From positions 372,001 to 436,000 of the forward strand of contig JAHDQO010000004.1 in the NCBI GenBank assembly GCA_018433765.1: 64,000 bases of DNA. The letters are read 5' to 3'. Origin of the DNA: Tissierellales bacterium. Its GTDB lineage: Bacteria > Bacillota > Clostridia > Tissierellales > Sedimentibacteraceae. The number at the start of each line of letters is the position of its first letter. Position 1 is the stretch's first letter. The position numbers were made by a program, and so were the translations under genes. Of the stretch, positions 1 through 64,000 are shown one piece after another. Below the pieces are notes generated by a model that worked only from the letters and a program-made list of their open reading frames with translations, was not told the origin of the DNA and searched no databases.

Positions 1-1
1 T

Positions 2-196
2 AATAAACAAAAAACTATAATTATTGCTAGCCATGATATGGGAGATATATTTTCTTATATAGATAGTGCTGCCTATATAAATAAAACTTTAAGTTATTAC
101 AAAAATGACACAAAAAGTAGTGATGAAATATTATGTAAAATGCAGGGATATCCTTATATGAAATCAGGTGATAAAGATGATAAGAGAGTTTTTTAA
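2..196 (+). CDS. Metal ABC transporter ATP-binding protein, C-terminal end (partial)
   Basis: The reading frame is open from the left edge and stops with TAA at 194-196, so only about 64 C-terminal residues are visible. It contains ASHD followed by methionine, which fits the H-loop (switch histidine) that follows the Walker B strand in ABC ATPases; the Walker A, signature and Walker B motifs lie outside the window. The next gene is a ZnuB/MntB-type permease that starts inside this one, so the pair should form a metal-ion importer (zinc, manganese or iron) with a substrate-binding protein elsewhere. Assignment to the metal-transport subfamily rests on that neighbour rather than on the fragment. 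Confidence 0.75.
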   Translation, partial: NKQKTIIIASHDMGDIFSYIDSAAYINKTLSYYKNDTKSSDEILCKMQGYPYMKSGDKDDKRVF

Positions 197-995
197 TTAC
201 ACATTCATTCAGAATGCTTTTATAAGTGCTTTTTTAGCTAGTATTGTCTGCGGTATAATAGGAACAATTATAGTTGAGAAACATTTAGTAAGTATGAGCG
301 GAGGAATAGCACATGCTTCATTTGGAGGAATTGGATTAGGTTATTTATTAGGTATAGAACCTATAATAGGAGGTCTTATATTTTCTGTATTATCTTCACT
401 CAGCATATCCAATATAAAAAGAAAAACAAATACTAATGCAGACACTTTGATAGGAATTTTTTGGTCTGTGGGTATGGCATTAGGTATACTCTTTATTTCA
501 CTAACACCCGGATATACTCCTGATATGACATCATATTTATTTGGAGATATACTTACAGTTTCTACATTACATATTAAATTCATGTTAGTATTAAGCATAA
601 TAATAGTTTTTTTTATTGTTGGTATTTTTCATTACTGGAAATTATATATGTTTGATGAGGAATTTGCTAAAGTTTTGGGAATAAACGTTTTGACACTTGA
701 ACGATTATTATTTATATTAATTTCGCTCAGCATAGTTATTCTAATAAAAGTTGTAGGAATAATATTGATTATAGCATTACTGACTATTCCACCTGCTATT
801 GCAAAATTATTTACTTATGACTTGAAAAAAATAATGATAATATCTAGTTTAGTAGGTGTATTATTTAGTGTAAGCGGACTAATTATTTCTTGTCAATTTG
901 ATATACCTTCAGGAGCGACAATTATATTGTTATCTGCACTAGGATATTTTGCTGTTACTATTGCTAACAAATTATTAAAAAAACAAATATTTTAA
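177..995 (+). CDS. Metal ABC transporter permease (ZnuB/MntB family)
   Basis: Integral membrane subunit of a metal-ion ABC importer of the ABC-3 family. The protein is almost wholly hydrophobic, with about eight membrane spans, and shows the SGGIAHASFGGIGLGYLL stretch near residue 42 that is typical of the family, plus the late segment ending in LLTIPPAIA. I chose ATG at 177 because AGGTGAT (166-171) lies six bases upstream; a GTG at 168 in the same frame has no ribosome site. It overlaps the end of the ATPase gene by 20 bases, so the two are translationally coupled. Which metal is carried cannot be told from the sequence. No Zur or MntR operator can be judged because the operon start is outside the window. 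Confidence 0.88.
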   Translation: MIREFFNYTFIQNAFISAFLASIVCGIIGTIIVEKHLVSMSGGIAHASFGGIGLGYLLGIEPIIGGLIFSVLSSLSISNIKRKTNTNADTLIGIFWSVGMALGILFISLTPGYTPDMTSYLFGDILTVSTLHIKFMLVLSIIIVFFIVGIFHYWKLYMFDEEFAKVLGINVLTLERLLFILISLSIVILIKVVGIILIIALLTIPPAIAKLFTYDLKKIMIISSLVGVLFSVSGLIISCQFDIPSGATIILLSALGYFAVTIANKLLKKQIF

Positions 996-1042
996 GCACT
1001 CGAAACCTTTGAAAAATGAATATAATAAATAATTAATAGAAT

Positions 1043-1071
1043 TTGAATAAACTTGTAAAATATGGTACTAT
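1043..1071 (+). promoter_or_regulatory. Probable promoter of the small toxin gene
   Basis: TTGAAT (1043-1048), a 17-base spacer, then TACTAT (1066-1071). This would start a transcript near 1078, about 55 bases before the toxin start codon. TAAGGTGAT at 1091-1099, near that 5' end, is repeated exactly at 1246-1254 and is complementary to ATCACCTTA at 1231-1239, so the toxin mRNA could fold 5' end to 3' end. Confidence 0.5.
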
Positions 1072-1132
1072 ATTATAGAAAGATACTTAGTAAGGTGATG
1101 GTTGACACTCCCTGATGAAAGGGGGTGATAAC

Positions 1133-1231
1133 GTGACTGTATATGAAGCAATAACATTGATGATACTATTTTCTACATTTGTATTAACGCTAATTCGTGT
1201 TATTGTAACAATATTACATAAACGAAGATAA
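1133..1231 (+). CDS. Small hydrophobic holin-like toxin, 32 residues (type I toxin-antitoxin)
   Basis: GTG start with a strong GGGGGTGAT ribosome site four bases upstream. The peptide begins VTVYEAITLMILF, then one membrane span, and ends HKRR. This matches the pattern of the short Firmicute 'putative holin-like toxin' family (acidic/YEA N-terminus, a single hydrophobic helix, basic tail), whose members act at the membrane and are silenced by an antisense RNA. Just downstream a 12-bp hairpin overlaps the stop codon, and a minus-strand promoter points back at the gene. The product and arrangement are inferred from pattern and context; toxicity is not shown by sequence. It could instead be a harmless small membrane peptide. 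Confidence 0.72.
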   Translation: MTVYEAITLMILFSTFVLTLIRVIVTILHKRR

Positions 1232-1257
1232 TCACCTTACTGGCATAAGGTGATTAT
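1228..1257. terminator. Hairpin shared by toxin mRNA and antisense RNA
   Basis: Perfect 12-bp inverted repeat, arms 1228-1239 and 1246-1257 with a six-base loop. It starts in the toxin stop codon. The tails on either side are only moderately T-rich, so it may end transcripts from both directions, as the shared terminator does in Fst/TxpA-type loci. Confidence 0.55.
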
Positions 1258-1308
1258 TATTAATTTAAAAATCTCTTTAAGTCAGCCATTATAGGCTGAG
1301 TATCTTTC
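1230..1308 (-). ncRNA. Candidate antisense (antitoxin) RNA
   Basis: A near-consensus minus-strand promoter at 1315-1343 would start an RNA near 1308 reading toward the toxin gene. The RNA would first cover a perfect six-base-pair hairpin (TCAGCC/GGCTGA, plus-strand 1282-1299) and then the inverted repeat at 1228-1257, giving antisense overlap with the toxin mRNA 3' end. The 3' end is a guess. The whole entry is inferred from promoter position and convergent layout. Confidence 0.5.
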
Positions 1309-1314
1309 ATTAAT

Positions 1315-1343
1315 ATTATATACTATTTACCAAAAAATATCAA
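1315..1343 (-). promoter_or_regulatory. Strong minus-strand promoter for antisense RNA
   Basis: On the minus strand: TTGATA (1343-1338), exactly 17 bases, then TATAAT (1320-1315). There is no minus-strand gene for it to serve other than an RNA opposite the toxin gene. Confidence 0.65.
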
Positions 1344-1407
1344 ACATATTTTATTTGGTTATTTTTAAGTGATGATACGAGAATAAATAAAAAAAGTGGG
1401 TGATTAA

Positions 1408-1701
1408 ATGCCTAAAATAGATAAGTATAAAAAAAGTATAGGTAAAATAGCAAAAGATTATAATTTAATATTACTAATATATTATGGTAGTTTTGGAACA
1501 GAGCATTACAATGAAAATAGCGATATTGATATAGGTTATTTGTCCGACAAAGTACTTACTACAGAAGAAAAGGAAAACTTATACAAAGATTTAATGATTT
1601 ATCACATGAAAGGTGATATTGATCTTTTAGATTTAAAAACCTCAGAACCTGTAATTAGATTTGAAGCAGTTAAAAATCTTAGAATTTTATATGAAAAATA
1701 A
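1408..1701 (+). CDS. MNT-type nucleotidyltransferase domain protein, apparently cut short by an in-frame stop
   Basis: Minimal nucleotidyltransferase fold: YYGSFGTEHYNENSDIDIG gives the GS motif and the paired Asp residues, and a later DIDLLDL supplies the third metal-binding Asp. MntA-type proteins of this family AMPylate HEPN RNase toxins or act as aminoglycoside-type transferases. The TAA at 1699-1701 is followed by a further 24 codons in the same frame, reading EGIAEDYRNYYIK and ending at TAG 1774-1776. Those residues resemble the normal C-terminal helix of the family, so a nonsense mutation probably truncated the gene. No HEPN partner lies next to it. The catalytic core is intact, so the short form may still be active. 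Confidence 0.75.
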   Translation: MPKIDKYKKSIGKIAKDYNLILLIYYGSFGTEHYNENSDIDIGYLSDKVLTTEEKENLYKDLMIYHMKGDIDLLDLKTSEPVIRFEAVKNLRILYEK

Positions 1702-1786
1702 GAAGGTATTGCAGAAGATTATAGAAATTATTATATTAAAAGTTTTTATGAATACAACATAATTGTTAACAAATAGGGAGATAAAA

Positions 1787-2563
1787 ATGAAAATACAGAC
1801 AGTTAGAGACATTACTTTAATTTTAATAGATGAAGAAAGATATATAGCAGTTAGTTGTGATTCTTGTGGGGGAATAGGAGAAAAAGAAAAGGATGTTGTA
1901 AAAGTATCGGCTCAAATAGCTGGAGAACAAACTGCTAAAACTGTGCTTTCTGAAATAATAAGCATAGGAGCTGAGCCTTTAATGTTATCAGATGGACTAG
2001 CAGTTGAAATGGAAGACACGGGCAGAAAAATTATAGAAGGCATTAAAAATACTATTAATATGCTTAGCAAGAGCAGTATTCATTTAACAGGAAGTACAGA
2101 AGATAACATGAAAACTGTACAGACAGGTATGGGAATAACAGCAATAGGTATGGTTGAAAAAGCTAATTTAAAATACAATATAACTAATTCTAGTGATTTA
2201 GCAGTAATAATAGGAGAACCATTAGTAGGGTATGATGTGGTAAACAACCCTGATAAAGTTTTAGATATTAGTGATTATGAGAAAATTAGAGGATATTCAT
2301 ACATAAAAGAAATGATTCCTATAGGTTCAAAAGGAATAGGACATGAAGTCAACGAACTTTGTAAATATAACAATCTAAGCTTTAATTACAAAGAGAAGTT
2401 AGATACAAATATTAATAAATCAGCAGGACCAGCTTGCTGCTGTGTTGTTACTATAGAAGAAAAAAATTATAATAAACTAAAAGAAGAAGTGAAAAAACCT
2501 GTTGAAATATTAGGAAGTTTTGTGAATTTAGAAATCAGAAACTTGCCTAAGATAAAAGTGTAA
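1787..2563 (+). CDS. PurM/AIR-synthase-like ATP-binding protein (possible alpha-ribazole kinase CblS)
   Basis: About 258 residues with the N-terminal PurM-like pattern: CDSCGGIGEK near residue 25, then VSAQIAGEQTAKTVLSEII followed by SIGAEPLMLSDGLAVEME, and a small C-terminal half with a CCC cluster. PurM-like proteins (PurM, ThiL, SelD, HypE) bind ATP and phosphorylate or dehydrate small molecules. The length is short for PurM and ThiL. The Firmicute alpha-ribazole kinase CblS, a B12-salvage enzyme, belongs to this superfamily and is my best guess, consistent with the B12-dependent mutase in this window. ATG 1787 has GGGAGA upstream; the reading frame extends further 5' without a ribosome site. 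Function is uncertain. Confidence 0.6.
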   Translation: MKIQTVRDITLILIDEERYIAVSCDSCGGIGEKEKDVVKVSAQIAGEQTAKTVLSEIISIGAEPLMLSDGLAVEMEDTGRKIIEGIKNTINMLSKSSIHLTGSTEDNMKTVQTGMGITAIGMVEKANLKYNITNSSDLAVIIGEPLVGYDVVNNPDKVLDISDYEKIRGYSYIKEMIPIGSKGIGHEVNELCKYNNLSFNYKEKLDTNINKSAGPACCCVVTIEEKNYNKLKEEVKKPVEILGSFVNLEIRNLPKIKV

Positions 2564-2569
2564 AGTGAA

Positions 2570-2705
2570 AAGATAATAGTTATGGAAGCTTTACTACCGT
2601 AAAGCAATTAATTATAAAGATTTACGAAGTATGAGTAAATCGACAATAACTTTTAACTATTAACTTTTAGTTTTTAACTATTCTATGTAATTCCGTGGTT
2701 AATTA
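2570..2705 (+). repeat. Dispersed modular intergenic repeat, copy 1
   Basis: Contains GCTTTAC/GTAAAGC at 2585-2602, TTTAC/GTAAA hairpin near 2623-2641, a run of TTAACTATTAACTTTTAG-type sequence, and a TTCCGTGGTTAATTA module near 2690. It is read in the same direction as both flanking plus-strand genes. Related copies occur in at least 13 other gaps of the window. Confidence 0.75.
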
Positions 2706-2726
2706 TAATAAGGGGAGGTTATAAAG

Positions 2727-2846
2727 ATGAAAAAGTTTTTTGAGGGGGACAATCTTTATAGAACTACAGCTTACTTAATTATTTTTTATATCGTTGTAAA
2801 ATTAATAAAAGGTATAATTTTATTCTTTGGTAATCCACTATTATGA
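2727..2846 (+). CDS. Small membrane protein, 39 residues, unknown function
   Basis: ATG preceded by a strong AGGGGAGG ribosome site and followed directly by a strong terminator, which argues for a real gene. The product starts MKKFFEGDNLYRTTAYLII and has one long hydrophobic segment of about 24 residues with two lysines in the middle, ending FFGNPLL. I do not recognise a family. It stands alone behind a repeat element, downstream of the PurM-like gene. It could be a membrane regulator, a toxin-like peptide or a subunit of an unidentified complex; none of these is shown. Confidence 0.6.
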   Translation: MKKFFEGDNLYRTTAYLIIFYIVVKLIKGIILFFGNPLL

Positions 2847-2847
2847 T

Positions 2848-2884
2848 AAAAAGATATTCTATCATTGATAGAATATCTTTTTTT
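2848..2884 (+). terminator. Rho-independent terminator
   Basis: Near-perfect 16-bp stem (2848-2863 with 2867-2882), three-base loop and a terminal run of T. It directly follows the 39-residue membrane protein gene. From here to the AraC promoter at 3143 the sequence is A/T-rich and I see no gene in it. Confidence 0.85.
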
Positions 2885-3142
2885 ACTAATTTTTTTAACT
2901 AATTTAATTGATGATAATTTAAGTGTAATAAAGATATTTGAACGGCTATATGAGATATATAAATAATATATTTAAAATTATTAAAAAAAAATTAAAAAAA
3001 TTTTAGAAATAGGTTGTTATTTTAAAATTAAAACCCTTATATATAGAGAGAGTGTTATTTAAAATTAAATGCATTTTTGAAGTTAAGGGATAGAGATTTT
3101 TATTATAAGATTATTTTACAGTAATTAATAAAGTTTTTATGA

Positions 3143-3188
3143 TTGACATATAAATTACTAAGTGCTATTCTATAGGCGTTAAATAGCA
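3143..3188 (+). promoter_or_regulatory. Promoter of the AraC-type gene with an inverted repeat at the start site
   Basis: TTGACA (3143-3148), 17 bases, TATTCT (3166-3171), with a TGC extended -10 element at 3163-3165. An inverted repeat TGCTATT (3163-3169) and AATAGCA (3182-3188) spans the -10 and the likely start site. It is placed where an autoregulatory operator would act. Confidence 0.6.
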
Positions 3189-3216
3189 TAAAATGGCGAT
3201 AGAGGAAGTAGTAAAT

Positions 3217-3936
3217 ATGGATAAAATAACTTGTGAAATTACTAAACTGCCTAGTAAATTATGTGTTCATGGGCATACATATGCTCAACTAGTTATGTCA
3301 TTAGAAGGACAATTACATATAAAGACAAATACTGAGGAATATTATATTAATAATCAATATTTAGGCTTCTTACCTCCAAATTGCATTCATGCTTATAAAG
3401 GAGATAAAATTAACAAATTTTTAGTTGTTAATATTCCTGAGCATATGATTAAAAAAGAAGATGCTAAAAAGATAATTGGCGGAAATAAGTTTATTATAGA
3501 TGAAAGATGGAAAGCAATAGAGACTTTACTAATACATGAGCTAAAAGATGGTGTTAGTCCAAAATCATTAAATTACTTGTTTTTTTATATCTATGATTTA
3601 ATTTATAAAGATATAAAACCAAAATCAATAAATTATATTAAAGATAATTTTGCAGCAGATATTAATGTCAAGACTTTAGCAGATATAGAGCATTATAATG
3701 TAAATTATTATACTGAATGGTTTAGAAAGAAAATGGGTTCATCACCATTAGAGTATATACAAAATATCAGAATAGAAAAAGCAAAGGAATTGCTAGTTAA
3801 TACGAACTATACTATTTTAGAAGTGGCACAGCAAGTGGGATATAGTCATAATTCTTCATTTAGCAGAATATTCAAATCAATGGAAAAAATTTCGCCTGCA
3901 ACTTATAGAAAATTGTACCGTGAATTGGCTAAATAA
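3217..3936 (+). CDS. AraC-family transcriptional regulator with cupin sensor domain
   Basis: About 239 residues. The N-terminal half is a cupin-like sensor (CVHGHTYAQLVMSLEGQ, LPPNCIHAY). The C-terminal ~95 residues hold two helix-turn-helix motifs of the AraC/XylS type: INVKTLADIEHYNVNYYTEWF and the signature region YTILEVAQQVGYSHNSSFSRIFK with a following SPATYR. ATG 3217 is chosen for GAGGAAG eight bases upstream; an in-frame ATG at 3193 precedes that ribosome site. The gene ends 77 bases before a Gate-domain membrane protein on the same strand, so it probably controls that transporter and perhaps its own promoter. The ligand is unknown. Confidence 0.85.
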   Translation: MDKITCEITKLPSKLCVHGHTYAQLVMSLEGQLHIKTNTEEYYINNQYLGFLPPNCIHAYKGDKINKFLVVNIPEHMIKKEDAKKIIGGNKFIIDERWKAIETLLIHELKDGVSPKSLNYLFFYIYDLIYKDIKPKSINYIKDNFAADINVKTLADIEHYNVNYYTEWFRKKMGSSPLEYIQNIRIEKAKELLVNTNYTILEVAQQVGYSHNSSFSRIFKSMEKISPATYRKLYRELAK

Positions 3937-4013
3937 AACCCGAAGAATAGTAAAGCTTTTTTAAATTTAAAGATTTAAAATTGTTTTAATAATATTATTT
4001 GGAGGCGTGCCAG

Positions 4014-5183
4014 ATGTCACATATAATTGAAAAAGAATCTAAAAGCAAAAAGACTAAAAACCTAAAAGATAAATTAGATCCCTTATTAATCATAACTATG
4101 TTTGCGTTATTTTTTGGAGTATTAGGTTCTAAAATGGGCGTTGCAAACCTTTTCAAATCTATGATGGAAACAGCTTATGGATTGTTGATGGAAACAGCAT
4201 TTTATATAATGGCTATAGCTGTACTCACTGGAGCTGTAGGTAAGATAGCTGTTGAATTTGGTATTGTTAATTTATTAAATAAAATTTTTTCACCTTTAAT
4301 GAAACCTTTATACAATTTACCCGGTGTTGCATTTTTGGGTGTTATAACTACTTATTTATCGGATAATCCAGCAATAATTGTACTGGCAAATGATAAAACT
4401 TATTTAAGTTATTTTGAAGAAGAAAAAATACCTTGCCTTTGTAATCTTGGAACATCATTTGGTATGGGACTTATATTAACTACTTTTATGATGTCACAGG
4501 GATATCTAAAAGAAGCTTTGATAGGGAATTTGGGTGCAGTAATTGGCAGTATTGTAAGTGTAAGGTTAATGTATCATAAAGTTTGTAAAGAAAAAGGAAT
4601 ATCAAAAGATGATATTAAATTAAAATCAAAAAAACAGAAAATAAGCTATACCCCCGAAAAAACAGAAGGTACATTTTTTATTAGGCTAATGACTGCAATA
4701 TTAGAGGGTGGTAAAGTAGGAGTTGAAATGGGAGTTGCAATTATTCCCGGTTTATTAATAATTTGTACTATAATAATGATGCTGACTTTTGGCCCTGCAG
4801 ATCCTAATGTAGGATATCAAGGATTAGCTTTTGAAGGTGTAGCAGTACTTCCAAAATTAGGAGAAATATTGTCCCCAATAGTAAAACCACTGTTTGGTTT
4901 TAGTAATCCAGAAGCTATAGCTTTCCCAATTACATCACTTGGTGCAGTTGGAGCAGCGCTGAGTTTAGTACCTAAATTTTTAGATTTAGGGCTAATTGGT
5001 GGAAATGAAATAGCAGTCTTTACTGCAATGGGCATGTGTTGGAGCGGCTATTTAAGCACTCATGTTAGTATGATGGATGCATTAAGACAAAGAGAATTAA
5101 TTTCTCATGCTATTTCAAGTCATACAATTGGAGGTATTGTTGCGGGTATTTCAGCGCATTTCATTACAATGTTATTATTATAA
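4014..5183 (+). CDS. Gate-domain (nucleoside-recognition-like) membrane protein
   Basis: About 389 residues with 8-9 predicted membrane spans after a charged, lysine-rich N-terminus. Two Gate-type segments are visible: the first around LMETAFYIMAIAVLTGAVG with the following SDNPAIIVLAND, the second in the C-terminal third around EAIAFPITSLGAVGAALS. Gate-domain proteins include concentrative nucleoside transporters, SpoVM-like spore proteins and FeoB; the substrate here is not known. ATG 4014 has GGAGG at 4001-4005; the frame also opens with a TTG inside that ribosome site. It ends two bases from the end of the convergent mmdB gene with no terminator between. Confidence 0.7.
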   Translation: MSHIIEKESKSKKTKNLKDKLDPLLIITMFALFFGVLGSKMGVANLFKSMMETAYGLLMETAFYIMAIAVLTGAVGKIAVEFGIVNLLNKIFSPLMKPLYNLPGVAFLGVITTYLSDNPAIIVLANDKTYLSYFEEEKIPCLCNLGTSFGMGLILTTFMMSQGYLKEALIGNLGAVIGSIVSVRLMYHKVCKEKGISKDDIKLKSKKQKISYTPEKTEGTFFIRLMTAILEGGKVGVEMGVAIIPGLLIICTIIMMLTFGPADPNVGYQGLAFEGVAVLPKLGEILSPIVKPLFGFSNPEAIAFPITSLGAVGAALSLVPKFLDLGLIGGNEIAVFTAMGMCWSGYLSTHVSMMDALRQRELISHAISSHTIGGIVAGISAHFITMLLL

Positions 5184-5185
5184 TA

Positions 5186-6355
5186 TTAACCTCCAAAAAA
5201 CATTAACAATACTCCAGCAGCAACTGCTGATCCTATAACTCCTGCAACATTTGGTCCCATGGCGTGCATTAATAGGAAGTTAGCTGGATTGTATTTTTGA
5301 CCCTCTTTTTGTACAACTCTAGCTGCCATTGGAACTGCTGAAACTCCTGCTGCTCCAATCAGTGGGTTAACTTTTCCTTTGCTTGTTCTGTACATAATTT
5401 TACCAAATAATATTCCTGTAGCTGTTCCTATACTGAAAGCTATTAATCCTAACGCTATTATTTTTAATGTACTAGGTGTAAGAAATAAGGAAGCTTTCGC
5501 TTTTGCTCCTACTGTTATTCCTAGAAATATCGTAACTATATATAGTAGTGAGTTTTGTGCTGTTTCTACTAATTTAGGTACAACTCCTGCTTCTTTTATT
5601 AGATTACCAAACATAAGCATACCAATTAATGGGGCAGAAGATGGTAGTAATAATACTGTAAATATTGTTACTATTATAGGAAATAGTACTTTTTCTTTCT
5701 TACTTACAGGTCTTAACTGTTCCATCTTGACTTTACGTTCTTCTTCTGTTGTTAAAAGCTTCATTATTGGTGGTTGTATTATAGGTACTAATGCCATATA
5801 TGAGTATGCAGCTATTGCTATTGGTCCTAACAGATCTTTAGCCAATTTTGCAGTTAAATATAAAGCCGTTGGTCCATCTGCTCCTCCTATGATACCTATT
5901 GATGCTGCTTCAGGACCGGAAAAACCTAATAGAATAGCTCCAATAAATGTGAAGAATATTCCGAATTGAGCTGCTGCTCCAAGCAATATACTTCTTGGAT
6001 TAGCTATAAGTGGTCCAAAGTCTGTACCTGCTCCTACACATAAAAATATTAACGGTGGATACAGCCCTTTTTCTGTACCTAAATATAATAAATTCAATAA
6101 GCCGTTTTCTTCCATAAGTCCTGCGAGTGGAAAGTTCACTAACAGCATACCAAATGCTATGGGTATTAGCAGATATGGTTCGTATCCCTTTTTAATAGCA
6201 AGATACAAGAAAACACATGCTATACCTATCATTATTATTTCTCCAGGAATCTTTAAAATATAATCATTAAACAATTCTATAGACATCCATTTGTTTGGAT
6301 CAATTAATTCATTAAATCCTGTACTTTCGACAAATTGCTGTAATATCTGTCCCAT
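5186..6355 (-). CDS. mmdB: Methylmalonyl-CoA decarboxylase, Na+-pumping beta subunit
   Basis: Multi-spanning membrane subunit that couples decarboxylation of carboxybiotin to Na+ export. About 389 residues. It carries the conserved [17 protein letters not shown] segment (with the essential membrane Asp) near residue 170, [21 protein letters not shown] before it, and a late second half ending in [16 protein letters not shown]. These identify the OadB/GcdB/MmdB family. ATG at 6355 has AAAGGAGG upstream. It is the last gene of the minus-strand operon, behind the biotin carrier. Family membership is certain; that the substrate is methylmalonyl-CoA rather than oxaloacetate or glutaconyl-CoA comes from the neighbouring carboxyltransferase and mutase. 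Confidence 0.92.
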
Positions 6356-6384
6356 AATGGGTTCCTCCTTTTGCAACCTCTATA

Positions 6385-6490
6385 ATAAAGATAAAAGTTA
6401 ATAGATAAAAACTAAAAGTTAATGTAAAAATTTTAATTGTTTTACGTAAGTAAAACTTCCTTAACTTTTCACTTTTCACTTTTATCTTTT
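6385..6490 (-). repeat. Dispersed modular intergenic repeat, copy 2
   Basis: Read on the minus strand: AGATAAAAGTGAAAAG arms, GGAAGTTTTACTTACGTAAA hairpin, then complementary TTAACTTTTAG-type arms. It lies between the biotin carrier and mmdB genes and is co-oriented with them. Confidence 0.75.
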
Positions 6491-6498
6491 ATCTCTTT

Positions 6499-6876
6499 TT
6501 AGTTTAGTGTAATTAATGCATCTCCTGTACTAACTGATGTTCCTTTAGAGGTATTTATTTTTGCTACTTTGCCATCTGAAGGTGCAACTATTTCATTTTC
6601 CATTTTCATTGCTTCAAGTATTAATAGAATATCTCCTGCTTTTACGTTTTGACCTTCTGTTACTTTTATGTCTATTACTGTTCCCGGCATTGGTGCACTT
6701 ATAGTACCTGCTCCACCCTGTACAGGTTTTGATGGTGCAGCTTTTGGTGCAGGTGTTGGTGCGCTTTGCTGTGTAGGTCTTGTTGGAGCCTTATAAGATG
6801 TATCGGTTACTGCACCTACCTCTTCTACCTCAACTTCATATGTTTTTCCATTAACAGTTACATTGTATTTTTTCAT
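6499..6876 (-). CDS. mmdC: Biotin carrier subunit of methylmalonyl-CoA decarboxylase
   Basis: 125 residues. The C-terminal ~70 residues form a biotinyl domain with the EAMKMENEI motif, whose central Lys carries biotin; a Pro/Ala/Thr-rich flexible linker (about residues 27-55) separates it from a short N-terminal strand segment (MKKYNVTVNGKTYEVEVEEV). It shuttles CO2 from the carboxyltransferase to the membrane beta subunit. Nine bases separate it from the upstream small membrane subunit, so the two are co-translated. Biotin protein ligase is needed and is not in the window. Confidence 0.93.
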   Translation of the reverse strand: MKKYNVTVNGKTYEVEVEEVGAVTDTSYKAPTRPTQQSAPTPAPKAAPSKPVQGGAGTISAPMPGTVIDIKVTEGQNVKAGDILLILEAMKMENEIVAPSDGKVAKINTSKGTSVSTGDALITLN

Positions 6877-6885
6877 AATAACCTC

Positions 6886-7230
6886 CTATCTCATTAGTTT
6901 AAGTTTTCCAGCCTTTACCCAAGCTGATTCATAATCTGGAATTCTTTTTATGTTCTTGACTATTAGCTCATCTGTATTTTTTTCTAAATTTAATGCTAAT
7001 ACAGATGCTATAACTGCAGCTATTTCTTCTTCATCTTCCTTACTTTCTTCATGCATTTCATTTTGTATTGGTTCTATAGAGCCTTTTTTTTTGTTTGTAT
7101 CTTTCTTTGCTAACGTGACTTTAAATATATCTAATATGAATGATATTGCAAGTAAAGCTATAAATACTATTGCCATACTAAATAAAGTTACAACTAATGC
7201 ATCATTCATTGATACTTGCTCTCCTAACAT
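6886..7230 (-). CDS. mmdD: Small membrane subunit of the Na+-pumping decarboxylase (OadG/MmdD family)
   Basis: 114 residues with one N-terminal membrane helix (about residues 9-31, VVTLFSMAIVFIALLAISF) and a charged, Glu-rich C-terminal part that in OadG-type subunits holds the complex together. The C-terminal IKRIPDYESAWVKAGKLKLMR fits the assembly domain. ATG 7230 has AAAGGA nine bases upstream; a second ATG at 7209 also has an AGGAG further away, so the start is not fully settled. Position between mmdA and the biotin carrier is the usual one. Confidence 0.8.
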   Translation of the reverse strand: MLGEQVSMNDALVVTLFSMAIVFIALLAISFILDIFKVTLAKKDTNKKKGSIEPIQNEMHEESKEDEEEIAAVIASVLALNLEKNTDELIVKNIKRIPDYESAWVKAGKLKLMR

Positions 7231-7254
7231 ATATCAACATTCCTTTCCATAGAT

Positions 7255-7509
7255 AAACTAGTAATTAGTAACGAATAACGAGTAACTAATAAGTTAAAAA
7301 TTAAAAGTTAATAGTTAATAGTTATGGTTAATTTATTTATAATAATTCGTAAATTTATTTTATTAATAATTGTTTTACTTTAGTAAAACTTCCCATAACT
7401 CTTAACTTTACACTTTTATCTTAAAGAGTTTCTCCTTTTTCATTTATTTTGCTTTACGTTAGTAAAGCTTCCATGTTTCTCGTTCCTAATTTCTCATTTC
7501 TCGTTTTCT
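7255..7509 (-). repeat. Dispersed modular intergenic repeat, copy 3 (two units)
   Basis: Between mmdA and mmdD. On the minus strand it holds two hairpin units, one of the GCTTTAC/GTAAAGC type (7447-7470 region) and one of the GTTTTAC/GTAAAAC type (7375-7392 region), a TTTAC..GTAAA-like segment near 7345, and GTTATGG/CCATAAC outer arms. No gene is seen in the gap. Confidence 0.75.
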
Positions 7510-9051
7510 TTATAGCGGTATATTTCCGTGTTTTTTGACTGGCCTTTGTTCTCTTTTGCCTGCCAGCATATCAAAAGCACTTATTATTCTTTTTCTTGTT
7601 TCTGCAGGCTCTATAACATCATCTACAAATCCTCTTGATGCTGCTATATATGGATTAGCTACTGTATTTCTGTATTCATCAATTTTCTCTTGCCTTTTAG
7701 CTTCGCTATTTTCTGCTGCTTCTATTTCTTTTCTAAAGATAATGTTTGCTGCACCAGATGGTCCCATTACTGCTATTTCTGATGAAGGCCAAGCTAATAC
7801 AACATCGGCTCCTAAGTCTTTCGAACACATTGCTAAGTATGAACCTCCGTATGCTTTCCTAGTAATAACTGAAACTTTTGGAACTGTTGTTTCACTGTAC
7901 GCATAAAGCATTTTTGCTCCATGTCTTATTATTCCACCATATTCTTGACTTGTTCCCGGAAGAAAACCCGGAACATCTATTAAATTTAAAAGTGGAATAT
8001 TATAAGCATCACAAGTTCTGATAAATCTTGATGACTTATCAGATGCATTAATGTCAAGACATCCTGCTAATTTATTTGGCTGATTTGCTATTACTCCAAC
8101 AGTTTCGCCATTCAATCGTATAAATCCTGTTATTATGTTTTCTGCGTAGTATGGTTGATATTCTAAAAATTCATTATTATCTGTTAATGAGTATATGATA
8201 TTTTTCATATCATAAGCTTTGTTTGGATTTTCTGGTATTATGTTGTTTAAATTCTTATCTAGTCTATTGATATTATCAATATTATTCGATTTAGGTATTG
8301 TTTCTAAATTGTTTTGAGGTAAGAAACTTAAAAGATGTCTTATTTTCTCAAAGCATTCATCTTCTGAATTGTCATAGAAATGAGCAACTCCGCTTATTTT
8401 ATTGTGAGTCATTGCTCCACCTAAATCTTCAGCTGAAACATTTTCGCCAGTTACTGTTTTTATTACTTGAGGACCAGTTATAAACATTTTTGATGTATTC
8501 TCTACCATAAATATAAAATCTGTTAATGCAGGTGAATATACTGCACCTCCTGCACATGGCCCTAATATTACTGATATCTGAGGTATTACACCTGAAGAAA
8601 TTGTGTTGTTATAAAAAATTTTGCCATATCCAGAAAGAGCATCTACTCCCTCTTGAATTCTTGCTCCTCCCGAGTCGTTTATTCCTATTATTGGTGCACC
8701 TACTTTTAATGCCATTTCTTGAGCTTTACATATTTTTGCTGCATGCATTTCTCCCAATGATCCACCTATTACAGTAAAATCTTGAGCAAATATGTATATT
8801 AGTCTGCCATTTATAGTTCCATATCCAGTTACAACACCTTCTCCAGGTGCTTTTTTCTTATCCATGCCAAAATTAACGCATCTATGTTCTACAAATGTGT
8901 CTATTTCAACAAAACTACCCTTATCTAGTAATCGTATAATTCTTTCTCTAGCTGTATATTTGCCTTTTTCATGCTGCTTTTGAACTGCTTTTTCTCCACC
9001 ACCAAGTTTTATTTGATTTTTTAATGTATTCAATTGTTCTAATTTTTTCAT
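7510..9051 (-). CDS. mmdA: Methylmalonyl-CoA decarboxylase alpha subunit (carboxyltransferase)
   Basis: 513 residues. Moves the carboxyl group of methylmalonyl-CoA to biotin on the carrier subunit. Both crotonase-fold halves of the acyl-CoA carboxylase beta family are present: N-terminal GGSLGEMHAAKICKAQEMAL, GINDSGGARIQEGVDALSG, and C-terminal DVPGFLPGTSQEYGGIIRHGAKMLYAY and AVMGPSGAANIIFRKE. The length matches MmdA/PccB proteins. It follows the B12-binding mutase subunit by 32 bases and precedes the membrane subunits. The combination with mutase and Na+ pump genes, and the absence of a biotin carboxylase gene, argue for decarboxylation rather than carboxylation. Confidence 0.94.
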   Translation of the reverse strand: MKKLEQLNTLKNQIKLGGGEKAVQKQHEKGKYTARERIIRLLDKGSFVEIDTFVEHRCVNFGMDKKKAPGEGVVTGYGTINGRLIYIFAQDFTVIGGSLGEMHAAKICKAQEMALKVGAPIIGINDSGGARIQEGVDALSGYGKIFYNNTISSGVIPQISVILGPCAGGAVYSPALTDFIFMVENTSKMFITGPQVIKTVTGENVSAEDLGGAMTHNKISGVAHFYDNSEDECFEKIRHLLSFLPQNNLETIPKSNNIDNINRLDKNLNNIIPENPNKAYDMKNIIYSLTDNNEFLEYQPYYAENIITGFIRLNGETVGVIANQPNKLAGCLDINASDKSSRFIRTCDAYNIPLLNLIDVPGFLPGTSQEYGGIIRHGAKMLYAYSETTVPKVSVITRKAYGGSYLAMCSKDLGADVVLAWPSSEIAVMGPSGAANIIFRKEIEAAENSEAKRQEKIDEYRNTVANPYIAASRGFVDDVIEPAETRKRIISAFDMLAGKREQRPVKKHGNIPL

Positions 9052-9083
9052 GCATATTTATCCTCTCTATTAAAGATTATCAT

Positions 9084-9479
9084 CTATCTTTTAAGATTGT
9101 TCTTTATATATTCAGTTATACTAGAAGTTGAAGTACCTGGAGTAAAAACCTGTTCAATACCTGCTTTTTTCAATCCGGGAATGTCATCTTCTGGAATAAC
9201 TCCTCCACCTATGATAAGTACATCATCTGCTCCTTGTTCTTTCATAAGCTCAACTACTTTTGGAAATAAGTGATTGTGAGCTCCTGATAGTATACTCATA
9301 GCAACAACATCAACATCTTCTTGTATAGCAGATGCTGCAATTTGTTCAGGTGTTTGCCTTAATCCAGTATATATAACTTCCATTCCTGCATCTCTTAATG
9401 CTCTAGCTATAAGTTTTGCACCTCTATCATGACCGTCAAGACCCGGTTTAGCTACTAAAACTCTAATCGGTCTATCCAT
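9084..9479 (-). CDS. Methylmalonyl-CoA mutase, B12-binding subunit
   Basis: 131 residues forming only the C-terminal cobalamin-binding Rossmann domain. [18 protein letters not shown] gives the DxHxxG motif whose His coordinates cobalt, followed by SILSGAH and GGGVIPEDD, which hold the lower-ligand tail. In many anaerobes and archaea the mutase is split into this domain and a separate catalytic chain, as here. A repeat element of about 200 bases separates it from the catalytic subunit upstream. Confidence 0.93.
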
Positions 9480-9499
9480 AGTAAATCCTCCTATTCTCT

Positions 9500-9708
9500 A
9501 TTATTATAAAACAAGTAACGAGTAACAAAAATACAGTTAATAGTTGATAATTAATAGTGTATAGTTAAAGGTAAATTTTCTTAAGAAAATTATTTATTAT
9601 TATTTAAGTTTTTATATTTATAAAAACTACCATGTTACTAGTTACTAGTTTCTAGTTTTTCGTTTCTAAAGTAAAGCTCCCATAATTTTTATTTTTTCAC
9701 TTTTATCT
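9500..9708 (-). repeat. Dispersed modular intergenic repeat, copy 4
   Basis: Between the two mutase subunits, on the minus strand: AGATAAAAGTGAAAAA arm, GGGAGCTTTAC half-hairpin, repeated ACTAGTAAC-type arm ending ACATGG, an AATTTTCTTAAGAAAATT palindrome (9569-9587 region), and TTAATTATCAACTATTAAC arm. Co-oriented with the operon. Confidence 0.7.
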
Positions 9709-9710
9709 TA

Positions 9711-11378
9711 TCAAAGAAGTACAGACTGTTCATATTCTCCGAATACTTCTCTCATTATGCCGCATATTTCGCCTAATGTTGCGTATTCTCTTACTGCTTC
9801 TAGTATGAAAGGCATAACGTTATCAGTTCCATTACATGCTTTTCTAAGAGCTTCTAATTTTTCAGTAACAGCTTGGTTGTTTCTTTCTTTTCTAAGTTCA
9901 GCAAGCTTTTTCTTTTGCATTTCTCCAACTATAGGATCAACTCTTAATAAGCCTTTAGGAGCTTTTTCTTCTATTTTAAATTTGTTCATTCCAACAACTA
10001 TTCTTTCTTCAGATTCTATTTCCATCTGATATTTATAAGCAGAATCAGTTATTTCTTTTTGTATATAACCTACATCTATAGCTCTAGGTGCTCCACCAAT
10101 TTCATCAATTTTGCTGATGTATTCCATAGCTTTATCTTCTATTTCTTTAGTTTTTGCCTCTATATAATAAGAACCTGCTAATGGATCAATTGTATTTGTA
10201 ACTCCACTTTCATAAGCTATGATTTGCTGTGTCCTCAAAGCTATTCGTACAGAGTCTTCAGTAGGTAGTGCTAATGCTTCATCTCTAGAGTTTGTGTGCA
10301 GTGATTGTGTACCACCTAAAACGGCTGCTAATGCTTGTATTGCAACTCTTATGATATTGTTATCAGGCTGCTGTGCTGTAAGAGTAGAGCCTCCAGTCTG
10401 AGTGTGAAACTTTAATTTCATTGATTTTTCGCTCTTCGCTCTAAATCTATCCTTCATTATTTTTGCCCACAATCTTCTTGCTGCTCTGAACTTAGCTACT
10501 TCTTCAAGTAAATCATTATGTGCGTTAAAGAAAAATGAAAGTCTAGGAGCAAAAGTATCAACATCAAGTCCAGCTTTAATTGCTGCATCAACATATGCAA
10601 TACCATCTGCTAAGGTAAAACCAACTTCTTGAGCAGCTGTTGAACCTGCTTCTCTTATATGGTAGCCTGAAATACTAATCGTATTCCATTTAGGTACATT
10701 TTTAGAGCAGTACTCAAATATATTTGTAATTAATCTCATTGAATGTTCTGTAGGGAATATATAAGTTCCTCTAGCTATATATTCTTTTAAAATATCATTT
10801 TGTATAGTTCCCCTTAATTTATCTGCTGATACTCCTTGTTTTTCTGCAACAGCAATATACATAGCTAATAATACAGATGCTGGTGCGTTTATAGTCATAG
10901 ATGTACTAACTTTATCTAATGGAATACCGTTAAATAGTATCTCCATATCTTTTAGTGAATCAATAGCAACGCCGACTTTTCCGACTTCTCCTTCTGATAA
11001 CGAATGGTCAGAGTCATACCCAATTTGGGTTGGTAAATCAAATGCTACTGAAAGTCCTGTTGAACCTTGCTCAACAAGATACTTATATCTTTGGTTTGAT
11101 TCTTCAGCAGTTGCAAATCCTGCATACATCCTCATTGTCCAAAGTCTTCCTCTATGCATTGTAGGCTGTACACCTCGAGTATAAGGATACTGTCCCGGAT
11201 ATCCTAGTTCATGTTCATAATCAAAACTCTCTATATCTAATGGTGTATACAGTCTTTTTACTGTCATACCAGAACCTGAAGTAAATTCCTGCTTTCTTTC
11301 TGGAAATTTAGCAATAGTTTTTTCTACTTTTTTTTCATAATCGTCAAATGATTTTTTTACTTTTTCTGTATCGTGCAT
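9711..11378 (-). CDS. Methylmalonyl-CoA mutase, catalytic subunit
   Basis: 555 residues, TIM-barrel part of the split mutase; interconverts succinyl-CoA and methylmalonyl-CoA. Family segments are clear: [75 protein letters not shown] with the active-site region, and [15 protein letters not shown]. The chain lacks the cobalamin domain, which is supplied by the next gene. Lengths of 550-560 residues are normal for the archaeal/clostridial large subunit. No MeaB-type GTPase chaperone gene lies nearby. Confidence 0.95.
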
Positions 11379-11414
11379 TTATTTAGCCCTCCTTCTATTA
11401 AATAGTTAATTTAT

Positions 11415-12911
11415 TTATTTCATACTTCCAGTTTCTAAAAATTTTCTATGCCATGATAATGCTTCCTCTAATAAATGAGGTGTGTGTTTTGATTTGCTCT
11501 TGACTAATACATTATTATAGTGGTCATTTAATTTATCCTTAAAATTTGGATGAGAACAGTTATTTATTATAACTTTTGCTCTTTCCTTTGGACTTAATCC
11601 TCTTAAATCTGCAATACCTTGTTCAGTTACTATTACATCAACATCATGTTCTAAATGATCGTGATGTGAAACCATAGGAACAATAGCTGATATTTCTCCG
11701 TATAAAGCAGTGGAGGGTGTAGTAAATACGGTTAAATATGCATTTCTTGCAAAATCTCCCGAGCCGCCTATACCATTCATTATTTTAGAACCCATTACAT
11801 TAGTTGAATTTACATTTCCATATATATCAACTTCTATTGCTGTATTCATAGCTATAATACCTAATCTTCTTATAATTTCTGGATTGTTGCTTATTTCTTG
11901 AGGTCTAAGTATTATTTTATTTTTATATTTAGAAATATTTTTATAAAAATCATCAAGTCTTCCGGGTGATATAGTTATGGATGTACCCGAAGCAAAATAT
12001 ACTTTTCCTGAGTCTAGCAAATCTATTACAGAATCTTGTATTACTTCTGAATAAACGGAAAGATGCTCAAATTTTGAATCAATTAATCCTCCAACTACTG
12101 CATTAGCTACACTTCCAACACCTGATTGTAAAGGAAGTAAGTTTTCTGGAAGTCTACCTTGTTTTACTTCATTGTCTAAAAAGCTAATTAAATGCTCTGC
12201 TATAGCCTTTGATGTTTCATCTATAGGTGCTACTTCTCTAGTTTTATCTTTTATATCTGTAACAACAATAGCTGCAATTTTATCTGGATCACAAGGTATA
12301 TAAGTTGTTCCTATTCTGTCATCTGATTTTAGTAATGGAATAACATCTCTAAGTGGAGGATTTTTAGGGCTGTATATGTCATGAATGCCTTCGAGTTCCA
12401 TTGGCTGACTTGTATTAATTTCAATTATAATTTTTTCTGCTTTTTCAGCTAAAACATTTGAAATTCCAATAGATGTTGTTGGAATAATACCTCCATCTTC
12501 AGTTATAGCTAAAGCTTCAATCAATGCGATATCTATTTTTCCAAAAAAACCATATTTAATCCATTGAGGAACATGGCTTAAATGCATATCAGCAAATTCA
12601 ATTTTGCCTTTATTTATAGCATCTCTACAATCTTTATTTGTTTGGTATGGATATCTTTTCTTTAATACACCTGCTCTAGATAAAGCTCCGTCTAGTTCGT
12701 CACCTACTGATGCACCAGTAATTACAGTAATACCAATTTTATCACCATTTTCAGCTCTTTTTGCTAGAGCCAAAGGTACAGCTTTAGGATAACCAGCAGG
12801 CGTGAAACCGCTTGTTCCAACTATCATTCCATCTTTGAAAAATTCAGCAGCTTGCTCTGCTGTCATAATTTTATTTTTTAATTTATCACATCTTAATCTT
12901 TTATCTAACAA
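11415..12911 (-). CDS. Acetyl-CoA hydrolase/transferase family CoA transferase (succinate/propionate or acetate)
   Basis: About 498 residues of the succinyl-CoA:acetate/propionyl-CoA:succinate CoA-transferase family. The N-terminal domain starts LDKRLRCDKLKNKIMTAEQA; the catalytic Glu region is likely GEISAIVPMVSHHDHLEHDVD and the glycine-rich MGSKIMNGIGGSGDFARNAY precedes it; VTEQGIADLRGLSPKERA follows. I chose TTG 12911 because AGAGGTGA lies eight bases upstream; the frame extends further but would overlap the preceding gene by 74 bases and encode a hydrophobic leader not seen in the family. In this operon it should activate succinate with CoA from propionyl-CoA. Confidence 0.88.
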   Translation of the reverse strand: MLDKRLRCDKLKNKIMTAEQAAEFFKDGMIVGTSGFTPAGYPKAVPLALAKRAENGDKIGITVITGASVGDELDGALSRAGVLKKRYPYQTNKDCRDAINKGKIEFADMHLSHVPQWIKYGFFGKIDIALIEALAITEDGGIIPTTSIGISNVLAEKAEKIIIEINTSQPMELEGIHDIYSPKNPPLRDVIPLLKSDDRIGTTYIPCDPDKIAAIVVTDIKDKTREVAPIDETSKAIAEHLISFLDNEVKQGRLPENLLPLQSGVGSVANAVVGGLIDSKFEHLSVYSEVIQDSVIDLLDSGKVYFASGTSITISPGRLDDFYKNISKYKNKIILRPQEISNNPEIIRRLGIIAMNTAIEVDIYGNVNSTNVMGSKIMNGIGGSGDFARNAYLTVFTTPSTALYGEISAIVPMVSHHDHLEHDVDVIVTEQGIADLRGLSPKERAKVIINNCSHPNFKDKLNDHYNNVLVKSKSKHTPHLLEEALSWHRKFLETGSMK

Positions 12912-12954
12912 ATTAAGTTTCACCTCTTTAAGTATTTTAAATATATATCTAAAG

Positions 12955-14319
12955 TTACATAGGGAGATTATGAAGAAGTATAGTAAATATAACCATTCCC
13001 AGCAGTGCGAAAGGATAAGTTGCACCATATCCTGCAGCCGGTTCGTCAGTACCTATAGATTCTATACATGCTCCTAAGCCCGGAGTGGAAGTCATTCCTC
13101 CACATATAGCACCAGACAGCATTATCCAATTAATTTTAAATACGAATCTTCCTATAAAAAATCCAATCAGCATTGCTACTAATCCTACAACTAAACTAAC
13201 TAAAGCAAGATATGATCCTGATCCAAACAATGAATCAAATACTTTATAACCATATCTTAAACCAACTATTGCAAGGAAAAATGCAAGAGATAACTGCCTA
13301 ATAATTCCAAGAATTTTGTTATTCATTCTGAAGTTTATAAACCCTATTTTGCCTATATAACCTAAAATTAATGAACCAATAAGCACACCTCCTGTAGAAC
13401 CAAGACTGAAATATCCTAAAGGACCTAGATATATTTGAACCTTCCCAAGTGTATAACCTAAAAAACACGCTACTGTAAACCCAATCAAACTAAAATCTAC
13501 AGTTTCGATTTCATGTCCTTTACCTTGAGATTCTTTTATTTCTTTTCTGTACATAGCTAATTCATTATCAACATTAATACCGAATATTTTAGGGAAGAAA
13601 TTAACTGCAAGAATAACAATTAATACTCCAAATGGATAGCCTATTGCGTGACCAACTCCTACACTAGCTTTTGCATTGTTAATAAATTGATTTTCTTGCT
13701 GTTCTGTTAATTTGTAATCTTCAAACTCATCTTCAGGAATAGATACATTTAAGTTATTTAATATAAATTTCTTTTCTTTATCAGGTAATGTTTCAAAATC
13801 AAGCACTTTATGTTCAGCATGATCTTTTGCTGTTTCTATTGCTGCTGCTAACCCGGGTGAGCTAGTTAATGCACCAGTATAAACTCCTGATATTTCATAT
13901 GGATTTGAATCACTGCTAAGTAATGTCATGCCGTATGTAGCTGCTGCACCTAAAAAAGTAATCGTAATACCTAGAATAATAAATTTTGCTCCATATTTTT
14001 TTATAACTACACCCATATCTTTTGCAGCTAAAAGACCAACTGCAGCAACAAAAAGAATCAAAAACAGATAGAAAAAATCTTCTGGAATGATTCCAACATT
14101 AAGCATATTTTGAGCGGATTCATATCCTTTCTGTCCTTCAACAATTTTTGATCCATATATATGAACTACCCATCCTATAAGTAGTCCAGAAAATAAAGCT
14201 CCAGAAATTCCAAAATTGAATTTACCAAATTTAATTTTTCCAAACATCAATCCTAAAAAAACAGAAGTAAACATTAAAATAAATGGATTAGTTAACCATG
14301 CAATCAAATCAAAATTCAT
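12955..14319 (-). CDS. AspT/YidE-type transporter (aspartate:alanine-exchanger family)
   Basis: About 454 residues, two repeated membrane halves separated by a hydrophilic stretch rich in Glu and Lys. Each half has the family signature: GVYTGALTSSPGLAAAIE and GAICGGMTSTPGLGACIE. ATG 14319 has AAGGAGC upstream. It is the first gene of the succinate-to-propionate operon, so it may import succinate or another dicarboxylate or export a product; AspT itself exchanges aspartate for alanine. The hydrophilic centre is not a TrkA-C domain that I can recognise. Substrate is inferred from position only. Confidence 0.75.
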   Translation of the reverse strand: MNFDLIAWLTNPFILMFTSVFLGLMFGKIKFGKFNFGISGALFSGLLIGWVVHIYGSKIVEGQKGYESAQNMLNVGIIPEDFFYLFLILFVAAVGLLAAKDMGVVIKKYGAKFIILGITITFLGAAATYGMTLLSSDSNPYEISGVYTGALTSSPGLAAAIETAKDHAEHKVLDFETLPDKEKKFILNNLNVSIPEDEFEDYKLTEQQENQFINNAKASVGVGHAIGYPFGVLIVILAVNFFPKIFGINVDNELAMYRKEIKESQGKGHEIETVDFSLIGFTVACFLGYTLGKVQIYLGPLGYFSLGSTGGVLIGSLILGYIGKIGFINFRMNNKILGIIRQLSLAFFLAIVGLRYGYKVFDSLFGSGSYLALVSLVVGLVAMLIGFFIGRFVFKINWIMLSGAICGGMTSTPGLGACIESIGTDEPAAGYGATYPFALLGMVIFTILLHNLPM

Positions 14320-14440
14320 ATTTAAGCTCCTTATATTGTTTATATAAGTTTTCAACAAATAACAAACTGTTATGCTAGAAACTTTATGCTTTTATCATAA
14401 AAGTTGCTTTAAGAGTAATTAACAAACTAATTTAGTTAAA

Positions 14441-14463
14441 ATTACTAGTGAAACATTAGTAAT
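14441..14463. promoter_or_regulatory. Candidate operator between divergent transcription units
   Basis: Imperfect 23-bp palindrome with arms ATTACTA (14441-14447) and TAGTAAT (14457-14463); two of the three inner pairs also match (TG and CA). It sits between the minus-strand propionate operon and the plus-strand HD gene. A TATAAT at 14510-14515 may serve the plus direction. A regulator cannot be named. Confidence 0.4.
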
Positions 14464-14575
14464 ACATTAAAAAACAACATAAGCACTTTAGTTTTACAAA
14501 TTAATTTGATATAATTATTTAATAAACTTTCTTAAAAATATAAAATTAAATAAATATAAACAATGAGGTGAAAAA

Positions 14576-15142
14576 ATGGAAATGACAAGAGAAAAAGCAT
14601 GGGATTTATTTAGTCAATATGTTGATTCAGAAAGTCTAATTAAGCACAGTTTAGCAGTTGAAGCATCAATGATTAAATTAGCTAAAACATTTGATGAAGA
14701 TGTTGAAAAATGGAGCTGTTGTGGTTTACTACATGATATAGATTTTCAAAAATATCCCGAACAGCATCCAATAAAAGGACCTGAAATTTTAAAAGAAGCA
14801 GGTTATCCTGAAGAATTTTGTTTGGCTGTAAAAGGTCATTCAGATGATACTAACACTCCGAGAACAACAAAAATGGCCAAAACATTATATGCTGTAGATC
14901 AGCTTTCAAGCTTTGTAGTAGCATGTGCATTAGTAAGACCAACAAAATTTGAAGGAATGAAAGTAAAATCAGTAAAGAAAAAGATGAAAGATAAAGCTTT
15001 TGCTAGAGCAGTAGATAGAGATGGACTTAAAAAAGGAGCAGAAGAGTTAGGAATTGAACTATCAGAACTTACTCAATATGTTATAGATGGACTCAAAGAA
15101 AGAGAAGAAGAACTAAGCAAAATGGGTATGTCATTAATATAA
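14576..15142 (+). CDS. HD-domain phosphohydrolase-like protein
   Basis: 188 residues. HSLAVEASM near residue 22 gives the first His, LLHDIDFQKYPEQHPIKG near residue 51 the HD pair, and GHSDD near residue 85 a further metal-ligand His; this is the single-domain HDIG-type hydrolase pattern. Such proteins cleave nucleotides or other phosphate esters, but the substrate of this subgroup is not established. Preceded by GAGGTG and followed by a clear terminator, so it is a single-gene unit divergent from the propionate operon. Confidence 0.8.
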   Translation: MEMTREKAWDLFSQYVDSESLIKHSLAVEASMIKLAKTFDEDVEKWSCCGLLHDIDFQKYPEQHPIKGPEILKEAGYPEEFCLAVKGHSDDTNTPRTTKMAKTLYAVDQLSSFVVACALVRPTKFEGMKVKSVKKKMKDKAFARAVDRDGLKKGAEELGIELSELTQYVIDGLKEREEELSKMGMSLI

Positions 15143-15152
15143 TAGTCAGTAT

Positions 15153-15192
15153 AAGCCGTTATATGTTATAAAATATAAACGGCTTCATTTTT
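15153..15192 (+). terminator. Rho-independent terminator of the HD gene
   Basis: AAGCCGTT (15153-15160) pairs with AACGGCTT (15178-15185), inner A/T pairing extends the stem, and CATTTTT follows. Confidence 0.75.
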
Positions 15193-15469
15193 AAATTATA
15201 TCAACTAAAAATTAAAAAAATAATAGTAATACACAAAAACTGACATATATTTATAATATAAAATAGAATAATGCAATTTACAAAACTATATAAAGGCTAT
15301 ATAATTAAATATATTAAACCTTTTACTAATTAAAATTATAAAATATTTTAATAATATAATTAATTTTCATCTCGTTACTAATCACAAGTTTCTCGTTTAA
15401 ATAAGATAGAGTAAATTAACATTCAATTATTAACTATCAAATATCAACTATTATTATTGAGGGGATTTA
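15193..15469 (+). repeat. AT-rich gap ending in a partial dispersed repeat, copy 5
   Basis: 15193-15360 is very A/T-rich with no reading frame I can support. From about 15370 the sequence matches the 3' part of the dispersed repeat (CTCGTTACTAATCACAAG, GTAAATTAACATTCAATT, TTAACTATCAAATATCAAC) and ends at the GAGGGG ribosome site of the next gene. Confidence 0.55.
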
Positions 15470-16576
15470 ATGAAAAAAAATGACTTTATTAAATTAATAC
15501 CCATATTTATACTATACGTAATAATATTTAAATTAATTTATCAAGATAATGGAGTAATTACATTATTACAAGTTTGTGTACCTATCTTCATTGCTATTTT
15601 TATTGCAGTAATATTGAATCCGTTATTAAAGTTTGTTGAAAGATATTTTAAAAATAGAATTATAAGTATAATAATAGTATATATGATTTTTTTAGGTGTT
15701 ATTGTTTTAGCTATAACAGTTATAGCACCAAGTATTGTGCAAAGCATTAGTGACTTTATTAAAGATATTGATAAAATAATATATAATATTAATAACTTTT
15801 TTGCTAATCCACCTGAAAAACTTGACTTTTTACTAGATAAAGAAGCATATAAATATTTTGAAGACAATGTTTATTCAGTAACTGAAAAAGCGACTGAAAT
15901 TCTTACGGCTTTACTTAATACAGCTGTATCAAGTATCATAAGTGTCACATCAAAAGTAATTAATTTCATTTTAGGAATTTTGATATCAATATATATATTG
16001 TACGACAAAGAACATTTTGGAAATTTATTTTATAAGTCTGTTTATTCACTGTTTGATAATAAAAGTTCACGTGAAATAATAAAAATAGGATACGAATTAA
16101 ATAACAATGTAACAAAATTCATTATAGGAAAGATATTTGATTCAATAATTATAGGAGTTATAGCTTTTTTAGGAGCAAAATATATTATAAAGGCACCATA
16201 CCCGCTGATAATATCTTTAGTAATAGGTATAACAAATATGATACCTTATTTTGGTCCATTAATAGGAGGAATACCAGCGGTCATTATAACAGCTGTATTT
16301 GATCCAATAAAAGGTTTATGGATGATATTATTTGTATTTATTCTTCAGCAGTTTGATGGGTTGGTATTAGGTCCAAAAATACTTGGAGTTCAGCTGGCTC
16401 TAAAACCTGTTTGGATAATAACAGCAATTATTATAGGTGGAGGATTGTTTGGTCCTATAGGAATGTTCTTAGCTACACCAGTTGCAGCTGTTTGTAAAAC
16501 AATAATTAAAGAATTTATGCAGATGAAATTAAAAAATAAAAATATAAAATTACCATATGATAAAAAGAGTAAATAG
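15470..16576 (+). CDS. AI-2E family transporter-like permease
   Basis: 368 residues, about seven to eight membrane spans. The long N-terminal part has paired helices (FIAVILNPLLKFVERYF) and an amphipathic region around residues 95-150; the family signature lies in the last third: GITNMIPYFGPLIGGIPAV, followed by QQFDGLVLGPKILG and FGPIGMFLATPVAAV. Members include the autoinducer-2 exporter TqsA, Na+/H+ antiporters and uncharacterised permeases such as YtvI/YdbI; the solute here is unknown. The stop codon lies inside a hairpin (16567-16593), so the terminal KKSK residues are encoded by the palindrome. Confidence 0.85.
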   Translation: MKKNDFIKLIPIFILYVIIFKLIYQDNGVITLLQVCVPIFIAIFIAVILNPLLKFVERYFKNRIISIIIVYMIFLGVIVLAITVIAPSIVQSISDFIKDIDKIIYNINNFFANPPEKLDFLLDKEAYKYFEDNVYSVTEKATEILTALLNTAVSSIISVTSKVINFILGILISIYILYDKEHFGNLFYKSVYSLFDNKSSREIIKIGYELNNNVTKFIIGKIFDSIIIGVIAFLGAKYIIKAPYPLIISLVIGITNMIPYFGPLIGGIPAVIITAVFDPIKGLWMILFVFILQQFDGLVLGPKILGVQLALKPVWIITAIIIGGGLFGPIGMFLATPVAAVCKTIIKEFMQMKLKNKNIKLPYDKKSK

Positions 16577-16769
16577 CCTTATACTATTTACTCAGGCTAT
16601 TGACAAACCCGAATTTCATCGTTGTTGCCTCAATCGAGAATGCTCACGTATTTCTATATACGCTCCGCTTACTCGCTTTCGGCACGCCTCGAACTTCAAA
16701 TTTGTCAAAAGCCTGTCATCTTGTTGACTTTGTCAACAATCTGAGTAAATAGCCTTATACTATTTACTC
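16567..16769. repeat. MITE-like insertion between two copies of a hairpin terminator
   Basis: A 27-bp hairpin (10-bp arms GAGTAAATAG/CTATTTACTC, loop CCTTATA) occurs at 16567-16593 and again, identical, at 16743-16769. Between them is a 149-bp insert. Its left end (16594-16617) and the segment 16691-16714 are 24-bp inverted repeats matching at 19 positions, starting AGGCT and sharing TTGACAAA; the rest holds a second hairpin TTGTTGAC/GTCAACAA (16721-16739). The base composition of the insert is richer in G/C than its surroundings. No protein is encoded, so it would depend on a transposase elsewhere. Confidence 0.65.
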
Positions 16770-17647
16770 TTTTTTAAAAATTTCCAACCTGTTTCAGCAG
16801 TAATTATTCCTATGAAAATAATAATACATCCTCCTATCATTAGAGGAGTGAATACTTCGTCTAATATTAAAATACCTAGAATACTTCCAAAAACTGATTC
16901 TAATGAAAGTATAATAGCAGCATGTGTTGATGTAGTTGATTTTTGAGCAAATGTTTGCAGTGTAAAGCACAACATTGTAGACATTACTCCTAAATATAAT
17001 ACACCTATAATACCTTCTGTAGGAAAATTCATAGTAAATCCATCAACTATAACGGCTGCAAAAAAGAAAAATACAGCAGCAAAGATTAATTGCAGTGTGT
17101 TTATTATGAAAGGATTTTTATCTTTAGAATAAAATCCTGTAATAGCAATATGAACTGCGAAAAAGAATGAACATATTAATGTATAAGAATCTCCTAAATT
17201 CATATAAATGTCGTGTTTAAAATCAAGAGTGAGCATGCCTATTCCTATTAGAGTCAATACTGCTGCAATAATATTATTAGATGCAGGTTTTCTTTTGTAT
17301 ATTAACCAATAAATAAAAGGAACTATAACCACATTAGTACCTGTTAAAAATGCCTGCTTTCCTACAGTAATAAATTGCAGTCCGATAGTTTGAAAAGCAA
17401 AAGCAATAAAGAGAACAGTTCCCATAAAAAATCCTGCTTTAATATCAGATTTTGAAGTATTTTTTATATGTTTTCTAAAAATTATTGAAGCTAATACTGC
17501 TGCAATGGTAAATCTTAAAAATGTGATATACAGTGGAGACATACTATCAAGAGTATGCTTAGTAACTACAAAACCGCTTCCCCATATCATAGCTACACTA
17601 AGTAATATTAGATCAGCTGCAATGGGTGATATTTTTTTATTATTCAT
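16760..17647 (-). CDS. EamA/DMT-family transporter
   Basis: About 295 residues with ten predicted membrane helices in two EamA repeats (the first from LILLSVAMIWGSGFVVTK, the second from LICSFFFAVHIAITGFYS). Such proteins export amino acids or other metabolites. ATG 17647 has GAGGATT upstream; a further upstream ATG in the frame has no ribosome site. It follows the YkvI-like gene by 77 bases on the same strand, so they may form an operon. Its stop codon lies in the right-hand copy of the duplicated hairpin, giving the same KKSK end as the convergent gene. Confidence 0.85.
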   Translation of the reverse strand: MNNKKISPIAADLILLSVAMIWGSGFVVTKHTLDSMSPLYITFLRFTIAAVLASIIFRKHIKNTSKSDIKAGFFMGTVLFIAFAFQTIGLQFITVGKQAFLTGTNVVIVPFIYWLIYKRKPASNNIIAAVLTLIGIGMLTLDFKHDIYMNLGDSYTLICSFFFAVHIAITGFYSKDKNPFIINTLQLIFAAVFFFFAAVIVDGFTMNFPTEGIIGVLYLGVMSTMLCFTLQTFAQKSTTSTHAAIILSLESVFGSILGILILDEVFTPLMIGGCIIIFIGIITAETGWKFLKKSK

Positions 17648-17724
17648 TTTTAATCCTCGCATTATTGTCATTATATATTCCCATTCAGCCCTAGATTAAA
17701 TATTATATCAAAAATAATATAAAA

Positions 17725-18867
17725 TCAATACTTCTTTCTTTTTTGTTTACCTCTTATTACTTTATATAAACCAACTGTTAATAAAGGCAGTAGGTAAATA
17801 AAGATAAATAAAAATGCCATTAATGTATAACCTTTTGATATCAGATCAATTATTCCATACTTCGATAAATATGTAGCTGAAACAAGAATAATTACAGTTA
17901 TAAGAATTTTACAAATAGGATGCAGTTTAGCTTTTTTTGACTGTTTTAATCCTGCATCTATTCTTTCAATAAGAGCATGAATTACTCCTGTAGAAGTTTC
18001 TATTAATGTCCAGCCAATAATTATACCCAATAGACTAATTACAATAGGGGTTGAAATTTCATTTATCATAGAAAACCAAGGAATAGGAGACAACAATATT
18101 CTTTTAGAAGGATAAAATCCCATAACTGAAATATAAGTTAAAAACCATGGTATTGTCATGAGTAAACCGGCTATAATACCTGATACTATAGTTTCTATTC
18201 GTTTCGTCTGCCTTTTAAGTGTAAAAAAACATGAAGGCAAAACTACAAGATTATAACTAACGTATAATATTCCAGTTAATAAAACTTTGCTTATAGTAGC
18301 ATCTGGAATAAAACTTATATCTTTTGTTTCAAATACACGCTGTATATTAGGTGCTGTTTCTTTTATAACAATAATAGAAAACAAAATGTAACCTATGTAT
18401 AAAGCAATAGTACCATACGTTTCAAATCTTTCAATCAATCTGCTTCCGAAAAAATTTAATAATCCGACAACGATAATAATAAAAATTACACCTTTTTTAT
18501 AACTTAATCCTAACGTCTGCTCAACAATATTACCAGTAGCAGATGCCATTACAGCAATGATCAGTATTATAATAAGAACATAAATTATATCAAAGAGAAT
18601 CCAACCTTTCCCAATGATTTCTTTAACAATAGATTTATAGTCATAAACTCTATAAATTCGAGCTAGTTCAAATGTAATAATACTTACAACAGAAAACCCA
18701 ATAAAAGTTCCTAAACCAGCAATCCAACCAAGTGCTCCAAATTTAGCACCATATTCAATAATTTCTCTACCTGTTGCATATCCTCCACCAATTAATACAG
18801 ATTGTAAAACAATTCCCGGAAGCAAATATCTTCCAAAAGCTCCATCAAAAAAAGATTTTCTTTTTAT
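17725..18867 (-). CDS. YkvI-type membrane carrier (APC/NSS-like), apparently with a non-standard start codon
   Basis: About 380 residues and 10-11 membrane spans. LLPGIVLQSVLIGGGYATGRE near the N-terminus is the unwound first helix typical of YkvI and related APC-fold carriers; the substrate is unknown. The only in-frame ATG/GTG/TTG is TTG 18825, which lies inside that conserved segment and lacks a ribosome site. Residues encoded upstream (KRKSFFDGAFGRY) look like the family N-terminus and are preceded by AGAGGAGAG (18882-18874). A start at ATA 18867 or ATT 18870 is therefore most likely. The frame closes upstream at 18889-18891. Confidence 0.7.
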   Translation of the reverse strand: MKRKSFFDGAFGRYLLPGIVLQSVLIGGGYATGREIIEYGAKFGALGWIAGLGTFIGFSVVSIITFELARIYRVYDYKSIVKEIIGKGWILFDIIYVLIIILIIAVMASATGNIVEQTLGLSYKKGVIFIIIVVGLLNFFGSRLIERFETYGTIALYIGYILFSIIVIKETAPNIQRVFETKDISFIPDATISKVLLTGILYVSYNLVVLPSCFFTLKRQTKRIETIVSGIIAGLLMTIPWFLTYISVMGFYPSKRILLSPIPWFSMINEISTPIVISLLGIIIGWTLIETSTGVIHALIERIDAGLKQSKKAKLHPICKILITVIILVSATYLSKYGIIDLISKGYTLMAFLFIFIYLLPLLTVGLYKVIRGKQKRKKY

Positions 18868-19079
18868 AATAATCTCTCCTCTTAACTTTTATCTTACAAG
18901 TCAAACTTATCCACTCCTCAGTTTAAATATATGAGAGATTTACTAAGTTATCATATTAATATAAAAAAATTAATGATTAAAGCAGTTATATTTTTAAAAA
19001 AACTATAAAATAAGCGTATTTATAATTTGAAAATATAAGTGAATAATTAGTGGACTAATGTTATAATATAATCAAAAAA

Positions 19080-19164
19080 TGTTGATAATGTTGATAACTC
19101 TGTTGATATGTGGTAAAAAACATGTATTTTCTGTGGATAACTTAAAAAAAGTTATCCACAGAAA
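19080..19164. promoter_or_regulatory. Cluster of DnaA-box-like sites with a 16-bp palindrome
   Basis: TGTTGATAA at 19080-19088 and 19089-19097, TGTTGATAT at 19101-19109, TGTGGATAA at 19132-19140 and TTATCCACA at 19152-19160. The last two are perfect DnaA boxes in inverted orientation and form a perfect 16-bp stem (19128-19143 with 19149-19164) around an A5 loop. The others differ by one or two bases from the consensus. No dnaA or dnaN gene is present, so this looks like a DnaA-binding cluster away from oriC rather than the origin itself. Confidence 0.6.
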
Positions 19165-19256
19165 GCACAAAAAAGATAATATTTAGAATAAAATTATGAA
19201 AATACAAGTAAAAATAAAAAGAAATAGCGAGCTACTTTGAGAGGAAAGTTGTTAAT

Positions 19257-20177
19257 ATGTTGTGGAAAGATAAAAGATATCATACTTTGAATTATGAAAT
19301 GAAAAAAATATTTGGAGAAAAAACTATAAAACTTTCAATAAATGGTGGTTTTACTTGTCCTAATAGAGATGGAACTATTGGAACAAAAGGATGCTTATTC
19401 TGTAGTGAGAAAGGATCAGGTGAATTTGCTGGAAATGGACAAACAAGTATTAAAAATCAAATTAAACAGCAGAAAGATTTTTTGTCTAAAAAATGGAAAA
19501 CTAATAGCTATATAGCATATTTTCAAAGCTATACTAATACATATGCTCCGGTTGAGATTTTAAAAAAGAAATACTACGAAGCACTTAATTGCGAAGGTAT
19601 TAAAGGATTAGCCATTGCTACGAGACCTGACTGCATTAACGATGAAACTATTAAACTTTTAAAAGAAATAAACAAAAATTATTTTTTATGGGTTGAGTTA
19701 GGTCTACAAACTATTCATCATAAAACTGCTGAAATTATTAGAAGGGGATATGACTTAAATGTTTTTGAAAAAACTTTGAATAAATTAAATAATGCAGGAA
19801 TAAAAGCAGTTGTTCATCTAATTATAGGACTGCCTAATGAAACTAATGAGCAGATTTTACAATCGGTTAATTATATATCAAACAAAAACATTTGGGGAGT
19901 GAAGTTGCATCTTATGCATGTCTTAAAGAATACAGATTTAGAAGAATATTATTATAATACAAATTTTAAAATATTTGAAAAGAATGAATATGTCAGTTTA
20001 TTATGCGATTGTTTAGAAAAATTGCCACCTAAGATAGTTATCCATAGAGTAACTGGAGATGGTAAAAAATCAGATCTGGTAACACCAAGATGGAGTCTAG
20101 ATAAATTGAAAGTTTTATCTGATATAGATAAAGAACTTAAGACTAGAAATAGTTGGCAGGGAAAATTAGTAGTGTAA
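19257..20177 (+). CDS. Radical SAM protein, YtqA/TIGR01212 family
   Basis: 306 residues. The iron-sulfur cluster motif is GGFTCPNRDGTIGTKGCLFC, with Cys spacing C-x11-C-x2-C as in YtqA and Elp3-like proteins rather than the usual CxxxCxxC. SAM-binding and barrel segments follow (IATRPDCI, WVELGLQTIH, HLIIGLPNET). The function of the family is not settled; tRNA or other RNA modification has been suggested. ATG 19257 has GAGAGGAAAG upstream. The DnaA-box cluster lies in its promoter region. Confidence 0.88.
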   Translation: MLWKDKRYHTLNYEMKKIFGEKTIKLSINGGFTCPNRDGTIGTKGCLFCSEKGSGEFAGNGQTSIKNQIKQQKDFLSKKWKTNSYIAYFQSYTNTYAPVEILKKKYYEALNCEGIKGLAIATRPDCINDETIKLLKEINKNYFLWVELGLQTIHHKTAEIIRRGYDLNVFEKTLNKLNNAGIKAVVHLIIGLPNETNEQILQSVNYISNKNIWGVKLHLMHVLKNTDLEEYYYNTNFKIFEKNEYVSLLCDCLEKLPPKIVIHRVTGDGKKSDLVTPRWSLDKLKVLSDIDKELKTRNSWQGKLVV

Positions 20178-20234
20178 CCCCACTTTTTTATAAATTTATT
20201 TCGAAATACTATATTAAAGTAGGAGACAAAATAT

Positions 20235-20930
20235 ATGCTTAAAAAGAGTATACTTGCAGAAAAGATAAAATCAGCAAAATTAAATGATGATGATTTAAAT
20301 ATATTAGTTTCAGAATATAAGCCATTTATTGTTAGTGAAATAGAGAAATTTAGAGGTAAGTATATTTTTCAGAATGATGAATTTATTACATCGGGTATGA
20401 TGGCATTTGCTGAAGCAGTTAAATCATATAAAGAAGAAAAGGGGAGCTTCATTCCTTTTGCTAGAAAGGTTATAAAACTAAGATTAATTGATTTTTATAA
20501 AAAAGAATATAGATATAAGAAAAAAGAATTATTATCAGCACAAGAAGATGATGATATTGAGGAAATTTATAATGATAAATCGTTTGACTTATATATAACT
20601 TCTAAAGAAACAGAAATTAGAAAAGAAGAAATACAAGAGTTTAAGAAAAAACTAGAAAAATACGGCATTACATTAAGCGAGCTAGAAAAGATATCGCCAA
20701 AAAGAAAACATCTAAAACAAATATATTATAAAGCAGCATTATACATAAATGAAAATAATATGTTACATGAGAGTTTTTTAAAGTCAGGTAAAATTCCTAT
20801 AACAGCTGTTACTAAATCATTAGGTATAAATAGAAAGAAAATAGAAAGAGGAAGAAAATATATCATAGCGTTATTAATAATTATAAATGGGGATTTTGAA
20901 TATATTAAAAGCTATATATCTTTGGAGTGA
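20235..20930 (+). CDS. sigI: RNA polymerase sigma factor SigI
   Basis: 231 residues. The N-terminal half has a region-2-like segment: DLNILVSEYKPFIVSEIEKF, then DEFITSGMMAFAEAVKSY and IPFARKVIKLRLIDFYKKE. The C-terminal domain, INENNMLHESFLKSGKIPITAVTKSLG with RKKIERGRKYIIALLII, is the SigI-type promoter-binding domain that replaces sigma region 4. It is followed immediately by an RsgI anti-sigma gene whose ribosome site lies inside the last codons. In Bacillus SigI serves heat and wall stress; in clostridia related factors respond to polysaccharides through RsgI domains. Confidence 0.9.
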   Translation: MLKKSILAEKIKSAKLNDDDLNILVSEYKPFIVSEIEKFRGKYIFQNDEFITSGMMAFAEAVKSYKEEKGSFIPFARKVIKLRLIDFYKKEYRYKKKELLSAQEDDDIEEIYNDKSFDLYITSKETEIRKEEIQEFKKKLEKYGITLSELEKISPKRKHLKQIYYKAALYINENNMLHESFLKSGKIPITAVTKSLGINRKKIERGRKYIIALLIIINGDFEYIKSYISLE

Positions 20931-20935
20931 TTGAT

Positions 20936-21823
20936 ATGAGAGGAATAATATTAGAAAAAGAAAATAATAGAATAGTTGTTTTAACAAAAGACGGAAGATT
21001 TATAAAAAGAAAAATCACAACAGAAAAAGAAATAGGTGATGAAATAAACATATCTAATGTTGGATATAAACAAATCATGTCTATTGCAGCAGCTTTAGTA
21101 GTTGTTTTTATTGTGACTTTCAGATCATATGCAGTATATGCTCAACCTTATGGATATGTTCAAATAGAAGGTGATTCAGGTATAGAGTTGACATATAACA
21201 AACAGTTCAAAGTTATAAATGCTGAAAGTATTAATGACAATGAAGAAGAAATAAATCAAGAAATAATAGAAGATTTAAAAGGTAAAAAGATTGAAGAAGC
21301 TATTAGCTTAACTACATCAAAGGTTTTAGAAAACCAAGAAAGTACAGTTGTTATTACATGTACTTCTCTCGATAAAGATGTAAAAGAAGCAATTGTAAAT
21401 GAGTTCCAGCAAAAAGAAATTGAAGAAAAAGAAGTAATTATTTTAAATGTAGAAAAAGAAGATTATGAAAATGCTAGAAAAAATAATATAAATCCTGCTG
21501 AAGAAAACTTAAGACAAAAATTAAGTGAGAAAAATGTATCAGAAGAAGAACTAAAAGAAATGGACAGTGTTAAAGACTTAGTCCATAAAATAAATACAAT
21601 AAGAAAAGAAGAAAAAGATAAAATAAAAGAAGAAAGAAAAAATAATAAAAATATTAACAAAAAAGAGGCAAAAGAAATAAAATCAAATAAACATGATAAA
21701 GAAAATCAAAATATAATAAATAATAGTAAAGATAATAAAGTTAATAAAGATAATAGAAATAAAATTAAAGACAATAAAAATAAAATTAAAGATAATAGAG
21801 GACATTCAAAAAGAAATAATTAA
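20936..21823 (+). CDS. rsgI: Anti-sigma factor RsgI-like membrane protein with a charged tail
   Basis: About 295 residues. Residues 1-45 form the cytoplasmic RsgI N-domain that binds SigI (GIILEKENNRIVVLTKDGRFIKRK), one membrane helix follows near residues 46-65 (IMSIAAALVVVFIVTF), then an extracellular RsgI-type domain starting YAQPYGYVQIEGDSGIELTYN. The last ~90 residues are almost only Lys, Asn, Asp, Glu and Ile. No carbohydrate-binding module or protease domain is attached, unlike many clostridial RsgI proteins. ATG 20936 has GGAG inside the end of sigI, so the two are coupled. Confidence 0.88.
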   Translation: MRGIILEKENNRIVVLTKDGRFIKRKITTEKEIGDEINISNVGYKQIMSIAAALVVVFIVTFRSYAVYAQPYGYVQIEGDSGIELTYNKQFKVINAESINDNEEEINQEIIEDLKGKKIEEAISLTTSKVLENQESTVVITCTSLDKDVKEAIVNEFQQKEIEEKEVIILNVEKEDYENARKNNINPAEENLRQKLSEKNVSEEELKEMDSVKDLVHKINTIRKEEKDKIKEERKNNKNINKKEAKEIKSNKHDKENQNIINNSKDNKVNKDNRNKIKDNKNKIKDNRGHSKRNN

Positions 21824-21843
21824 ACAAAAAGTAAAATAATTAT

Positions 21844-21880
21844 AAGAGCCAAAAATATTATATAGATTTTTTGGCTCTTT
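21844..21880. terminator. Bidirectional terminator between rsgI and the EamA gene
   Basis: AAGAGCCAAAAA and TTTTTGGCTCTT form a 12-bp stem with A- and T-rich flanks on both sides, suiting both converging genes. Confidence 0.8.
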
Positions 21881-22739
21881 GATTTCTAATGAACCAATAA
21901 ATACCTATTATAATTATAAGTCCTCCTAATAAAGTTAATATACTTGGTGCTTCTTTAAATAATATAAATGCCATAAAACTTGCGAAAATAGGTTCAATAA
22001 GTGTTGATGTAGATACAAATGTAGCGGGGATATACTGCATAAGCCAATTGTAAACAGTATGTCCTAATATAGAACAAAAAAATGCAAGGCTAATGAAAAT
22101 TGCAAATTCTTTCATTGAATATGGATATACAGGAGTTTTAGTAACGTAACAAAGAGAAAATAGTACTAAAGCAGAAACAGAATATACAATAAAAACATAA
22201 CTGCCATTACTTAAATTTTTTCTTACTATTTTTCCTATAATAAAATATCCGGCAACAAATATAGATCCTAAAAATGCTAACAAATCTCCTTTAAAAGCAT
22301 GAGATGAGCCGCTGTGTATATCTGCAAATGCTATTACAATACTTCCTGCAATTGCAATGATTATACCTATAATTGATTTTTTGCTGAGCCTTTCATTAAA
22401 TAGAAAGAAACTTGCAATAGCAACGAATACAGGATTTAAGCTTACTAAAACAGTGGAACTAGCAATAGTGGTTATTTTGATTGAGGCTATCCAAGTTGCA
22501 AAGTGCAGTGCTAAAAAAATTCCACTTAAAATACAAAGAAATAATTCTTTAGTTTTAATTTTTGCTAGATTCTTAAAATCTTTTAAAATTACGGGAATTA
22601 ATAAAAATAAAACAGTAAAAAGCATTCTATATGCAGAAATAACTAAAGATGGTGCTTCAGAAAAACGTATAAAAATGGAAGATAGTGACGTAAAAAAAAC
22701 GCCTGCAAATATTAAATATTTAGATGGAGCTCTAGTCAT
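21858..22739 (-). CDS. EamA/DMT-family transporter
   Basis: 293 residues, ten predicted helices in two EamA repeats (FSEAPSLVISAYRMLFTVLF in the first; IPATFVSTSTLIEPIFASFMA near the end of the second). It belongs to the same superfamily as the gene at 16760-17647 but is not a close copy. It is a single gene ending at the bidirectional terminator. The substrate is unknown; amino-acid or metabolite export is the usual role. Confidence 0.85.
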   Translation of the reverse strand: MTRAPSKYLIFAGVFFTSLSSIFIRFSEAPSLVISAYRMLFTVLFLLIPVILKDFKNLAKIKTKELFLCILSGIFLALHFATWIASIKITTIASSTVLVSLNPVFVAIASFFLFNERLSKKSIIGIIIAIAGSIVIAFADIHSGSSHAFKGDLLAFLGSIFVAGYFIIGKIVRKNLSNGSYVFIVYSVSALVLFSLCYVTKTPVYPYSMKEFAIFISLAFFCSILGHTVYNWLMQYIPATFVSTSTLIEPIFASFMAFILFKEAPSILTLLGGLIIIIGIYWFIRNQRAKKSI

Positions 22740-22830
22740 TTTATCACCTCAATGAAATTTTTATAACTAATATAATAAAACACAATTTAAATAGTAGCAT
22801 ATAAATTTACAAAAATAAAGGAAAAAATAC

Positions 22831-22882
22831 TTGACAATATGAACAACGTTCATTACAATATATAAGAAAGCGAACAATGTTC
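22831..22882 (+). promoter_or_regulatory. Promoter of the TetR-MATE unit with two operators
   Basis: TTGACA (22831-22836), 17 bases, TACAAT (22854-22859). The spacer holds the palindrome ATGAACAACGTTCAT (22839-22853). A second half-identical palindrome GAACAATGTTC lies at 22872-22882, just past the start site. Their centres are 31 bases apart, about three helical turns, which suits two dimers of the TetR-family protein encoded downstream on the same face. The start codon is about 400 bases further on. Confidence 0.7.
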
Positions 22883-22899
22883 ATTATAATTAGATAAAA

Positions 22900-23250
22900 G
22901 ATAAATGAATTGAGAATGGAGAAATGAGAAATGAGAAATGAGAATTAAATGTATAAATTTTCTTTAAGAAAATTTAAACCATATTACTCGTTATTCGTTA
23001 CTAATCACTCATTTTAGTTTTTTATTAATCGTTTAGATATTAAATTTACGAAGCATGAGTAAATTATCATTGTTACTCGTTGCTCGTTTTTCGTCACTCG
23101 TTTAGATACTAATTTACGAAGCATGAGTAAATTACCATTGTTACTCGTTGCTCGTTTTTCGTCACTCGTTTAGATACTAATTTACGAAGTATGAGTAAAT
23201 TACCATTGTTACTAGTTACTCGTTTTTCGTCACTCGTTTATTTATTATAT
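22900..23250 (+). repeat. Dispersed modular intergenic repeat, copy 6, with a 68-bp unit in triplicate
   Basis: Leader of the TetR gene. It starts with GAATTGAGAATGGAGAAATG-type sequence and an AAATTTTCTTTAAGAAAATT palindrome (22958-22980 region). From 23030 to 23234 a 68-69-bp unit is repeated three times in tandem (23030-23098, 23099-23166, 23167-23234), each holding TTTACGAAGCATGAGTAAAT and TTGTTACTCGTT arms. The copies differ at a few positions. Confidence 0.85.
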
Positions 23251-23266
23251 AGAAAGGGTTGATATT

Positions 23267-23842
23267 ATGCCAAGAAAAAGCAGTAATTTGAGGGAGAATA
23301 TTTTAGAAGTCTCAGCTGTTTTATTTAGGGAGAATGAATATAAAGACGTTGATATGAGAAGGATATCAAAAGAAGTAGGTTCAGCAGTAGGAACTATATA
23401 TAATTATTTTCCGAACAAAGAGACATTATATGTAGAGGTATTTAAAGATAGCTGGGAAAAAACATTAATAAATCTTGATAAAATAACTAATATGAAAGAT
23501 GATCCCATGAAAAAAGCTGTAAAATTTGTAATGGAAATCTATAGGGGTAAAGAAGATCGAAAATATTTATCAAAACAGGTAATATTTCATACTATTAGAA
23601 AAGATGCAGGAAAAAATGAAATAAAAAAAATTAAAGATAGATGGCATAATCATATTTCTAATAATATGAAAAAGATTATAATTGAAGCAAATGCAGTTAA
23701 GAATATTGGAATAGATGAAAAATATTACGATCATCTGACAAATACAATTTTAATAGCTACTTTAGCATTAGATGATTTTTTTAGCAATAATGAAACATCT
23801 AAAGAGTTTATAGAAATATATATAAAAAAACTACTATCTTGA
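23267..23842 (+). CDS. TetR/AcrR-family transcriptional regulator
   Basis: 191 residues. The N-terminal helix-turn-helix is typical: REENILEVSAVLF-like first helix, then VDMRRISKEVGSAVGTIYNYFPNKETLYVEVF at residues 28-60. The C-terminal ligand domain is not assignable to a drug class. It lies nine bases before a MATE efflux gene and downstream of a promoter with two palindromic operators, so it most likely represses its own efflux operon until a toxic compound binds. Confidence 0.92.
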   Translation: MPRKSSNLRENILEVSAVLFRENEYKDVDMRRISKEVGSAVGTIYNYFPNKETLYVEVFKDSWEKTLINLDKITNMKDDPMKKAVKFVMEIYRGKEDRKYLSKQVIFHTIRKDAGKNEIKKIKDRWHNHISNNMKKIIIEANAVKNIGIDEKYYDHLTNTILIATLALDDFFSNNETSKEFIEIYIKKLLS

Positions 23843-23851
23843 GGTGATGCA

Positions 23852-25210
23852 ATGAATGAAGAAAGAATTAAACTATTAAGTGAGACACCTGTAAAAACTG
23901 CATTGATTAAGTTGTCTGTTCCTTCAATAATAGCAATGTTAATTAATGCTATATATAATCTAGCTGATACTTTTTTTATAGGACAGCTAAATAATGAAGG
24001 TGCTATGGCAGCAGTTGCTGTAGCTTTTCCTATTCTTATGCTTATTGGTGCAGTTGGAGGTATGTTTGGTATAGGGGGAGGTTCATATTTATCAAGACTT
24101 TTAGGAGAAGATGAGTTTGAAAAAGCAAATCAAACAACATCAACTTCATTTTTTACTTCATTAATACTTGGTTTAATCTTAACTATACCGTTATACATTT
24201 TTCTAGAAGATATATTATCAGTATTTGGAGCAACTCCTACTATAATGCCTTATGCATTTGATTATACAAAAATATTAATCATAGGTAACATAATAACTAT
24301 GACCAACATGACTATGAATAACCTGCTAAGAGCTGAAGGAGCAGCCAAGCAGTCAATGATGAGCTTTTTATTTGGTTCAGGCCTTAATATTATACTTGAT
24401 CCTATTTTTATCTTTGTTTTTAACATGGGAGTAGAAGGAGCAGCTTGGGCTACATTAATAGGTAAAATAGTTTCATTTATATATTTAATATCATATTATT
24501 TACGAGGTAAAAGTATAGCTAAAATTGCTTTTAAATATTTTTCTCCTGTTAAAGAATTATATGTAGAAATATTTAAGATAGGTATTCCATCATTTGTTAG
24601 ACAAGGTCTTTCAAGTATATCAATGGCTTTAATAAACAATTCAGCTATGGTTTATGGAGATTCAGTCATAGCAGGTCTGGGTGTTGCTATGAGAGTATTT
24701 TCAATAAGCTATTTCTTACTTTTCGGTTTTTCAACAGGCTTTCAGCCTCTAGCAGGTTACAGCTATGGTGCTAAAAAGTATAAAAGACTAAACGAAAGTA
24801 TAAAAACATCAATGCTATGGGCAACTGGTATATCAATTATATTCTTTTTAGTATTTATAGTAGCAAAAGAACCTATTTTAAGAGCGTTTAGTGACGTAGA
24901 TGAAATAGTTAATTATGGTATAATGATAATAAATGCTATGCTTATATTCATGCCTTTTATAGGGTTCCAAACTATAGCTACAACATTGTTCCAAGCACTA
25001 GGCAAAGGAAAAGAAGCACTAGTTCTTTCCATTGCCAGACAAGGTATATTTCTAATACCTGCAATACTAATATTACCTAAAATGTTTGGATTAAATGGTA
25101 TTATATATTCACAACCATTAGCAGATGGACTTACGTTAATAATTTCAATAATCTTGTACGTAAGAATAATGAGAAAAATAAAATCAGTTATAGATAATTC
25201 TAATAATTAA
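23852..25210 (+). CDS. MATE-family multidrug efflux protein
   Basis: 452 residues, twelve predicted membrane helices in two MatE halves. Family segments include PSIIAMLINAIYNLADTFFIG near residue 25 and, in the second half, GIPSFVRQGLSSISMALINN and GFQPLAGYSYGAKKYKR. These are Na+- or H+-driven exporters of cationic drugs and metabolites (NorM/DinF group, closest in pattern to the clostridial MepA-like type). AGGTGATGC supplies the ribosome site; it is co-transcribed with the upstream TetR gene. Confidence 0.92.
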   Translation: MNEERIKLLSETPVKTALIKLSVPSIIAMLINAIYNLADTFFIGQLNNEGAMAAVAVAFPILMLIGAVGGMFGIGGGSYLSRLLGEDEFEKANQTTSTSFFTSLILGLILTIPLYIFLEDILSVFGATPTIMPYAFDYTKILIIGNIITMTNMTMNNLLRAEGAAKQSMMSFLFGSGLNIILDPIFIFVFNMGVEGAAWATLIGKIVSFIYLISYYLRGKSIAKIAFKYFSPVKELYVEIFKIGIPSFVRQGLSSISMALINNSAMVYGDSVIAGLGVAMRVFSISYFLLFGFSTGFQPLAGYSYGAKKYKRLNESIKTSMLWATGISIIFFLVFIVAKEPILRAFSDVDEIVNYGIMIINAMLIFMPFIGFQTIATTLFQALGKGKEALVLSIARQGIFLIPAILILPKMFGLNGIIYSQPLADGLTLIISIILYVRIMRKIKSVIDNSNN

Positions 25211-25229
25211 AAATATATAAAAAAAATTA

Positions 25230-25251
25230 GAGCAGCTAAAAAAAGCTGCTC
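25230..25251 (-). terminator. Terminator for serA
   Basis: GAGCAGCT/AGCTGCTC stem. On the minus strand it is followed by TAATTTTTTTT, so it works for serA; in the plus direction no T-run follows. Confidence 0.7.
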
Positions 25252-25285
25252 ATCATTTATCTAAAATTAATTTAGCATTTTGCAT

Positions 25286-26449
25286 TTACTTAACGTGCAT
25301 TACACTCAATATTCCTTCAGTATTTCTTATTTCATCAATTTTCTCTTCAGTAATACATCCTTTAACATCTATTATGTTATATGCATAATCTCCCTTACTT
25401 TTGTTTACCATTTCAATTATGTTTATATTATATTTTGCTAAAACAGCTGAAAGAGAACCAATCATGTTAGGAACGTTCTTATTAATTACAGTAATTCTTT
25501 CAGTTCCTGGGTTTCTATCTAATGAACAATTAGGTAAATTAACTGAATTAGTAATATTACCATTAACAATATAATCAATCAATTGTTTAGAAGCCATCCT
25601 AGCGCAATTTTCCTCTGATTCAGGTGTTGAAGCTCCTAAGTGAGGTAAACAAATAGTATTCTTAGAGTGTAGTATTTTTTCATTTGGAAAATCAGTTACA
25701 TATTTAGATATTTTACCACTTTCTAAAGCTTCTACAACGTCATCATCATTAACAAGACATCCTCTAGAAAGATTAAGAAGTTTTACTCCTTTTTTCATTT
25801 TATCTATTTTGTCTTTATTAATAAATTCTGTTGTTGCTTTAATTAAAGGAATATGCATAGAAATATAATCTGATTGTGATAATAGCTCATCTAAACTTTC
25901 AGCATAGTACACATCCCAAGAAACACCTATAGCATTTTTAACAGACATGTATGGATCATATCCTATAACTTTCATACCAAGCTTAATAGCTGTATTTGCT
26001 ACTAGAACACCTATTGCACCAAGACCTATAACTCCTATAGTTTTTCCTTTGATTTCAGGACCTTTAAATTGACTTTTTCCTTTTTCTACTTGTTTAGCAA
26101 CATCATTGTTCAAAGTTTTAGTCCAATTTATACCATCAACAACATCTCTTGAACTTAATAACATACCTAGAATAGTTAATTCCATAACTGCGTTAGCATT
26201 TGCACCGGGTGTGTTAAATACTACGATGCCATTTTCAGAACATTTTTCAACTGGAATATTATTTACCCCTGCACCTGCACGAGCTATAGCTTTTAGATTT
26301 TTAGGAAATTCTATATCATGAAGTTTTGCACTTCTTAATATAATACCATCTGCATTAGTTACATCTTCAGCTTGAAGTGCAAATTTGTCTTCGGAGAAAA
26401 GACATAACCCTTCATTTGATATTTTATTATATACGGCTATTTTAAACAT
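25286..26449 (-). CDS. serA: D-3-phosphoglycerate dehydrogenase
   Basis: 387 residues; first step of serine synthesis. The substrate-binding part has AIARAGAGVNNIPVEKC, the NAD domain has GKTIGVIGLGAIGVLVANTA, and active-site segments LNLSRGCLVND, DFPNEK and LPHLGASTPESEENCA carry the catalytic Arg, Glu region and His. A C-terminal ACT-like domain of about 75 residues (RITVINKNVPNMIGSLSAVL) likely senses serine. This is the short, 390-residue SerA type of clostridia. serC and serB are not adjacent, so it is a single-gene unit. Confidence 0.93.
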   Translation of the reverse strand: MFKIAVYNKISNEGLCLFSEDKFALQAEDVTNADGIILRSAKLHDIEFPKNLKAIARAGAGVNNIPVEKCSENGIVVFNTPGANANAVMELTILGMLLSSRDVVDGINWTKTLNNDVAKQVEKGKSQFKGPEIKGKTIGVIGLGAIGVLVANTAIKLGMKVIGYDPYMSVKNAIGVSWDVYYAESLDELLSQSDYISMHIPLIKATTEFINKDKIDKMKKGVKLLNLSRGCLVNDDDVVEALESGKISKYVTDFPNEKILHSKNTICLPHLGASTPESEENCARMASKQLIDYIVNGNITNSVNLPNCSLDRNPGTERITVINKNVPNMIGSLSAVLAKYNINIIEMVNKSKGDYAYNIIDVKGCITEEKIDEIRNTEGILSVMHVK

Positions 26450-26572
26450 ATACGGCCTCCTTTGTACGAGATTTTCTTACAAGTATAATCTTTTTATTAA
26501 ATAAAATCAACCTCATTTTGTAAAAAATATAAAAAAACTTTATTTTAATTTTAATTTAAATTAATAAAACTA

Positions 26573-26601
26573 TTGACATGATGAATATTATTTAGTATAA
26601 T
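26573..26601 (+). promoter_or_regulatory. Consensus promoter of the argG leader
   Basis: TTGACA (26573-26578), 17 bases, TATAAT (26596-26601). The transcript should start near 26608, at the 5' end of the T-box leader. Confidence 0.85.
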
Positions 26602-26607
26602 TGCATA

Positions 26608-26845
26608 AAAATAATAACAATCTAATGATTAGGAGATTAAGCTGTAGAATGCTTTAGCGAGTCGAAGTTGGTGGAAGTTCGGTAGTGATATATAGCCCAA
26701 GAGAGCCTATGAAGAGATTCCTTGAAATGTTTATGCAGAGTATGGGAATACGGTTAAAAACCGTTGTCATGAAAGAGATAAAGCTGTTGCTTTAACAAGA
26801 GTGGTACCGTGATTTATATCGCCTCTTAATTGGGGCGATTTTTTG
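26608..26845 (+). ncRNA. T-box riboswitch controlling argG
   Basis: Stem I features are AGCGAGTC followed by GTTGGTGGAAG (26657-26678 region). The T-box sequence AACAAGAGTGGTACCGTG is at 26794-26811, and a terminator with ATCGCCTC pairing with GGGGCGAT ends in a T-run (26818-26845). T-boxes sense uncharged tRNA and allow readthrough. By hand, GCTGTA (26641-26646) pairs with TATAGC (26691-26696), leaving CCAAGAGAG as the 3' side of the specifier loop. AGA (Arg) within it would suit argG, but the fold is tentative. Confidence 0.92.
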
Positions 26846-26903
26846 TTTATACATATTTATTATATGTATATTTATTCGCATATCTTGTTATACTATAAGT
26901 TTT

Positions 26904-26955
26904 AAAAAGAGTGGTATCGTGGTAAAAGCTGCCTCTTTAGTGAGGAGCTTTTTTT
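26904..26955 (+). ncRNA. Second T-box antiterminator/terminator without its own Stem I
   Basis: A second T-box sequence AAAAAGAGTGGTATCGTGG (26904-26922) is followed by another hairpin (AAAGCTGCCTC with GAGGAGCTTT) ending in seven T residues at 26949-26955. Only about 58 bases separate it from the first terminator, too few for a Stem I, and none of the Stem I motifs is present there. Confidence 0.8.
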
Positions 26956-26984
26956 AGTATTAAAAATAAAAGGAGGATATTGTA

Positions 26985-28205
26985 ATGGCAGAGAAAGAGA
27001 AAGTTGTATTAGCATATTCAGGAGGGCTTGATACATCAATAATAATTCCTTGGCTTCAAGAAAACTATGATTTAGACATAATAGCTTGCTGCGTGAATGT
27101 TGGTCAAAAAGATGAAATGGAAGGTATTAAAGAAAAAGCTATTGCTTCAGGTGCAAGTAAAATATATGTAGAAGATGTTACTAATGAGTTTGTTGAAGAA
27201 TATGTATATGGTTCTATAAAAGCAAATGCTGTATATGAAGGTAAATATTTATTAGGTACTGCATTAGCTAGACCCTTAATAGCAAAAAAATTAGTTGAAA
27301 TTGCACATAAAGAAGGAGCAAAATATATAGCACACGGCTGTACAGGAAAGGGTAATGATCAAGTTCGTATAGAAACTGCAATAACTGCGCTTGATCCATA
27401 CATTGAAATAATTGCACCATGGAGAAAATGGGATATAGTTTCAAGAGAAGATGCTATAGATTATGCTGACAAAAGAAATGTAAAATTAACAGTTACAAAA
27501 GAAAAGATATATTCTAGAGATCATAACTTACTGCATATCAGTCATGAGGGAGGACATTTGGAAAATCCAAAGAATGAAGCTAAAAGAGATGAACTCTTAA
27601 TGATGACTCAAACACTTGAAAATGCACCTGATATCCCTGAATATGTTGAAATAGAATTTGTTAAAGGTATTCCTGTTAAACTTAATGGTGAAAAATTAAA
27701 TGGACAGCAGATGTTAACTAAGCTTAATGAAATAGGGGGCAAACATGGAATAGGTGTAGCTGATATCCTTGAGAACAGACTTGTAGGGATGAAATCTAGA
27801 GGAATATATGAAACACCTGGTGGAACAATCTTAATAGAAGCTCACGAACATTTGGAAAGATTGACACTTGAGAAAGAAGTTTACCATTACAAGGAAATGA
27901 TAGCATTAAAATATGCAGAACTTGTTTATAATGGAATGTGGTTTAGCGGACTTAAAGATGCTTTAGATGCATTTATTAATTCTACACAAGAAACTGTAAC
28001 AGGAATTGTTAAATTAAAATTATATAAAGGTAATTTTATATTTGCGGGTATGAAGTCAGACAATGCACTATATAAAGAAGAAATATCATCATTTGGTGGA
28101 AGTAAATTTTATGATCATAAAGATGCAGACGGATTTATAAAACTGTTTAGTTTACCGTATAAAATACAAGCAATTAATGGAATAAAAGATTATATTAATA
28201 AATAA
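26985..28205 (+). CDS. argG: Argininosuccinate synthase
   Basis: 406 residues; joins citrulline and aspartate using [21 protein letters not shown] is the N-type ATP pyrophosphatase loop; [27 protein letters not shown] and the C-terminal tetramer part are all present and the length is normal. Strong AAAGGAGG ribosome site. argH is not adjacent. Expression should rise when the cognate tRNA, probably tRNA-Arg, is uncharged, through the leader upstream. Confidence 0.96.
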
Positions 28206-28207
28206 AA

Positions 28208-28234
28208 AATAAGCAAGTTTTTAACTTGCTTATT
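28208..28234. terminator. Terminator between argG and the convergent membrane protein gene
   Basis: 12-bp perfect stem AATAAGCAAGTT/AACTTGCTTATT with a TTT loop; flanks are A/T-rich on both sides. Confidence 0.75.
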
Positions 28235-28235
28235 T

Positions 28236-28814
28236 TCATTCTTCTTCAATTTCTTCTGCACTTGTAAACTTATATTCATCTACACCGTTCTTTATATCAT
28301 TCATAAAACTATTAGTTGATTTTTCTAAATCAATAGAACGGTAGAAGAAAATACATCCTATAATAGCTAGTATTATGCCTATTAATTTAACAACAGTACT
28401 TATAGCAGCTTTTCCATTAATTATGCAGTAAACAGCAAAACAAAATGCTATGATAGCAATACTAAAAGTTATAATATCTGAAAAGTCTCTTTTTTTAATT
28501 GCCTTGTATATAATCGGAACTGCAAAAACCATAAGGCCAATACCTATTAAAAACATGGCTAGTCCCGGAAATATAAAGACAAGTATTCCACCAACTATTC
28601 CTAAAATGCTTAACAATTTTTCATAGTTAATTGCAAAAGCTGTTGAAAAATTAAAATTGATTAAACTAAAAACAATCAGCCCTATTGCAGCTACTCTAAT
28701 TGAGAAGATACCTATAAATTTTGATGCGAAGATGAAAACTAAACCAATAATAACTATAATTAAGCTTATTAATCTTAATGTCTTAAATCCAAAGTTGAAT
28801 TCTTTTGAGAACAT
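28236..28814 (-). CDS. Six-helix membrane protein, HdeD/DUF308-like pattern
   Basis: 192 residues with about six hydrophobic helices arranged as pairs (FKTLRLISLIIVIIGLVFIF; LLSILGIVGGILVFIFPGLA; LIGIILAIIGCIFFYRSI) and an acidic C-terminus ending EEIEEE. The repeated short helices with glycine-rich GIVGGILVF-type turns resemble the DUF308/HdeD group of small membrane proteins, but I cannot confirm the family by eye. It is a single gene converging on argG. Function unknown. Confidence 0.6.
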   Translation of the reverse strand: MFSKEFNFGFKTLRLISLIIVIIGLVFIFASKFIGIFSIRVAAIGLIVFSLINFNFSTAFAINYEKLLSILGIVGGILVFIFPGLAMFLIGIGLMVFAVPIIYKAIKKRDFSDIITFSIAIIAFCFAVYCIINGKAAISTVVKLIGIILAIIGCIFFYRSIDLEKSTNSFMNDIKNGVDEYKFTSAEEIEEE

Positions 28815-28997
28815 AAAATATCACTTCCTCTCACTAAAATTCTATATAATTTTCAATTTATATAAATTGTTTTATTCCTTATTATATTTATACCAGAAAA
28901 TTAAGATAAATAAAATTAAAATTTCATTAATATATTTATTCAAAACTGAAAAGAATAGTGTTATAATAGTCAAAAATTATACAGGTGGATAAAATTG

Positions 28998-30122
28998 ATG
29001 AAATTAATAGTTGATACTTCAAATACATATTTTTTAGAGTCTATTAATAAAGATATTGATACTCTTCTAGATATGCATAATAACATTTTAAGTAAAAAAA
29101 TAATAGGAAAATCTGTAGAAGGAAGAAATATAATTTCCTTAAAAATAGGTATAAATAAAAACAATATCAAGAAAAAACCTTCTATACTATTTACAGGTGG
29201 AATACATGCTAGAGAAGACTTTTCGGTAATGCTAGTTATGAAAATGCTTGATTATATAGCATACCACTATAATACGAATAAACGCTGGGAAGGAGTAGAT
29301 ATTAATAACTTATTAAATAAAATAGATATGCACTTTATACCTGTAGTTAATCCAGATGGTCTAAATATAGTTCATAATGGAGTAAAAGCATCATGTAATA
29401 GTGAAAAAATACAATCAATGCCTATAATAAATGGGAAAGAAGAATATTGGAAAGCTAATGCCAATGGAGTAGATATTAATAAAAATTTTGATGATGGTAA
29501 CTGGCATATAAGAAAAAGTAAACCTGAGATGTCTAAACCTTGTTCAGAAGGATATAAAGGATTTAAACCTAGCAGTGAACCAGAAACTAGAGCTTTAACA
29601 GAATTTTGCAAACAAGAAGAATTTTTAATGACTGTTTCTTATCATTGTTCGGGTAATGTGGTTTTTTGGGCTGATAGCGGTACTCATGATATATTTAATA
29701 ATTATGATGAAGAGTTGATAGATGAATTTTCTAACAAGTTTATATACAGGAAAACAAAAATATCACAAGACCCGTCATGGTACGGATGTGGATTTGAAAA
29801 TTGGTATAGGTCATACTATCAAAGACCAGGATTGTGTATAGAACTTTCACCTTTTAAAAGTCCAGAGCAGCATCCTGATTATATGTTTGATGAACTTGTA
29901 TGGGAGTATGCAAAATTAACAGGAATATATCTTGCAGATAAAGCTTATAAACTAGCTGATAAGATGTATGATGTAATACTAAATGATAAGTTAATTAAAA
30001 CTTTTTATAAAAAAGATGAAGCCGTAAAATTTGCTCAAAATTTGAAAGATAGCTATGTTACAAATAATGAACGAACTATTTGGACTAAAGTAGAAAATTT
30101 TGCTGCATTACATAAAGAATAG
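28998..30122 (+). CDS. M14-family zinc carboxypeptidase
   Basis: About 374 residues. Zinc ligands are visible as HxxE in GGIHAREDFSV near residue 70 and a later His in VSYHCSGNVVFW near residue 216; PVVNPDGLNIV and DINKNFD are the substrate-binding segments, and GLCIELSPF near residue 290 supplies the catalytic Glu. No signal peptide is seen, so it may act in the cytoplasm on cell-wall peptides or amino-acid conjugates (gamma-D-glutamyl peptidase-like). ATG 28998 follows AGGTGG by nine bases. Followed by its own terminator. Confidence 0.88.
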   Translation: MKLIVDTSNTYFLESINKDIDTLLDMHNNILSKKIIGKSVEGRNIISLKIGINKNNIKKKPSILFTGGIHAREDFSVMLVMKMLDYIAYHYNTNKRWEGVDINNLLNKIDMHFIPVVNPDGLNIVHNGVKASCNSEKIQSMPIINGKEEYWKANANGVDINKNFDDGNWHIRKSKPEMSKPCSEGYKGFKPSSEPETRALTEFCKQEEFLMTVSYHCSGNVVFWADSGTHDIFNNYDEELIDEFSNKFIYRKTKISQDPSWYGCGFENWYRSYYQRPGLCIELSPFKSPEQHPDYMFDELVWEYAKLTGIYLADKAYKLADKMYDVILNDKLIKTFYKKDEAVKFAQNLKDSYVTNNERTIWTKVENFAALHKE

Positions 30123-30130
30123 ATATCATG

Positions 30131-30165
30131 AAGCAATCAGCTTAGAAAACTGATTGCTTTTTATT
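30131..30165 (+). terminator. Terminator of the M14 peptidase gene
   Basis: AAGCAATCAG (30131-30140) and CTGATTGCTT (30150-30159) with a following TTTTATTTCTTT. Confidence 0.85.
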
Positions 30166-30191
30166 TCTTTATAAATTTATGAGATTACTAT

Positions 30192-30602
30192 TTATGAAAA
30201 AAAGATTGCACTTATGAAGATTGCTATACCTGAAAATAAAAAACCAATTAAGATAGATATATTAAGTTTATCATCTTTTCTTCTTAGTTTTTTAACATTA
30301 GCTAATAAAGCAAGTCCTGAGCCTACAAAGAGAAGAATAACTAAAGCAAAAAGAATTTTATAATTTTGAAAATCCCACACGTTATATCTTTTTACATTGA
30401 ATATTCTGTCGAAAAACGTTTCTCCTTTAGGTATAGCGGAGTCAAAAACTAGTAATATAGCTGCTATTAATATCCAAACTAAAATGCTGAAAGTTTTTAC
30501 ATATTTAATCCAAAAGTTTGGTCCTTCACGTCTTTCTACAAATTTATTTTCTTTTTTATCTAGTTTGCTATTCTCCTGCTCTATTACCTCTTTATCACTC
30601 AT
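30192..30602 (-). CDS. Three-helix membrane protein of unknown function
   Basis: About 136 residues. A charged N-terminus (SDKEVIEQENSKLDKKENKF) leads to three hydrophobic helices: SILVWILIAAILLVF, ILFALVILLFVGSGLALLA and SILIGFLFSGIAIFISAIF. ATG 30602 has GGAGG eight bases upstream. It lies downstream of flhB in the same direction, separated by a dispersed repeat, so it may be transcribed with fliR-flhB. I do not recognise a flagellar role or a family. Confidence 0.65.
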   Translation of the reverse strand: MSDKEVIEQENSKLDKKENKFVERREGPNFWIKYVKTFSILVWILIAAILLVFDSAIPKGETFFDRIFNVKRYNVWDFQNYKILFALVILLFVGSGLALLANVKKLRRKDDKLNISILIGFLFSGIAIFISAIFFS

Positions 30603-30619
30603 AAACATCACCTCCCACT

Positions 30620-30730
30620 TTATAAAGTTAATAATTGACGATTGACAGTTGATAATTAAAGGTTTAAATTTTTTTTAGAAAAATTTATTCATTGTTTTTC
30701 GTTTCTCGTTTCTCATCTTTCGTTTATTTA
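30620..30730 (-). repeat. Dispersed modular intergenic repeat, copy 7
   Basis: Minus strand: GAGAAACGAGAAACGAAAAA arms, ACAATGAATAAATTTTTCT with an AAATTT palindrome, then TTATCAACTGTCAATCG arms. Downstream of flhB and co-oriented with it. Closely similar to the copy at 54530-54610. Confidence 0.7.
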
Positions 30731-30733
30731 GTG

Positions 30734-31798
30734 TTAGTATTTCTTTTTTTCTTTCATCGTGTAAATATAAGCTAGTATTTCTGCGACAGCATTGAAAAGT
30801 TCGTAAGGTATTTCTTGTCCTATTTCAGTTGTCTTAAACAATGACCTAGCTAATTCTTTACTTTCTACAATTTCAATTTTATTTTCTCTTGCAATTTCTT
30901 TTATTTTTTGAGCTATTAAATCAGCACCTTTAGCTACAACAATTGGAGCGTTATCTTTTATTCTATCATATTTTATAGCAACAGCATAATGAGTTGGGTT
31001 GGTTATTACAACATCAGCATTTGGTATTTGCTGCATCATACGAGACATAGCAAATTGTCTTTGAGTGTCCTTAATACGTGACTTTATTTCTGGATTTCCT
31101 TCAGTTGTTTTATATTCATCTTTTATTTCCTGTTTACTCATCTTTAGTTTTTTCTCATGCTCAAAGAATTGAAAAATATAGTCAATTATTGATATTGTTA
31201 CCATAGCAAGCAATATCTTAAAAGCAATATTTAGAGATTTATTGACACCGTATTCTATTGAGTTATCAAGGTCAAGCAGCATAACAGAAGGGGTTTCTTC
31301 TATTAATGATTTAAATATTGAATAAGCTATTACACAAACAGCACTTATTTTGAGCAGAGATTTTATTAAATCCTTTAATGTTTTCATAGAAAAAATTCTC
31401 TTGAACCCGCTTAACATACTTATTCTTTCGGCTTTTGGTTTTATTGATTTTGGTACAAACAAAAACCCAACTTGAGCATAATTTGCAGCTATACCTGATA
31501 TCATTATTAAAATAACTAAAGGGCCGCATACTTTTGTTATGGTTTTACCACATAAAATAAGTAAGCTTGAAAAAGTCTTGTCATTGACTAATCCATATGT
31601 TTGATATCCTTTAGATATCATAAAAACAAATAATTCCTTGATACCCTCAAGCATACTTTTCCATAAAACAGTAAAGCCTAAAACTGCTGCAATTATTGTT
31701 ATGCTGTTATTTATTTCAACACTCTTAAAAACGTTACCCTCTTTTCGAGCATCTCTCCGTTTCTTGGGGGTGGCTTTTTCCGTTTTTTCACCAGCCAT
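30734..31798 (-). CDS. flhB: Flagellar type III export protein FlhB
   Basis: 354 residues. N-terminal charged GEKTEKATPKKRRDARKEGNV is diagnostic, followed by four membrane helices and the cytoplasmic domain with the self-cleaving NPTH motif (NPTHYAVAIKYD near residue 263). FlhB sets the export switch from hook to filament proteins and works with FlhA, FliP, FliQ and FliR. It follows fliR on the minus strand, apart from the main flagellar operon, where fliR-flhB would normally lie between fliQ and flhA. Confidence 0.95.
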   Translation of the reverse strand: MAGEKTEKATPKKRRDARKEGNVFKSVEINNSITIIAAVLGFTVLWKSMLEGIKELFVFMISKGYQTYGLVNDKTFSSLLILCGKTITKVCGPLVILIMISGIAANYAQVGFLFVPKSIKPKAERISMLSGFKRIFSMKTLKDLIKSLLKISAVCVIAYSIFKSLIEETPSVMLLDLDNSIEYGVNKSLNIAFKILLAMVTISIIDYIFQFFEHEKKLKMSKQEIKDEYKTTEGNPEIKSRIKDTQRQFAMSRMMQQIPNADVVITNPTHYAVAIKYDRIKDNAPIVVAKGADLIAQKIKEIARENKIEIVESKELARSLFKTTEIGQEIPYELFNAVAEILAYIYTMKEKKKY

Positions 31799-31885
31799 GC
31801 AAAAAAGCTCCTTTTTTAATCTGTATTCCTGTATAGTCTTAACTACCTAACCAGCTAACCAACTTTTCCAACTTTCCAACTTTTT

Positions 31886-32653
31886 TCAAAAAAGCTGAGA
31901 TGTAAATTTAAACATAGACTCAAATATGTCATTCAAAATATTTACAAACGGTGTGATTATAAAAAATAGCGTAAAAACACCTGCTAATATTTTTATCGGT
32001 ATACCAACTACAAATATATTCATCTGAGGTATAAATTTTATCATTATGCCTAAAACTACTTCAGAAAATAATATTACTAATATAACAGGTAAAGCAATCT
32101 TTACTGCGAATAAATATGCAAGAGAGAAAGCATTTGTAAATATACTAGCTATGTTTATTTTAACTAGAATAGTCCCTATAGGATTTGCTGCATATGATTC
32201 TGATAGTATATAAATTAGTTGAAGATGTCCATCAAGTTTTAAAAAAATTACAAAAGCTATAATATTAAGTAAATTTCCTGTTAGAGGAATCTTTGTACCA
32301 TATTCAGGGTCTAGTAAACCTCCCATATGAAATCCTATCTGTGTATCCATCAATTGTCCTGCTGTAGCAAATATTGAAAAGAAAATAGTGCTTAAAAAAC
32401 CTAAGAGCATACCCTTTAAGGTTTCTAAAACACATATTACAATGTATTGACCTATACCTTCAGGTAGAAATTGCATATTAGGTTTATCCGCAATAATTAA
32501 TATATATGTAAGATATATACTAACACCTATCTTAGTTATACTGGGTACTTCTTTTCTCCCGATCAATGGAGAGACAAAAACAAACCCAGAAATTCTTAGC
32601 AAAATCAAAACAAATATATCAAGATGATTATATATATTTAATAAATCCATCAT
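31886..32653 (-). CDS. fliR: Flagellar export apparatus protein FliR
   Basis: 255 residues, about six membrane helices. LRISGFVFVSPLIGRKEVPSITKIG near the N-terminus, ESYAANPIG and the late FIPQMNIFVVGIPIKILAG are FliR family segments. It forms the export gate core with FliP and FliQ. The ribosome site is weak. The 87-base gap to flhB holds several CAACTTTTC-like short repeats (plus strand 31858-31885). It is the first gene of the minus-strand unit and diverges from the flgB operon across an 900-base gap. Confidence 0.92.
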   Translation of the reverse strand: MMDLLNIYNHLDIFVLILLRISGFVFVSPLIGRKEVPSITKIGVSIYLTYILIIADKPNMQFLPEGIGQYIVICVLETLKGMLLGFLSTIFFSIFATAGQLMDTQIGFHMGGLLDPEYGTKIPLTGNLLNIIAFVIFLKLDGHLQLIYILSESYAANPIGTILVKINIASIFTNAFSLAYLFAVKIALPVILVILFSEVVLGIMIKFIPQMNIFVVGIPIKILAGVFTLFFIITPFVNILNDIFESMFKFTSQLF

Positions 32654-33034
32654 TGTTTAAGAAACATCCCTTTAAAATAAAGCAAAACATTAAAAATTAG
32701 TATTTAAAATTTCGAATTATTGCTTTATTTTTTAAAAATTATATTTAATATTTTTGTAATAGTTAATATCTATCAATTTAATCAAATTTTTACTTTTTAG
32801 ATATATTTATAATATATATGAGTAAATTTGTCGAAATATCATAGACGTTTGTACGAAATTATGTATAATTTGATATTTGTTAATTTTAATCATAATTTGT
32901 TAATTATTAGAACTTTACGTATTATATTGTGTGATAATATGAGTTTAGCAATTAAATAAAATTATGTCAAGAAAGTTAAATAAATAAATATTATGATATA
33001 AATATTAAATTATAGTAATTTATGTCTAAAAATG
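32654..33034. other. AT-rich divergent gap between fliR and the flgB promoter
   Basis: Almost pure A/T sequence. A 12-base inverted repeat around TTGCTTTATTTT lies at roughly 32677-32731. I see no reading frame with a ribosome site here. Confidence 0.4.
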
Positions 33035-33063
33035 TTGACAAATAATACTTTTTCTGATATTTT
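33035..33063 (+). promoter_or_regulatory. Candidate promoter of the flgB operon leader
   Basis: TTGACA (33035-33040), 17 bases, TATTTT (33058-33063). It would give a leader of about 480 bases that contains the c-di-GMP riboswitch. Confidence 0.5.
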
Positions 33064-33215
33064 GTTAATATGAGCTTTATGGAAAGATATTACATAGTTT
33101 TTTAAATAAAAATGTTTAACCTGTTGAAAAATAAATGTTTTAAGTAAAGGATAATGTATGGAAATCATCAGGCAAGAAAATTTTTATAAAAAAAATAAAG
33201 ATTGTAACTTTTCAA

Positions 33216-33295
33216 CGATAATGGCAAACCTGTTGAAAAGCAGGGACGCAAAGTCAAAGGGCCTAATCGTTTTGACGTATGGCAGCCGACTATCG
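33216..33295 (+). ncRNA. c-di-GMP-I (GEMM-I) riboswitch upstream of the flagellar operon
   Basis: P1 is CGATA (33216-33220) with TATCG (33291-33295). Inside are GGCAAACC, GAAA, GGGACGCAAAG, GGGCCTAA and ATGGCAGCCGA in consensus order, with the expected two-helix core. This is the class that controls flagellar operons by c-di-GMP, usually switching motility off. An AAAGGAGAG ribosome site for a short reading frame directly follows P1, and CTTTTC upstream of P1 can pair with GAAAGG, which would hide it when P1 is formed. Confidence 0.92.
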
Positions 33296-33312
33296 AAAGG
33301 AGAGTTTTTTTA

Positions 33313-33381
33313 ATGGAAAAAGTTGAAAACGCTAATCTTATAATGCAATTCATTATACTTGTCAATAATAATTTATTTTGA
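33313..33381 (+). CDS. Short leader reading frame, 22 residues
   Basis: ATG 33313 with AAAGGAGAG eight bases upstream, abutting the riboswitch. The peptide starts MEKVENANLIMQFII and ends in NNNLF; it has no recognisable motif. It may be a leader peptide whose translation is gated by the riboswitch, or a chance frame. It ends 173 bases before flgB. Confidence 0.45.
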   Translation: MEKVENANLIMQFIILVNNNLF

Positions 33382-33410
33382 ACTAAAAAAACAATTAAAA
33401 GTTTTGATGT

Positions 33411-33471
33411 AGCTGATTTTTAGTAAATACAGCTCAATAACATATTTAAATTATGTTTTGACAAGCTGTAT
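33411..33471 (+). promoter_or_regulatory. Competing hairpins between leader frame and flgB (possible attenuator)
   Basis: Three complementary blocks: AGCTG (33411-33415), ATACAGCT (33427-33434) and AGCTGTAT (33464-33471). The middle one can pair with either neighbour. The second pairing, extended by AACATA/TATGTT (33439-33444 with 33452-33457), makes a long hairpin followed by the U-rich ATTTGTTTATAATT. Confidence 0.45.
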
Positions 33472-33554
33472 ATTTGTTTATAATTCAAATATATTTTGTA
33501 AAATCAATAAGTAAGTAGTTTTATACAATAAAATAGTAAAAAAGGAGGAATAAT

Positions 33555-33962
33555 ATGCTGGATGATCTATATACCAGAATTGACTTCTTAAGAAAAGGCT
33601 TGGAAGGATTATGGACGAGAAATCAGGTTATTTCTGACAATGTAGCAAATGTTGATACTAATGGTTATAAAGCTAAAAATGTTAATTTTGAACAAGTCTT
33701 CAAAAGATATTTAGACAAAGAAGAAAGCGATATATACAGGGGTAAGGAATATGAGGATTATAAAAATAACTTTCTAAACGAATCTAGATTCTCTATTTAT
33801 GATAGAAAAGGCTTACCTGTTAAGGCTAACGAGAATAACGTTGATGTAGATATTGAAATGACTTATCTAGCCGAAAATACAATGAAATATAATTTAGTTA
33901 AAGAATCAATGGATTTACAAATCAATCTTTTAAAAGATGTTATAAATGAAGGAAAGAGGTGA
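33555..33962 (+). CDS. flgB: Flagellar basal-body rod protein FlgB
   Basis: 135 residues. The N-terminus has the rod-protein motif VISDNVANVDTNGYKAKNVNFEQ, and the C-terminal NTMKYNLVKESMDLQINLLKDVI helix is characteristic. It polymerises in the proximal rod of the basal body after export. First gene of the main flagellar operon, with AAAGGAGG upstream, and four to five bases from flgC. Confidence 0.94.
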   Translation: MLDDLYTRIDFLRKGLEGLWTRNQVISDNVANVDTNGYKAKNVNFEQVFKRYLDKEESDIYRGKEYEDYKNNFLNESRFSIYDRKGLPVKANENNVDVDIEMTYLAENTMKYNLVKESMDLQINLLKDVINEGKR

Positions 33963-33967
33963 TATAA

Positions 33968-34405
33968 TTGAGTTTTATTAAGGCTCTGGATATAAGTGCT
34001 AGTGGATTATACGCACAAAAAAAGCGTATGGAAGTTGTTGCACAAAATATTGCTAATGCAGATACCATATTAACTGATACTATGGAACCATATAGATGTA
34101 AGGTTACTGTGATGTCTGCTGTTAAAGATAAAAAAAATTTCAGCAGCATTCTTGATAAATTTAGTACTCCAAAAGAAGGAGACGGAGTAGCAGTTTCTGT
34201 TGTTGAATCTCTTGATGAGCCATTTAAATTAGTTTATAATCCTGAGCATCCTTTAGCAGAAGATGGATATGTTAAAATGCCTAATGTTGATACAACTACA
34301 GAAATGCTTGAACTTTTGTCAGCTACAAGGGCATATGAAGCTAACATTACTGTACTTAATGCCACAAAGGCTATGTTTACTCAAGCATTACGTATAGGTA
34401 AGTAG
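33968..34405 (+). CDS. flgC: Flagellar basal-body rod protein FlgC
   Basis: 145 residues. TTG start with AGAGGTGAT upstream. N-terminal SFIKALDISASGLYAQKKRMEVVAQNIANADT and C-terminal MPNVDTTTEMLELLSATRAYEANI are the FlgC signatures; it is part of the rod. Order flgB-flgC-fliE is the standard one. Confidence 0.94.
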   Translation: MSFIKALDISASGLYAQKKRMEVVAQNIANADTILTDTMEPYRCKVTVMSAVKDKKNFSSILDKFSTPKEGDGVAVSVVESLDEPFKLVYNPEHPLAEDGYVKMPNVDTTTEMLELLSATRAYEANITVLNATKAMFTQALRIGK

Positions 34406-34440
34406 AAAGCAATTATATTACATAAAAAGGAGTGTTTAAA

Positions 34441-34740
34441 TTGACTTTAGAACCTATAAGTTCTGTAGCTAGTGCGTTACAGAATGATAAAGTATTAAAC
34501 AATAAAAACAGTAATAATAAAAATATATTTGACGATATACTAAAAAAATCTACAGATGAAGTAAATAAAAGTTTAAATTTAGCAAACGAACAGATGGAAA
34601 ACATCATTCAAGGTAGTGATGAAGATTTTCATAAATATTTAATTAATGCTCAAAAAACCGAGATATCACTTCAATTAACAATGCAGGTTAGAAATAAAGT
34701 TGTTGATGCCTACGAAGAAATCATGAGAATGCAGGTATAG
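34441..34740 (+). CDS. fliE: Flagellar hook-basal body complex protein FliE
   Basis: About 99 residues. TTG 34441 lies eight bases after AAGGAG; an upstream in-frame GTG overlaps that ribosome site. The C-terminal half (DFHKYLINAQKTEISLQLTMQVRNKVVDAYEEIMRM) is the FliE helix that joins the MS ring to the rod. The N-terminal linker is Asn/Lys-rich and longer than usual. Confidence 0.92.
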   Translation: MTLEPISSVASALQNDKVLNNKNSNNKNIFDDILKKSTDEVNKSLNLANEQMENIIQGSDEDFHKYLINAQKTEISLQLTMQVRNKVVDAYEEIMRMQV

Positions 34741-34770
34741 TTATTTATTATTTTGGGGGATTAATTAGAT

Positions 34771-36339
34771 ATGGCTGAAAAGGTTAAAGTATTGCAGGAT
34801 AAAGCTAAAGAATATTGGTCAAATCTTGACAAGAAAAACAAGAAAAAAATAATACTATTTACAATATTGTTTGCAATATCCATTGCAGTTGCAGGGGTAG
34901 TGTTAAATACAACAGAGTATACAGTGTTATATACTGGATTAGATTTGAAAGAAGCGGGAGAAATAGTTACCATATTGAAAGATTTAAATGTTGAAACAAA
35001 AAGTAGTGGTGACGGCACTATTTTAATTAATAAAAAAAAGGAAGATAACGTGCGAATGCAGTTAGCAATGCAGGGTTATCCAAAAACAGGTTTGAACTAC
35101 GATTTGTTTCAAAACAGCATGAATCTAACAACATCAAGTCAAGACAAATCTGTTATACTGATTTATCAACTACAAGATAGATTAAGCAGTACAGTTTCAC
35201 AGCTGCAAGGAATTAAAAATGCTATTGTAACTATTAGTGCGGAAGAAGAGGATGTATTCAAATTCAAAAGTGAAAATACACCTGTTAGCGCTTGCGTTGT
35301 TTTAGAACTTGAAAATTATTTTGATCCAAAACCAGAGCAGATAAAAGCGATACAGAGATTGATGGTAACGAGTATTTCAGGTTTAGAAGAAGAAAATGTT
35401 GCTATTATAGACGCAGACTTACATGATTTAACGCCTGCTAATAATAATGATCCTTATACTCAACCTGCTAATAATCGTTTGCAGGTAGAGCAGAAAATAG
35501 AAAAGCAAATCTCTGATAAAGTTTTATATTTGTTTGGTCCTGTATTTGGAGATGATAATATAAAGGTTGGAGTAAATGTCTCAGTTAATTTTGACAAGAA
35601 ATTTACAGAGATGACAGAATACACTCCGGTAATAGATGATGAAGGTATACCATATATTGTAGATGAATTAAGTGAAAAGGTAACAGATTCGACACAAAAC
35701 AGCGGTCAGGTTAATTCATCATATTCTGTAGCGAGTGATAGTCTTAATGATAGAATGCAAAAAGTTATACAATACAGAGTTAATGAATTGAAACAAACAA
35801 TTGATGAAGCAGAAGGTAATGTTGAAGATATATCATTATCAATATTAATAAACAATATTGAAATGGATAATAGCGTTTTAAATGATGTTAAAAAATTAGC
35901 ATCAGCTGCAGTAGGTATAGATTCAACAAATGTTACTGTAGGATATATGGAATTTACTGCTAGAAATGGGCTAGAAGACAAGTTAGACAAAGCATTGAGT
36001 GGTTCCGAAAAAGGAGGGTTACCAATCTCTGATAAGGCCCTAGTTGCTTTAATTGCAGTAGTGCTTGCGTTTGTATTTGGTCTAATTGTATTAAGATTTT
36101 TACGAGCACCAGCTAAGAAACAAGAAGAACAATCAGAGCAATTAGTAGATGATATAGCTGAAGATAAACAGTTAGTAGAAGGACTATTAACAGAAGATGA
36201 TCAAACAACAGTGGAAATTAATTACGAAAATAATAAAGATAAAGAATTGATTAAAGAAATAGAAAGTGCTGCTGAATTAAACTCAAAAGAATTAGCACAG
36301 ATAGTTAGTTATTGGTTAAAAGAAGATAATAATAGATAA
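34771..36339 (+). CDS. fliF: Flagellar MS-ring protein FliF
   Basis: 522 residues. First membrane helix near residues 26-46, then the ring-building motifs EYTVLYTGLDLKEAGEIV and SVILIYQLQDRLSSTVSQLQG, a long periplasmic part, a second helix near residue 425 (ALVALIAVVLAFVFGLIVL), and a C-terminal tail ending ELAQIVSYWLKED that binds FliG. It forms the membrane ring on which the motor is built. A 440-base repeat region separates it from fliG. Confidence 0.94.
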   Translation: MAEKVKVLQDKAKEYWSNLDKKNKKKIILFTILFAISIAVAGVVLNTTEYTVLYTGLDLKEAGEIVTILKDLNVETKSSGDGTILINKKKEDNVRMQLAMQGYPKTGLNYDLFQNSMNLTTSSQDKSVILIYQLQDRLSSTVSQLQGIKNAIVTISAEEEDVFKFKSENTPVSACVVLELENYFDPKPEQIKAIQRLMVTSISGLEEENVAIIDADLHDLTPANNNDPYTQPANNRLQVEQKIEKQISDKVLYLFGPVFGDDNIKVGVNVSVNFDKKFTEMTEYTPVIDDEGIPYIVDELSEKVTDSTQNSGQVNSSYSVASDSLNDRMQKVIQYRVNELKQTIDEAEGNVEDISLSILINNIEMDNSVLNDVKKLASAAVGIDSTNVTVGYMEFTARNGLEDKLDKALSGSEKGGLPISDKALVALIAVVLAFVFGLIVLRFLRAPAKKQEEQSEQLVDDIAEDKQLVEGLLTEDDQTTVEINYENNKDKELIKEIESAAELNSKELAQIVSYWLKEDNNR

Positions 36340-36344
36340 GTTAA

Positions 36345-36735
36345 AAGTTTAAAGATAAAAGTGAAAAACTACGGAAGTTTTACTAACGTAAAACAATTGA
36401 TTAATAAAAGAATAACGAAAACCTTTTTTAAAATAAATGATAAAAGTGATTAGTTGGTTAGTAGGAAAGCCGAAAAAAAATAAAGAGACATGTCATCCTG
36501 AGCGAGTAGAACGAGTCGAAGGATCTTAATTAAGATAAAAGCTTTCTGAATTGAGAAATGAGAAACTTTTTAAGATAAAAGTGTAAAGTTAAAAGTTAAG
36601 AGTTATGGAAATTTTACTTACGTAAAAATAAAAAATAATAAAATTTCTGTTAAGAAATTTTAAACAATGTTTCTCGTTATTAATTACTAATTACTCGTTT
36701 AACATTGTGATTCCGTGGTTAATTATCAATTGTAT
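36345..36735 (+). repeat. Dispersed modular intergenic repeat, copy 8 (composite)
   Basis: Between fliF and fliG. Contains GTTTTACTAACGTAAAAC (36383-36400 region), a second hairpin ATTTTACTTACGTAAAA near 36611, the GTCATCCTGAGCG...TCGAAGGATCTT module (36492-36527), an AAATTTCTGTTAAGAAATTT palindrome near 36650, TTACTAATTACTCG arms and a TTCCGTGGTTAATTA end. No gene is seen. Confidence 0.8.
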
Positions 36736-36778
36736 TATTATTAGTTTGTATTTAAAGTGAAAGGGATGTAATGTCGAT

Positions 36779-37792
36779 ATGTCAGATGTAAGAACATTAA
36801 AAGGAGAAGAAAAAGCTGCTATACTTCTTATTTCTATAGACAAAAAATATGCAGCAGAAGTATTGCGACATTTAAATGAAAAAGAAATTCAGAAGATTAC
36901 GTATCAAATAGCCAATAACAATAAAGTTGATCCAGAAATAAGAAGTCAAGTTTTAAATGAATTTCATGATATGTTGGTTGCTCAAGGTTGTCTATCAGGC
37001 GGAGGTCTTGATTATGCTAAAGAAGTTTTGACAGAAGCATTAGGCAGTCAAAAATGTATTGAATTAATTGGAAAAATGTCAGCATTTGTACAGCCTAAAC
37101 CCTTTAATTTCCTAAAAGATATAGATGCAAATGAAATATTAAACTTTTTAAGGTATGAGAGAAACCAAACTATTGCACTTATTATGTCCTATATGGATCC
37201 AGAGCAGGCGGCAGTTATACTCTCATCTATAGATGAAGAAAGACAAACAGATATAGTTAAGAGAATAGCTAAGATGGATAAAATTTCACCTGATGTTGTA
37301 AAACAAGTAGAAGAAGAGGTAAAAGTAAAACTTAACAATTTCTTTGGAACAACAAGTTATACAGATACAGTAGGTGTAAATATTGTTGCCGATATTTTAT
37401 CATCAGTAGACAGGGGAACTGAGAAATTAATATTTGATCAACTCGAAGAAGATGATTACGAAATGGCAGAGGAAATTAGGAAGAGAATGTTCATATTTGA
37501 AGATATTATCACACTGGATCAAAGATCTATTCAAGTTGTATTATCTAAGATTGAACATCATGATTTAGCCTTAGCATTAAAAGCTACAACTGAAGAAGTT
37601 AAAAATACAATATTTAACAACATCTCTCAAAGAGCAAAAGAAATTGTATCTCAAGAAATTGATATGCTTGGAATGGTAAGATTGAGTGAAGTTCAAGAAG
37701 CACAGCAGAAGATTGTATTTACAATACTAGAACTTGAGAAAAATCAAGAAATTATAATTGCAAAAGGTGGAAAAGAACAGTTAGTTGGCTAG
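36779..37792 (+). CDS. fliG: Flagellar motor switch protein FliG
   Basis: 337 residues, three domains. N-terminal LKGEEKAAILLISI, central EQAAVILSSIDEERQTDIVKRIA with the FliM-binding type segment, and C-terminal FVFEDI-like FIFEDIITLDQRSIQVVLSKI carrying the charged torque helix. It binds FliF and engages MotA. The next gene begins about 24 bases on and is not fliH, unlike the usual order. Confidence 0.94.
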   Translation: MSDVRTLKGEEKAAILLISIDKKYAAEVLRHLNEKEIQKITYQIANNNKVDPEIRSQVLNEFHDMLVAQGCLSGGGLDYAKEVLTEALGSQKCIELIGKMSAFVQPKPFNFLKDIDANEILNFLRYERNQTIALIMSYMDPEQAAVILSSIDEERQTDIVKRIAKMDKISPDVVKQVEEEVKVKLNNFFGTTSYTDTVGVNIVADILSSVDRGTEKLIFDQLEEDDYEMAEEIRKRMFIFEDIITLDQRSIQVVLSKIEHHDLALALKATTEEVKNTIFNNISQRAKEIVSQEIDMLGMVRLSEVQEAQQKIVFTILELEKNQEIIIAKGGKEQLVG

Positions 37793-37815
37793 TTATACGA
37801 AAGGTGAGAATTAAT

Positions 37816-38469
37816 ATGCTTAAAAGAAATAAAAAAGATAAAGTAAAAAAAGAAAAAAAAGTTAAGGTTAAAAAAGATAAAAAAGAAAAAAAAAAATCGG
37901 ATCCTATAAATAGTATTATTTTTGCTGGATTTTCGATACTCATAATTGTATTTGTTATTATAACATTATTTGCAGTTAACTTATTTGGGATAAAAGATAA
38001 ATTAGTCAATCAAGTTGTTACAAGCTTACTTTCTGAACAATTAGAAACTGAAGCAACAAAATTGGGAGAAGAATATGCAAGTAAATATGAAAGAGACTTT
38101 GGAATACACGAGAAAGAGTTAGCTGATAAAGAACAAGCATTAATTACAAGAGAAGAAAATCTAAAGAAATCAGAAGACGAGTTCCTAATTGAAAAAACTG
38201 CTATGCAAGAAACTTTAGCAGGTTTAGAGGCAAGAGAAAAAGAAATTTATGGTGTAAAAGAAAATATTGAAGAAATAAGCGATGTTGTAGGCGATATGGA
38301 TGCAGGAAAAGCAGCCACTATGCTGGCAAATATGGACGATATAGATTTAATAACAAACATAATATTCAGTTTAAAAAAAGATCAAGCAGCTTCAATACTT
38401 GAACAGCTAAGTCCATATACAGCTTCAAAAATAACACAAGGCAGATACAATGACGGAGTTGAAGAATAA
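37816..38469 (+). CDS. MotE/YlxF-type flagellar protein
   Basis: About 217 residues. A very Lys-rich N-terminus precedes one membrane helix (residues ~35-58), a long coiled-coil of about 85 residues rich in Glu and Lys, and a C-terminal MgtE-N-like domain (DVVGDMDAGKAATMLANMDD, QAASILEQLSPYTASKITQ). This is the layout of MotE/FliF-associated YlxF proteins, which help motor or stator function. ATG 37816 has AAGGTGAG upstream. In Bacillus ylxF follows fliJ; here fliH, fliI and fliJ are missing and it follows fliG directly. Confidence 0.82.
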   Translation: MLKRNKKDKVKKEKKVKVKKDKKEKKKSDPINSIIFAGFSILIIVFVIITLFAVNLFGIKDKLVNQVVTSLLSEQLETEATKLGEEYASKYERDFGIHEKELADKEQALITREENLKKSEDEFLIEKTAMQETLAGLEAREKEIYGVKENIEEISDVVGDMDAGKAATMLANMDDIDLITNIIFSLKKDQAASILEQLSPYTASKITQGRYNDGVEE

Positions 38470-38474
38470 ACAAA

Positions 38475-38750
38475 CTAAGATAAAAGTGAAAAGTGAAAAG
38501 ATAAAAGTTAAGGAAGTTTTACTAACGTAAAAAAATACATAATAGATAAGAGTTGAAAAGCTTTATGAATTGAGAATGGAGAAATGAGAAATGAGAATTA
38601 AGGAATAAATTTTCTTTAAGAAAATTTAAACCATATTACTCGTTACTAATTACTAGTTTTTCGCTTCAACTAAATTCCGTGTTCTTCCGTGTAATTCCGT
38701 GGTTAATAATAAATCATTAACTATTAACTATTAACTATTAACTATTATTG
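38475..38750 (+). repeat. Dispersed modular intergenic repeat, copy 9
   Basis: Between the YlxF-like gene and fliK. Has AAGATAAAAGTTAAGGAAG arm, TTTTACTAACGTAAAA hairpin near 38518, GAATTGAGAATGGAGAAATG tract, an AAATTTTCTTTAAGAAAATT palindrome (38607-38630 region), and TTCCGTG repeated three times before GGTTAATAA. Confidence 0.75.
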
Positions 38751-38765
38751 AAGGGAGGTGAGAAT

Positions 38766-40232
38766 GTGAGTGAAGCTTATATACTTCCATCGATTGGAAA
38801 ATCGAGCAGTGTTTCGAATTCGTCAAAATCTAATAATAAAAAGACAAAAAATGATAATTCAAGTAAGTTTGAAACAATATTAGATGAATTGGAAGTAAAA
38901 AACAAAAGCAGTACAGACGATGATAAACAGAATACTAGTCAGTGTACAGCAAACGTATCTTGCGATGATAAAACACATGAACAACTATCAGACCAAAAAG
39001 GTAAATGTGTGGAAAAAGTTTGCGAAGAACTATCATCAGAAGAAACAAACAGCACAAGTTTAGCTAATTTAAATAATGTAATATTTATAAATCAGCAGAG
39101 CAAAGTACAAAATGACACAAATATAAATAATCAGACAGAAAATATAGTTAGTCAAGTTCCTAAAAATGATGAAGTAAAATTAGTAGAAAATAAGCATCAA
39201 GTTAAGTTTACTGATATTGGTGAAGAAGTCCAAGTTGAAGATAAAATTAAAGTTGAAAGTATTAACGTAAATAATGAAGAAACATCAAAGAATAATTTTT
39301 TGGCAGTTGAAAACGAAGATATCAATGAAAATAAAAAATTAAAAACTAGCAGCTTTATTAATGACAGCGAAAGTAAAATTCATATTACTAAAAAAAGTGA
39401 ATCAACAGTATTTACTGATGGACAAGAAGAAAATAGTCAAAACCAAAACAGCAGTGAGCCTAACAAACAATATGCTAAAAACAATACAATTAATTTAAAA
39501 GATGCTAAACTAGTAAATATTACCGACAAAGATATTGAATCTGAAAATGTTTTAGAAAAAACAGATTTTAAAAATGAAGAAACTATTAAAAACAATACTT
39601 CATCTGTTAGAAAAGAAGAGTTCAGCACAGTATATGAACAAACTGTGAGGAGTACAGACAAAACACCTGATATGTCTCAGAAAGGAAATATTAACTTAGA
39701 AAGCAGCAGCAATATTTCTTTAAATGAAGACAGTAGCTATTCAAAAGATATTAATACAAAAGATATGTCAATTATACAGCAGATGGCTAAAAGCATTACT
39801 ACTAGTAAAGCTGGTAATGGTACAAGCATAACAGTAAAACTTAAGCCTGAATATCTTGGAGATATGACAATAAATATTCAAAATACAGCACAAGGATGTA
39901 TTGCTAGAATAAGTGCAGGAAGAGAAGAAGTAAAAAGAATACTAACTTCACGCATAAATGAAATATCAGCAGTACTTTCTACTAAAATGGTAAAAGTCGA
40001 CCAAATAGTAATAGACAATAATGTACAGCAGGAAGCAAACAGTAATAACGATAACAGCAGTAATGGATATAACACCCGTGATTTTTCTGGTGGTAGTTAT
40101 AATCAAGAATACAGCCAAGATGATGGAAATAGAAACTTTACTTTTCAGACAAAAAGTGAAACTGTTATATCTGAAGAACAAAAAGAATCAAATGATAACT
40201 TAGGCTACGTAAGAATTAATTATTACGTGTAG
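38766..40232 (+). CDS. fliK: Flagellar hook-length control protein FliK
   Basis: About 488 residues, GTG start behind GGGAGGTGA. The first ~350 residues are low-complexity (Asn, Ser, Glu, Lys) with no fold I can see, as expected for a secreted molecular ruler. The conserved C-terminal domain starts near residue 360: TSITVKLKPEYLGDMTINIQ and the following RILTSRINEISAVLS. That domain signals FlhB to change export specificity. Position before flgD supports the call. Confidence 0.88.
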   Translation: MSEAYILPSIGKSSSVSNSSKSNNKKTKNDNSSKFETILDELEVKNKSSTDDDKQNTSQCTANVSCDDKTHEQLSDQKGKCVEKVCEELSSEETNSTSLANLNNVIFINQQSKVQNDTNINNQTENIVSQVPKNDEVKLVENKHQVKFTDIGEEVQVEDKIKVESINVNNEETSKNNFLAVENEDINENKKLKTSSFINDSESKIHITKKSESTVFTDGQEENSQNQNSSEPNKQYAKNNTINLKDAKLVNITDKDIESENVLEKTDFKNEETIKNNTSSVRKEEFSTVYEQTVRSTDKTPDMSQKGNINLESSSNISLNEDSSYSKDINTKDMSIIQQMAKSITTSKAGNGTSITVKLKPEYLGDMTINIQNTAQGCIARISAGREEVKRILTSRINEISAVLSTKMVKVDQIVIDNNVQQEANSNNDNSSNGYNTRDFSGGSYNQEYSQDDGNRNFTFQTKSETVISEEQKESNDNLGYVRINYYV

Positions 40233-40246
40233 AGGAGGTGGATAAT

Positions 40247-40648
40247 GTGGATGTATCTGGTGTAAACAATAATGTAAACAATACAAGTATGAACACTGAA
40301 ACAAAAAAAAGCATTGATAAAGATGCATTTATGAAATTATTAGTCGAACAGATTAAAAATCAAGATCCTTTGTCACCTATGGATGATACTGATTTTATAG
40401 CTCAAACTGCACAATTTACTATGCTTGAAGAAATACAAGCTTTACGAAGTGACTCTTCTTACAATAGAGCAATAAGCTTGTTGGGTAAAGATGTAAGAGG
40501 CATGACAGTTAATGAAGATACAGATGCAGTAGAAATGGTAAATGGTATAGTTACTGGAGTATCAGTTTATACAGATGGGATTATGCTTAATGTAGGAGAT
40601 AAAGTTATAAGTCCAGATAGTGTTATAGGAGTAACAAATGGAGACTAA
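40247..40648 (+). CDS. flgD: Flagellar hook assembly (cap) protein FlgD
   Basis: About 133 residues; GTG 40247 has AGGAGGTG upstream. The N-terminal signature DKDAFMKLLVEQIKNQDPLSPMDD followed by FIAQTAQFTMLEEIQ is clear. It lacks the longer C-terminal Ig-like domains of enteric FlgD, as is usual in Clostridia. It caps the growing hook. The last 11 bases overlap the next gene. Confidence 0.92.
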   Translation: MDVSGVNNNVNNTSMNTETKKSIDKDAFMKLLVEQIKNQDPLSPMDDTDFIAQTAQFTMLEEIQALRSDSSYNRAISLLGKDVRGMTVNEDTDAVEMVNGIVTGVSVYTDGIMLNVGDKVISPDSVIGVTNGD

Positions 40649-41033
40649 TAGATTAAATCCAAATATAGTCGGCGTACAAAAAAATAGAAAAGCTTCACTA
40701 AATACTTTTAAAAAAACTAGTAATTCAAGTTTTAATGATATTTTAGAAAAAAAAGTAGCCAATAACAAAATCTTAGGAAAAAAAGATAATGTTGTTTTTT
40801 CAAAACATGCTAACTTAAGGCTAGAACAAAGAAATATCAAATTAACAGATGAAGATATAAAAAATATATCTAATGCAGTAGATAAAGCCAGTGAAAAAAA
40901 TATAAAGAATTCATTAATTATGATGGACGACATGGCTTTGATAGCAAATGTAAAATCTAGAACTATTGTAACAATAGTCGATAGCATAAAAGATAAAGTA
41001 TTTACTAATGTTGATGGAGTCGTAAGTATATAG
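40638..41033 (+). CDS. TIGR02530-type flagellar operon protein
   Basis: 131 residues. The C-terminal half FSKHANLRLEQRNIKLTDEDIKNI and IANVKSRTIVTIVD is the conserved part of a small family found between flgD and flgE in Firmicutes. The role is not well established; it is likely a helper for hook assembly. The start codon overlaps flgD, so translation is coupled. Confidence 0.85.
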   Translation: METNRLNPNIVGVQKNRKASLNTFKKTSNSSFNDILEKKVANNKILGKKDNVVFSKHANLRLEQRNIKLTDEDIKNISNAVDKASEKNIKNSLIMMDDMALIANVKSRTIVTIVDSIKDKVFTNVDGVVSI

Positions 41034-41103
41034 CTGGACCTTTTAGGAAGCTATGAAGCTTTGAATGATAGATAAGCTTCACATACGACCAAAAGGAGGA
41101 AAA

Positions 41104-43062
41104 ATGTTAAGTTCAATGTATTCCGGAGTATCCGGACTAAAAGTGCATCAAACTAAGCTTGATGTAATAGGTAATAATATAGCAAATGTTAATACTACAG
41201 CATTTAAAGGATCAAGAGTATCATTTAAGGATGTGTTCAGCCAAACATTAATAGCTGCACAACCTTCGTCTTCCAAAACAGGTGGTGTTAATCCTTCACA
41301 AGTAGGATTAGGTACATCAGTAGGAAGTATAGCTACAATACAGAAAAATGGAAACTTACAAAATACAGATAATCCCGATGACTTTGCAATAGAAGGAGAA
41401 GGACTTTTCATTGTAAGTGATGGAATAAATACAAGATATACAAGAGCAGGTAACTTTACAATAGATGGTGAAGGAAACTTAGCTACAGCAAGCGGTGAAC
41501 TTGTATTAGGATGGAATAAGTCAGGTTCATCTGTAAATACAAGTAGATCATTAAAACCAATAAATGTTGCAGGACTTACAATGTCAGCTTCTGCTACTGA
41601 CAAATTAGTTTTTACAGGTAATATTGACAGTGATACAGAACTATATGATCCGGGAGCTCAACCTGTAGGTGAGGTAGGCAATTTTGCAGTAAAAACAAAG
41701 AGTAAACCTGAAACATTAGGAGAATGGACTTTTAAATTGACAGATGCATTGGTGAATGGAGATTCCAATATTTCAATTGGTGGTAATACTATTGAAGTTG
41801 GTGCTGGTAAGACTATTGATTCAACATCTACATCATCTGTAAGTGATCAAATTGATGCTATTATTAATGCATTGACTACTGCTAGTAGTGATTATGGTAA
41901 ATCTCCAGGTCAGCATTATATAGTTTCAAAGGAAGACACAGATACTATAGTTATAACAGAAGATGCAGGAAAAGCAAACGGAAATTCTGTGAGTCTTACT
42001 GGAGGAGTACCATCTGGAAGCTCATCATCAAGGTTTGAAAATGAGGAAGTTACTAAATCTAAAGCAGGAACAAAAGGAGTATATTCATTTGATATAACTA
42101 AAAACTTTGAAGCAGGAGATATTATTCAAATCGGTGACAAATCTTATACAGCTGTTGCAAGTGGAGCTACAGCAGGAGCAGGTGAGTTTGTGATAGGTGC
42201 TACTGCTACTAACACAGCTACTAATTTAGTAAGTGTTATTAATAATGATGGTATATATAGTGCAAGCAATGGAACTACGGCATCTTCAAAAATTACTTTG
42301 ACAGAAAAAGTTCCTTCAGGTGAAGACATAGATCGATATGATGTTGCAATGGTTGTACCTGATGATAATGCTGTTACTCGAAGCATATCAATCTTTGATT
42401 CATTAGGAGAAGAACATTTAATAACATTAAAAATAATGAAGACAGATAATAATGAATATGATTACGAAGTAACTACTGATGATAGAGAAATAAAAAGTTT
42501 GTCATCTGGTAAAGGAAAACTTGTATTTAATGGAGATGGAACATTAGATACTAAGAATACTGTTAAGAAATCTATAAAGATAAATTTTAGTAATGGTGCT
42601 AGGTCGATTGATATATCAACAAATGATATAGTTTTTGATGCAGATAAATTCACACAGAATTCAAACGATACAGATATTGATTATGTAAAAGATGGCTATA
42701 ATGCAGGTAAAATTGACAATGTAACAATTGACAAAGAAGGAAAGATAATGGGGTCTTTTTCAAATGGTATGAAACAGCATCAAGGAACAATTGCACTTGC
42801 TACTTTTACGAATACTGCTGGACTTGAAAAAGTAGGAAATAACTTATACGCTGCTACATTAAACTCAGGAGAAGCACAAGTTGGAACACCAGCTACTGAT
42901 GAAAGAGGAAAGATAAGATCAAACTCTTTAGAGATGTCTAATGTAGATTTATCAAAAGAATTTACTGAAATGATAGTAGCACAAAGGGGATTTCAAGCTA
43001 ATTCAAGAATAATAACAACATCTGATGAATTGCTTCAAGAATTAGTAAATCTTAAACGATAA
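41104..43062 (+). CDS. flgE: Flagellar hook protein FlgE
   Basis: About 652 residues; ATG 41104 with AAAAGGAGG upstream. N-terminal SSMYSGVSGLKVHQTKLDV and the following NNIANVNTTAFKGSRVSFKD, and C-terminal LEMSNVDLSKEFTEMIVAQRGFQANSRII, form the D0/D1 core. The central ~400 residues are a Ser/Thr/Gly-rich variable domain, making this longer than the ~400-450 residues of enteric FlgE. It polymerises into the hook. The inner part is exposed and likely to vary between strains. Confidence 0.93.
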   Translation: MLSSMYSGVSGLKVHQTKLDVIGNNIANVNTTAFKGSRVSFKDVFSQTLIAAQPSSSKTGGVNPSQVGLGTSVGSIATIQKNGNLQNTDNPDDFAIEGEGLFIVSDGINTRYTRAGNFTIDGEGNLATASGELVLGWNKSGSSVNTSRSLKPINVAGLTMSASATDKLVFTGNIDSDTELYDPGAQPVGEVGNFAVKTKSKPETLGEWTFKLTDALVNGDSNISIGGNTIEVGAGKTIDSTSTSSVSDQIDAIINALTTASSDYGKSPGQHYIVSKEDTDTIVITEDAGKANGNSVSLTGGVPSGSSSSRFENEEVTKSKAGTKGVYSFDITKNFEAGDIIQIGDKSYTAVASGATAGAGEFVIGATATNTATNLVSVINNDGIYSASNGTTASSKITLTEKVPSGEDIDRYDVAMVVPDDNAVTRSISIFDSLGEEHLITLKIMKTDNNEYDYEVTTDDREIKSLSSGKGKLVFNGDGTLDTKNTVKKSIKINFSNGARSIDISTNDIVFDADKFTQNSNDTDIDYVKDGYNAGKIDNVTIDKEGKIMGSFSNGMKQHQGTIALATFTNTAGLEKVGNNLYAATLNSGEAQVGTPATDERGKIRSNSLEMSNVDLSKEFTEMIVAQRGFQANSRIITTSDELLQELVNLKR

Positions 43063-43137
43063 TAAATAAATTTTAATTTAAAATTAAAAATGCAAAATGT
43101 AAAATTTATATAATAGATTTAATTCAAAAAAATACAT

Positions 43138-43166
43138 TTCTTGCCCGGAATTTTTTCGGGCAAGAA
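43138..43166 (+). other. Strong intercistronic hairpin between flgE and flbD
   Basis: TTCTTGCCCG (43138-43147) and CGGGCAAGAA (43157-43166), perfect 10-bp stem. The T-run lies in the loop and no T-run follows, so it is not a standard terminator. It may protect the flgE mRNA end or lower expression downstream. Confidence 0.6.
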
Positions 43167-43183
43167 TTAATGGATGTGATGTA

Positions 43184-43378
43184 ATGATAGAACTAACTAG
43201 AATAAATGATCAAGTATTTTATTTGAATTGTGAAGTAATTGAGAACGTAGAAGAGGTACCGCATACGGTAATAAAAACAATACATGGGAATACATATGTC
43301 GTTAAAGAAAGTGCTGAAGAAATAGCACAAAAAATAATTGAATATAAACGGAAAATACATATGCAATATCCTAGCTAG
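43184..43378 (+). CDS. flbD: FlbD-type small flagellar protein
   Basis: 64 residues. Starts MIELTRINDQVFYLNCEVIE and continues VEEVPHTVIKTIHGNTYVVKES, the pattern of Firmicute and spirochaete FlbD/YlzI found between flgE and motA or fliL. Its role is not established. It is 20 bases from motA. Confidence 0.88.
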   Translation: MIELTRINDQVFYLNCEVIENVEEVPHTVIKTIHGNTYVVKESAEEIAQKIIEYKRKIHMQYPS

Positions 43379-43398
43379 TTAAAGGAAGTGTAAAACGA

Positions 43399-44184
43399 AT
43401 GGATTTATCAACAATACTTGGAGTTGTAGCATGTTTTGTACTAGTAATAATTGGGATAGTAACAAAAGGTCCATTATCTGCTTTTATGGATTTAGGCTCT
43501 ATATTAATTGTTTTAGGAGGAGCATTTTCTGCTCTGCTTGCAAGCTATCCGCTTAGCAAACTGAAAAATATAATAAAAGTAACATCAAAAGCTTTTGGGG
43601 GCAAACAATATAATTTTGAGGATACTATAGAACAGTTCAGCCAGTTATCTTATATAGCTAAAAAAGAAGGGCTTCTTGCAATGGAGAAATTTGTCTCAGA
43701 TATAGACAGTGACTTCATGAAAAGAGGTATTTTACTTATTGTAGATGGAACTGATCCAAAAATGATTAGAAGCATACTTGAAATGGAAGTGGATAATATG
43801 CTGGAAAGACATAATGACGGTCAGGGAATTTATCGTACGCTAGGTAAATATACACCTGCATTTGGTATGGTAGGAACTCTTATAGGATTAATTATAATGC
43901 TGCAAAATTTGAGTGATGTTTCTGCGGTAGGACCTGCAATGAGTATTGCTTTAGTTACAACATTTTATGGTTCACTTTTTGCAAATGCTGTATTTCTTCC
44001 TATAGCAGATAAACTCAAAGTAAAGAGTGAAAGTGAAGCTACATACAAAGCTATGGTAATAGAAGGTATAATGGCTGTACAGTCAGGTGAGTCACCTTTA
44101 ATGATTAAGGAAAAGCTTAAGACATTCTTGCCAGAAAAATATAGAAGTAATTTAGAGGAAGATAGCGATGAAGAAAAGAAATAA
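43399..44184 (+). CDS. motA: Flagellar stator protein MotA
   Basis: 261 residues, four membrane helices (starting LSTILGVVACFVLVIIGIV) and a large cytoplasmic loop. YRTLGKYTPAFGMVGTLIGLI near residue 150 with the conserved Pro/Gly segment, and VTTFYGSLFANAVFLPIADKL, identify MotA/PomA. It forms the ion channel with MotB and pushes FliG. Whether H+ or Na+ drives it is not decided by sequence; the Na+ decarboxylase makes Na+ plausible. Confidence 0.93.
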   Translation: MDLSTILGVVACFVLVIIGIVTKGPLSAFMDLGSILIVLGGAFSALLASYPLSKLKNIIKVTSKAFGGKQYNFEDTIEQFSQLSYIAKKEGLLAMEKFVSDIDSDFMKRGILLIVDGTDPKMIRSILEMEVDNMLERHNDGQGIYRTLGKYTPAFGMVGTLIGLIIMLQNLSDVSAVGPAMSIALVTTFYGSLFANAVFLPIADKLKVKSESEATYKAMVIEGIMAVQSGESPLMIKEKLKTFLPEKYRSNLEEDSDEEKK

Positions 44185-45112
44185 AAACAATGAATCAGGT
44201 GGAGATGCGTGGTTAACTACTTATAGTGATTTAGTTACATTGTTATTTGCTTTTTTTGTATTACTATTCTCATTTTCTACAGTAGATGCTGCAAAATGGA
44301 AAGAAATAGTGCTATCTTTCACAGGAAAGCAGATAATATTTCAAGAGGAGGGGGCTTCCGATTCGATACTTGATAACTCAAGTATAATATTGGAAAACGA
44401 AGAGTCAAATAATGAAGAAGAAGATGAAGAAGATGAAGAAGAAGATGGAGAAGTAGCAGCTGGAGAAGAAGAAGATGGAAAAGATAAGCAAGGGGAAGAA
44501 GAGGAAGGAATAGATGCGCAGGGAACTGCAGAAGAGGGGGATGATGATTTAGCAGAACAAATCAAGAATGAAGATGAAGAAAATGGAGAAGAATTGAGCA
44601 AAGAAGAAAAAGAAATAATTGATAAAAATTTTGAAAGCTTGTATAATGCATTAGTGCAGCACAATATTAATGAGGGTATGGAATTTGAAATTATGAAATC
44701 AGAATCTGAGATAAGAATAAGGCTAGCAAACAATTTATTGTTTGATCCTTGTAAAGCTAATCTTAGTCAAGCGTCATGTGACACACTGAGGGATATTGCT
44801 GTTATTATCAAAGATTATAATAATACATTAGATAATATAGTTACCGAAGGAAATACCGATAATGTTCCAATACATACTGAAAGATTTCGTGACAATTTTG
44901 AGCTTTCCTTAGAAAGAGCATTGGAAGTCTTGTACTTTTTAAAATATGATATAGGGCTAGAACCTAAAAAACTTATGCCTTTAGGCTATGGAGAGTATAA
45001 TCCAATAAGTGATAACAATACTCTTGAAGGCAGAGCAAAAAACAGAAGGACAGATATTGTGTTGGTTAAAAGAACGAAAAAGAACGAATTAGATTCTGAG
45101 TTTGATATATAA
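44168..45112 (+). CDS. motB: Flagellar stator protein MotB with a long acidic linker
   Basis: 314 residues; start overlaps the end of motA by 17 bases. N-terminal helix contains WLTTYSDLVTLLFAFFVLLF with the ion-binding Asp near residue 21. The C-terminal OmpA-like peptidoglycan domain has EGNTDNVPIHTERFRDNFELS and GYGEYNPISDN. Between them, residues ~77-148 are dominated by Glu and Asp, far more acidic than usual plug/linker regions. It anchors the stator to the wall. Confidence 0.92.
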   Translation: MKKRNKNNESGGDAWLTTYSDLVTLLFAFFVLLFSFSTVDAAKWKEIVLSFTGKQIIFQEEGASDSILDNSSIILENEESNNEEEDEEDEEEDGEVAAGEEEDGKDKQGEEEEGIDAQGTAEEGDDDLAEQIKNEDEENGEELSKEEKEIIDKNFESLYNALVQHNINEGMEFEIMKSESEIRIRLANNLLFDPCKANLSQASCDTLRDIAVIIKDYNNTLDNIVTEGNTDNVPIHTERFRDNFELSLERALEVLYFLKYDIGLEPKKLMPLGYGEYNPISDNNTLEGRAKNRRTDIVLVKRTKKNELDSEFDI

Positions 45113-45147
45113 ACTTAGTAGACAAGTGGAAAGGAAGAAAAGAACAA

Positions 45148-45594
45148 ATGAAAAAAAATGCTGTTGTTATATTATTAATTGTTCTTCTAGCATTATGCAT
45201 TTTAATAGGAGGAGCTGTATTAGTAATTCTTATGGATATAAAAAATGGTCCTGATGATAATCAGGATAGTAAAAAAGATGATAAAGTTGTAGAAGAAGTT
45301 TATAAATTCTCGATTGATGAAAGAACTATTACCAATATAAAGAACAGTAAAAAAGTTGTTATGTGTAGATTAGTAATAGAATTGAGTGATGAAAAAGAAA
45401 GTAAATTACTCCAAGAAAATACATATAAAGTTACAGACCTTCTTATTGAAGTATTAAGAAGTACAAGTGAAATTGAGTATAGAGATGATGATATACAAAA
45501 CAAAATAGGATCTAAAATAGAAAAATCTCTACAAGATGAACTTGGAGTAGAAAGTATCCTGCGAGTATACTTTAACGAGTTCTTGACGCAATAA
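45148..45594 (+). CDS. fliL: Flagellar basal body-associated protein FliL
   Basis: 148 residues. One N-terminal membrane helix (residues ~5-28), a short Asp/Lys-rich linker, and the FliL periplasmic domain (KVVMCRLVIELSDEKESKLLQ) ending SILRVYFNEFLTQ. It helps stator function. It is followed by a repeat and fliO, where fliM and fliY would normally be. Confidence 0.88.
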   Translation: MKKNAVVILLIVLLALCILIGGAVLVILMDIKNGPDDNQDSKKDDKVVEEVYKFSIDERTITNIKNSKKVVMCRLVIELSDEKESKLLQENTYKVTDLLIEVLRSTSEIEYRDDDIQNKIGSKIEKSLQDELGVESILRVYFNEFLTQ

Positions 45595-45599
45595 CTAAA

Positions 45600-45795
45600 T
45601 TAAGATAAAAGTTAAAAGATAAAAGTGAAAAATTATGGAAGTTTTACTAAAGTAAAACAATTATTAATAAATAAATTTACGAATTATTATGAGTAAATTA
45701 ACCATAACTTTTAACTATTAACTTTTAGTTATTAACTTAAAAGTTACTCGTTTAAATGTGCGAAGCGCAATTCAGGCTTCCGTGGTTAATTAATT
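45600..45795 (+). repeat. Dispersed modular intergenic repeat, copy 10 (near-complete unit)
   Basis: Good example of the full unit: 5' arm with AAGATAAAAGTGAAAAATT and TTATGG, hairpin GTTTTACTAAAGTAAAAC (45638-45655 region), hairpin TTTACGAATTATTATGAGTAAA (45674-45695), 3' arm CCATAACTTTTAACTATTAA, then a TTCCGTGGTTAATTAA end. The arms TTATGG/CCATAA close both hairpins. It sits between fliL and fliO. Confidence 0.8.
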
Positions 45796-45815
45796 ATAAA
45801 TTTGGAGGACAAATA

Positions 45816-46160
45816 TTGGAGGGTGTACGAGCTGTTGTAGGCATTATAGCATTTATCATAATACTATTTATATCTGGATATTTGAGTAAACGCTTATTAA
45901 CTTCAGGTAAATATAATCTAAGAAAAAGCAGATATTTAGAATCTCTTGACAGGCTGTATTTAGCTAATGACAAATGGATAGAAATAGTTAAATCAGGTGA
46001 TAGAATTATGTTATTAGGAGTTACTCAAGGAGGAATAAATGTATTAGATGTAATTAAGCAGGAGGATTTAAATGATATTCAGGCAGAACAAGGAAACAAG
46101 AACTTTCCATCAGTTTTGGAAAAGTATATCAAAAGTAAAATCAAAACGAATAATAACTAG
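45816..46160 (+). CDS. fliO: Flagellar biosynthesis protein FliO
   Basis: About 114 residues. TTG 45816 has TTGGAGGA six bases upstream; the frame extends further upstream into the repeat without a ribosome site. One membrane helix (VVGIIAFIIILFISGYLS) then a cytoplasmic part with DRLYLANDKWIEIVKSGDRIMLLGVTQ, the FliO/FliZ pattern. It stabilises FliP during gate assembly. Its last 89 bases overlap fliP in another frame. Confidence 0.85.
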   Translation: MEGVRAVVGIIAFIIILFISGYLSKRLLTSGKYNLRKSRYLESLDRLYLANDKWIEIVKSGDRIMLLGVTQGGINVLDVIKQEDLNDIQAEQGNKNFPSVLEKYIKSKIKTNNN

Positions 46161-46893
46161 TCTTTTAGCTTTTGTTTTTATACTTTTAATAAACACTCAT
46201 ACAGCAATGGCTGAGCCTGAAACATCAGTTTTGCAAGATGTATTGAGCGGCGGAAGTGGTACAACAGATGTAGTTAAGATACTGGTTATATTAACAATTT
46301 TAACTATATTACCGTCAATAATAATGACAGTAACAGCTTTTCCCAGAATAATAATAGTTTTATCTTTTACAAGAAATGCTATGGGTACACAGCAGATGCC
46401 TCCTAATCAAATTTTAATTGGTATTGCATTAGTGCTTACATTTTTTATAATGAATCCAGTTTTTGCAGATATAAAAACAGAAGCTTATGATCCATACATG
46501 GCAGGAGAAATAGAAACGCAAGAAGCATATAATGCTGCAATGGAACCGATAAGAGAATTCATGTTTAAACATGCAAAAACCGAGCCTGATAGTATAGATT
46601 TTTTTCTTGGATTATATGGAGCAGAAGAAAAGCCTGGTTCACTTGATGATATACCTTCAGTAGTTTTAATGATGGCGTTTATTACAAGTGAATTAAAAAA
46701 AGCATTTATTATAGGATTTTTACTATACATTCCATTCCTAGTTATTGATATGATTGTTTCAAGCGTATTAATGGCTATGGGTATGATGATGATGCCTCCA
46801 GCTATGATTTCTCTACCTTTTAAAGTATTACTATTCATACTGATAGACGGCTGGACACTGCTCTTTAAAACAATAGTTTTAAGTTTCGGTTAA
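46072..46893 (+). CDS. fliP: Flagellar export gate protein FliP
   Basis: 273 residues with a signal peptide (RIITSLLAFVFILLINTHTAMA) and four membrane helices. Signatures: MTVTAFPRIIIVLSFTRNAMGTQQMPPNQILIG and MMMMPPAMISLPFKVLLFILIDGW. It forms the gate with FliQ and FliR. ATG 46072 has GGAGG six bases upstream inside fliO, giving an unusually long overlap. A repeat region separates it from fliQ. Confidence 0.94.
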   Translation: MIFRQNKETRTFHQFWKSISKVKSKRIITSLLAFVFILLINTHTAMAEPETSVLQDVLSGGSGTTDVVKILVILTILTILPSIIMTVTAFPRIIIVLSFTRNAMGTQQMPPNQILIGIALVLTFFIMNPVFADIKTEAYDPYMAGEIETQEAYNAAMEPIREFMFKHAKTEPDSIDFFLGLYGAEEKPGSLDDIPSVVLMMAFITSELKKAFIIGFLLYIPFLVIDMIVSSVLMAMGMMMMPPAMISLPFKVLLFILIDGWTLLFKTIVLSFG

Positions 46894-46909
46894 AAAGATA
46901 ACGATAGAT

Positions 46910-47125
46910 CTTTATGAAATGAGAAATGAGAATGGAGAAACTCTTTAAGATAAAAGTGTAAAGTGTAAAGTTAAGAGTTATGGAAGTTTTACTGAAGTAA
47001 AACAATTATTAATAAATAAATTTACGAATTATTATGAGTAAATTAACCATAACTATTAATTATTAACTTTTATCTATTAACTTATAAGTTACTAGTTATT
47101 CGGTACTTATTACTCGCTTAAATAG
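46910..47125 (+). repeat. Dispersed modular intergenic repeat, copy 11
   Basis: Between fliP and fliQ. TAAGAGTTATGGAAG arm, GTTTTACTGAAGTAAAAC hairpin (46987-47004 region), TTTACGAATTATTATGAGTAAA hairpin, and CCATAAC arm followed by ACTAGTTATTCGG-type sequence. Confidence 0.8.
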
Positions 47126-47163
47126 TGCGCAGCACATTATACTAGAATGAAAGGAATGTTTTT

Positions 47164-47433
47164 ATGTCTTATGAAGATGTTGTTATGATATGGAAGGATG
47201 CGATAATAACAATACTTACAGCTTCAGCACCTATGTTAGCAGGAGCGCTAATAACAGGATTTATTGTAGCTATTTTTCAAGCAACAACACAAATAAATGA
47301 GCAGACAATGGCGTTTGTACCTAAAATAGTTTGTGTATTTGCTTTATTAGTATTCTTAGGTTCATGGATACTAGGGGTAGTCAATGATTTTACAATCAGA
47401 CTATATGAAAACATTCTAAGAATAATTTTATAA
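47164..47433 (+). CDS. fliQ: Flagellar export gate protein FliQ
   Basis: 89 residues, two membrane helices. ITILTASAPMLAGALITGFIVAIFQATTQINEQTMAFVPKI is the family pattern. It is normally followed by fliR and flhB; here a repeat region and then flhA follow, while fliR-flhB lie at 30734-32653 on the other strand. Confidence 0.93.
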   Translation: MSYEDVVMIWKDAIITILTASAPMLAGALITGFIVAIFQATTQINEQTMAFVPKIVCVFALLVFLGSWILGVVNDFTIRLYENILRIIL

Positions 47434-47434
47434 A

Positions 47435-47710
47435 CGAGGAACGAAAAACGATTAACTAGAAACAAGGTGACTTTACTAACGTAAAGCATTAATTAAAATA
47501 AAAAAGATTTATGAATTAACTGAGTAAAGTATTGATTAATTATTAACTATACACATGGTTGTTTATGAATGGAGAAATGAAATGGAGAATTAATGGTAGC
47601 TTTATTGTTGTAAAGCATTAAATAAAAAAAATAAATTTACGAATTATTATGAGTAAATTAACCGCAACTTTTAACTTTTCACTATTAGTTTTTATCTTAA
47701 TAAAAGTGCG
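47435..47710 (+). repeat. Dispersed modular intergenic repeat, copy 12 (two units)
   Basis: Between fliQ and flhA. Two hairpin units: ACTTTACTAACGTAAAGC near 47468 and GCTTTATTGTTGTAAAGC near 47600, then TTTACGAATTATTATGAGTAAA (47637-47658 region) and TTTTAACTTTTCACTATTAG arms. Confidence 0.78.
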
Positions 47711-47728
47711 GAGAGGACTCAGTGTTGA

Positions 47729-49771
47729 TTGGGGGAAGGGCTTATTCGCTACAATTATAAAGACAGCTTGATAGCAATTTTAATCATAGGGATAATAATA
47801 ATAATAGTAGTACCGTTAAGTACAGTATTACTTGACATATTGCTTATAGTAAATATATCGTTAGCTTTAATAATCCTACTTACAACATTATACGTGAAGA
47901 ACCCACTGGAACTTTCATCATTTCCTTCAATTCTGCTAATTACAACATTATTCCGTTTATCCTTAAATATATCATCAACACGTTTGATATTAGGGGAAAA
48001 CGGTAATGCGGGAAATGTTATTAGCACATTTGGTAACTTTGTTATTAAAGGAAATGCAATTGTAGGATTAATAATATTTATAATAATAATAGTAATTCAA
48101 TTTATTGTAATAACAAAAGGATCAGAAAGAGTTTCAGAAGTAGCTGCAAGATTTACACTTGATGCGATGCCTGGTAAACAAATGGCAATAGATGCAGATT
48201 TAAATGCAGGACTTATTGATGAAACACAAGCTAAATTGCGAAGAGAAGAAATTCAGCGGCAGGCAGATTTCTATGGTTCAATGGATGGTGCTACTAAATT
48301 TGTAAAAGGGGATGCCATTGCAGGCATTATAATAACTGTTATAAATTTAATTGGTGGAATAATAATAGGACTAGTTATAGGCAAACAAGACTTGTCAGAA
48401 GTTGTTCAAATATATACTCTTGCAACAGTTGGAGATGGTCTAGTATCTCAGATACCTGCATTACTCATCTCAACAGCTTCTGGAATCATATTAACTAGGT
48501 CAGCATCAAAAGGAAATTTGAATCAAGAAGTTATTGGACAGCTGTTTTCAATGTATATAGTTCTATTTATAGGTGGAGGAGCACTTTTATTTCTTACACT
48601 TATTCCGGGACTGCCAAAAGGGCCTCTTATAGCTATTGGATCATTATTTTTATTTCTTGGATATAGATTATACAGTGAAAAACAAGAAGCAGAAGCTGAA
48701 GAGAACATGCCTCAAGCAGCTCCACCAGTAGAAGAACAGCATGATATTACTGACTATATATTTTCAGACCCTATTGTCGTAGAGTTCGGATATAATCTTG
48801 TACCCTTAGTAAATAAACAGCAGGGTGGAAAATTATTAGACAGGATGATTATGATAAGAAGACAGTGTGCAGTAGAAATGGGTATAATAGTACCTCAAAT
48901 AAGAGTTAAAGACAATCCTGTCTTAATGCCAAGTCAGTACTGCATTAAGATTAAAGGATCAAAAGTTGGAGAAGGAGAAATATTAGTTGACTATCTTCTT
49001 GCAATGAATGCTGGAGAAGGAACAGGAGATTTTGAAGGTATAGAGACAATAGAACCGGCATTTGGTATGCCTGCATTATGGATTAAACCTGAAGAAGCAG
49101 AGAAAGCAGAGATACAAGGTTATACTGTGGTTGATCCTGTATCAGTTATAGCAACTCATATTTCAGAAATTATAAAGATTCACAGTCATGAACTGCTGGG
49201 CAGACAAGAGGTAAAAACTCTTATAGATGCACTAGCTAAAAAATATCCTGCACTTGTTGAGGACGTTATACCAGAAGTTATATCACTAGGTTCTCTGCAA
49301 AAAGTTTTATGTAATTTACTAGAAGAAGGTATAAAAATTAAGAATATGCCAACTATTCTAGAAATACTCGGAGACTATGGTAGAACAGTTGTAAATATAG
49401 ATGAGTTAACAGAGTATGTAAGACAAGGACTTAGAAGAGAAATATGTGAGAAATACATACATAATAATCAAATGGAAGTTATTCTTATTTCTCCGGAACT
49501 GGAACAGAAAATAACAGAAACATTAATGAATCAAAACAATAATAGATCCGGTATGAAACCAGAAGAAATAAATTCGTTTACTAATAAAGCTAGAGAAGAA
49601 TATAGACAATCATTAGATCAAGGATATAGACCTGTAATTATAACTACACCATTATTAAGGCGTTACATAAAAAGCTTAATTAAGCAAAGTGATACACAAA
49701 TTGATGTATTGTCTGTGGCAGAAATAGACACAACATGTGATATTAAGGTTGTAGGTAATATAAGTATTTAG
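47729..49771 (+). CDS. flhA: Flagellar export protein FlhA
   Basis: 680 residues. Eight membrane helices in the N-terminal half with SSFPSILLITTLFRLSLNIS and SEVAARFTLDAMPGKQMAID, then a cytoplasmic ring domain from about residue 340 (IPQIRVKDNP, PAFGMPALWI, NMPTILEILGDYGR). It forms the proton-driven export ring. TTG 47729 is the probable start, GAGAGGA lying 11 bases upstream; the site is weak. It is followed directly by the sigma factor gene with no flhF or flhG between. Confidence 0.93.
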   Translation: MGEGLIRYNYKDSLIAILIIGIIIIIVVPLSTVLLDILLIVNISLALIILLTTLYVKNPLELSSFPSILLITTLFRLSLNISSTRLILGENGNAGNVISTFGNFVIKGNAIVGLIIFIIIIVIQFIVITKGSERVSEVAARFTLDAMPGKQMAIDADLNAGLIDETQAKLRREEIQRQADFYGSMDGATKFVKGDAIAGIIITVINLIGGIIIGLVIGKQDLSEVVQIYTLATVGDGLVSQIPALLISTASGIILTRSASKGNLNQEVIGQLFSMYIVLFIGGGALLFLTLIPGLPKGPLIAIGSLFLFLGYRLYSEKQEAEAEENMPQAAPPVEEQHDITDYIFSDPIVVEFGYNLVPLVNKQQGGKLLDRMIMIRRQCAVEMGIIVPQIRVKDNPVLMPSQYCIKIKGSKVGEGEILVDYLLAMNAGEGTGDFEGIETIEPAFGMPALWIKPEEAEKAEIQGYTVVDPVSVIATHISEIIKIHSHELLGRQEVKTLIDALAKKYPALVEDVIPEVISLGSLQKVLCNLLEEGIKIKNMPTILEILGDYGRTVVNIDELTEYVRQGLRREICEKYIHNNQMEVILISPELEQKITETLMNQNNNRSGMKPEEINSFTNKAREEYRQSLDQGYRPVIITTPLLRRYIKSLIKQSDTQIDVLSVAEIDTTCDIKVVGNISI

Positions 49772-49790
49772 CTTGAAAGGGGAAAAAGCG

Positions 49791-50522
49791 TTGTGTGTTA
49801 ATAAATTATGGAGTGAGTATAAAAATACTGAAAGTATAGAATGCAGAAATGAACTTATCATGCAGTATCTTCCTATAGTAAGAAAAGTTGTTAATGTAAT
49901 GCTTCAAGGAACGGGAAATATGCATATAAGAGAAGACTTCTATAGTATAGGTATACTAGGACTAATAGATGCTATACAAAAATATGATTATATGAAAAAA
50001 GTAAAATTTGAAACCTATGCATCAATAAGAATAAGAGGTGCTATCAAAGACCACATGAGAAAACAGGACTGGGTTTCAAGAGGAATAAGAGAAAAACAAA
50101 GAAAAATCGAGCAGGCTGAAATAACTTTAAGAGAAAAATTCCTAAGGCAGCCTACAGATGTTGAAATTTCAAAAGAAACAGGTATGTCAATAAATGAACT
50201 GCATGAAACGATGGAGAAAGTAGCATGTGCTGATATTATATCGTTTGAGCATGCAGTGAGCAACGGCATAATGCCATCTAATAAGTCTTTTGGTCAGCAA
50301 TACAGTCCAGAAGATATTATATTAAAAAAAGAAATAGAAAAAATGCTTGTAGAAGCAATTGAATGTCTAAATGAACGAGAACAGAAAATTATATCTTTAT
50401 ATTACAGAGAAGAATTGACATTAAAAGAAATTGGATATGTTATGAACATATCAGAATCAAGAGTTTCACAAATAATGAAAAATGCAATATCCAAATTAAA
50501 TAAAAAAATAACTAATCAATAA
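49791..50522 (+). CDS. Flagellar/motility sigma factor (FliA/SigD family)
   Basis: About 243 residues; TTG 49791 has AAAGGGGA seven bases upstream. Region 2: SIGILGLIDAIQKYDYMKKVKFETYASIRIRGAIKDHMR; region 3: RQPTDVEISKETGMSINEL; region 4: LNEREQKIISLYYREELTLKEIGYVMNISESRVSQIM. This is a sigma-28 of the FliA/SigD/WhiG group. FlgM is encoded downstream and TAAA-N16-CCGAT promoters precede late units in the window, so it should drive late flagellar genes. Confidence 0.92.
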   Translation: MCVNKLWSEYKNTESIECRNELIMQYLPIVRKVVNVMLQGTGNMHIREDFYSIGILGLIDAIQKYDYMKKVKFETYASIRIRGAIKDHMRKQDWVSRGIREKQRKIEQAEITLREKFLRQPTDVEISKETGMSINELHETMEKVACADIISFEHAVSNGIMPSNKSFGQQYSPEDIILKKEIEKMLVEAIECLNEREQKIISLYYREELTLKEIGYVMNISESRVSQIMKNAISKLNKKITNQ

Positions 50523-50537
50523 TAAAATATATTTTTT

Positions 50538-50564
50538 TAAAGTATTTTAATAAATAACCGATGT
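50538..50564 (+). promoter_or_regulatory. Sigma-28 promoter before flhO
   Basis: TAAA (50538-50541), 16 bases, CCGATGT (50558-50564). Matches the TAAA-N14-16-CCGATAT consensus with one change. It would drive flhO, flhP, flgM, flgN, flgK and onward. Confidence 0.75.
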
Positions 50565-50611
50565 AAATAGTATAAATATATTTGTATCGAGAAAAGGAGA
50601 GTTGTTAACTA

Positions 50612-51379
50612 ATGGAGCAAGGTCTATATAGTCTTGGAAGTAATATGAAGTATTTACAGAAGAAAGTAAATGTTACTTCTAACAATGTTTCGAATAGCGA
50701 TACTAATGGATTCAAAAAAGATATTGTTTTAGGAAGATCTTTTAATGGTATATTGTCAAGTCAAATGGAAAAGTTTATGCCGGGAGCAGATAAAAGATTT
50801 AACTCTGGTCTATTAACTTTTAAACCTGGTGTATATGTTGAACAAGTAATAACAAAATTTACACAAGGGAGACTTGAAGAAACAGACAACAAAAATGATA
50901 TAGCAATATCAGGCAGTGGTTTTATAACTATAGATACAGAAGAGGGACCTGCATATTTAAGAAGTGCATCTGTTGAAACTGACGAAGAAGGTTACTTATG
51001 TATACCTTTAAAAGGAAGAATTGTTGGGCAAAGAGGAGGTTTCATAAGAACACGATCAGATGATTTTACAATTGATAAAAGCGGCACAGTATACGTAGAC
51101 GGAAGAAGAATAGATGCTATGAATGTAGTTGATTTTACAAATTTCGAAGCATTACATAAAAAAGATAATGGTATATATATCAATTCAAAAGGTTTACAAA
51201 ACATTACTCAAGCAAATTGTCAGGTTTTACAGGGTAAAATAGAAGCTTCAAATGTTGATATGACAGAAGAAATGATTAATATGGTAGAAGTTTCTAGACG
51301 ATATGAAACAAGTCAGAGAGCAATACAAATGTTAGATCAAATATATCAGTTAGCAGCTAATGAAATTGGAAAGGTGTAG
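50612..51379 (+). CDS. Flagellar rod/hook-type protein (FlgF/FlhO-like)
   Basis: 255 residues. N-terminal LYSLGSNMKYLQKKVNVTSNNVSNSDTNGFKKDIVLGRSF and C-terminal GKIEASNVDMTEEMINMVEVSRRYETSQRAIQMLD are the flagellar rod family ends. Length and pairing with a second paralogue match Bacillus flhO-flhP, which encode distal rod proteins equal in role to FlgF/FlgG. AAAGGAGAG upstream. Confidence 0.88.
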   Translation: MEQGLYSLGSNMKYLQKKVNVTSNNVSNSDTNGFKKDIVLGRSFNGILSSQMEKFMPGADKRFNSGLLTFKPGVYVEQVITKFTQGRLEETDNKNDIAISGSGFITIDTEEGPAYLRSASVETDEEGYLCIPLKGRIVGQRGGFIRTRSDDFTIDKSGTVYVDGRRIDAMNVVDFTNFEALHKKDNGIYINSKGLQNITQANCQVLQGKIEASNVDMTEEMINMVEVSRRYETSQRAIQMLDQIYQLAANEIGKV

Positions 51380-52153
51380 ATGTGTATGATACAAGGATTT
51401 TATACAGCAGGAACAGCTCTGAGATATAGGCAGAAAGGATTAAATATAGTATCAAATAACATTGCTAATGTAAATACTAAGGGATATAAGAAGAACCGTG
51501 CTAGCTTTGAAGATGCGTTATATTCAACATATTTGAAAGAATATCCTGATGGTGCAAATACACATTATGATATTGGATGTGGTTCATATATAAACAACAT
51601 AGAAAGAGATTTTTCACAGGGAGACTTAGTAGAGAGCGAAGGGAATCTTGATATAGCACTAAGTGGTGACGGTTTTATTGGAGTAATAGACGATCAAGGA
51701 GATAGACTTTATACTAGAGGCGGAAGTTTTTCATTCACTCCAGCATCAAGAGGATATAAATATATTGTAAATGAAAATGGGTATTTTTTATCAGATTATA
51801 GAGGAAACAAGGTAAAAATTCGTGATGAAATTAATGAAGTAAACATTAATGATAAAGGAGAAATTCATTATGGTGATTCACGTAAATCTATAAGAATGAA
51901 TCTGGTAAGTTTTCAAAACCCTAATGGACTTGTAACAAAAGGTTCAGGGTTATATGTAGAAACTCCATTTTCGGGAAGACCTGAGAAAAATGAAGATGTA
52001 AATGTTAGGCAGGGTTTTCTTGAATTGTCGAATGTAGATACTGCAAATGAAATGGTAGGATTAATTAAAAATCAAAGAATATTTAGTATGAACTCAAAGG
52101 TAATTCAAACTATTGATGAAATGCAAGCACTGGCTAATAAGCTTAGAAGATAA
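51380..52153 (+). CDS. Flagellar distal rod protein (FlgG/FlhP-like)
   Basis: 257 residues. IQGFYTAGTALRYRQKGLNIVSNNIANVNTKGYKKNRASFED at the start and QGFLELSNVDTANEMVGLIKNQRIFSMNSKVIQTIDEM at the end are the rod family signatures. The start may be ATG 51380, abutting the previous stop, or ATG 51386, which has better spacing from AAAGGTG. Paralogue of the preceding gene. Confidence 0.88.
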   Translation: MCMIQGFYTAGTALRYRQKGLNIVSNNIANVNTKGYKKNRASFEDALYSTYLKEYPDGANTHYDIGCGSYINNIERDFSQGDLVESEGNLDIALSGDGFIGVIDDQGDRLYTRGGSFSFTPASRGYKYIVNENGYFLSDYRGNKVKIRDEINEVNINDKGEIHYGDSRKSIRMNLVSFQNPNGLVTKGSGLYVETPFSGRPEKNEDVNVRQGFLELSNVDTANEMVGLIKNQRIFSMNSKVIQTIDEMQALANKLRR

Positions 52154-52173
52154 ATAAGAGAGGAGCTAGCGGT

Positions 52174-52455
52174 TTGAAAATAGAATCTTCAAATTATATA
52201 AATATGTTAGAAAAATATCGCAAATCATCAGAAAAGACAAACAATGAAATAAAACCTGACAATGTTGACAAAGTCAAGGTTGATATTTCTAGTGACTACA
52301 ATATATACGACAAAGCCATGAAAGAACTTAAGAAAATGGATAAATGTGAATCAAATCATAAGTTAAACGCGATATCCTCTAAGATGAAAAATGGTAATTA
52401 TGAGATAGACATATTAAAAATAGCAAAAAGTATTATTGATAAATGTGAAAGATAA
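52174..52455 (+). CDS. flgM: Anti-sigma-28 factor FlgM
   Basis: 93 residues; TTG start behind GAGGAG. The C-terminal half VKVDISSDYNIYDKAMKELKKM and NGNYEIDILKIAKSIIDKC fits FlgM, which holds the flagellar sigma until exported through a finished hook. Position before flgN-flgK is usual in Firmicutes. Confidence 0.85.
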   Translation: MKIESSNYINMLEKYRKSSEKTNNEIKPDNVDKVKVDISSDYNIYDKAMKELKKMDKCESNHKLNAISSKMKNGNYEIDILKIAKSIIDKCER

Positions 52456-52482
52456 TTCTAAGAACTTGGGAGAAAAAATAAT

Positions 52483-52965
52483 ATGTCAATGAATAAAATA
52501 ATAAATATTTTAGAAAAAGAAATTGAAATATGTCAAGGATTAGTAGATTTATCAAAAAAAATACGTACTGCTGTACAAGATAATGATATTGAGAAAATCG
52601 ATAAACTAATTAAAATGGAAGATGCTTTGACGATGAAATTTTCTGCAATAGAAAAGAGCAGAGCATTGCTAGTTAAAGAATACATGTTAAATGAAGGCTA
52701 TAGTGGAGAAAACTATTGTATAACAGAGCTGAAAAAATATGTTGATAAAAAAAATGCTAAGAAATTGACAGAAATTAAAGAAAATCTTACAAATAAAATA
52801 AGTGAATTAGCACAAATCAATCAAACTAACAACATGCTCATTAAAAGCAGACTTGATTGGATAGATTTTTCATTAAAAACTCTAAACAATATAGAAGGAG
52901 AAACGTACGATATAAATAATGATACAGCAAATAAAAAAGACGGATTAATTAACGAGTTAATTTAA
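52483..52965 (+). CDS. flgN: Flagellar export chaperone FlgN
   Basis: 160 residues, almost all helical. Starts MNKIINILEKEIEICQGLVDLSKKIRTAV and includes LIKSRLDWIDFSLKTLNNI, the FlgN fold. It keeps the hook-filament junction proteins FlgK and FlgL soluble. 14 bases before flgK. Confidence 0.87.
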   Translation: MSMNKIINILEKEIEICQGLVDLSKKIRTAVQDNDIEKIDKLIKMEDALTMKFSAIEKSRALLVKEYMLNEGYSGENYCITELKKYVDKKNAKKLTEIKENLTNKISELAQINQTNNMLIKSRLDWIDFSLKTLNNIEGETYDINNDTANKKDGLINELI

Positions 52966-52979
52966 GGAGAGATGCATAT

Positions 52980-54452
52980 ATGGGTAGTTTTTATACATTG
53001 GAAATAGCAAGAAGTGGACTTTTCGCTAGCCAAAAGGCAATGGAAGTAACAGGTCACAATATAGCAAATCAAAATACAGAAGGATATACGAGGCAAAGAT
53101 TGGAACTTTCAGCTAAGCCCAACATGACAAACAGTAATTATACACTTTCCGGATCAGCTAATGTTGGCGGGGGGGTTAATATTGATCAATTAAACCAAAT
53201 AAGAGATAAATATTTAGATCATCAATTTAGAAATGAAAATTCTTTAATGAATGAGCTTTCAGCCAAAGATGCTGCAATGGCATACATTGAAAACATCTTA
53301 CCGGAACCTTCAGAAAATGGAATAAGTGTTGCTCTAGGTGATTTATTCAGTAAAATTGAAGAACTTACAGATAAAGCACATGATGGAAATGCTAGAGAGA
53401 TACTTGTTCAAAGTGCAGTTAAATTAACAGATACATTAAAAACTGCAAGTAAGGAGTTGACAGATTATCAAGAAGAATTAAATAGAAATATTACTTTAAT
53501 GATAGAAGAAGTAAACGCTACGGCAGAACAGATAAGAGACATAAATAAAACTATATTTGATTATGAGCTAACAGGAGAAAAGGCAAATGATTTAAGAGAT
53601 CAGCGTAATCTTCTTGTTGATTCGTTATCAGGTATAGTAAATATTTCAGTAAATGAATCACAAGACGGTAGATTTAGCATAAGCATTGGAGGGGTATCGT
53701 TAGTTGATCACTTTAATACAAACGAAATTGTAGCTAAACCTTCATACAAAAGTCCATATACTGGTGCTCAAATGTATGATATTAAATGGATAAATTCAAC
53801 AAATAAGGTAGATATAAAAAGCGGACAATTAAAAGGCATGCTTGATATGCGTGATGGAAATACAGAAAATGATCAAGGTGTTCCATTTTATCTTGATAGG
53901 CTTGATACTTTAGCACAGACAATAGTAGAGAAGTTTAATGAGATAAATAAAGCAGGATGGACTATTCCGTACGGAAGTAAAAATTCTGCAACAGGAGTTG
54001 AATTTTTCGACTCTACAAAAATAACAGCAAGAGATATAACAGTATCAGATGCTCTTTTAGAAAGCGGCTATAATGTTGCAGCATCATTAGTAGAAATAGA
54101 TTTAGATATAAAGCATGGTAATAACCAAAATATTATTAAATTTGATGCTCTACGTGATGCAACAGGCATTACGATAACTAAAGGAACAAAAACAGAAGTA
54201 ATAGGAAACATAGAAGAATACTTCGAAAATACAATATCACAAATGGCTATTACTGGTGGTTATTATAAAAGTAGAAATAAAAGTCAAATGGAGCTTACAT
54301 ACCATATTGATGAGCAAAGACTATCAATTTCGGAAGTGTCAATAAATGAAGAATCTACTAATATGGTAAGATTTGAGCATTCCTACTCAGCAGCAGCAAA
54401 ACTCATAACAATGGTAGACGAAATGCTAGAAACATTAATAAATATGGTGTAG
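52980..54452 (+). CDS. flgK: Flagellar hook-associated protein 1, FlgK
   Basis: 490 residues. N-terminal FYTLEIARSGLFASQKAMEVTGHNIANQNTEGYTRQR and C-terminal SINEESTNMVRFEHSYSAAAKLITMVDEMLETLINM are diagnostic. It joins hook to filament. A 360-base repeat region follows before flgL. Confidence 0.94.
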   Translation: MGSFYTLEIARSGLFASQKAMEVTGHNIANQNTEGYTRQRLELSAKPNMTNSNYTLSGSANVGGGVNIDQLNQIRDKYLDHQFRNENSLMNELSAKDAAMAYIENILPEPSENGISVALGDLFSKIEELTDKAHDGNAREILVQSAVKLTDTLKTASKELTDYQEELNRNITLMIEEVNATAEQIRDINKTIFDYELTGEKANDLRDQRNLLVDSLSGIVNISVNESQDGRFSISIGGVSLVDHFNTNEIVAKPSYKSPYTGAQMYDIKWINSTNKVDIKSGQLKGMLDMRDGNTENDQGVPFYLDRLDTLAQTIVEKFNEINKAGWTIPYGSKNSATGVEFFDSTKITARDITVSDALLESGYNVAASLVEIDLDIKHGNNQNIIKFDALRDATGITITKGTKTEVIGNIEEYFENTISQMAITGGYYKSRNKSQMELTYHIDEQRLSISEVSINEESTNMVRFEHSYSAAAKLITMVDEMLETLINMV

Positions 54453-54454
54453 AA

Positions 54455-54785
54455 TTAAATAAGAGTTAAAAGTAAAAAGATAAAAGTTAAGGAAATTTTA
54501 CTGACGTAAAACATTTAGAACGAAAAACTAGAAACGAGAAACAATGAATAAATTTCTATTGAAATTTAAATAATTAATTATCAATTATACACTATCAACT
54601 ATTAATTATTTATAGTCATCCTGAGCGAAACGAAGTGTAGTCGAAGGATCTTGAATAAGATAAAAGATAAAAGTTAAGAGTGAAAAGTTATGGAAGTTTT
54701 ACTAATGTAAAACATTTAGAACAGAGAGATGGGTAACGAGGAACATGGGGGCATTATTCAGTGTTTTTCCGTGGGTTAATAAAAG
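54455..54785 (+). repeat. Dispersed modular intergenic repeat, copy 13 (composite)
   Basis: Between flgK and flgL. ATTTTACTGACGTAAAAC (54496-54513 region) and GTTTTACTAATGTAAAAC (54697-54714 region), ACAATGAATAAATTTC with an AAATTT palindrome, the GTCATCCTGAGCG...TCGAAGGATCTT module (54615-54652), and a TTTTTCCGTGGGTTAAT end. Confidence 0.8.
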
Positions 54786-54814
54786 GCTTAATATGATTAA
54801 AAGGAGAGATTGAA

Positions 54815-55747
54815 ATGAGAATTACAAATAAAATGTTATCACGACAGGTTGTGAATAATCTTAACAATATTTATGATCAAATGAGCAGAAAGCATATTAA
54901 AGCTGCAACAGGTAAATCTTTTCAAAAGGCATCTGAAAATCCTTATGATGCAATAAGGAGTATGAATCTAAGAAATAAATTAGGGAGAATAGAGCAGTAT
55001 GAACGCAATATAGCTAATGCTAAAGGTACAGTGCTAGAATGTGAAACAGCTCTATCATCTGTTACTGATGACATAGATCAAGTTATAGAGGAACTAAGAA
55101 AAGCTTCAAATGGGACTTATAATGCTAATGATAAAGCTAATATGTCAGAAGTAGTTAAAAACATGAAAGAAAGTATAATGGATCTTTTAAACAAAGAATT
55201 TGCAGGAAAGTATGTTTTTGGAGGATATAATACTGCTGCTAATCCAATGAAACTTAAAAATGGTAAGCTTTATTACAACAATGTAGATGTATCAACTATG
55301 ACAGATGAACAATTTAATGATTTTAAAAATGAAACTGTGGTGGTTAAGACAGGAAGCGGAACTAATCTAGACATATCAATGCCTGGTGTTTCTATAACAG
55401 GCTATGGTGAAGAAAACTTAATAGGTCTTTTAGATAAAGTAAGTGAAAGTTTACTAAATGATGGGACAAATGAAGAATTGATGGTTCTAAAAGAAAAGTT
55501 AGAAGAGAGAAATGATAAGATTCAAAATTCAATATCCAAATTAGGAGGAAGAACTGTAAGAATTGAGACCATAGTTAAGCAAATTGAAGACAGCAAGTAT
55601 AATTTAGGTGAATTACAAAAAAGTGTAGAAGGGGTCGACGAAGAAGCAGCAATTATGGATTACAAAATGTCTGAATTAGTTTATAACGCAGCTTTATCTA
55701 TGGGAGCAAGAATTATACAGCCGACACTTGTGGATTTTTTAAGGTAG
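54815..55747 (+). CDS. flgL: Flagellar hook-associated protein 3, FlgL
   Basis: 310 residues. MRITNKMLSRQVVNNLNNIYDQMSRKHIKAATGKSFQKASENPYDA and C-terminal VDEEAAIMDYKMSELVYNAALSMGARIIQPTLVDFL are flagellin-like D0/D1 ends of FlgL. It joins FlgK to the filament. AAAAGGAGAG ribosome site. Confidence 0.93.
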   Translation: MRITNKMLSRQVVNNLNNIYDQMSRKHIKAATGKSFQKASENPYDAIRSMNLRNKLGRIEQYERNIANAKGTVLECETALSSVTDDIDQVIEELRKASNGTYNANDKANMSEVVKNMKESIMDLLNKEFAGKYVFGGYNTAANPMKLKNGKLYYNNVDVSTMTDEQFNDFKNETVVVKTGSGTNLDISMPGVSITGYGEENLIGLLDKVSESLLNDGTNEELMVLKEKLEERNDKIQNSISKLGGRTVRIETIVKQIEDSKYNLGELQKSVEGVDEEAAIMDYKMSELVYNAALSMGARIIQPTLVDFLR

Positions 55748-55758
55748 GTGAAGAAGCC

Positions 55759-56190
55759 ATGCATGATGAAAATGAAATACAAGAAGATGATAATGTATTA
55801 GCAGAAGATGTATTTATATTTGAAAATGGATTATATGGTTTTGAATACCTTAGAAGGTTTATATTTATAAATAAAAGTGAAAATTCTGATAATCCTTTTA
55901 AATTAATGATTTCTTTAGAAGATCCTCAAATCAGCTTTATAGTCGTACCGCCCTTTGAAATTTATAAAGAATATGATATAGAAATAGATGATATAGAGTT
56001 AAATAAAATCGGAGCTAATAACCCTTGTAATATTATTATTTTAAGTATAGTTACTTTGTCAAAGAGCAGTATTTCTCTTAATTTAAAGAGCCCAATAATT
56101 TTATCATTAGCAACTAACAAAGGAAAGCAAATCATACTTGATGATGACAGGTATGATACAAAATATATAGTTGATGTAATTAAAAAGTGA
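55759..56190 (+). CDS. fliW: Flagellar assembly factor FliW
   Basis: 143 residues. FENGLYGFEYLRRFIFINKSE and PFKLMISLEDPQISFIVVPPF are the FliW signatures. FliW binds CsrA and relieves its block on flagellin mRNA; secreted flagellin frees FliW in turn. It lies 13 bases before csrA, the standard Firmicute pairing. Confidence 0.92.
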   Translation: MHDENEIQEDDNVLAEDVFIFENGLYGFEYLRRFIFINKSENSDNPFKLMISLEDPQISFIVVPPFEIYKEYDIEIDDIELNKIGANNPCNIIILSIVTLSKSSISLNLKSPIILSLATNKGKQIILDDDRYDTKYIVDVIKK

Positions 56191-56203
56191 TGAGGATAAA
56201 ATA

Positions 56204-56443
56204 ATGCTTGTTATTACTAGAAAAAATGACGAATCATTGGTGATAGGAGACAATATTGAAATAACTGTATTAGAAATATCTAACTGCAAGGTAAAGATAG
56301 GAATAAAAGCTCCAAATGATATAAAAATTATACGGAAAGAAATTATAGACAGCATATGTAGAACAAATATAGATTCAAGGGTAGATGCAGAAGAAATAAA
56401 TTTAGATGAACTTGTTAATAAAATTTCTAAGCAAAAATTATAA
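56204..56443 (+). CDS. csrA: Translational repressor CsrA
   Basis: 79 residues. MLVITRKNDESLVIGDNIEITVLEI and VKIGIKAPNDIKIIRKEI are the RNA-binding strand regions, with the conserved Arg near residue 46. CsrA binds GGA motifs in hairpin loops near ribosome sites. Two such motifs are found in the flagellin leader of this window. Confidence 0.95.
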   Translation: MLVITRKNDESLVIGDNIEITVLEISNCKVKIGIKAPNDIKIIRKEIIDSICRTNIDSRVDAEEINLDELVNKISKQKL

Positions 56444-56467
56444 AGATTTTAAAAATATATCCGATAA
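56441..56467 (+). promoter_or_regulatory. Sigma-28 promoter before flaG
   Basis: TAAA (56441-56444, overlapping the csrA stop codon), 16 bases, CCGATAA (56461-56467). It would serve flaG, fliD, fliS and the FliT-like gene. Confidence 0.75.
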
Positions 56468-56488
56468 TAAAAATAGAAGTCAAAAAAC

Positions 56489-56520
56489 AGTTGCATTAAA
56501 AGATGCAACTTTATTTTTAA
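56489..56520 (+). terminator. Terminator or attenuator between csrA and flaG
   Basis: AGTTGCAT (56489-56496) and ATGCAACT (56503-56510) with TTATTTTT after. It lies about 15 bases past the expected start of the sigma-28 transcript. Confidence 0.7.
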
Positions 56521-56527
56521 AAATAGT

Positions 56528-56580
56528 GCAAAACACAATTCTGTGGTTTTCCATGTGTTTACGTGATTAATTAAAAGAGA
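56528..56580 (+). repeat. TTCCGTG-type repeat module before flaG; related copies at 57000-57028 and 59010-59045
   Basis: Variants of the short module (T)TCCGTGGTTAATTAA directly before ribosome sites. The same module ends several longer repeat copies in the window. Confidence 0.55.
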
Positions 56581-56594
56581 AAGGAGTTTTACAA

Positions 56595-56948
56595 ATGATA
56601 GACAGCACACCAGCTATTAACAGTATAACAATGCAGTCAAATACTGAAAGAACTGCAAATCATAATAACAATGATAAACTTTTTAAAATCAACCCTCATG
56701 AAATCCAATTAAATATGAATATTCATGAAGATGATTTAAAACGTGCTGTAGAAAGTGTAAACAAAGATTTTAAAGCTGATGACAAGAGATTGGAATATAC
56801 ATATCATAAAGAAACAAAAACTTATGTTATTAAAGTTATAGATGGCAAAACTGATGAAGTAATCAAACAAATCCCTTCTCAAAAACTGCTTGATTACGCA
56901 TCAGGTCTAATGGAACACATAGGCATCATAGTTGATAGTAAAGTATAA
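56595..56948 (+). CDS. flaG: FlaG-family flagellar protein
   Basis: 117 residues. The C-terminal ~70 residues (LEYTYHKETKTYVIKVIDGKTDEVIKQIPSQKLLDYASGLMEHIG) are the FlaG domain; the N-terminal part is Asn/Thr-rich. FlaG affects filament length in several bacteria by an unknown route. Next to fliD as usual. Confidence 0.88.
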   Translation: MIDSTPAINSITMQSNTERTANHNNNDKLFKINPHEIQLNMNIHEDDLKRAVESVNKDFKADDKRLEYTYHKETKTYVIKVIDGKTDEVIKQIPSQKLLDYASGLMEHIGIIVDSKV

Positions 56949-57046
56949 ATATAAATGCAAATTCCAAAATAAAATAAATAAATACAAAACTTGCGGAATA
57001 TTATTTAGTGTTCTTCCGTGGTTAATTAAAAAAAGGAATGATATAT

Positions 57047-58969
57047 ATGGTTAGTTCAATAAATGGAGCATCTTATAGAAATTTAAGAATAGGCGGACTT
57101 GCTTCAGGTATGGATACAGATGAAATAATAGCAAAATTGATTTCTAGAGAAAAGAATAAAGTAGATTCCCTAAAAGCAGATAAGCAGTTAGCTGTTTGGC
57201 AGCAGGAAGCTTATCATGAAATAAGAGATATGCTTTACAAATTCAAAAATGATTGTTTTAATGTGTTTGATTCAGAGAACAATATTTTATTAACTGGCGG
57301 TAGTAAAAATGTAGCATTAAGCAATACTGCTAATGATTTTGAGAAATATATAGATATTCTAGCTAATGGTGATGCTGTAAATGGTAAGTATATTATCAAT
57401 GAAATAAAACAAATTGCAAAAGCATCTTCAACTCAAAGTACTGCTAAGTGCAGTGGTGCTATTAAAGGAACAGTTGATTTAAATTCACTGACATATCCTT
57501 TAGATTATAGTGGCTATAATAATAAAGTTTTTGCTATATCACTAGACGGAGTAATGCGTATGGTTAATGTTAATAAATCATATGCAAATTCAACAGAATT
57601 AATTAATGATCTTAACAGCCAATTTAATGATTTCTATGGAGATGACAGAGTAAAAGCATCTATATCTTCTGAAAATACTTTAGAATTAACTGCACCTAAT
57701 AGTATTATTCAAACAATAAATGTTGTAGACTCGCCAGCTAATTTTTTAGAAGATGTAGGAATCAAAAGCGGAGACAGAAACCTTTTAAATATTGATAGAA
57801 GTGCTGAACAACTTTTTAACGAAAATGATCAAATTTCATTTAGAATAAACGGAGAATTATTTACATTTGATAAATCAACTTCAGTAAGAGATATAATGGA
57901 TGAAATAAATGTATCAGATGCAAAAGTAACTATTACTTACAGTACATTAACAGATAAATTTACACTTGAATCTAAAGATACTGGTGTAAGTTCTAATATA
58001 GAAATATCAAATATATCTGGTAATTTTTTTGGACATTCAAGTTACATAAACATTACAGATACAGAAATAAAAAATGGTCAAGATGCAATATTGTATATTA
58101 ACGATGAAAGTAAGACTAGTGAAATTACAAGAAGCTCTAATGTATTTACTATTGACGGTGTAACATATTCATTAAAAGAAAAGACAACTCAAGCTATTGA
58201 ATATAACGTAGAAAACAATACAGAGGGTGTATATGACAAAATTTTTAATTTTGTAAAAAGCTTTAATGAAATGATTAGTACAATACATGAAAAAATTAAT
58301 GAAAAACAGTATCTAGAATATAAACCCTTAACGGATGAAGAAAAAGCTGGAATGAGTGAAAAACAAATAGAACTTTGGGAAGAAAAAGCGAAAAGTGGAA
58401 TATTAAGAAGAGATAGTATTCTTATGAATATAGAGAAAAATTTGAGATATGCTTTTTGGGATAAAGTTGATGGTGTAAGTATATCATTTAAAGATATTGG
58501 TATTACTTTACCAAAAGAAGATCATAGTAAATTTGAACTTATTATAGATGAAACAAAGTTAAAAGAAGAAATAAGTAAAGATCCAAATAGAGTAATGAAA
58601 TTATTTAAGAAAGAAGAAGATATTAAATATAGAGCAACACTTTCGTCAAAAGATAGAGCACGAAGATATGGAGAAATAGGTTTTGCACAAAGAGTTCATG
58701 ATGTTATTATGGATAATGTTAGAATTAGTAGAGATGAAGCAGGTAATAAAGGAGTGCTTTTGGAAAAAGCTGGTCTTAATGGAGATTCTTCTCAAAATGA
58801 AAATATTTTAAATGACAAGATTGAGAAAATAGAAAAACGTGTTAAACAAGCAATAGAAAGAATGCAAAACAAAGAAGATAGATATTGGCAGAAGTTTTCA
58901 GCAATGGAAGCGGCCATTCAAAGAATGAATTCTCAAAGCGAATGGTTATATTCACAGTTTTCACAGTAG
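57047..58969 (+). CDS. fliD: Flagellar filament cap protein FliD
   Basis: About 640 residues; ATG 57047 with AAAGGA nine bases upstream. N-terminal LRIGGLASGMDTDEIIAKLISREKNKVDSLKADKQLAVWQQEAYHEI and C-terminal EKRVKQAIERMQNKEDRYWQKFSAMEAAIQRMNSQSEWLYSQF are the two FliD ends. It caps the filament and folds flagellin in place. The middle is variable, with normal length for clostridia. Confidence 0.93.
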   Translation: MVSSINGASYRNLRIGGLASGMDTDEIIAKLISREKNKVDSLKADKQLAVWQQEAYHEIRDMLYKFKNDCFNVFDSENNILLTGGSKNVALSNTANDFEKYIDILANGDAVNGKYIINEIKQIAKASSTQSTAKCSGAIKGTVDLNSLTYPLDYSGYNNKVFAISLDGVMRMVNVNKSYANSTELINDLNSQFNDFYGDDRVKASISSENTLELTAPNSIIQTINVVDSPANFLEDVGIKSGDRNLLNIDRSAEQLFNENDQISFRINGELFTFDKSTSVRDIMDEINVSDAKVTITYSTLTDKFTLESKDTGVSSNIEISNISGNFFGHSSYINITDTEIKNGQDAILYINDESKTSEITRSSNVFTIDGVTYSLKEKTTQAIEYNVENNTEGVYDKIFNFVKSFNEMISTIHEKINEKQYLEYKPLTDEEKAGMSEKQIELWEEKAKSGILRRDSILMNIEKNLRYAFWDKVDGVSISFKDIGITLPKEDHSKFELIIDETKLKEEISKDPNRVMKLFKKEEDIKYRATLSSKDRARRYGEIGFAQRVHDVIMDNVRISRDEAGNKGVLLEKAGLNGDSSQNENILNDKIEKIEKRVKQAIERMQNKEDRYWQKFSAMEAAIQRMNSQSEWLYSQFSQ

Positions 58970-59069
58970 AAATATTAAAAGTATAAAGTTGAAAGTTTTT
59001 ATTTTAGAAAGTAGGGAGTACTATCGTGTCATTGCTGTGGTTAATAAAAATCTTGAAGGGAGTACTTAT

Positions 59070-59471
59070 ATGAACAACAATATGAAATCAGCAACTAATG
59101 AATATCGAAGGCAAAAAATACTGACAGCTTCACCTAGTGAACTTACGTTAATGTTGTATAACGAGTGCATAAAACATATAAAAATAGCAGTAGAGTGTAT
59201 CAATCAAAAACAGTTTGAAAAAGCTAATAAATCAGTATTAAAAGCTCAAGATATTATTGCAGAGTTGTCTGCTACACTAAATATGTCTTTTTCAGTTTCT
59301 AATCAGATGTCAAAATTGTATGAATTCATACAATCTAAATTAGTTGAAGGAAATATAAATAAAAATAATAACGCTTTAAATGAAGCATTGGAATTAGTAG
59401 TTGAATTTAGAGATACTTGGTATCAAATGATGAAAATCAATGAAAATGAGGTAAGAAAAAGTGTTGTGTGA
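59070..59471 (+). CDS. fliS: Flagellin export chaperone FliS
   Basis: About 133 residues; ATG 59070 has GAAGGGAG upstream, while the frame runs further 5' without support. NEYRRQKILTASPSELTLMLYNECIKHIKIAVECI is the FliS signature. It holds flagellin unfolded in the cytoplasm. The stop codon overlaps the next gene. Confidence 0.92.
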   Translation: MNNNMKSATNEYRRQKILTASPSELTLMLYNECIKHIKIAVECINQKQFEKANKSVLKAQDIIAELSATLNMSFSVSNQMSKLYEFIQSKLVEGNINKNNNALNEALELVVEFRDTWYQMMKINENEVRKSVV

Positions 59472-59793
59472 CCTTGTCAATCAATATGAAGAATGTACAA
59501 ACCGTCAAAAAAAAGCTATAGAAGATCAAGACTTGGACTTATTAAATAGTTTAATAGATGATAAAGATAATATTATTAGTAAAATAAATAAACATTTTGA
59601 TAATTTAGATAATAAAAAAAATATAAGCTCAGATACAATAAAAACTGTATCAAAAATCATGAAGCTAGAAGATGAAAACATAAAAAATTTAAAGAAAAGT
59701 CAAAATCAGTTAAGAAATCAAATAGAAAATATGAAACAAAACAAACAAGGATTAAACAGTTACAGAAGTAACATGACCCCTCAAAACCCATAA
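59461..59793 (+). CDS. FliT-like flagellar protein
   Basis: 110 residues, helical and charged, starting with GTG inside the end of fliS. CDLVNQYEECTNRQKKAIEDQDLDLLNSLIDDKDNIISKI resembles FliT/YvyC-type chaperones of FliD. Sequence similarity in this family is low, so position after fliS carries much of the weight. Followed by a terminator. Confidence 0.72.
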   Translation: MLCDLVNQYEECTNRQKKAIEDQDLDLLNSLIDDKDNIISKINKHFDNLDNKKNISSDTIKTVSKIMKLEDENIKNLKKSQNQLRNQIENMKQNKQGLNSYRSNMTPQNP

Positions 59794-59829
59794 AAAATTG
59801 CTTCGCCCTCCAAAGGAGCAATTTTTTTT
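59794..59829 (+). terminator. Terminator after the fliD-fliS-fliT unit
   Basis: AAAATTGCT (59794-59802) with AGCAATTTT (59817-59825), inner CCT/AGG pairing, and a run of eight T. Confidence 0.85.
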
Positions 59830-59834
59830 ATGCA

Positions 59835-60260
59835 GTGAAACTGATAAAAAAAATAACGAGCAACTAGTAATGAGGAACGAGTAACAAGGTGGCTTTACTG
59901 ACGTAAAGCATTATAAACGAGAGATGAGAAACGAGGAACGAGAAACATGGAAGTTTTACTGACGTAAAACATTTAGAACGAGAGAATAGTAACTAGTAAC
60001 GAGTAACATTGTAGCTTTACTAACGTAAAGCATCATTTAATTATCAACTATCAACTGTTTATTGTCATCCTGAGGGAGCGAAGCGAGTCGAAGGATCTTT
60101 TGTGGAAGTAGGCAGTGAACTGCTTAAACGAGAAACAAATAGAACGAGAGATGAGAAACTAGAAACGAGTAACATGGAAGTTTTACTGACGTGAAACATA
60201 TTGAATTGAGAATGGAGAAATGAGAAATGAGAATTAATGGAAGTTTTACTTATGTAAAAC
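59835..60260 (+). repeat. Dispersed modular intergenic repeat, copy 14 (five hairpin units)
   Basis: Upstream of flagellin. Hairpins: GCTTTACTGACGTAAAGC near 59893, GTTTTACTGACGTAAAAC near 59954, GCTTTACTAACGTAAAGC near 60011, GTTTTACTGACGTGAAAC near 60180 and GTTTTACTTATGTAAAAC near 60243. ACGAGTAAC-type arms and the GTCATCCTGAG...TCGAAGGATCTT module (60064-60099) are interspersed. Longest and most complex copy; no gene seen. Confidence 0.85.
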
Positions 60261-60303
60261 GATTTAATATATATAAAAGTTTTTAATTTTTTTTACTTTT
60301 TGC

Positions 60304-60330
60304 TAAAGTAAACTCAAAATTCACCGATAT
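60304..60330 (+). promoter_or_regulatory. Sigma-28 promoter of flagellin
   Basis: TAAA (60304-60307), 16 bases, CCGATAT (60324-60330): exact match to the Firmicute sigma-D consensus. Confidence 0.88.
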
Positions 60331-60378
60331 AAATATTAAATAAGCTGATAACTTCACATGTGAACAGCTATATAAATA

Positions 60379-60414
60379 CGGGCAAGGATGCTCGCAGCAA
60401 AAAAACAGGGAGGT
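60379..60414 (+). promoter_or_regulatory. Two putative CsrA-binding sites in the flagellin leader
   Basis: Site 1: hairpin with stem CGGGC/GCTCG and loop AAGGAT (60379-60394), presenting GGA in a hexaloop. Site 2: ACAGGGAGGT (60405-60414) covers the ribosome site. Two sites, one at the ribosome site, is the arrangement known for Bacillus hag. fliW-csrA are encoded nearby. Confidence 0.72.
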
Positions 60415-60420
60415 AAATTT

Positions 60421-61845
60421 ATGAGAATTAATCACAATCTTATGGCTATGAACACACATAGACAATTGGGTGTTACAGCAGGAAGACAAAGCAAAAACAT
60501 GGAAAGACTTTCATCTGGCTTAAGAATTAACAGAGCTGGTGATGATGCAGCAGGATTAGCAATATCAGAAAAAATGAGAGGACAAATTAGAGGTTTAGAT
60601 CAAGCTTCTAGAAACTCACAAGATGGTATTTCACTAATTCAAACTGCAGAAGGTGCTTTAAATGAAACTCATGATATTTTACAAAGAATGAGAGAATTAT
60701 CCGTACAAGCTGCTAATGATACTAATTCAGCTGAAGAAAGAGGCGCTATCAAAAATGAAATTGAACAATTGATTGATGAAGTTGATCGTATAGCAAATAC
60801 TACTGAATTTAATACAAAAAAATTATTGACAGGTGAAATTGGTGCAAAAACAAATGATGCAGCTAATATTACTGGTATTTCTATGAAAGGAACAACAAAA
60901 GCAGGTACTATCACTTTTACTTCAGATGGAACAATGGCTGCTGCAGCTAAAGGATCTTTATCTTTAACTAATGGAGTTAATACAGTAAATACTTCTGATG
61001 TATTAATTATTAATGTAAATAATCATACTTATAATATTGGAACAACCGCAGGTCAATCTTATGAAGAATTAGCTGAACAAATTACTAGTACTGTAGATGG
61101 CTTAACAGCTACATATGATGCAGCTAATGATGAGATTGATTTTGAAACTGATTTAGCTAACGCAGATCAATTTTTCACAATTAAAGAAAAAACTGCAGGA
61201 AGTTTAGATGGTACAGTAGATTTCACAGATATAACAGGTAACGGTATAGATACAGCTAATAATGTTAATGGTACAGCAAGTACTAACGCTTCAGGATTAA
61301 CTACACTTGGTGAAGCAACATTCTCATATTATGGTAACGAAGTAACAGTAACTGGTGGTACTGGTAGCTTTGACGGCTTATCATTTGAATTACAAGCAGA
61401 TGAAGGGGATACAACTACAGCTACAGTAAATGGAAGTACAATACATATAAGCGATCAATTGACTATGCAAATTGGGGCTAATGCAGGTCAGGAAATGAAT
61501 ATTAATATTAATGCTATGGATGCAACTAGTTTAGGTATTAATGATATAGATGTAACAACACAGAGTGGAGCAGATAGTGCAATAAGTAAAATTGAATTAG
61601 CAATTAAAACTGTCTCTAGTCAAAGATCAAAACTTGGTGCTTATCAAAACAGACTAGAGCATACAATTAAAAACTTAGATACATCATCAGAAAACTTACA
61701 AGCGTCTGAATCAAGAGTTAGAGACGTTGATATGGCTAAAGAGATGATGGAACTTACTAAACAAAACATATTACAGCAAGCAGCTCAAGCAATGTTGGCT
61801 CAAGCTAACCAAGCTCCTCAAGGAGTGTTACAATTACTAAGATAA
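60421..61845 (+). CDS. hag: Flagellin
   Basis: About 474 residues; ATG 60421 has GGGAGG upstream, though the frame is open further 5'. The N-terminal D0/D1 part starts MRINHNLMAMNTHRQLG with NMERLSSGLRINRAGDDAAGLAISEKMRGQIRG; the C-terminal part ends LQASESRVRDVDMAKEMMELTKQNILQQAAQAMLAQANQAPQGVLQLL. The central ~200 residues are Thr/Asn/Gly-rich and surface-exposed. Made last, under sigma-28 and CsrA/FliW control, and followed by a strong terminator. Confidence 0.96.
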   Translation: MRINHNLMAMNTHRQLGVTAGRQSKNMERLSSGLRINRAGDDAAGLAISEKMRGQIRGLDQASRNSQDGISLIQTAEGALNETHDILQRMRELSVQAANDTNSAEERGAIKNEIEQLIDEVDRIANTTEFNTKKLLTGEIGAKTNDAANITGISMKGTTKAGTITFTSDGTMAAAAKGSLSLTNGVNTVNTSDVLIINVNNHTYNIGTTAGQSYEELAEQITSTVDGLTATYDAANDEIDFETDLANADQFFTIKEKTAGSLDGTVDFTDITGNGIDTANNVNGTASTNASGLTTLGEATFSYYGNEVTVTGGTGSFDGLSFELQADEGDTTTATVNGSTIHISDQLTMQIGANAGQEMNININAMDATSLGINDIDVTTQSGADSAISKIELAIKTVSSQRSKLGAYQNRLEHTIKNLDTSSENLQASESRVRDVDMAKEMMELTKQNILQQAAQAMLAQANQAPQGVLQLLR

Positions 61846-61937
61846 GTAAAATTTAAATCTATGATCTTAGTTAGTATATATCAAGTAATTAATTAAATCC
61901 ACTGAACAATTAAGTAATTAAGAGTTAAAAAATAAAT

Positions 61938-61977
61938 AAAAAAGAAACTGGTATTTTCATAAGCCAGTTTCTTTTTT
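61938..61977 (+). terminator. Terminator of the flagellin gene
   Basis: AAAGAAACTGG and CCAGTTTCTTT stem with a T6 run. From here to 62178 the sequence is AT-rich and I see no gene. Confidence 0.88.
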
Positions 61978-62180
61978 GCTAATTTATTCGAATATTAGAG
62001 TAATAATTGTATAAATTATTAAGCATGCTGAATAAGCAATTTTAAAGCAGAAACAAAATTTGATGGTTTAGTGATGATTTTGATTTGATAGTAGTTTTAT
62101 ATGAATTTGTATTTTTTCTTCTTAACACAGCAAATTTATAGATTAAAAGGACAAGTATTAACTATTTTGTGTATATAAAT

Positions 62181-62214
62181 AGCCGAAGAATTTATTTGTT
62201 GAAATTCTTCGGCT
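62181..62214. terminator. Hairpin terminator after the chemotaxis receptor gene
   Basis: 13-bp perfect stem AGCCGAAGAATTT/AAATTCTTCGGCT. It lies just past the end of the minus-strand receptor gene. Confidence 0.7.
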
Positions 62215-62229
62215 TATTTTATTTAATAG

Positions 62230-63999
62230 TTAAAATTCATTATCTTTTTCTAATGCTACTACATCTTCTAATTGTTCAGACTGTTCAGCTTTTTCTTCTT
62301 CTGGTTCAGTTTGATTTTGCTCTTTCTTTTTTTTGCTTTCTTTAAGTAAATTAAAAAGATTACTGTTTAAAAGAGATTTCTTTTCTTTAGGCTTTTTATT
62401 TTCATCATCTTTTAAGCCTTTTTTCTTTTTAATTTTGTCTATTTTATTTTTATTACCCTTTACTATTGCATCCAGCTCTTTAACTATGATTTCGAGTTCA
62501 TTAGATTGAGCTTGAAGTTCTTCTGCTGCTGCTGCACTTTCTTGAGCTGCTGCTGCATTTTTTTGCACTACATCGTCCATATTTTCTATTGCACTAGTTA
62601 CCTGTTCTACTCCTTTTGCTTGTTCTTCACTTGTAGCAGATATTTCAGCAACTAATGTATTAACTTTTCCTATTTCTGATGTTATTCTTTCTAGAGAATC
62701 AGTTGACTCAATGAATACTTCCACTGCTTTTTCTGATAATTCAATATTATTTTCAATAATAGAAGTAGTATCTTTAGCCGCATCTGCACTTTTTTGAGCT
62801 AATTTTCTAACTTCGTCTGCAACCACTGAAAAACCTCTACCTGCTTCTCCTGCTCTGGCTGCTTCTATAGCTGCATTCAATGCTAGTATATTAGTTTGAA
62901 ATGCAATAGTGTCTATTACCTTTATGATTTTTGATATTTGTTTACTTGATTCTTCAAGATTTTTCATTTTCTCAATCATAGAATTCATTAATTTAGCACC
63001 GCTAGCTGTAGAATTCTTAGTTTTGTATGATAGTTCAGATGCTACTACTGTGTTTTCTGCATTTTGTTTAACCATTGTAGTAGTTTCTTCCATACTAGAT
63101 GATGTTTCTTCTAATGATGCAGCTTGTTTTGTAGAACCATCTGCAAGCTCTTGACTTGTAGCAGCAAGTTGAATTGCTGCAGTTGATACAAATGATGAAG
63201 ATTGTGATAAATTCTCATTTATTTTGTATATTCTCTTAACTATTCTACCTGTTATAATAAATAATAATAATATTGCTAAAGTACAAACAACTACACCAAC
63301 GCCTATGCCCGTTGTAAGTCCTTTGGTGATAGGTTCTCTAACTTCAACTTTAGGAACTGCGATACCAACTCCCCAACTTGTATTCGTATTTCCGAAAGTT
63401 AAAGGAACTATTGTTGTCAAAATTTCTTCATTTGATGATATACCAGTAGAATAAAATAAATCTGATTTTTTTGAATCAAGTGCTGAATGTACTTTCTTAC
63501 CAATGGTAGTATTCTTTTGATTGTATAAAGATTTGCCTAATAAGTTCTTGTCAGGATGTGATAAGATTTGTCCATTTGCTGATATTAAATAAGCATATCC
63601 ATTTTCAAATACATTTATATTATCAAGTATGTCAGATAGAGGCTGCATCAGTATGTTTATTCCAACGATTCCTGCAAATTTACCATCTATGAACAACGGT
63701 TCAGCTATAGAAGTCATATAAACGTTTTCACCTGAAGCGTTATCAAAATATGGTTCTAGAATACTTTCATTATTGGTGAGCTTTGTAAGTTTATAATATT
63801 CACATTTAGTATCTTTTTCACCATCTAATGCTGTTTCTACTTTGAAACTGTTTCCATTTCTAGTGATATAGGGTATGAATCTGCCTGTTTTATCATGGTA
63901 CGGCTTTCCAACATATTCACTGTCTTTACCATCAAAGGCGTTAGGTTCCCAACAAGTATAGATCCCATATATGAAGTCATTCTTTTTCATAACTTCCTG
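62230..63999 (-). CDS. Methyl-accepting chemotaxis protein (partial, start outside window)
   Basis: At least 589 residues; the frame is still open at the right edge and the visible N-terminus already lies within a dCache sensor ([39 protein letters not shown]), so the true start and first membrane helix lie outside. A membrane helix follows ([21 protein letters not shown]), then the signalling domain with the hairpin tip [41 protein letters not shown]. The C-terminus is a long Lys/Glu tail ending EKDNEF; no NWETF-type CheR tether is seen. It signals to CheA/CheW, not encoded here. Confidence 0.93.
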
Positions 64000-64000
64000 T

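Follow-up and report, generated by a model that had tools for sequence, protein, structure and literature searches.

How could a transcriptional switch without a tRNA reader of its own respond to one particular tRNA? The question is raised by a leader that lies 5' of argG in the 64-kb window (the whole stretch of 64,000 nucleotides of DNA that was analysed, to whose positions all coordinates refer), in which a complete T-box is followed by a second T-box core and terminator, a half unit without Stem I.

One complete T-box and one half unit precede argG

The first unit of the leader is matched by the T-box covariance model RF00230 with 99.2 bits (gathering score 93) at 26616-26829, over model positions 1-219, and is thus a full-length T-box by its covariance-model match. 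Its specifier, AGA, reads arginine, in agreement with the pathway of the regulated gene argG, and the same triplet stands at the equivalent site in the argG leaders of Sedimentibacter and of a second family (f3). The covariance model was used in place of the minimum-energy fold of unit 1 alone, which lacked the T-box architecture and was no better than those of shuffled sequences. The features of the promoter and unit 1 are as follows.

26573-26601, + strand: promoter, TTGACA-17-TATAAT (12/12 consensus matches, promoter scan)
26616-26829, + strand: unit 1, a complete T-box with Stem I, Stem II, IIA/B, Stem III and antiterminator (RF00230)
26702-26704, + strand: specifier AGA, arginine (register of the RF00230 alignment; AGA in relatives too)
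26779-26794, + strand: Stem III of unit 1, UAAAGC (26779-26784), loop UGUU, GCUUUA (26789-26794)
26797-26827, + strand: antiterminator 1, A1 AAGAG/CUCUU, bulge UGGUACC (26802-26808), A2 GUGAU/AUCGC (sequence, RF00230 alignment)
26818-26845, + strand: terminator 1, AUCGCCUC-UUAAUU-GGGGCGAU plus U-run (-12.9 kcal/mol)

Elsewhere, the genome from which the window is taken has RF00230 matches numbering 22 in all, with three complete T-boxes inside 1.5 kb, one of them on the opposite strand (G000:C32:188314-189793; L007, L008 and L014). The window itself also holds a c-di-GMP-I riboswitch aptamer (33213-33297, + strand, 78 bits), followed from 33555 on by open reading frames that resemble the beginning of a flagellar operon.

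The second unit is built differently. RF00230 gave no match to it even at E values up to 10, and a Stem I with specifier loop is absent; only 58 bases separate terminator 1 from the second T-box core, so that no Stem I is possible before it, and this spacer has no RF00230 match either. A Stem III of its own, with RRRNG and AA flanks, was likewise not found in unit 2, where a weak hairpin (-1.6) forms in another register without RRRNG. The unit does have the T-box bulge, the A1 and A2 helices and the competing terminator that characterize the second unit of a partially tandem T-box. With A1 enforced, antiterminator 2 is canonical (6 bp in A1, the 7-nt bulge UGGUAUC and 5 bp in A2; -5.7 kcal/mol), and it competes with an intact terminator 2 (-13.4 kcal/mol). 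These results bear out what the sequence-only reading had described, namely a full T-box before a second T-box/terminator lacking Stem I, an intact second core and terminator, some 58 bases between the units and an end at 26955.

26862-26879, strand not assigned: ARG-box-like site TATGTATATTTATTCGCA, possible ArgR operator (11/13 matches to WNTGAATWWWWATTCANW, shuffle p = 0.043)
26898-26904, + strand: AGUUUUA, apparent Stem III 3' strand of unit 2, with its partner UAAAGCU (26779-26785) in unit 1 (7 bp, -5.1 kcal/mol)
26906-26922, + strand: T-box core of unit 2, AAAGAGTGGTATCGTGG
26906-26938, + strand: antiterminator 2, A1 AAAGAG/CUCUUU, bulge UGGUAUC (26912-26918), A2 GUGGU/GCUGC
26924-26955, + strand: terminator 2, AAAAGCU(G)CCUC-UUUAGU-GAGGAGCUUUU plus U-run (-13.4 kcal/mol; MFE fold)
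26985-28205, + strand: argG, argininosuccinate synthase, 406 aa (PF00764/PF20979)

A ribosome-binding site lies between terminator 2 and argG. The spacer thus contains an ARG-box-like site and, just 5' of the T-box, an apparent Stem III 3' strand. Such ARG-box-like sites recur between the T-box terminator and argG in other leaders (L053-L065, L027 and L100), typically 55-70 nt 5' of the argG start codon; each is marginal against shuffled sequences, while the position is recurrent. An ArgR gene is encoded in the window's genome. argG may be under dual control by T-box and ArgR, the latter perhaps acting as a roadblock.

Half units recur across genomes and are dispensable before argG

Pairs of T-box cores 80-130 nt apart, which is too close for an intervening Stem I, were sought with the reversed pattern as control. 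They occurred in 8 of 391 genomes of the class and 5 of 249 of the order (no control hits in either), in 25 of 398 of the phylum (control 3) and in 20 of 226 of another order (control 0). Closely spaced core pairs are not a product of chance, and the half unit, earlier called unusual, deserves the word only partly, since it recurs in 2-9% of the genomes searched and "partially tandem T-boxes" have already been named (PMC7583486). The genes 3' of half-unit leaders, named by eye from their sequence except for the window's argG, include trp genes, DAHP synthase (aroF), phenylacetate-CoA ligase-like genes, sodium/solute symporters, asnS-like genes, thrS, substrate-binding proteins and argG. In one symporter leader (L092, genome G177), the full T-box is followed by a pair of half units in series, both of which have a T-box, a terminator and a Stem III 3' strand of their own.

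Before argG, the partially tandem layout is found in three families of the window's order, the window's own included, but not in Sedimentibacter: the 15 argG leaders of the Sedimentibacter group, which belongs to the window's family, each consist of a single full T-box, with no half unit. The tRNAs near the Sedimentibacter argG were considered and set aside as unrelated, being tRNA-Val. In family f3, L100 combines a full T-box, an ARG-box-like site and a half unit, and L024 has the same half unit on a contig that begins just 5' of it; the half unit is a truncated remnant in L027 and absent from L034. In family f4, a full T-box and a half unit precede argG in three genomes of one genus (L097, L103 and L104). 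The argG half unit is therefore recurrent but dispensable, being absent from the 15 leaders and decayed in L027. The earlier proviso that it might prove not to be conserved accordingly holds for the Sedimentibacter group and fails for the two other families that have it before argG.

As a class, half units lacking Stem III have strands complementary to Stem III of their own leader

The half units fall into two groups, one with a Stem III of its own (group B) and one without (group A, to which the window's belongs). Those of group A keep, 2 or 3 bases 5' of the T-box, a strand resembling the 3' strand of Stem III. When the complete regions of unit 1 and half unit were compared, duplicated hairpins accounted for most of the duplex energy. 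We therefore restricted the comparison to the Stem III 5' strand of unit 1 with its loop, and computed the duplex energy of this segment with the half-unit strand for cognate and for permuted pairs (L024 stands outside this test, as its unit 1 was not found among the T-boxes of genome G058). In the discovery set of 14 group-A half units, the cognate energies summed to -114.7 kcal/mol against -58.0 ± 8.5 kcal/mol for permuted pairs (0/20,000), while for the group-B half units cognate pairing was no better than permuted (p = 0.33). A validation set gathered after the hypothesis from asnS, thrS and symporter leaders (14 tested, from L178-L194) gave the same picture, with -94.6 against -60.3 ± 7.9 (0/20,000). 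The symporters alone reached p = 0.00065; the four asnS leaders alone were not significant (p = 0.08).

The loop is the critical part of this test, because a 3' strand that had simply been copied would inherit its complementarity to the 5' strand. Part of the complementarity must stem from duplication of the 3' strand, and only the loop portion would speak against descent alone. Shuffled loops paired more weakly in the discovery set (-93.5 for the actual loops against -74.2 ± 4.9, p = 0.001), and in the validation set both the shuffling (p = 0.001) and the swapping of loops (p = 0.0005) weakened the pairing. The permutations ignore phylogeny, and leaders within a gene family are related; we regard the agreement across argG, symporters, thrS and asnS as the main safeguard against kinship.

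Compared with the local Stem III of unit 1, the predicted long-range helix has the greater stability in 25 of 30 cases; its distance to the T-box deviates from that of Stem III by no more than 2 nt in 21 of 29. In one leader (L118, genome G644), where unit 1 has no local Stem III, an 11-bp pairing joins its strand GAGGCAUGGAUC to GAUCCGUGUCU, which lies immediately 5' of the second T-box. In the window's own leader, AGUUUUA (26898-26904) forms 7 bp, one of them G-U, with unit 1, where its partner comprises the Stem III 5' strand and a single base of the loop; the spacing to the T-box is 2 nt, as for Stem III. This helix does not exceed the local Stem III in stability (-5.1 versus -5.4 kcal/mol), and stronger long-range helices are predicted in L096, L100, L128 and L189; the chance of 7 bp at such a spacing is 0.0035, and shuffling the half-unit strand gives p = 0.076 for the energy. 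At one position, an A-U pair of the window (UAAAGC/GUUUUA) corresponds to G-C in L100 (UGAAGC/GUUUCG), a compensatory change. A half-unit strand that matches Stem III of its own leader's unit 1 would dock the half unit on the first aptamer; because the window's own pairing is short (7 bp), we infer such docking for its leader from the class.

The base N of the UGGN motif offers a second comparison between units. C is present in the half unit of five of the seven leaders with C in unit 1, and in only one among those with U in unit 1; five leaders are thus C/C, three discordant and the rest U/U, suggesting that half units tend to retain the UGGN base of their unit 1. The discordant leaders, C/U or U/C, are L097, L115 and L116. 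A pattern search of the window's own genome for tRNA-Arg(UCU), whose discriminator base was to be set against the N of UGGN, found no tRNA.

A parallel case in aroF leaders

Among 30 aroF leaders, all taken from one family and selected solely by protein similarity, 29 have two T-box cores, 102-122 nt apart in 25 of these; the sole exception (L141) is situated near the beginning of its contig stretch. An extra hairpin lies between IIA/B and Stem III in unit 1 of the aroF leaders and of related leaders in group B (e.g., GGGGAUAUCGGAU...CCUGUAUCC), and the aroF-type half unit contains the 3' strand of this hairpin (AUCCCGUAUCC), often together with the complement of its loop. Cognate pairing of the extra hairpin exceeded permuted pairing (p = 0.0004 for 25 leaders, including L109, which has no usable segment and adds a constant only), and loop complementarity within aroF gave p = 0.002 to 0.12, depending on length. 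Changes in the 5' strand are mirrored in the half unit, for example in L147, where GGAUAUCAAAAUAG goes with UUAUUUUCGUAUCC. Thus two different hairpins, Stem III and the aroF extra hairpin, seem from their sequences to be shared in the same manner.

An extra hairpin of the form GGUAUCGGA/UCCCGUACC stands before Stem III of unit 1 in L107, L109-L113, L115, L120-L127 and L132-L161. These leaders precede aroF, PaaK-like, trp and symporter genes, and their half units have the 3' strand only, with covarying changes.

A proposed mechanism and its alternatives

From the anatomy, the recurrence and the class-level complementarity observed here we infer docking of the half unit, a hand-over of the tRNA and a second check. 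On balance we lean, by a little, toward reading the argG leader as an arginine T-box with one tRNA reader and serial switches, in which unit 2 would borrow Stem III so that one tRNA is checked twice. Stem I would bind uncharged tRNA-Arg and antiterminator 1 would be stabilised, allowing RNA polymerase to pass terminator 1 and to transcribe the half unit, which has neither Stem I, Stem II nor the 5' half of Stem III but does bring a Stem III 3' strand, antiterminator 2 and terminator 2. AGUUUUA would then pair with UAAAGCU of unit 1 and displace the local Stem III 3' strand. Through pairing with the 5' strand behind the tRNA-contacting purines of unit 1, antiterminator 2 would come to lie in the place of antiterminator 1, docked on one and the same complex of Stem I and tRNA, and the 3' end of the uncharged tRNA could move from bulge 1 to bulge 2 (UGGU). 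argG would be transcribed only if the same tRNA were uncharged at both moments, and leaky readthrough of a single terminator would be suppressed. Such a course of events agrees with Stem III being required for sensing of the 3' end (PMC7583486) and with the tendency to retain the UGGN base. For partially tandem T-boxes as a class, a strand exchange, in which the half-unit 3' strand invades loop and 5' strand of the unit-1 stem and moves one tRNA through two or three sequential decisions, has in our view close to, if not quite, an even chance of being right; on this account L092, with its two half units, would be the three-decision case and aroF would use the neighbouring hairpin.

The main alternative, which we hold to be unlikely, is that the half unit is a plain second attenuator or the remnant of a partial duplication, whose antiterminator no longer senses tRNA and which lowers expression by a fixed factor while being lost. 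Its patchy distribution, with absence in Sedimentibacter and decay in L027, the lack of an own Stem III together with the weak hairpins of unit 2, and the reported failure of an antiterminator to bind tRNA to any appreciable extent when Stem III is lacking (PMC7583486) are all consistent with this. However, a mere terminator needs neither the T-box bulge nor A1 and A2, which are intact; moreover, the half-unit core is retained in f3 and f4, the second T-box core is kept in 29 of the 30 aroF leaders, and the Stem III complementarity extends into the loop.

The sequence-only reading had proposed that the second sensor would depend on a tRNA bound to the Stem I of unit 1 or would act as an unspecific check, and the first option is favoured by the complementarity of Stem III-less half units to the unit-1 Stem III of their own leader. 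The second, in which any free uncharged tRNA with discriminator A would stabilise antiterminator 2 through its NCCA end, so that terminator 2 reports general starvation, is less likely than an attenuator or remnant and appears to us improbable. The retained UGGN base (C/C in five leaders), the specificity of the half-unit strand for its own unit 1 and the poor tRNA binding of an antiterminator without Stem III (PMC7583486) argue against it, even though the bulge UGGU would fit any tRNA ending in ACCA and unit 2 has no specifier. Also improbable is a second, ArgR-controlled promoter between the units, whose transcripts would start at ~26900 and meet terminator 2 only: the ARG-box-like sites here (26862-26879) and in other argG leaders, the ArgR gene and an extended -10-like TGTTATACT just 5' of the half unit might point to one, but the promoter scan found none, nothing promoter-like stands at the equivalent place in L024 or L100, and in the f4 leaders no evident ARG box accompanies the half unit.

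Relation to known T-boxes and significance

Duplicated terminator-antiterminator elements were reportedly described by Vitreschak et al. in 2008 (RNA). A review lists partially tandem T-boxes among its open questions, as of unknown mode of action (PMC7583486). The window's leader resembles these in having one Stem I and two antiterminator/terminator units; in difference from them, our literature search found no half unit in which Stem III is reduced to a 3' strand with complementarity to the 5' strand and the loop in unit 1. Unit 1 on its own is a complete transcriptional member of the arginine T-boxes (RF00230), with an Arg specifier before argG as in Clostridioides difficile argG CD1785 (PMC11477304), to which the window's leader adds a second switch without Stem I. 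With fully tandem T-boxes (thrS, trp, ilv; PMC12452182) it shares two serial switches before one gene, but in those a separate Stem I and tRNA belong to each unit, whereas here one reader would serve both. The layout thus belongs to a known, unexplained class, and the shared Stem III appears to be new as far as the literature searched shows. If true, the shared Stem III would provide a concrete mechanism by which one ligand complex governs several terminators in turn via strand displacement, and an RNA switch would check the same tRNA repeatedly, with the reader-less unit keeping its specificity.
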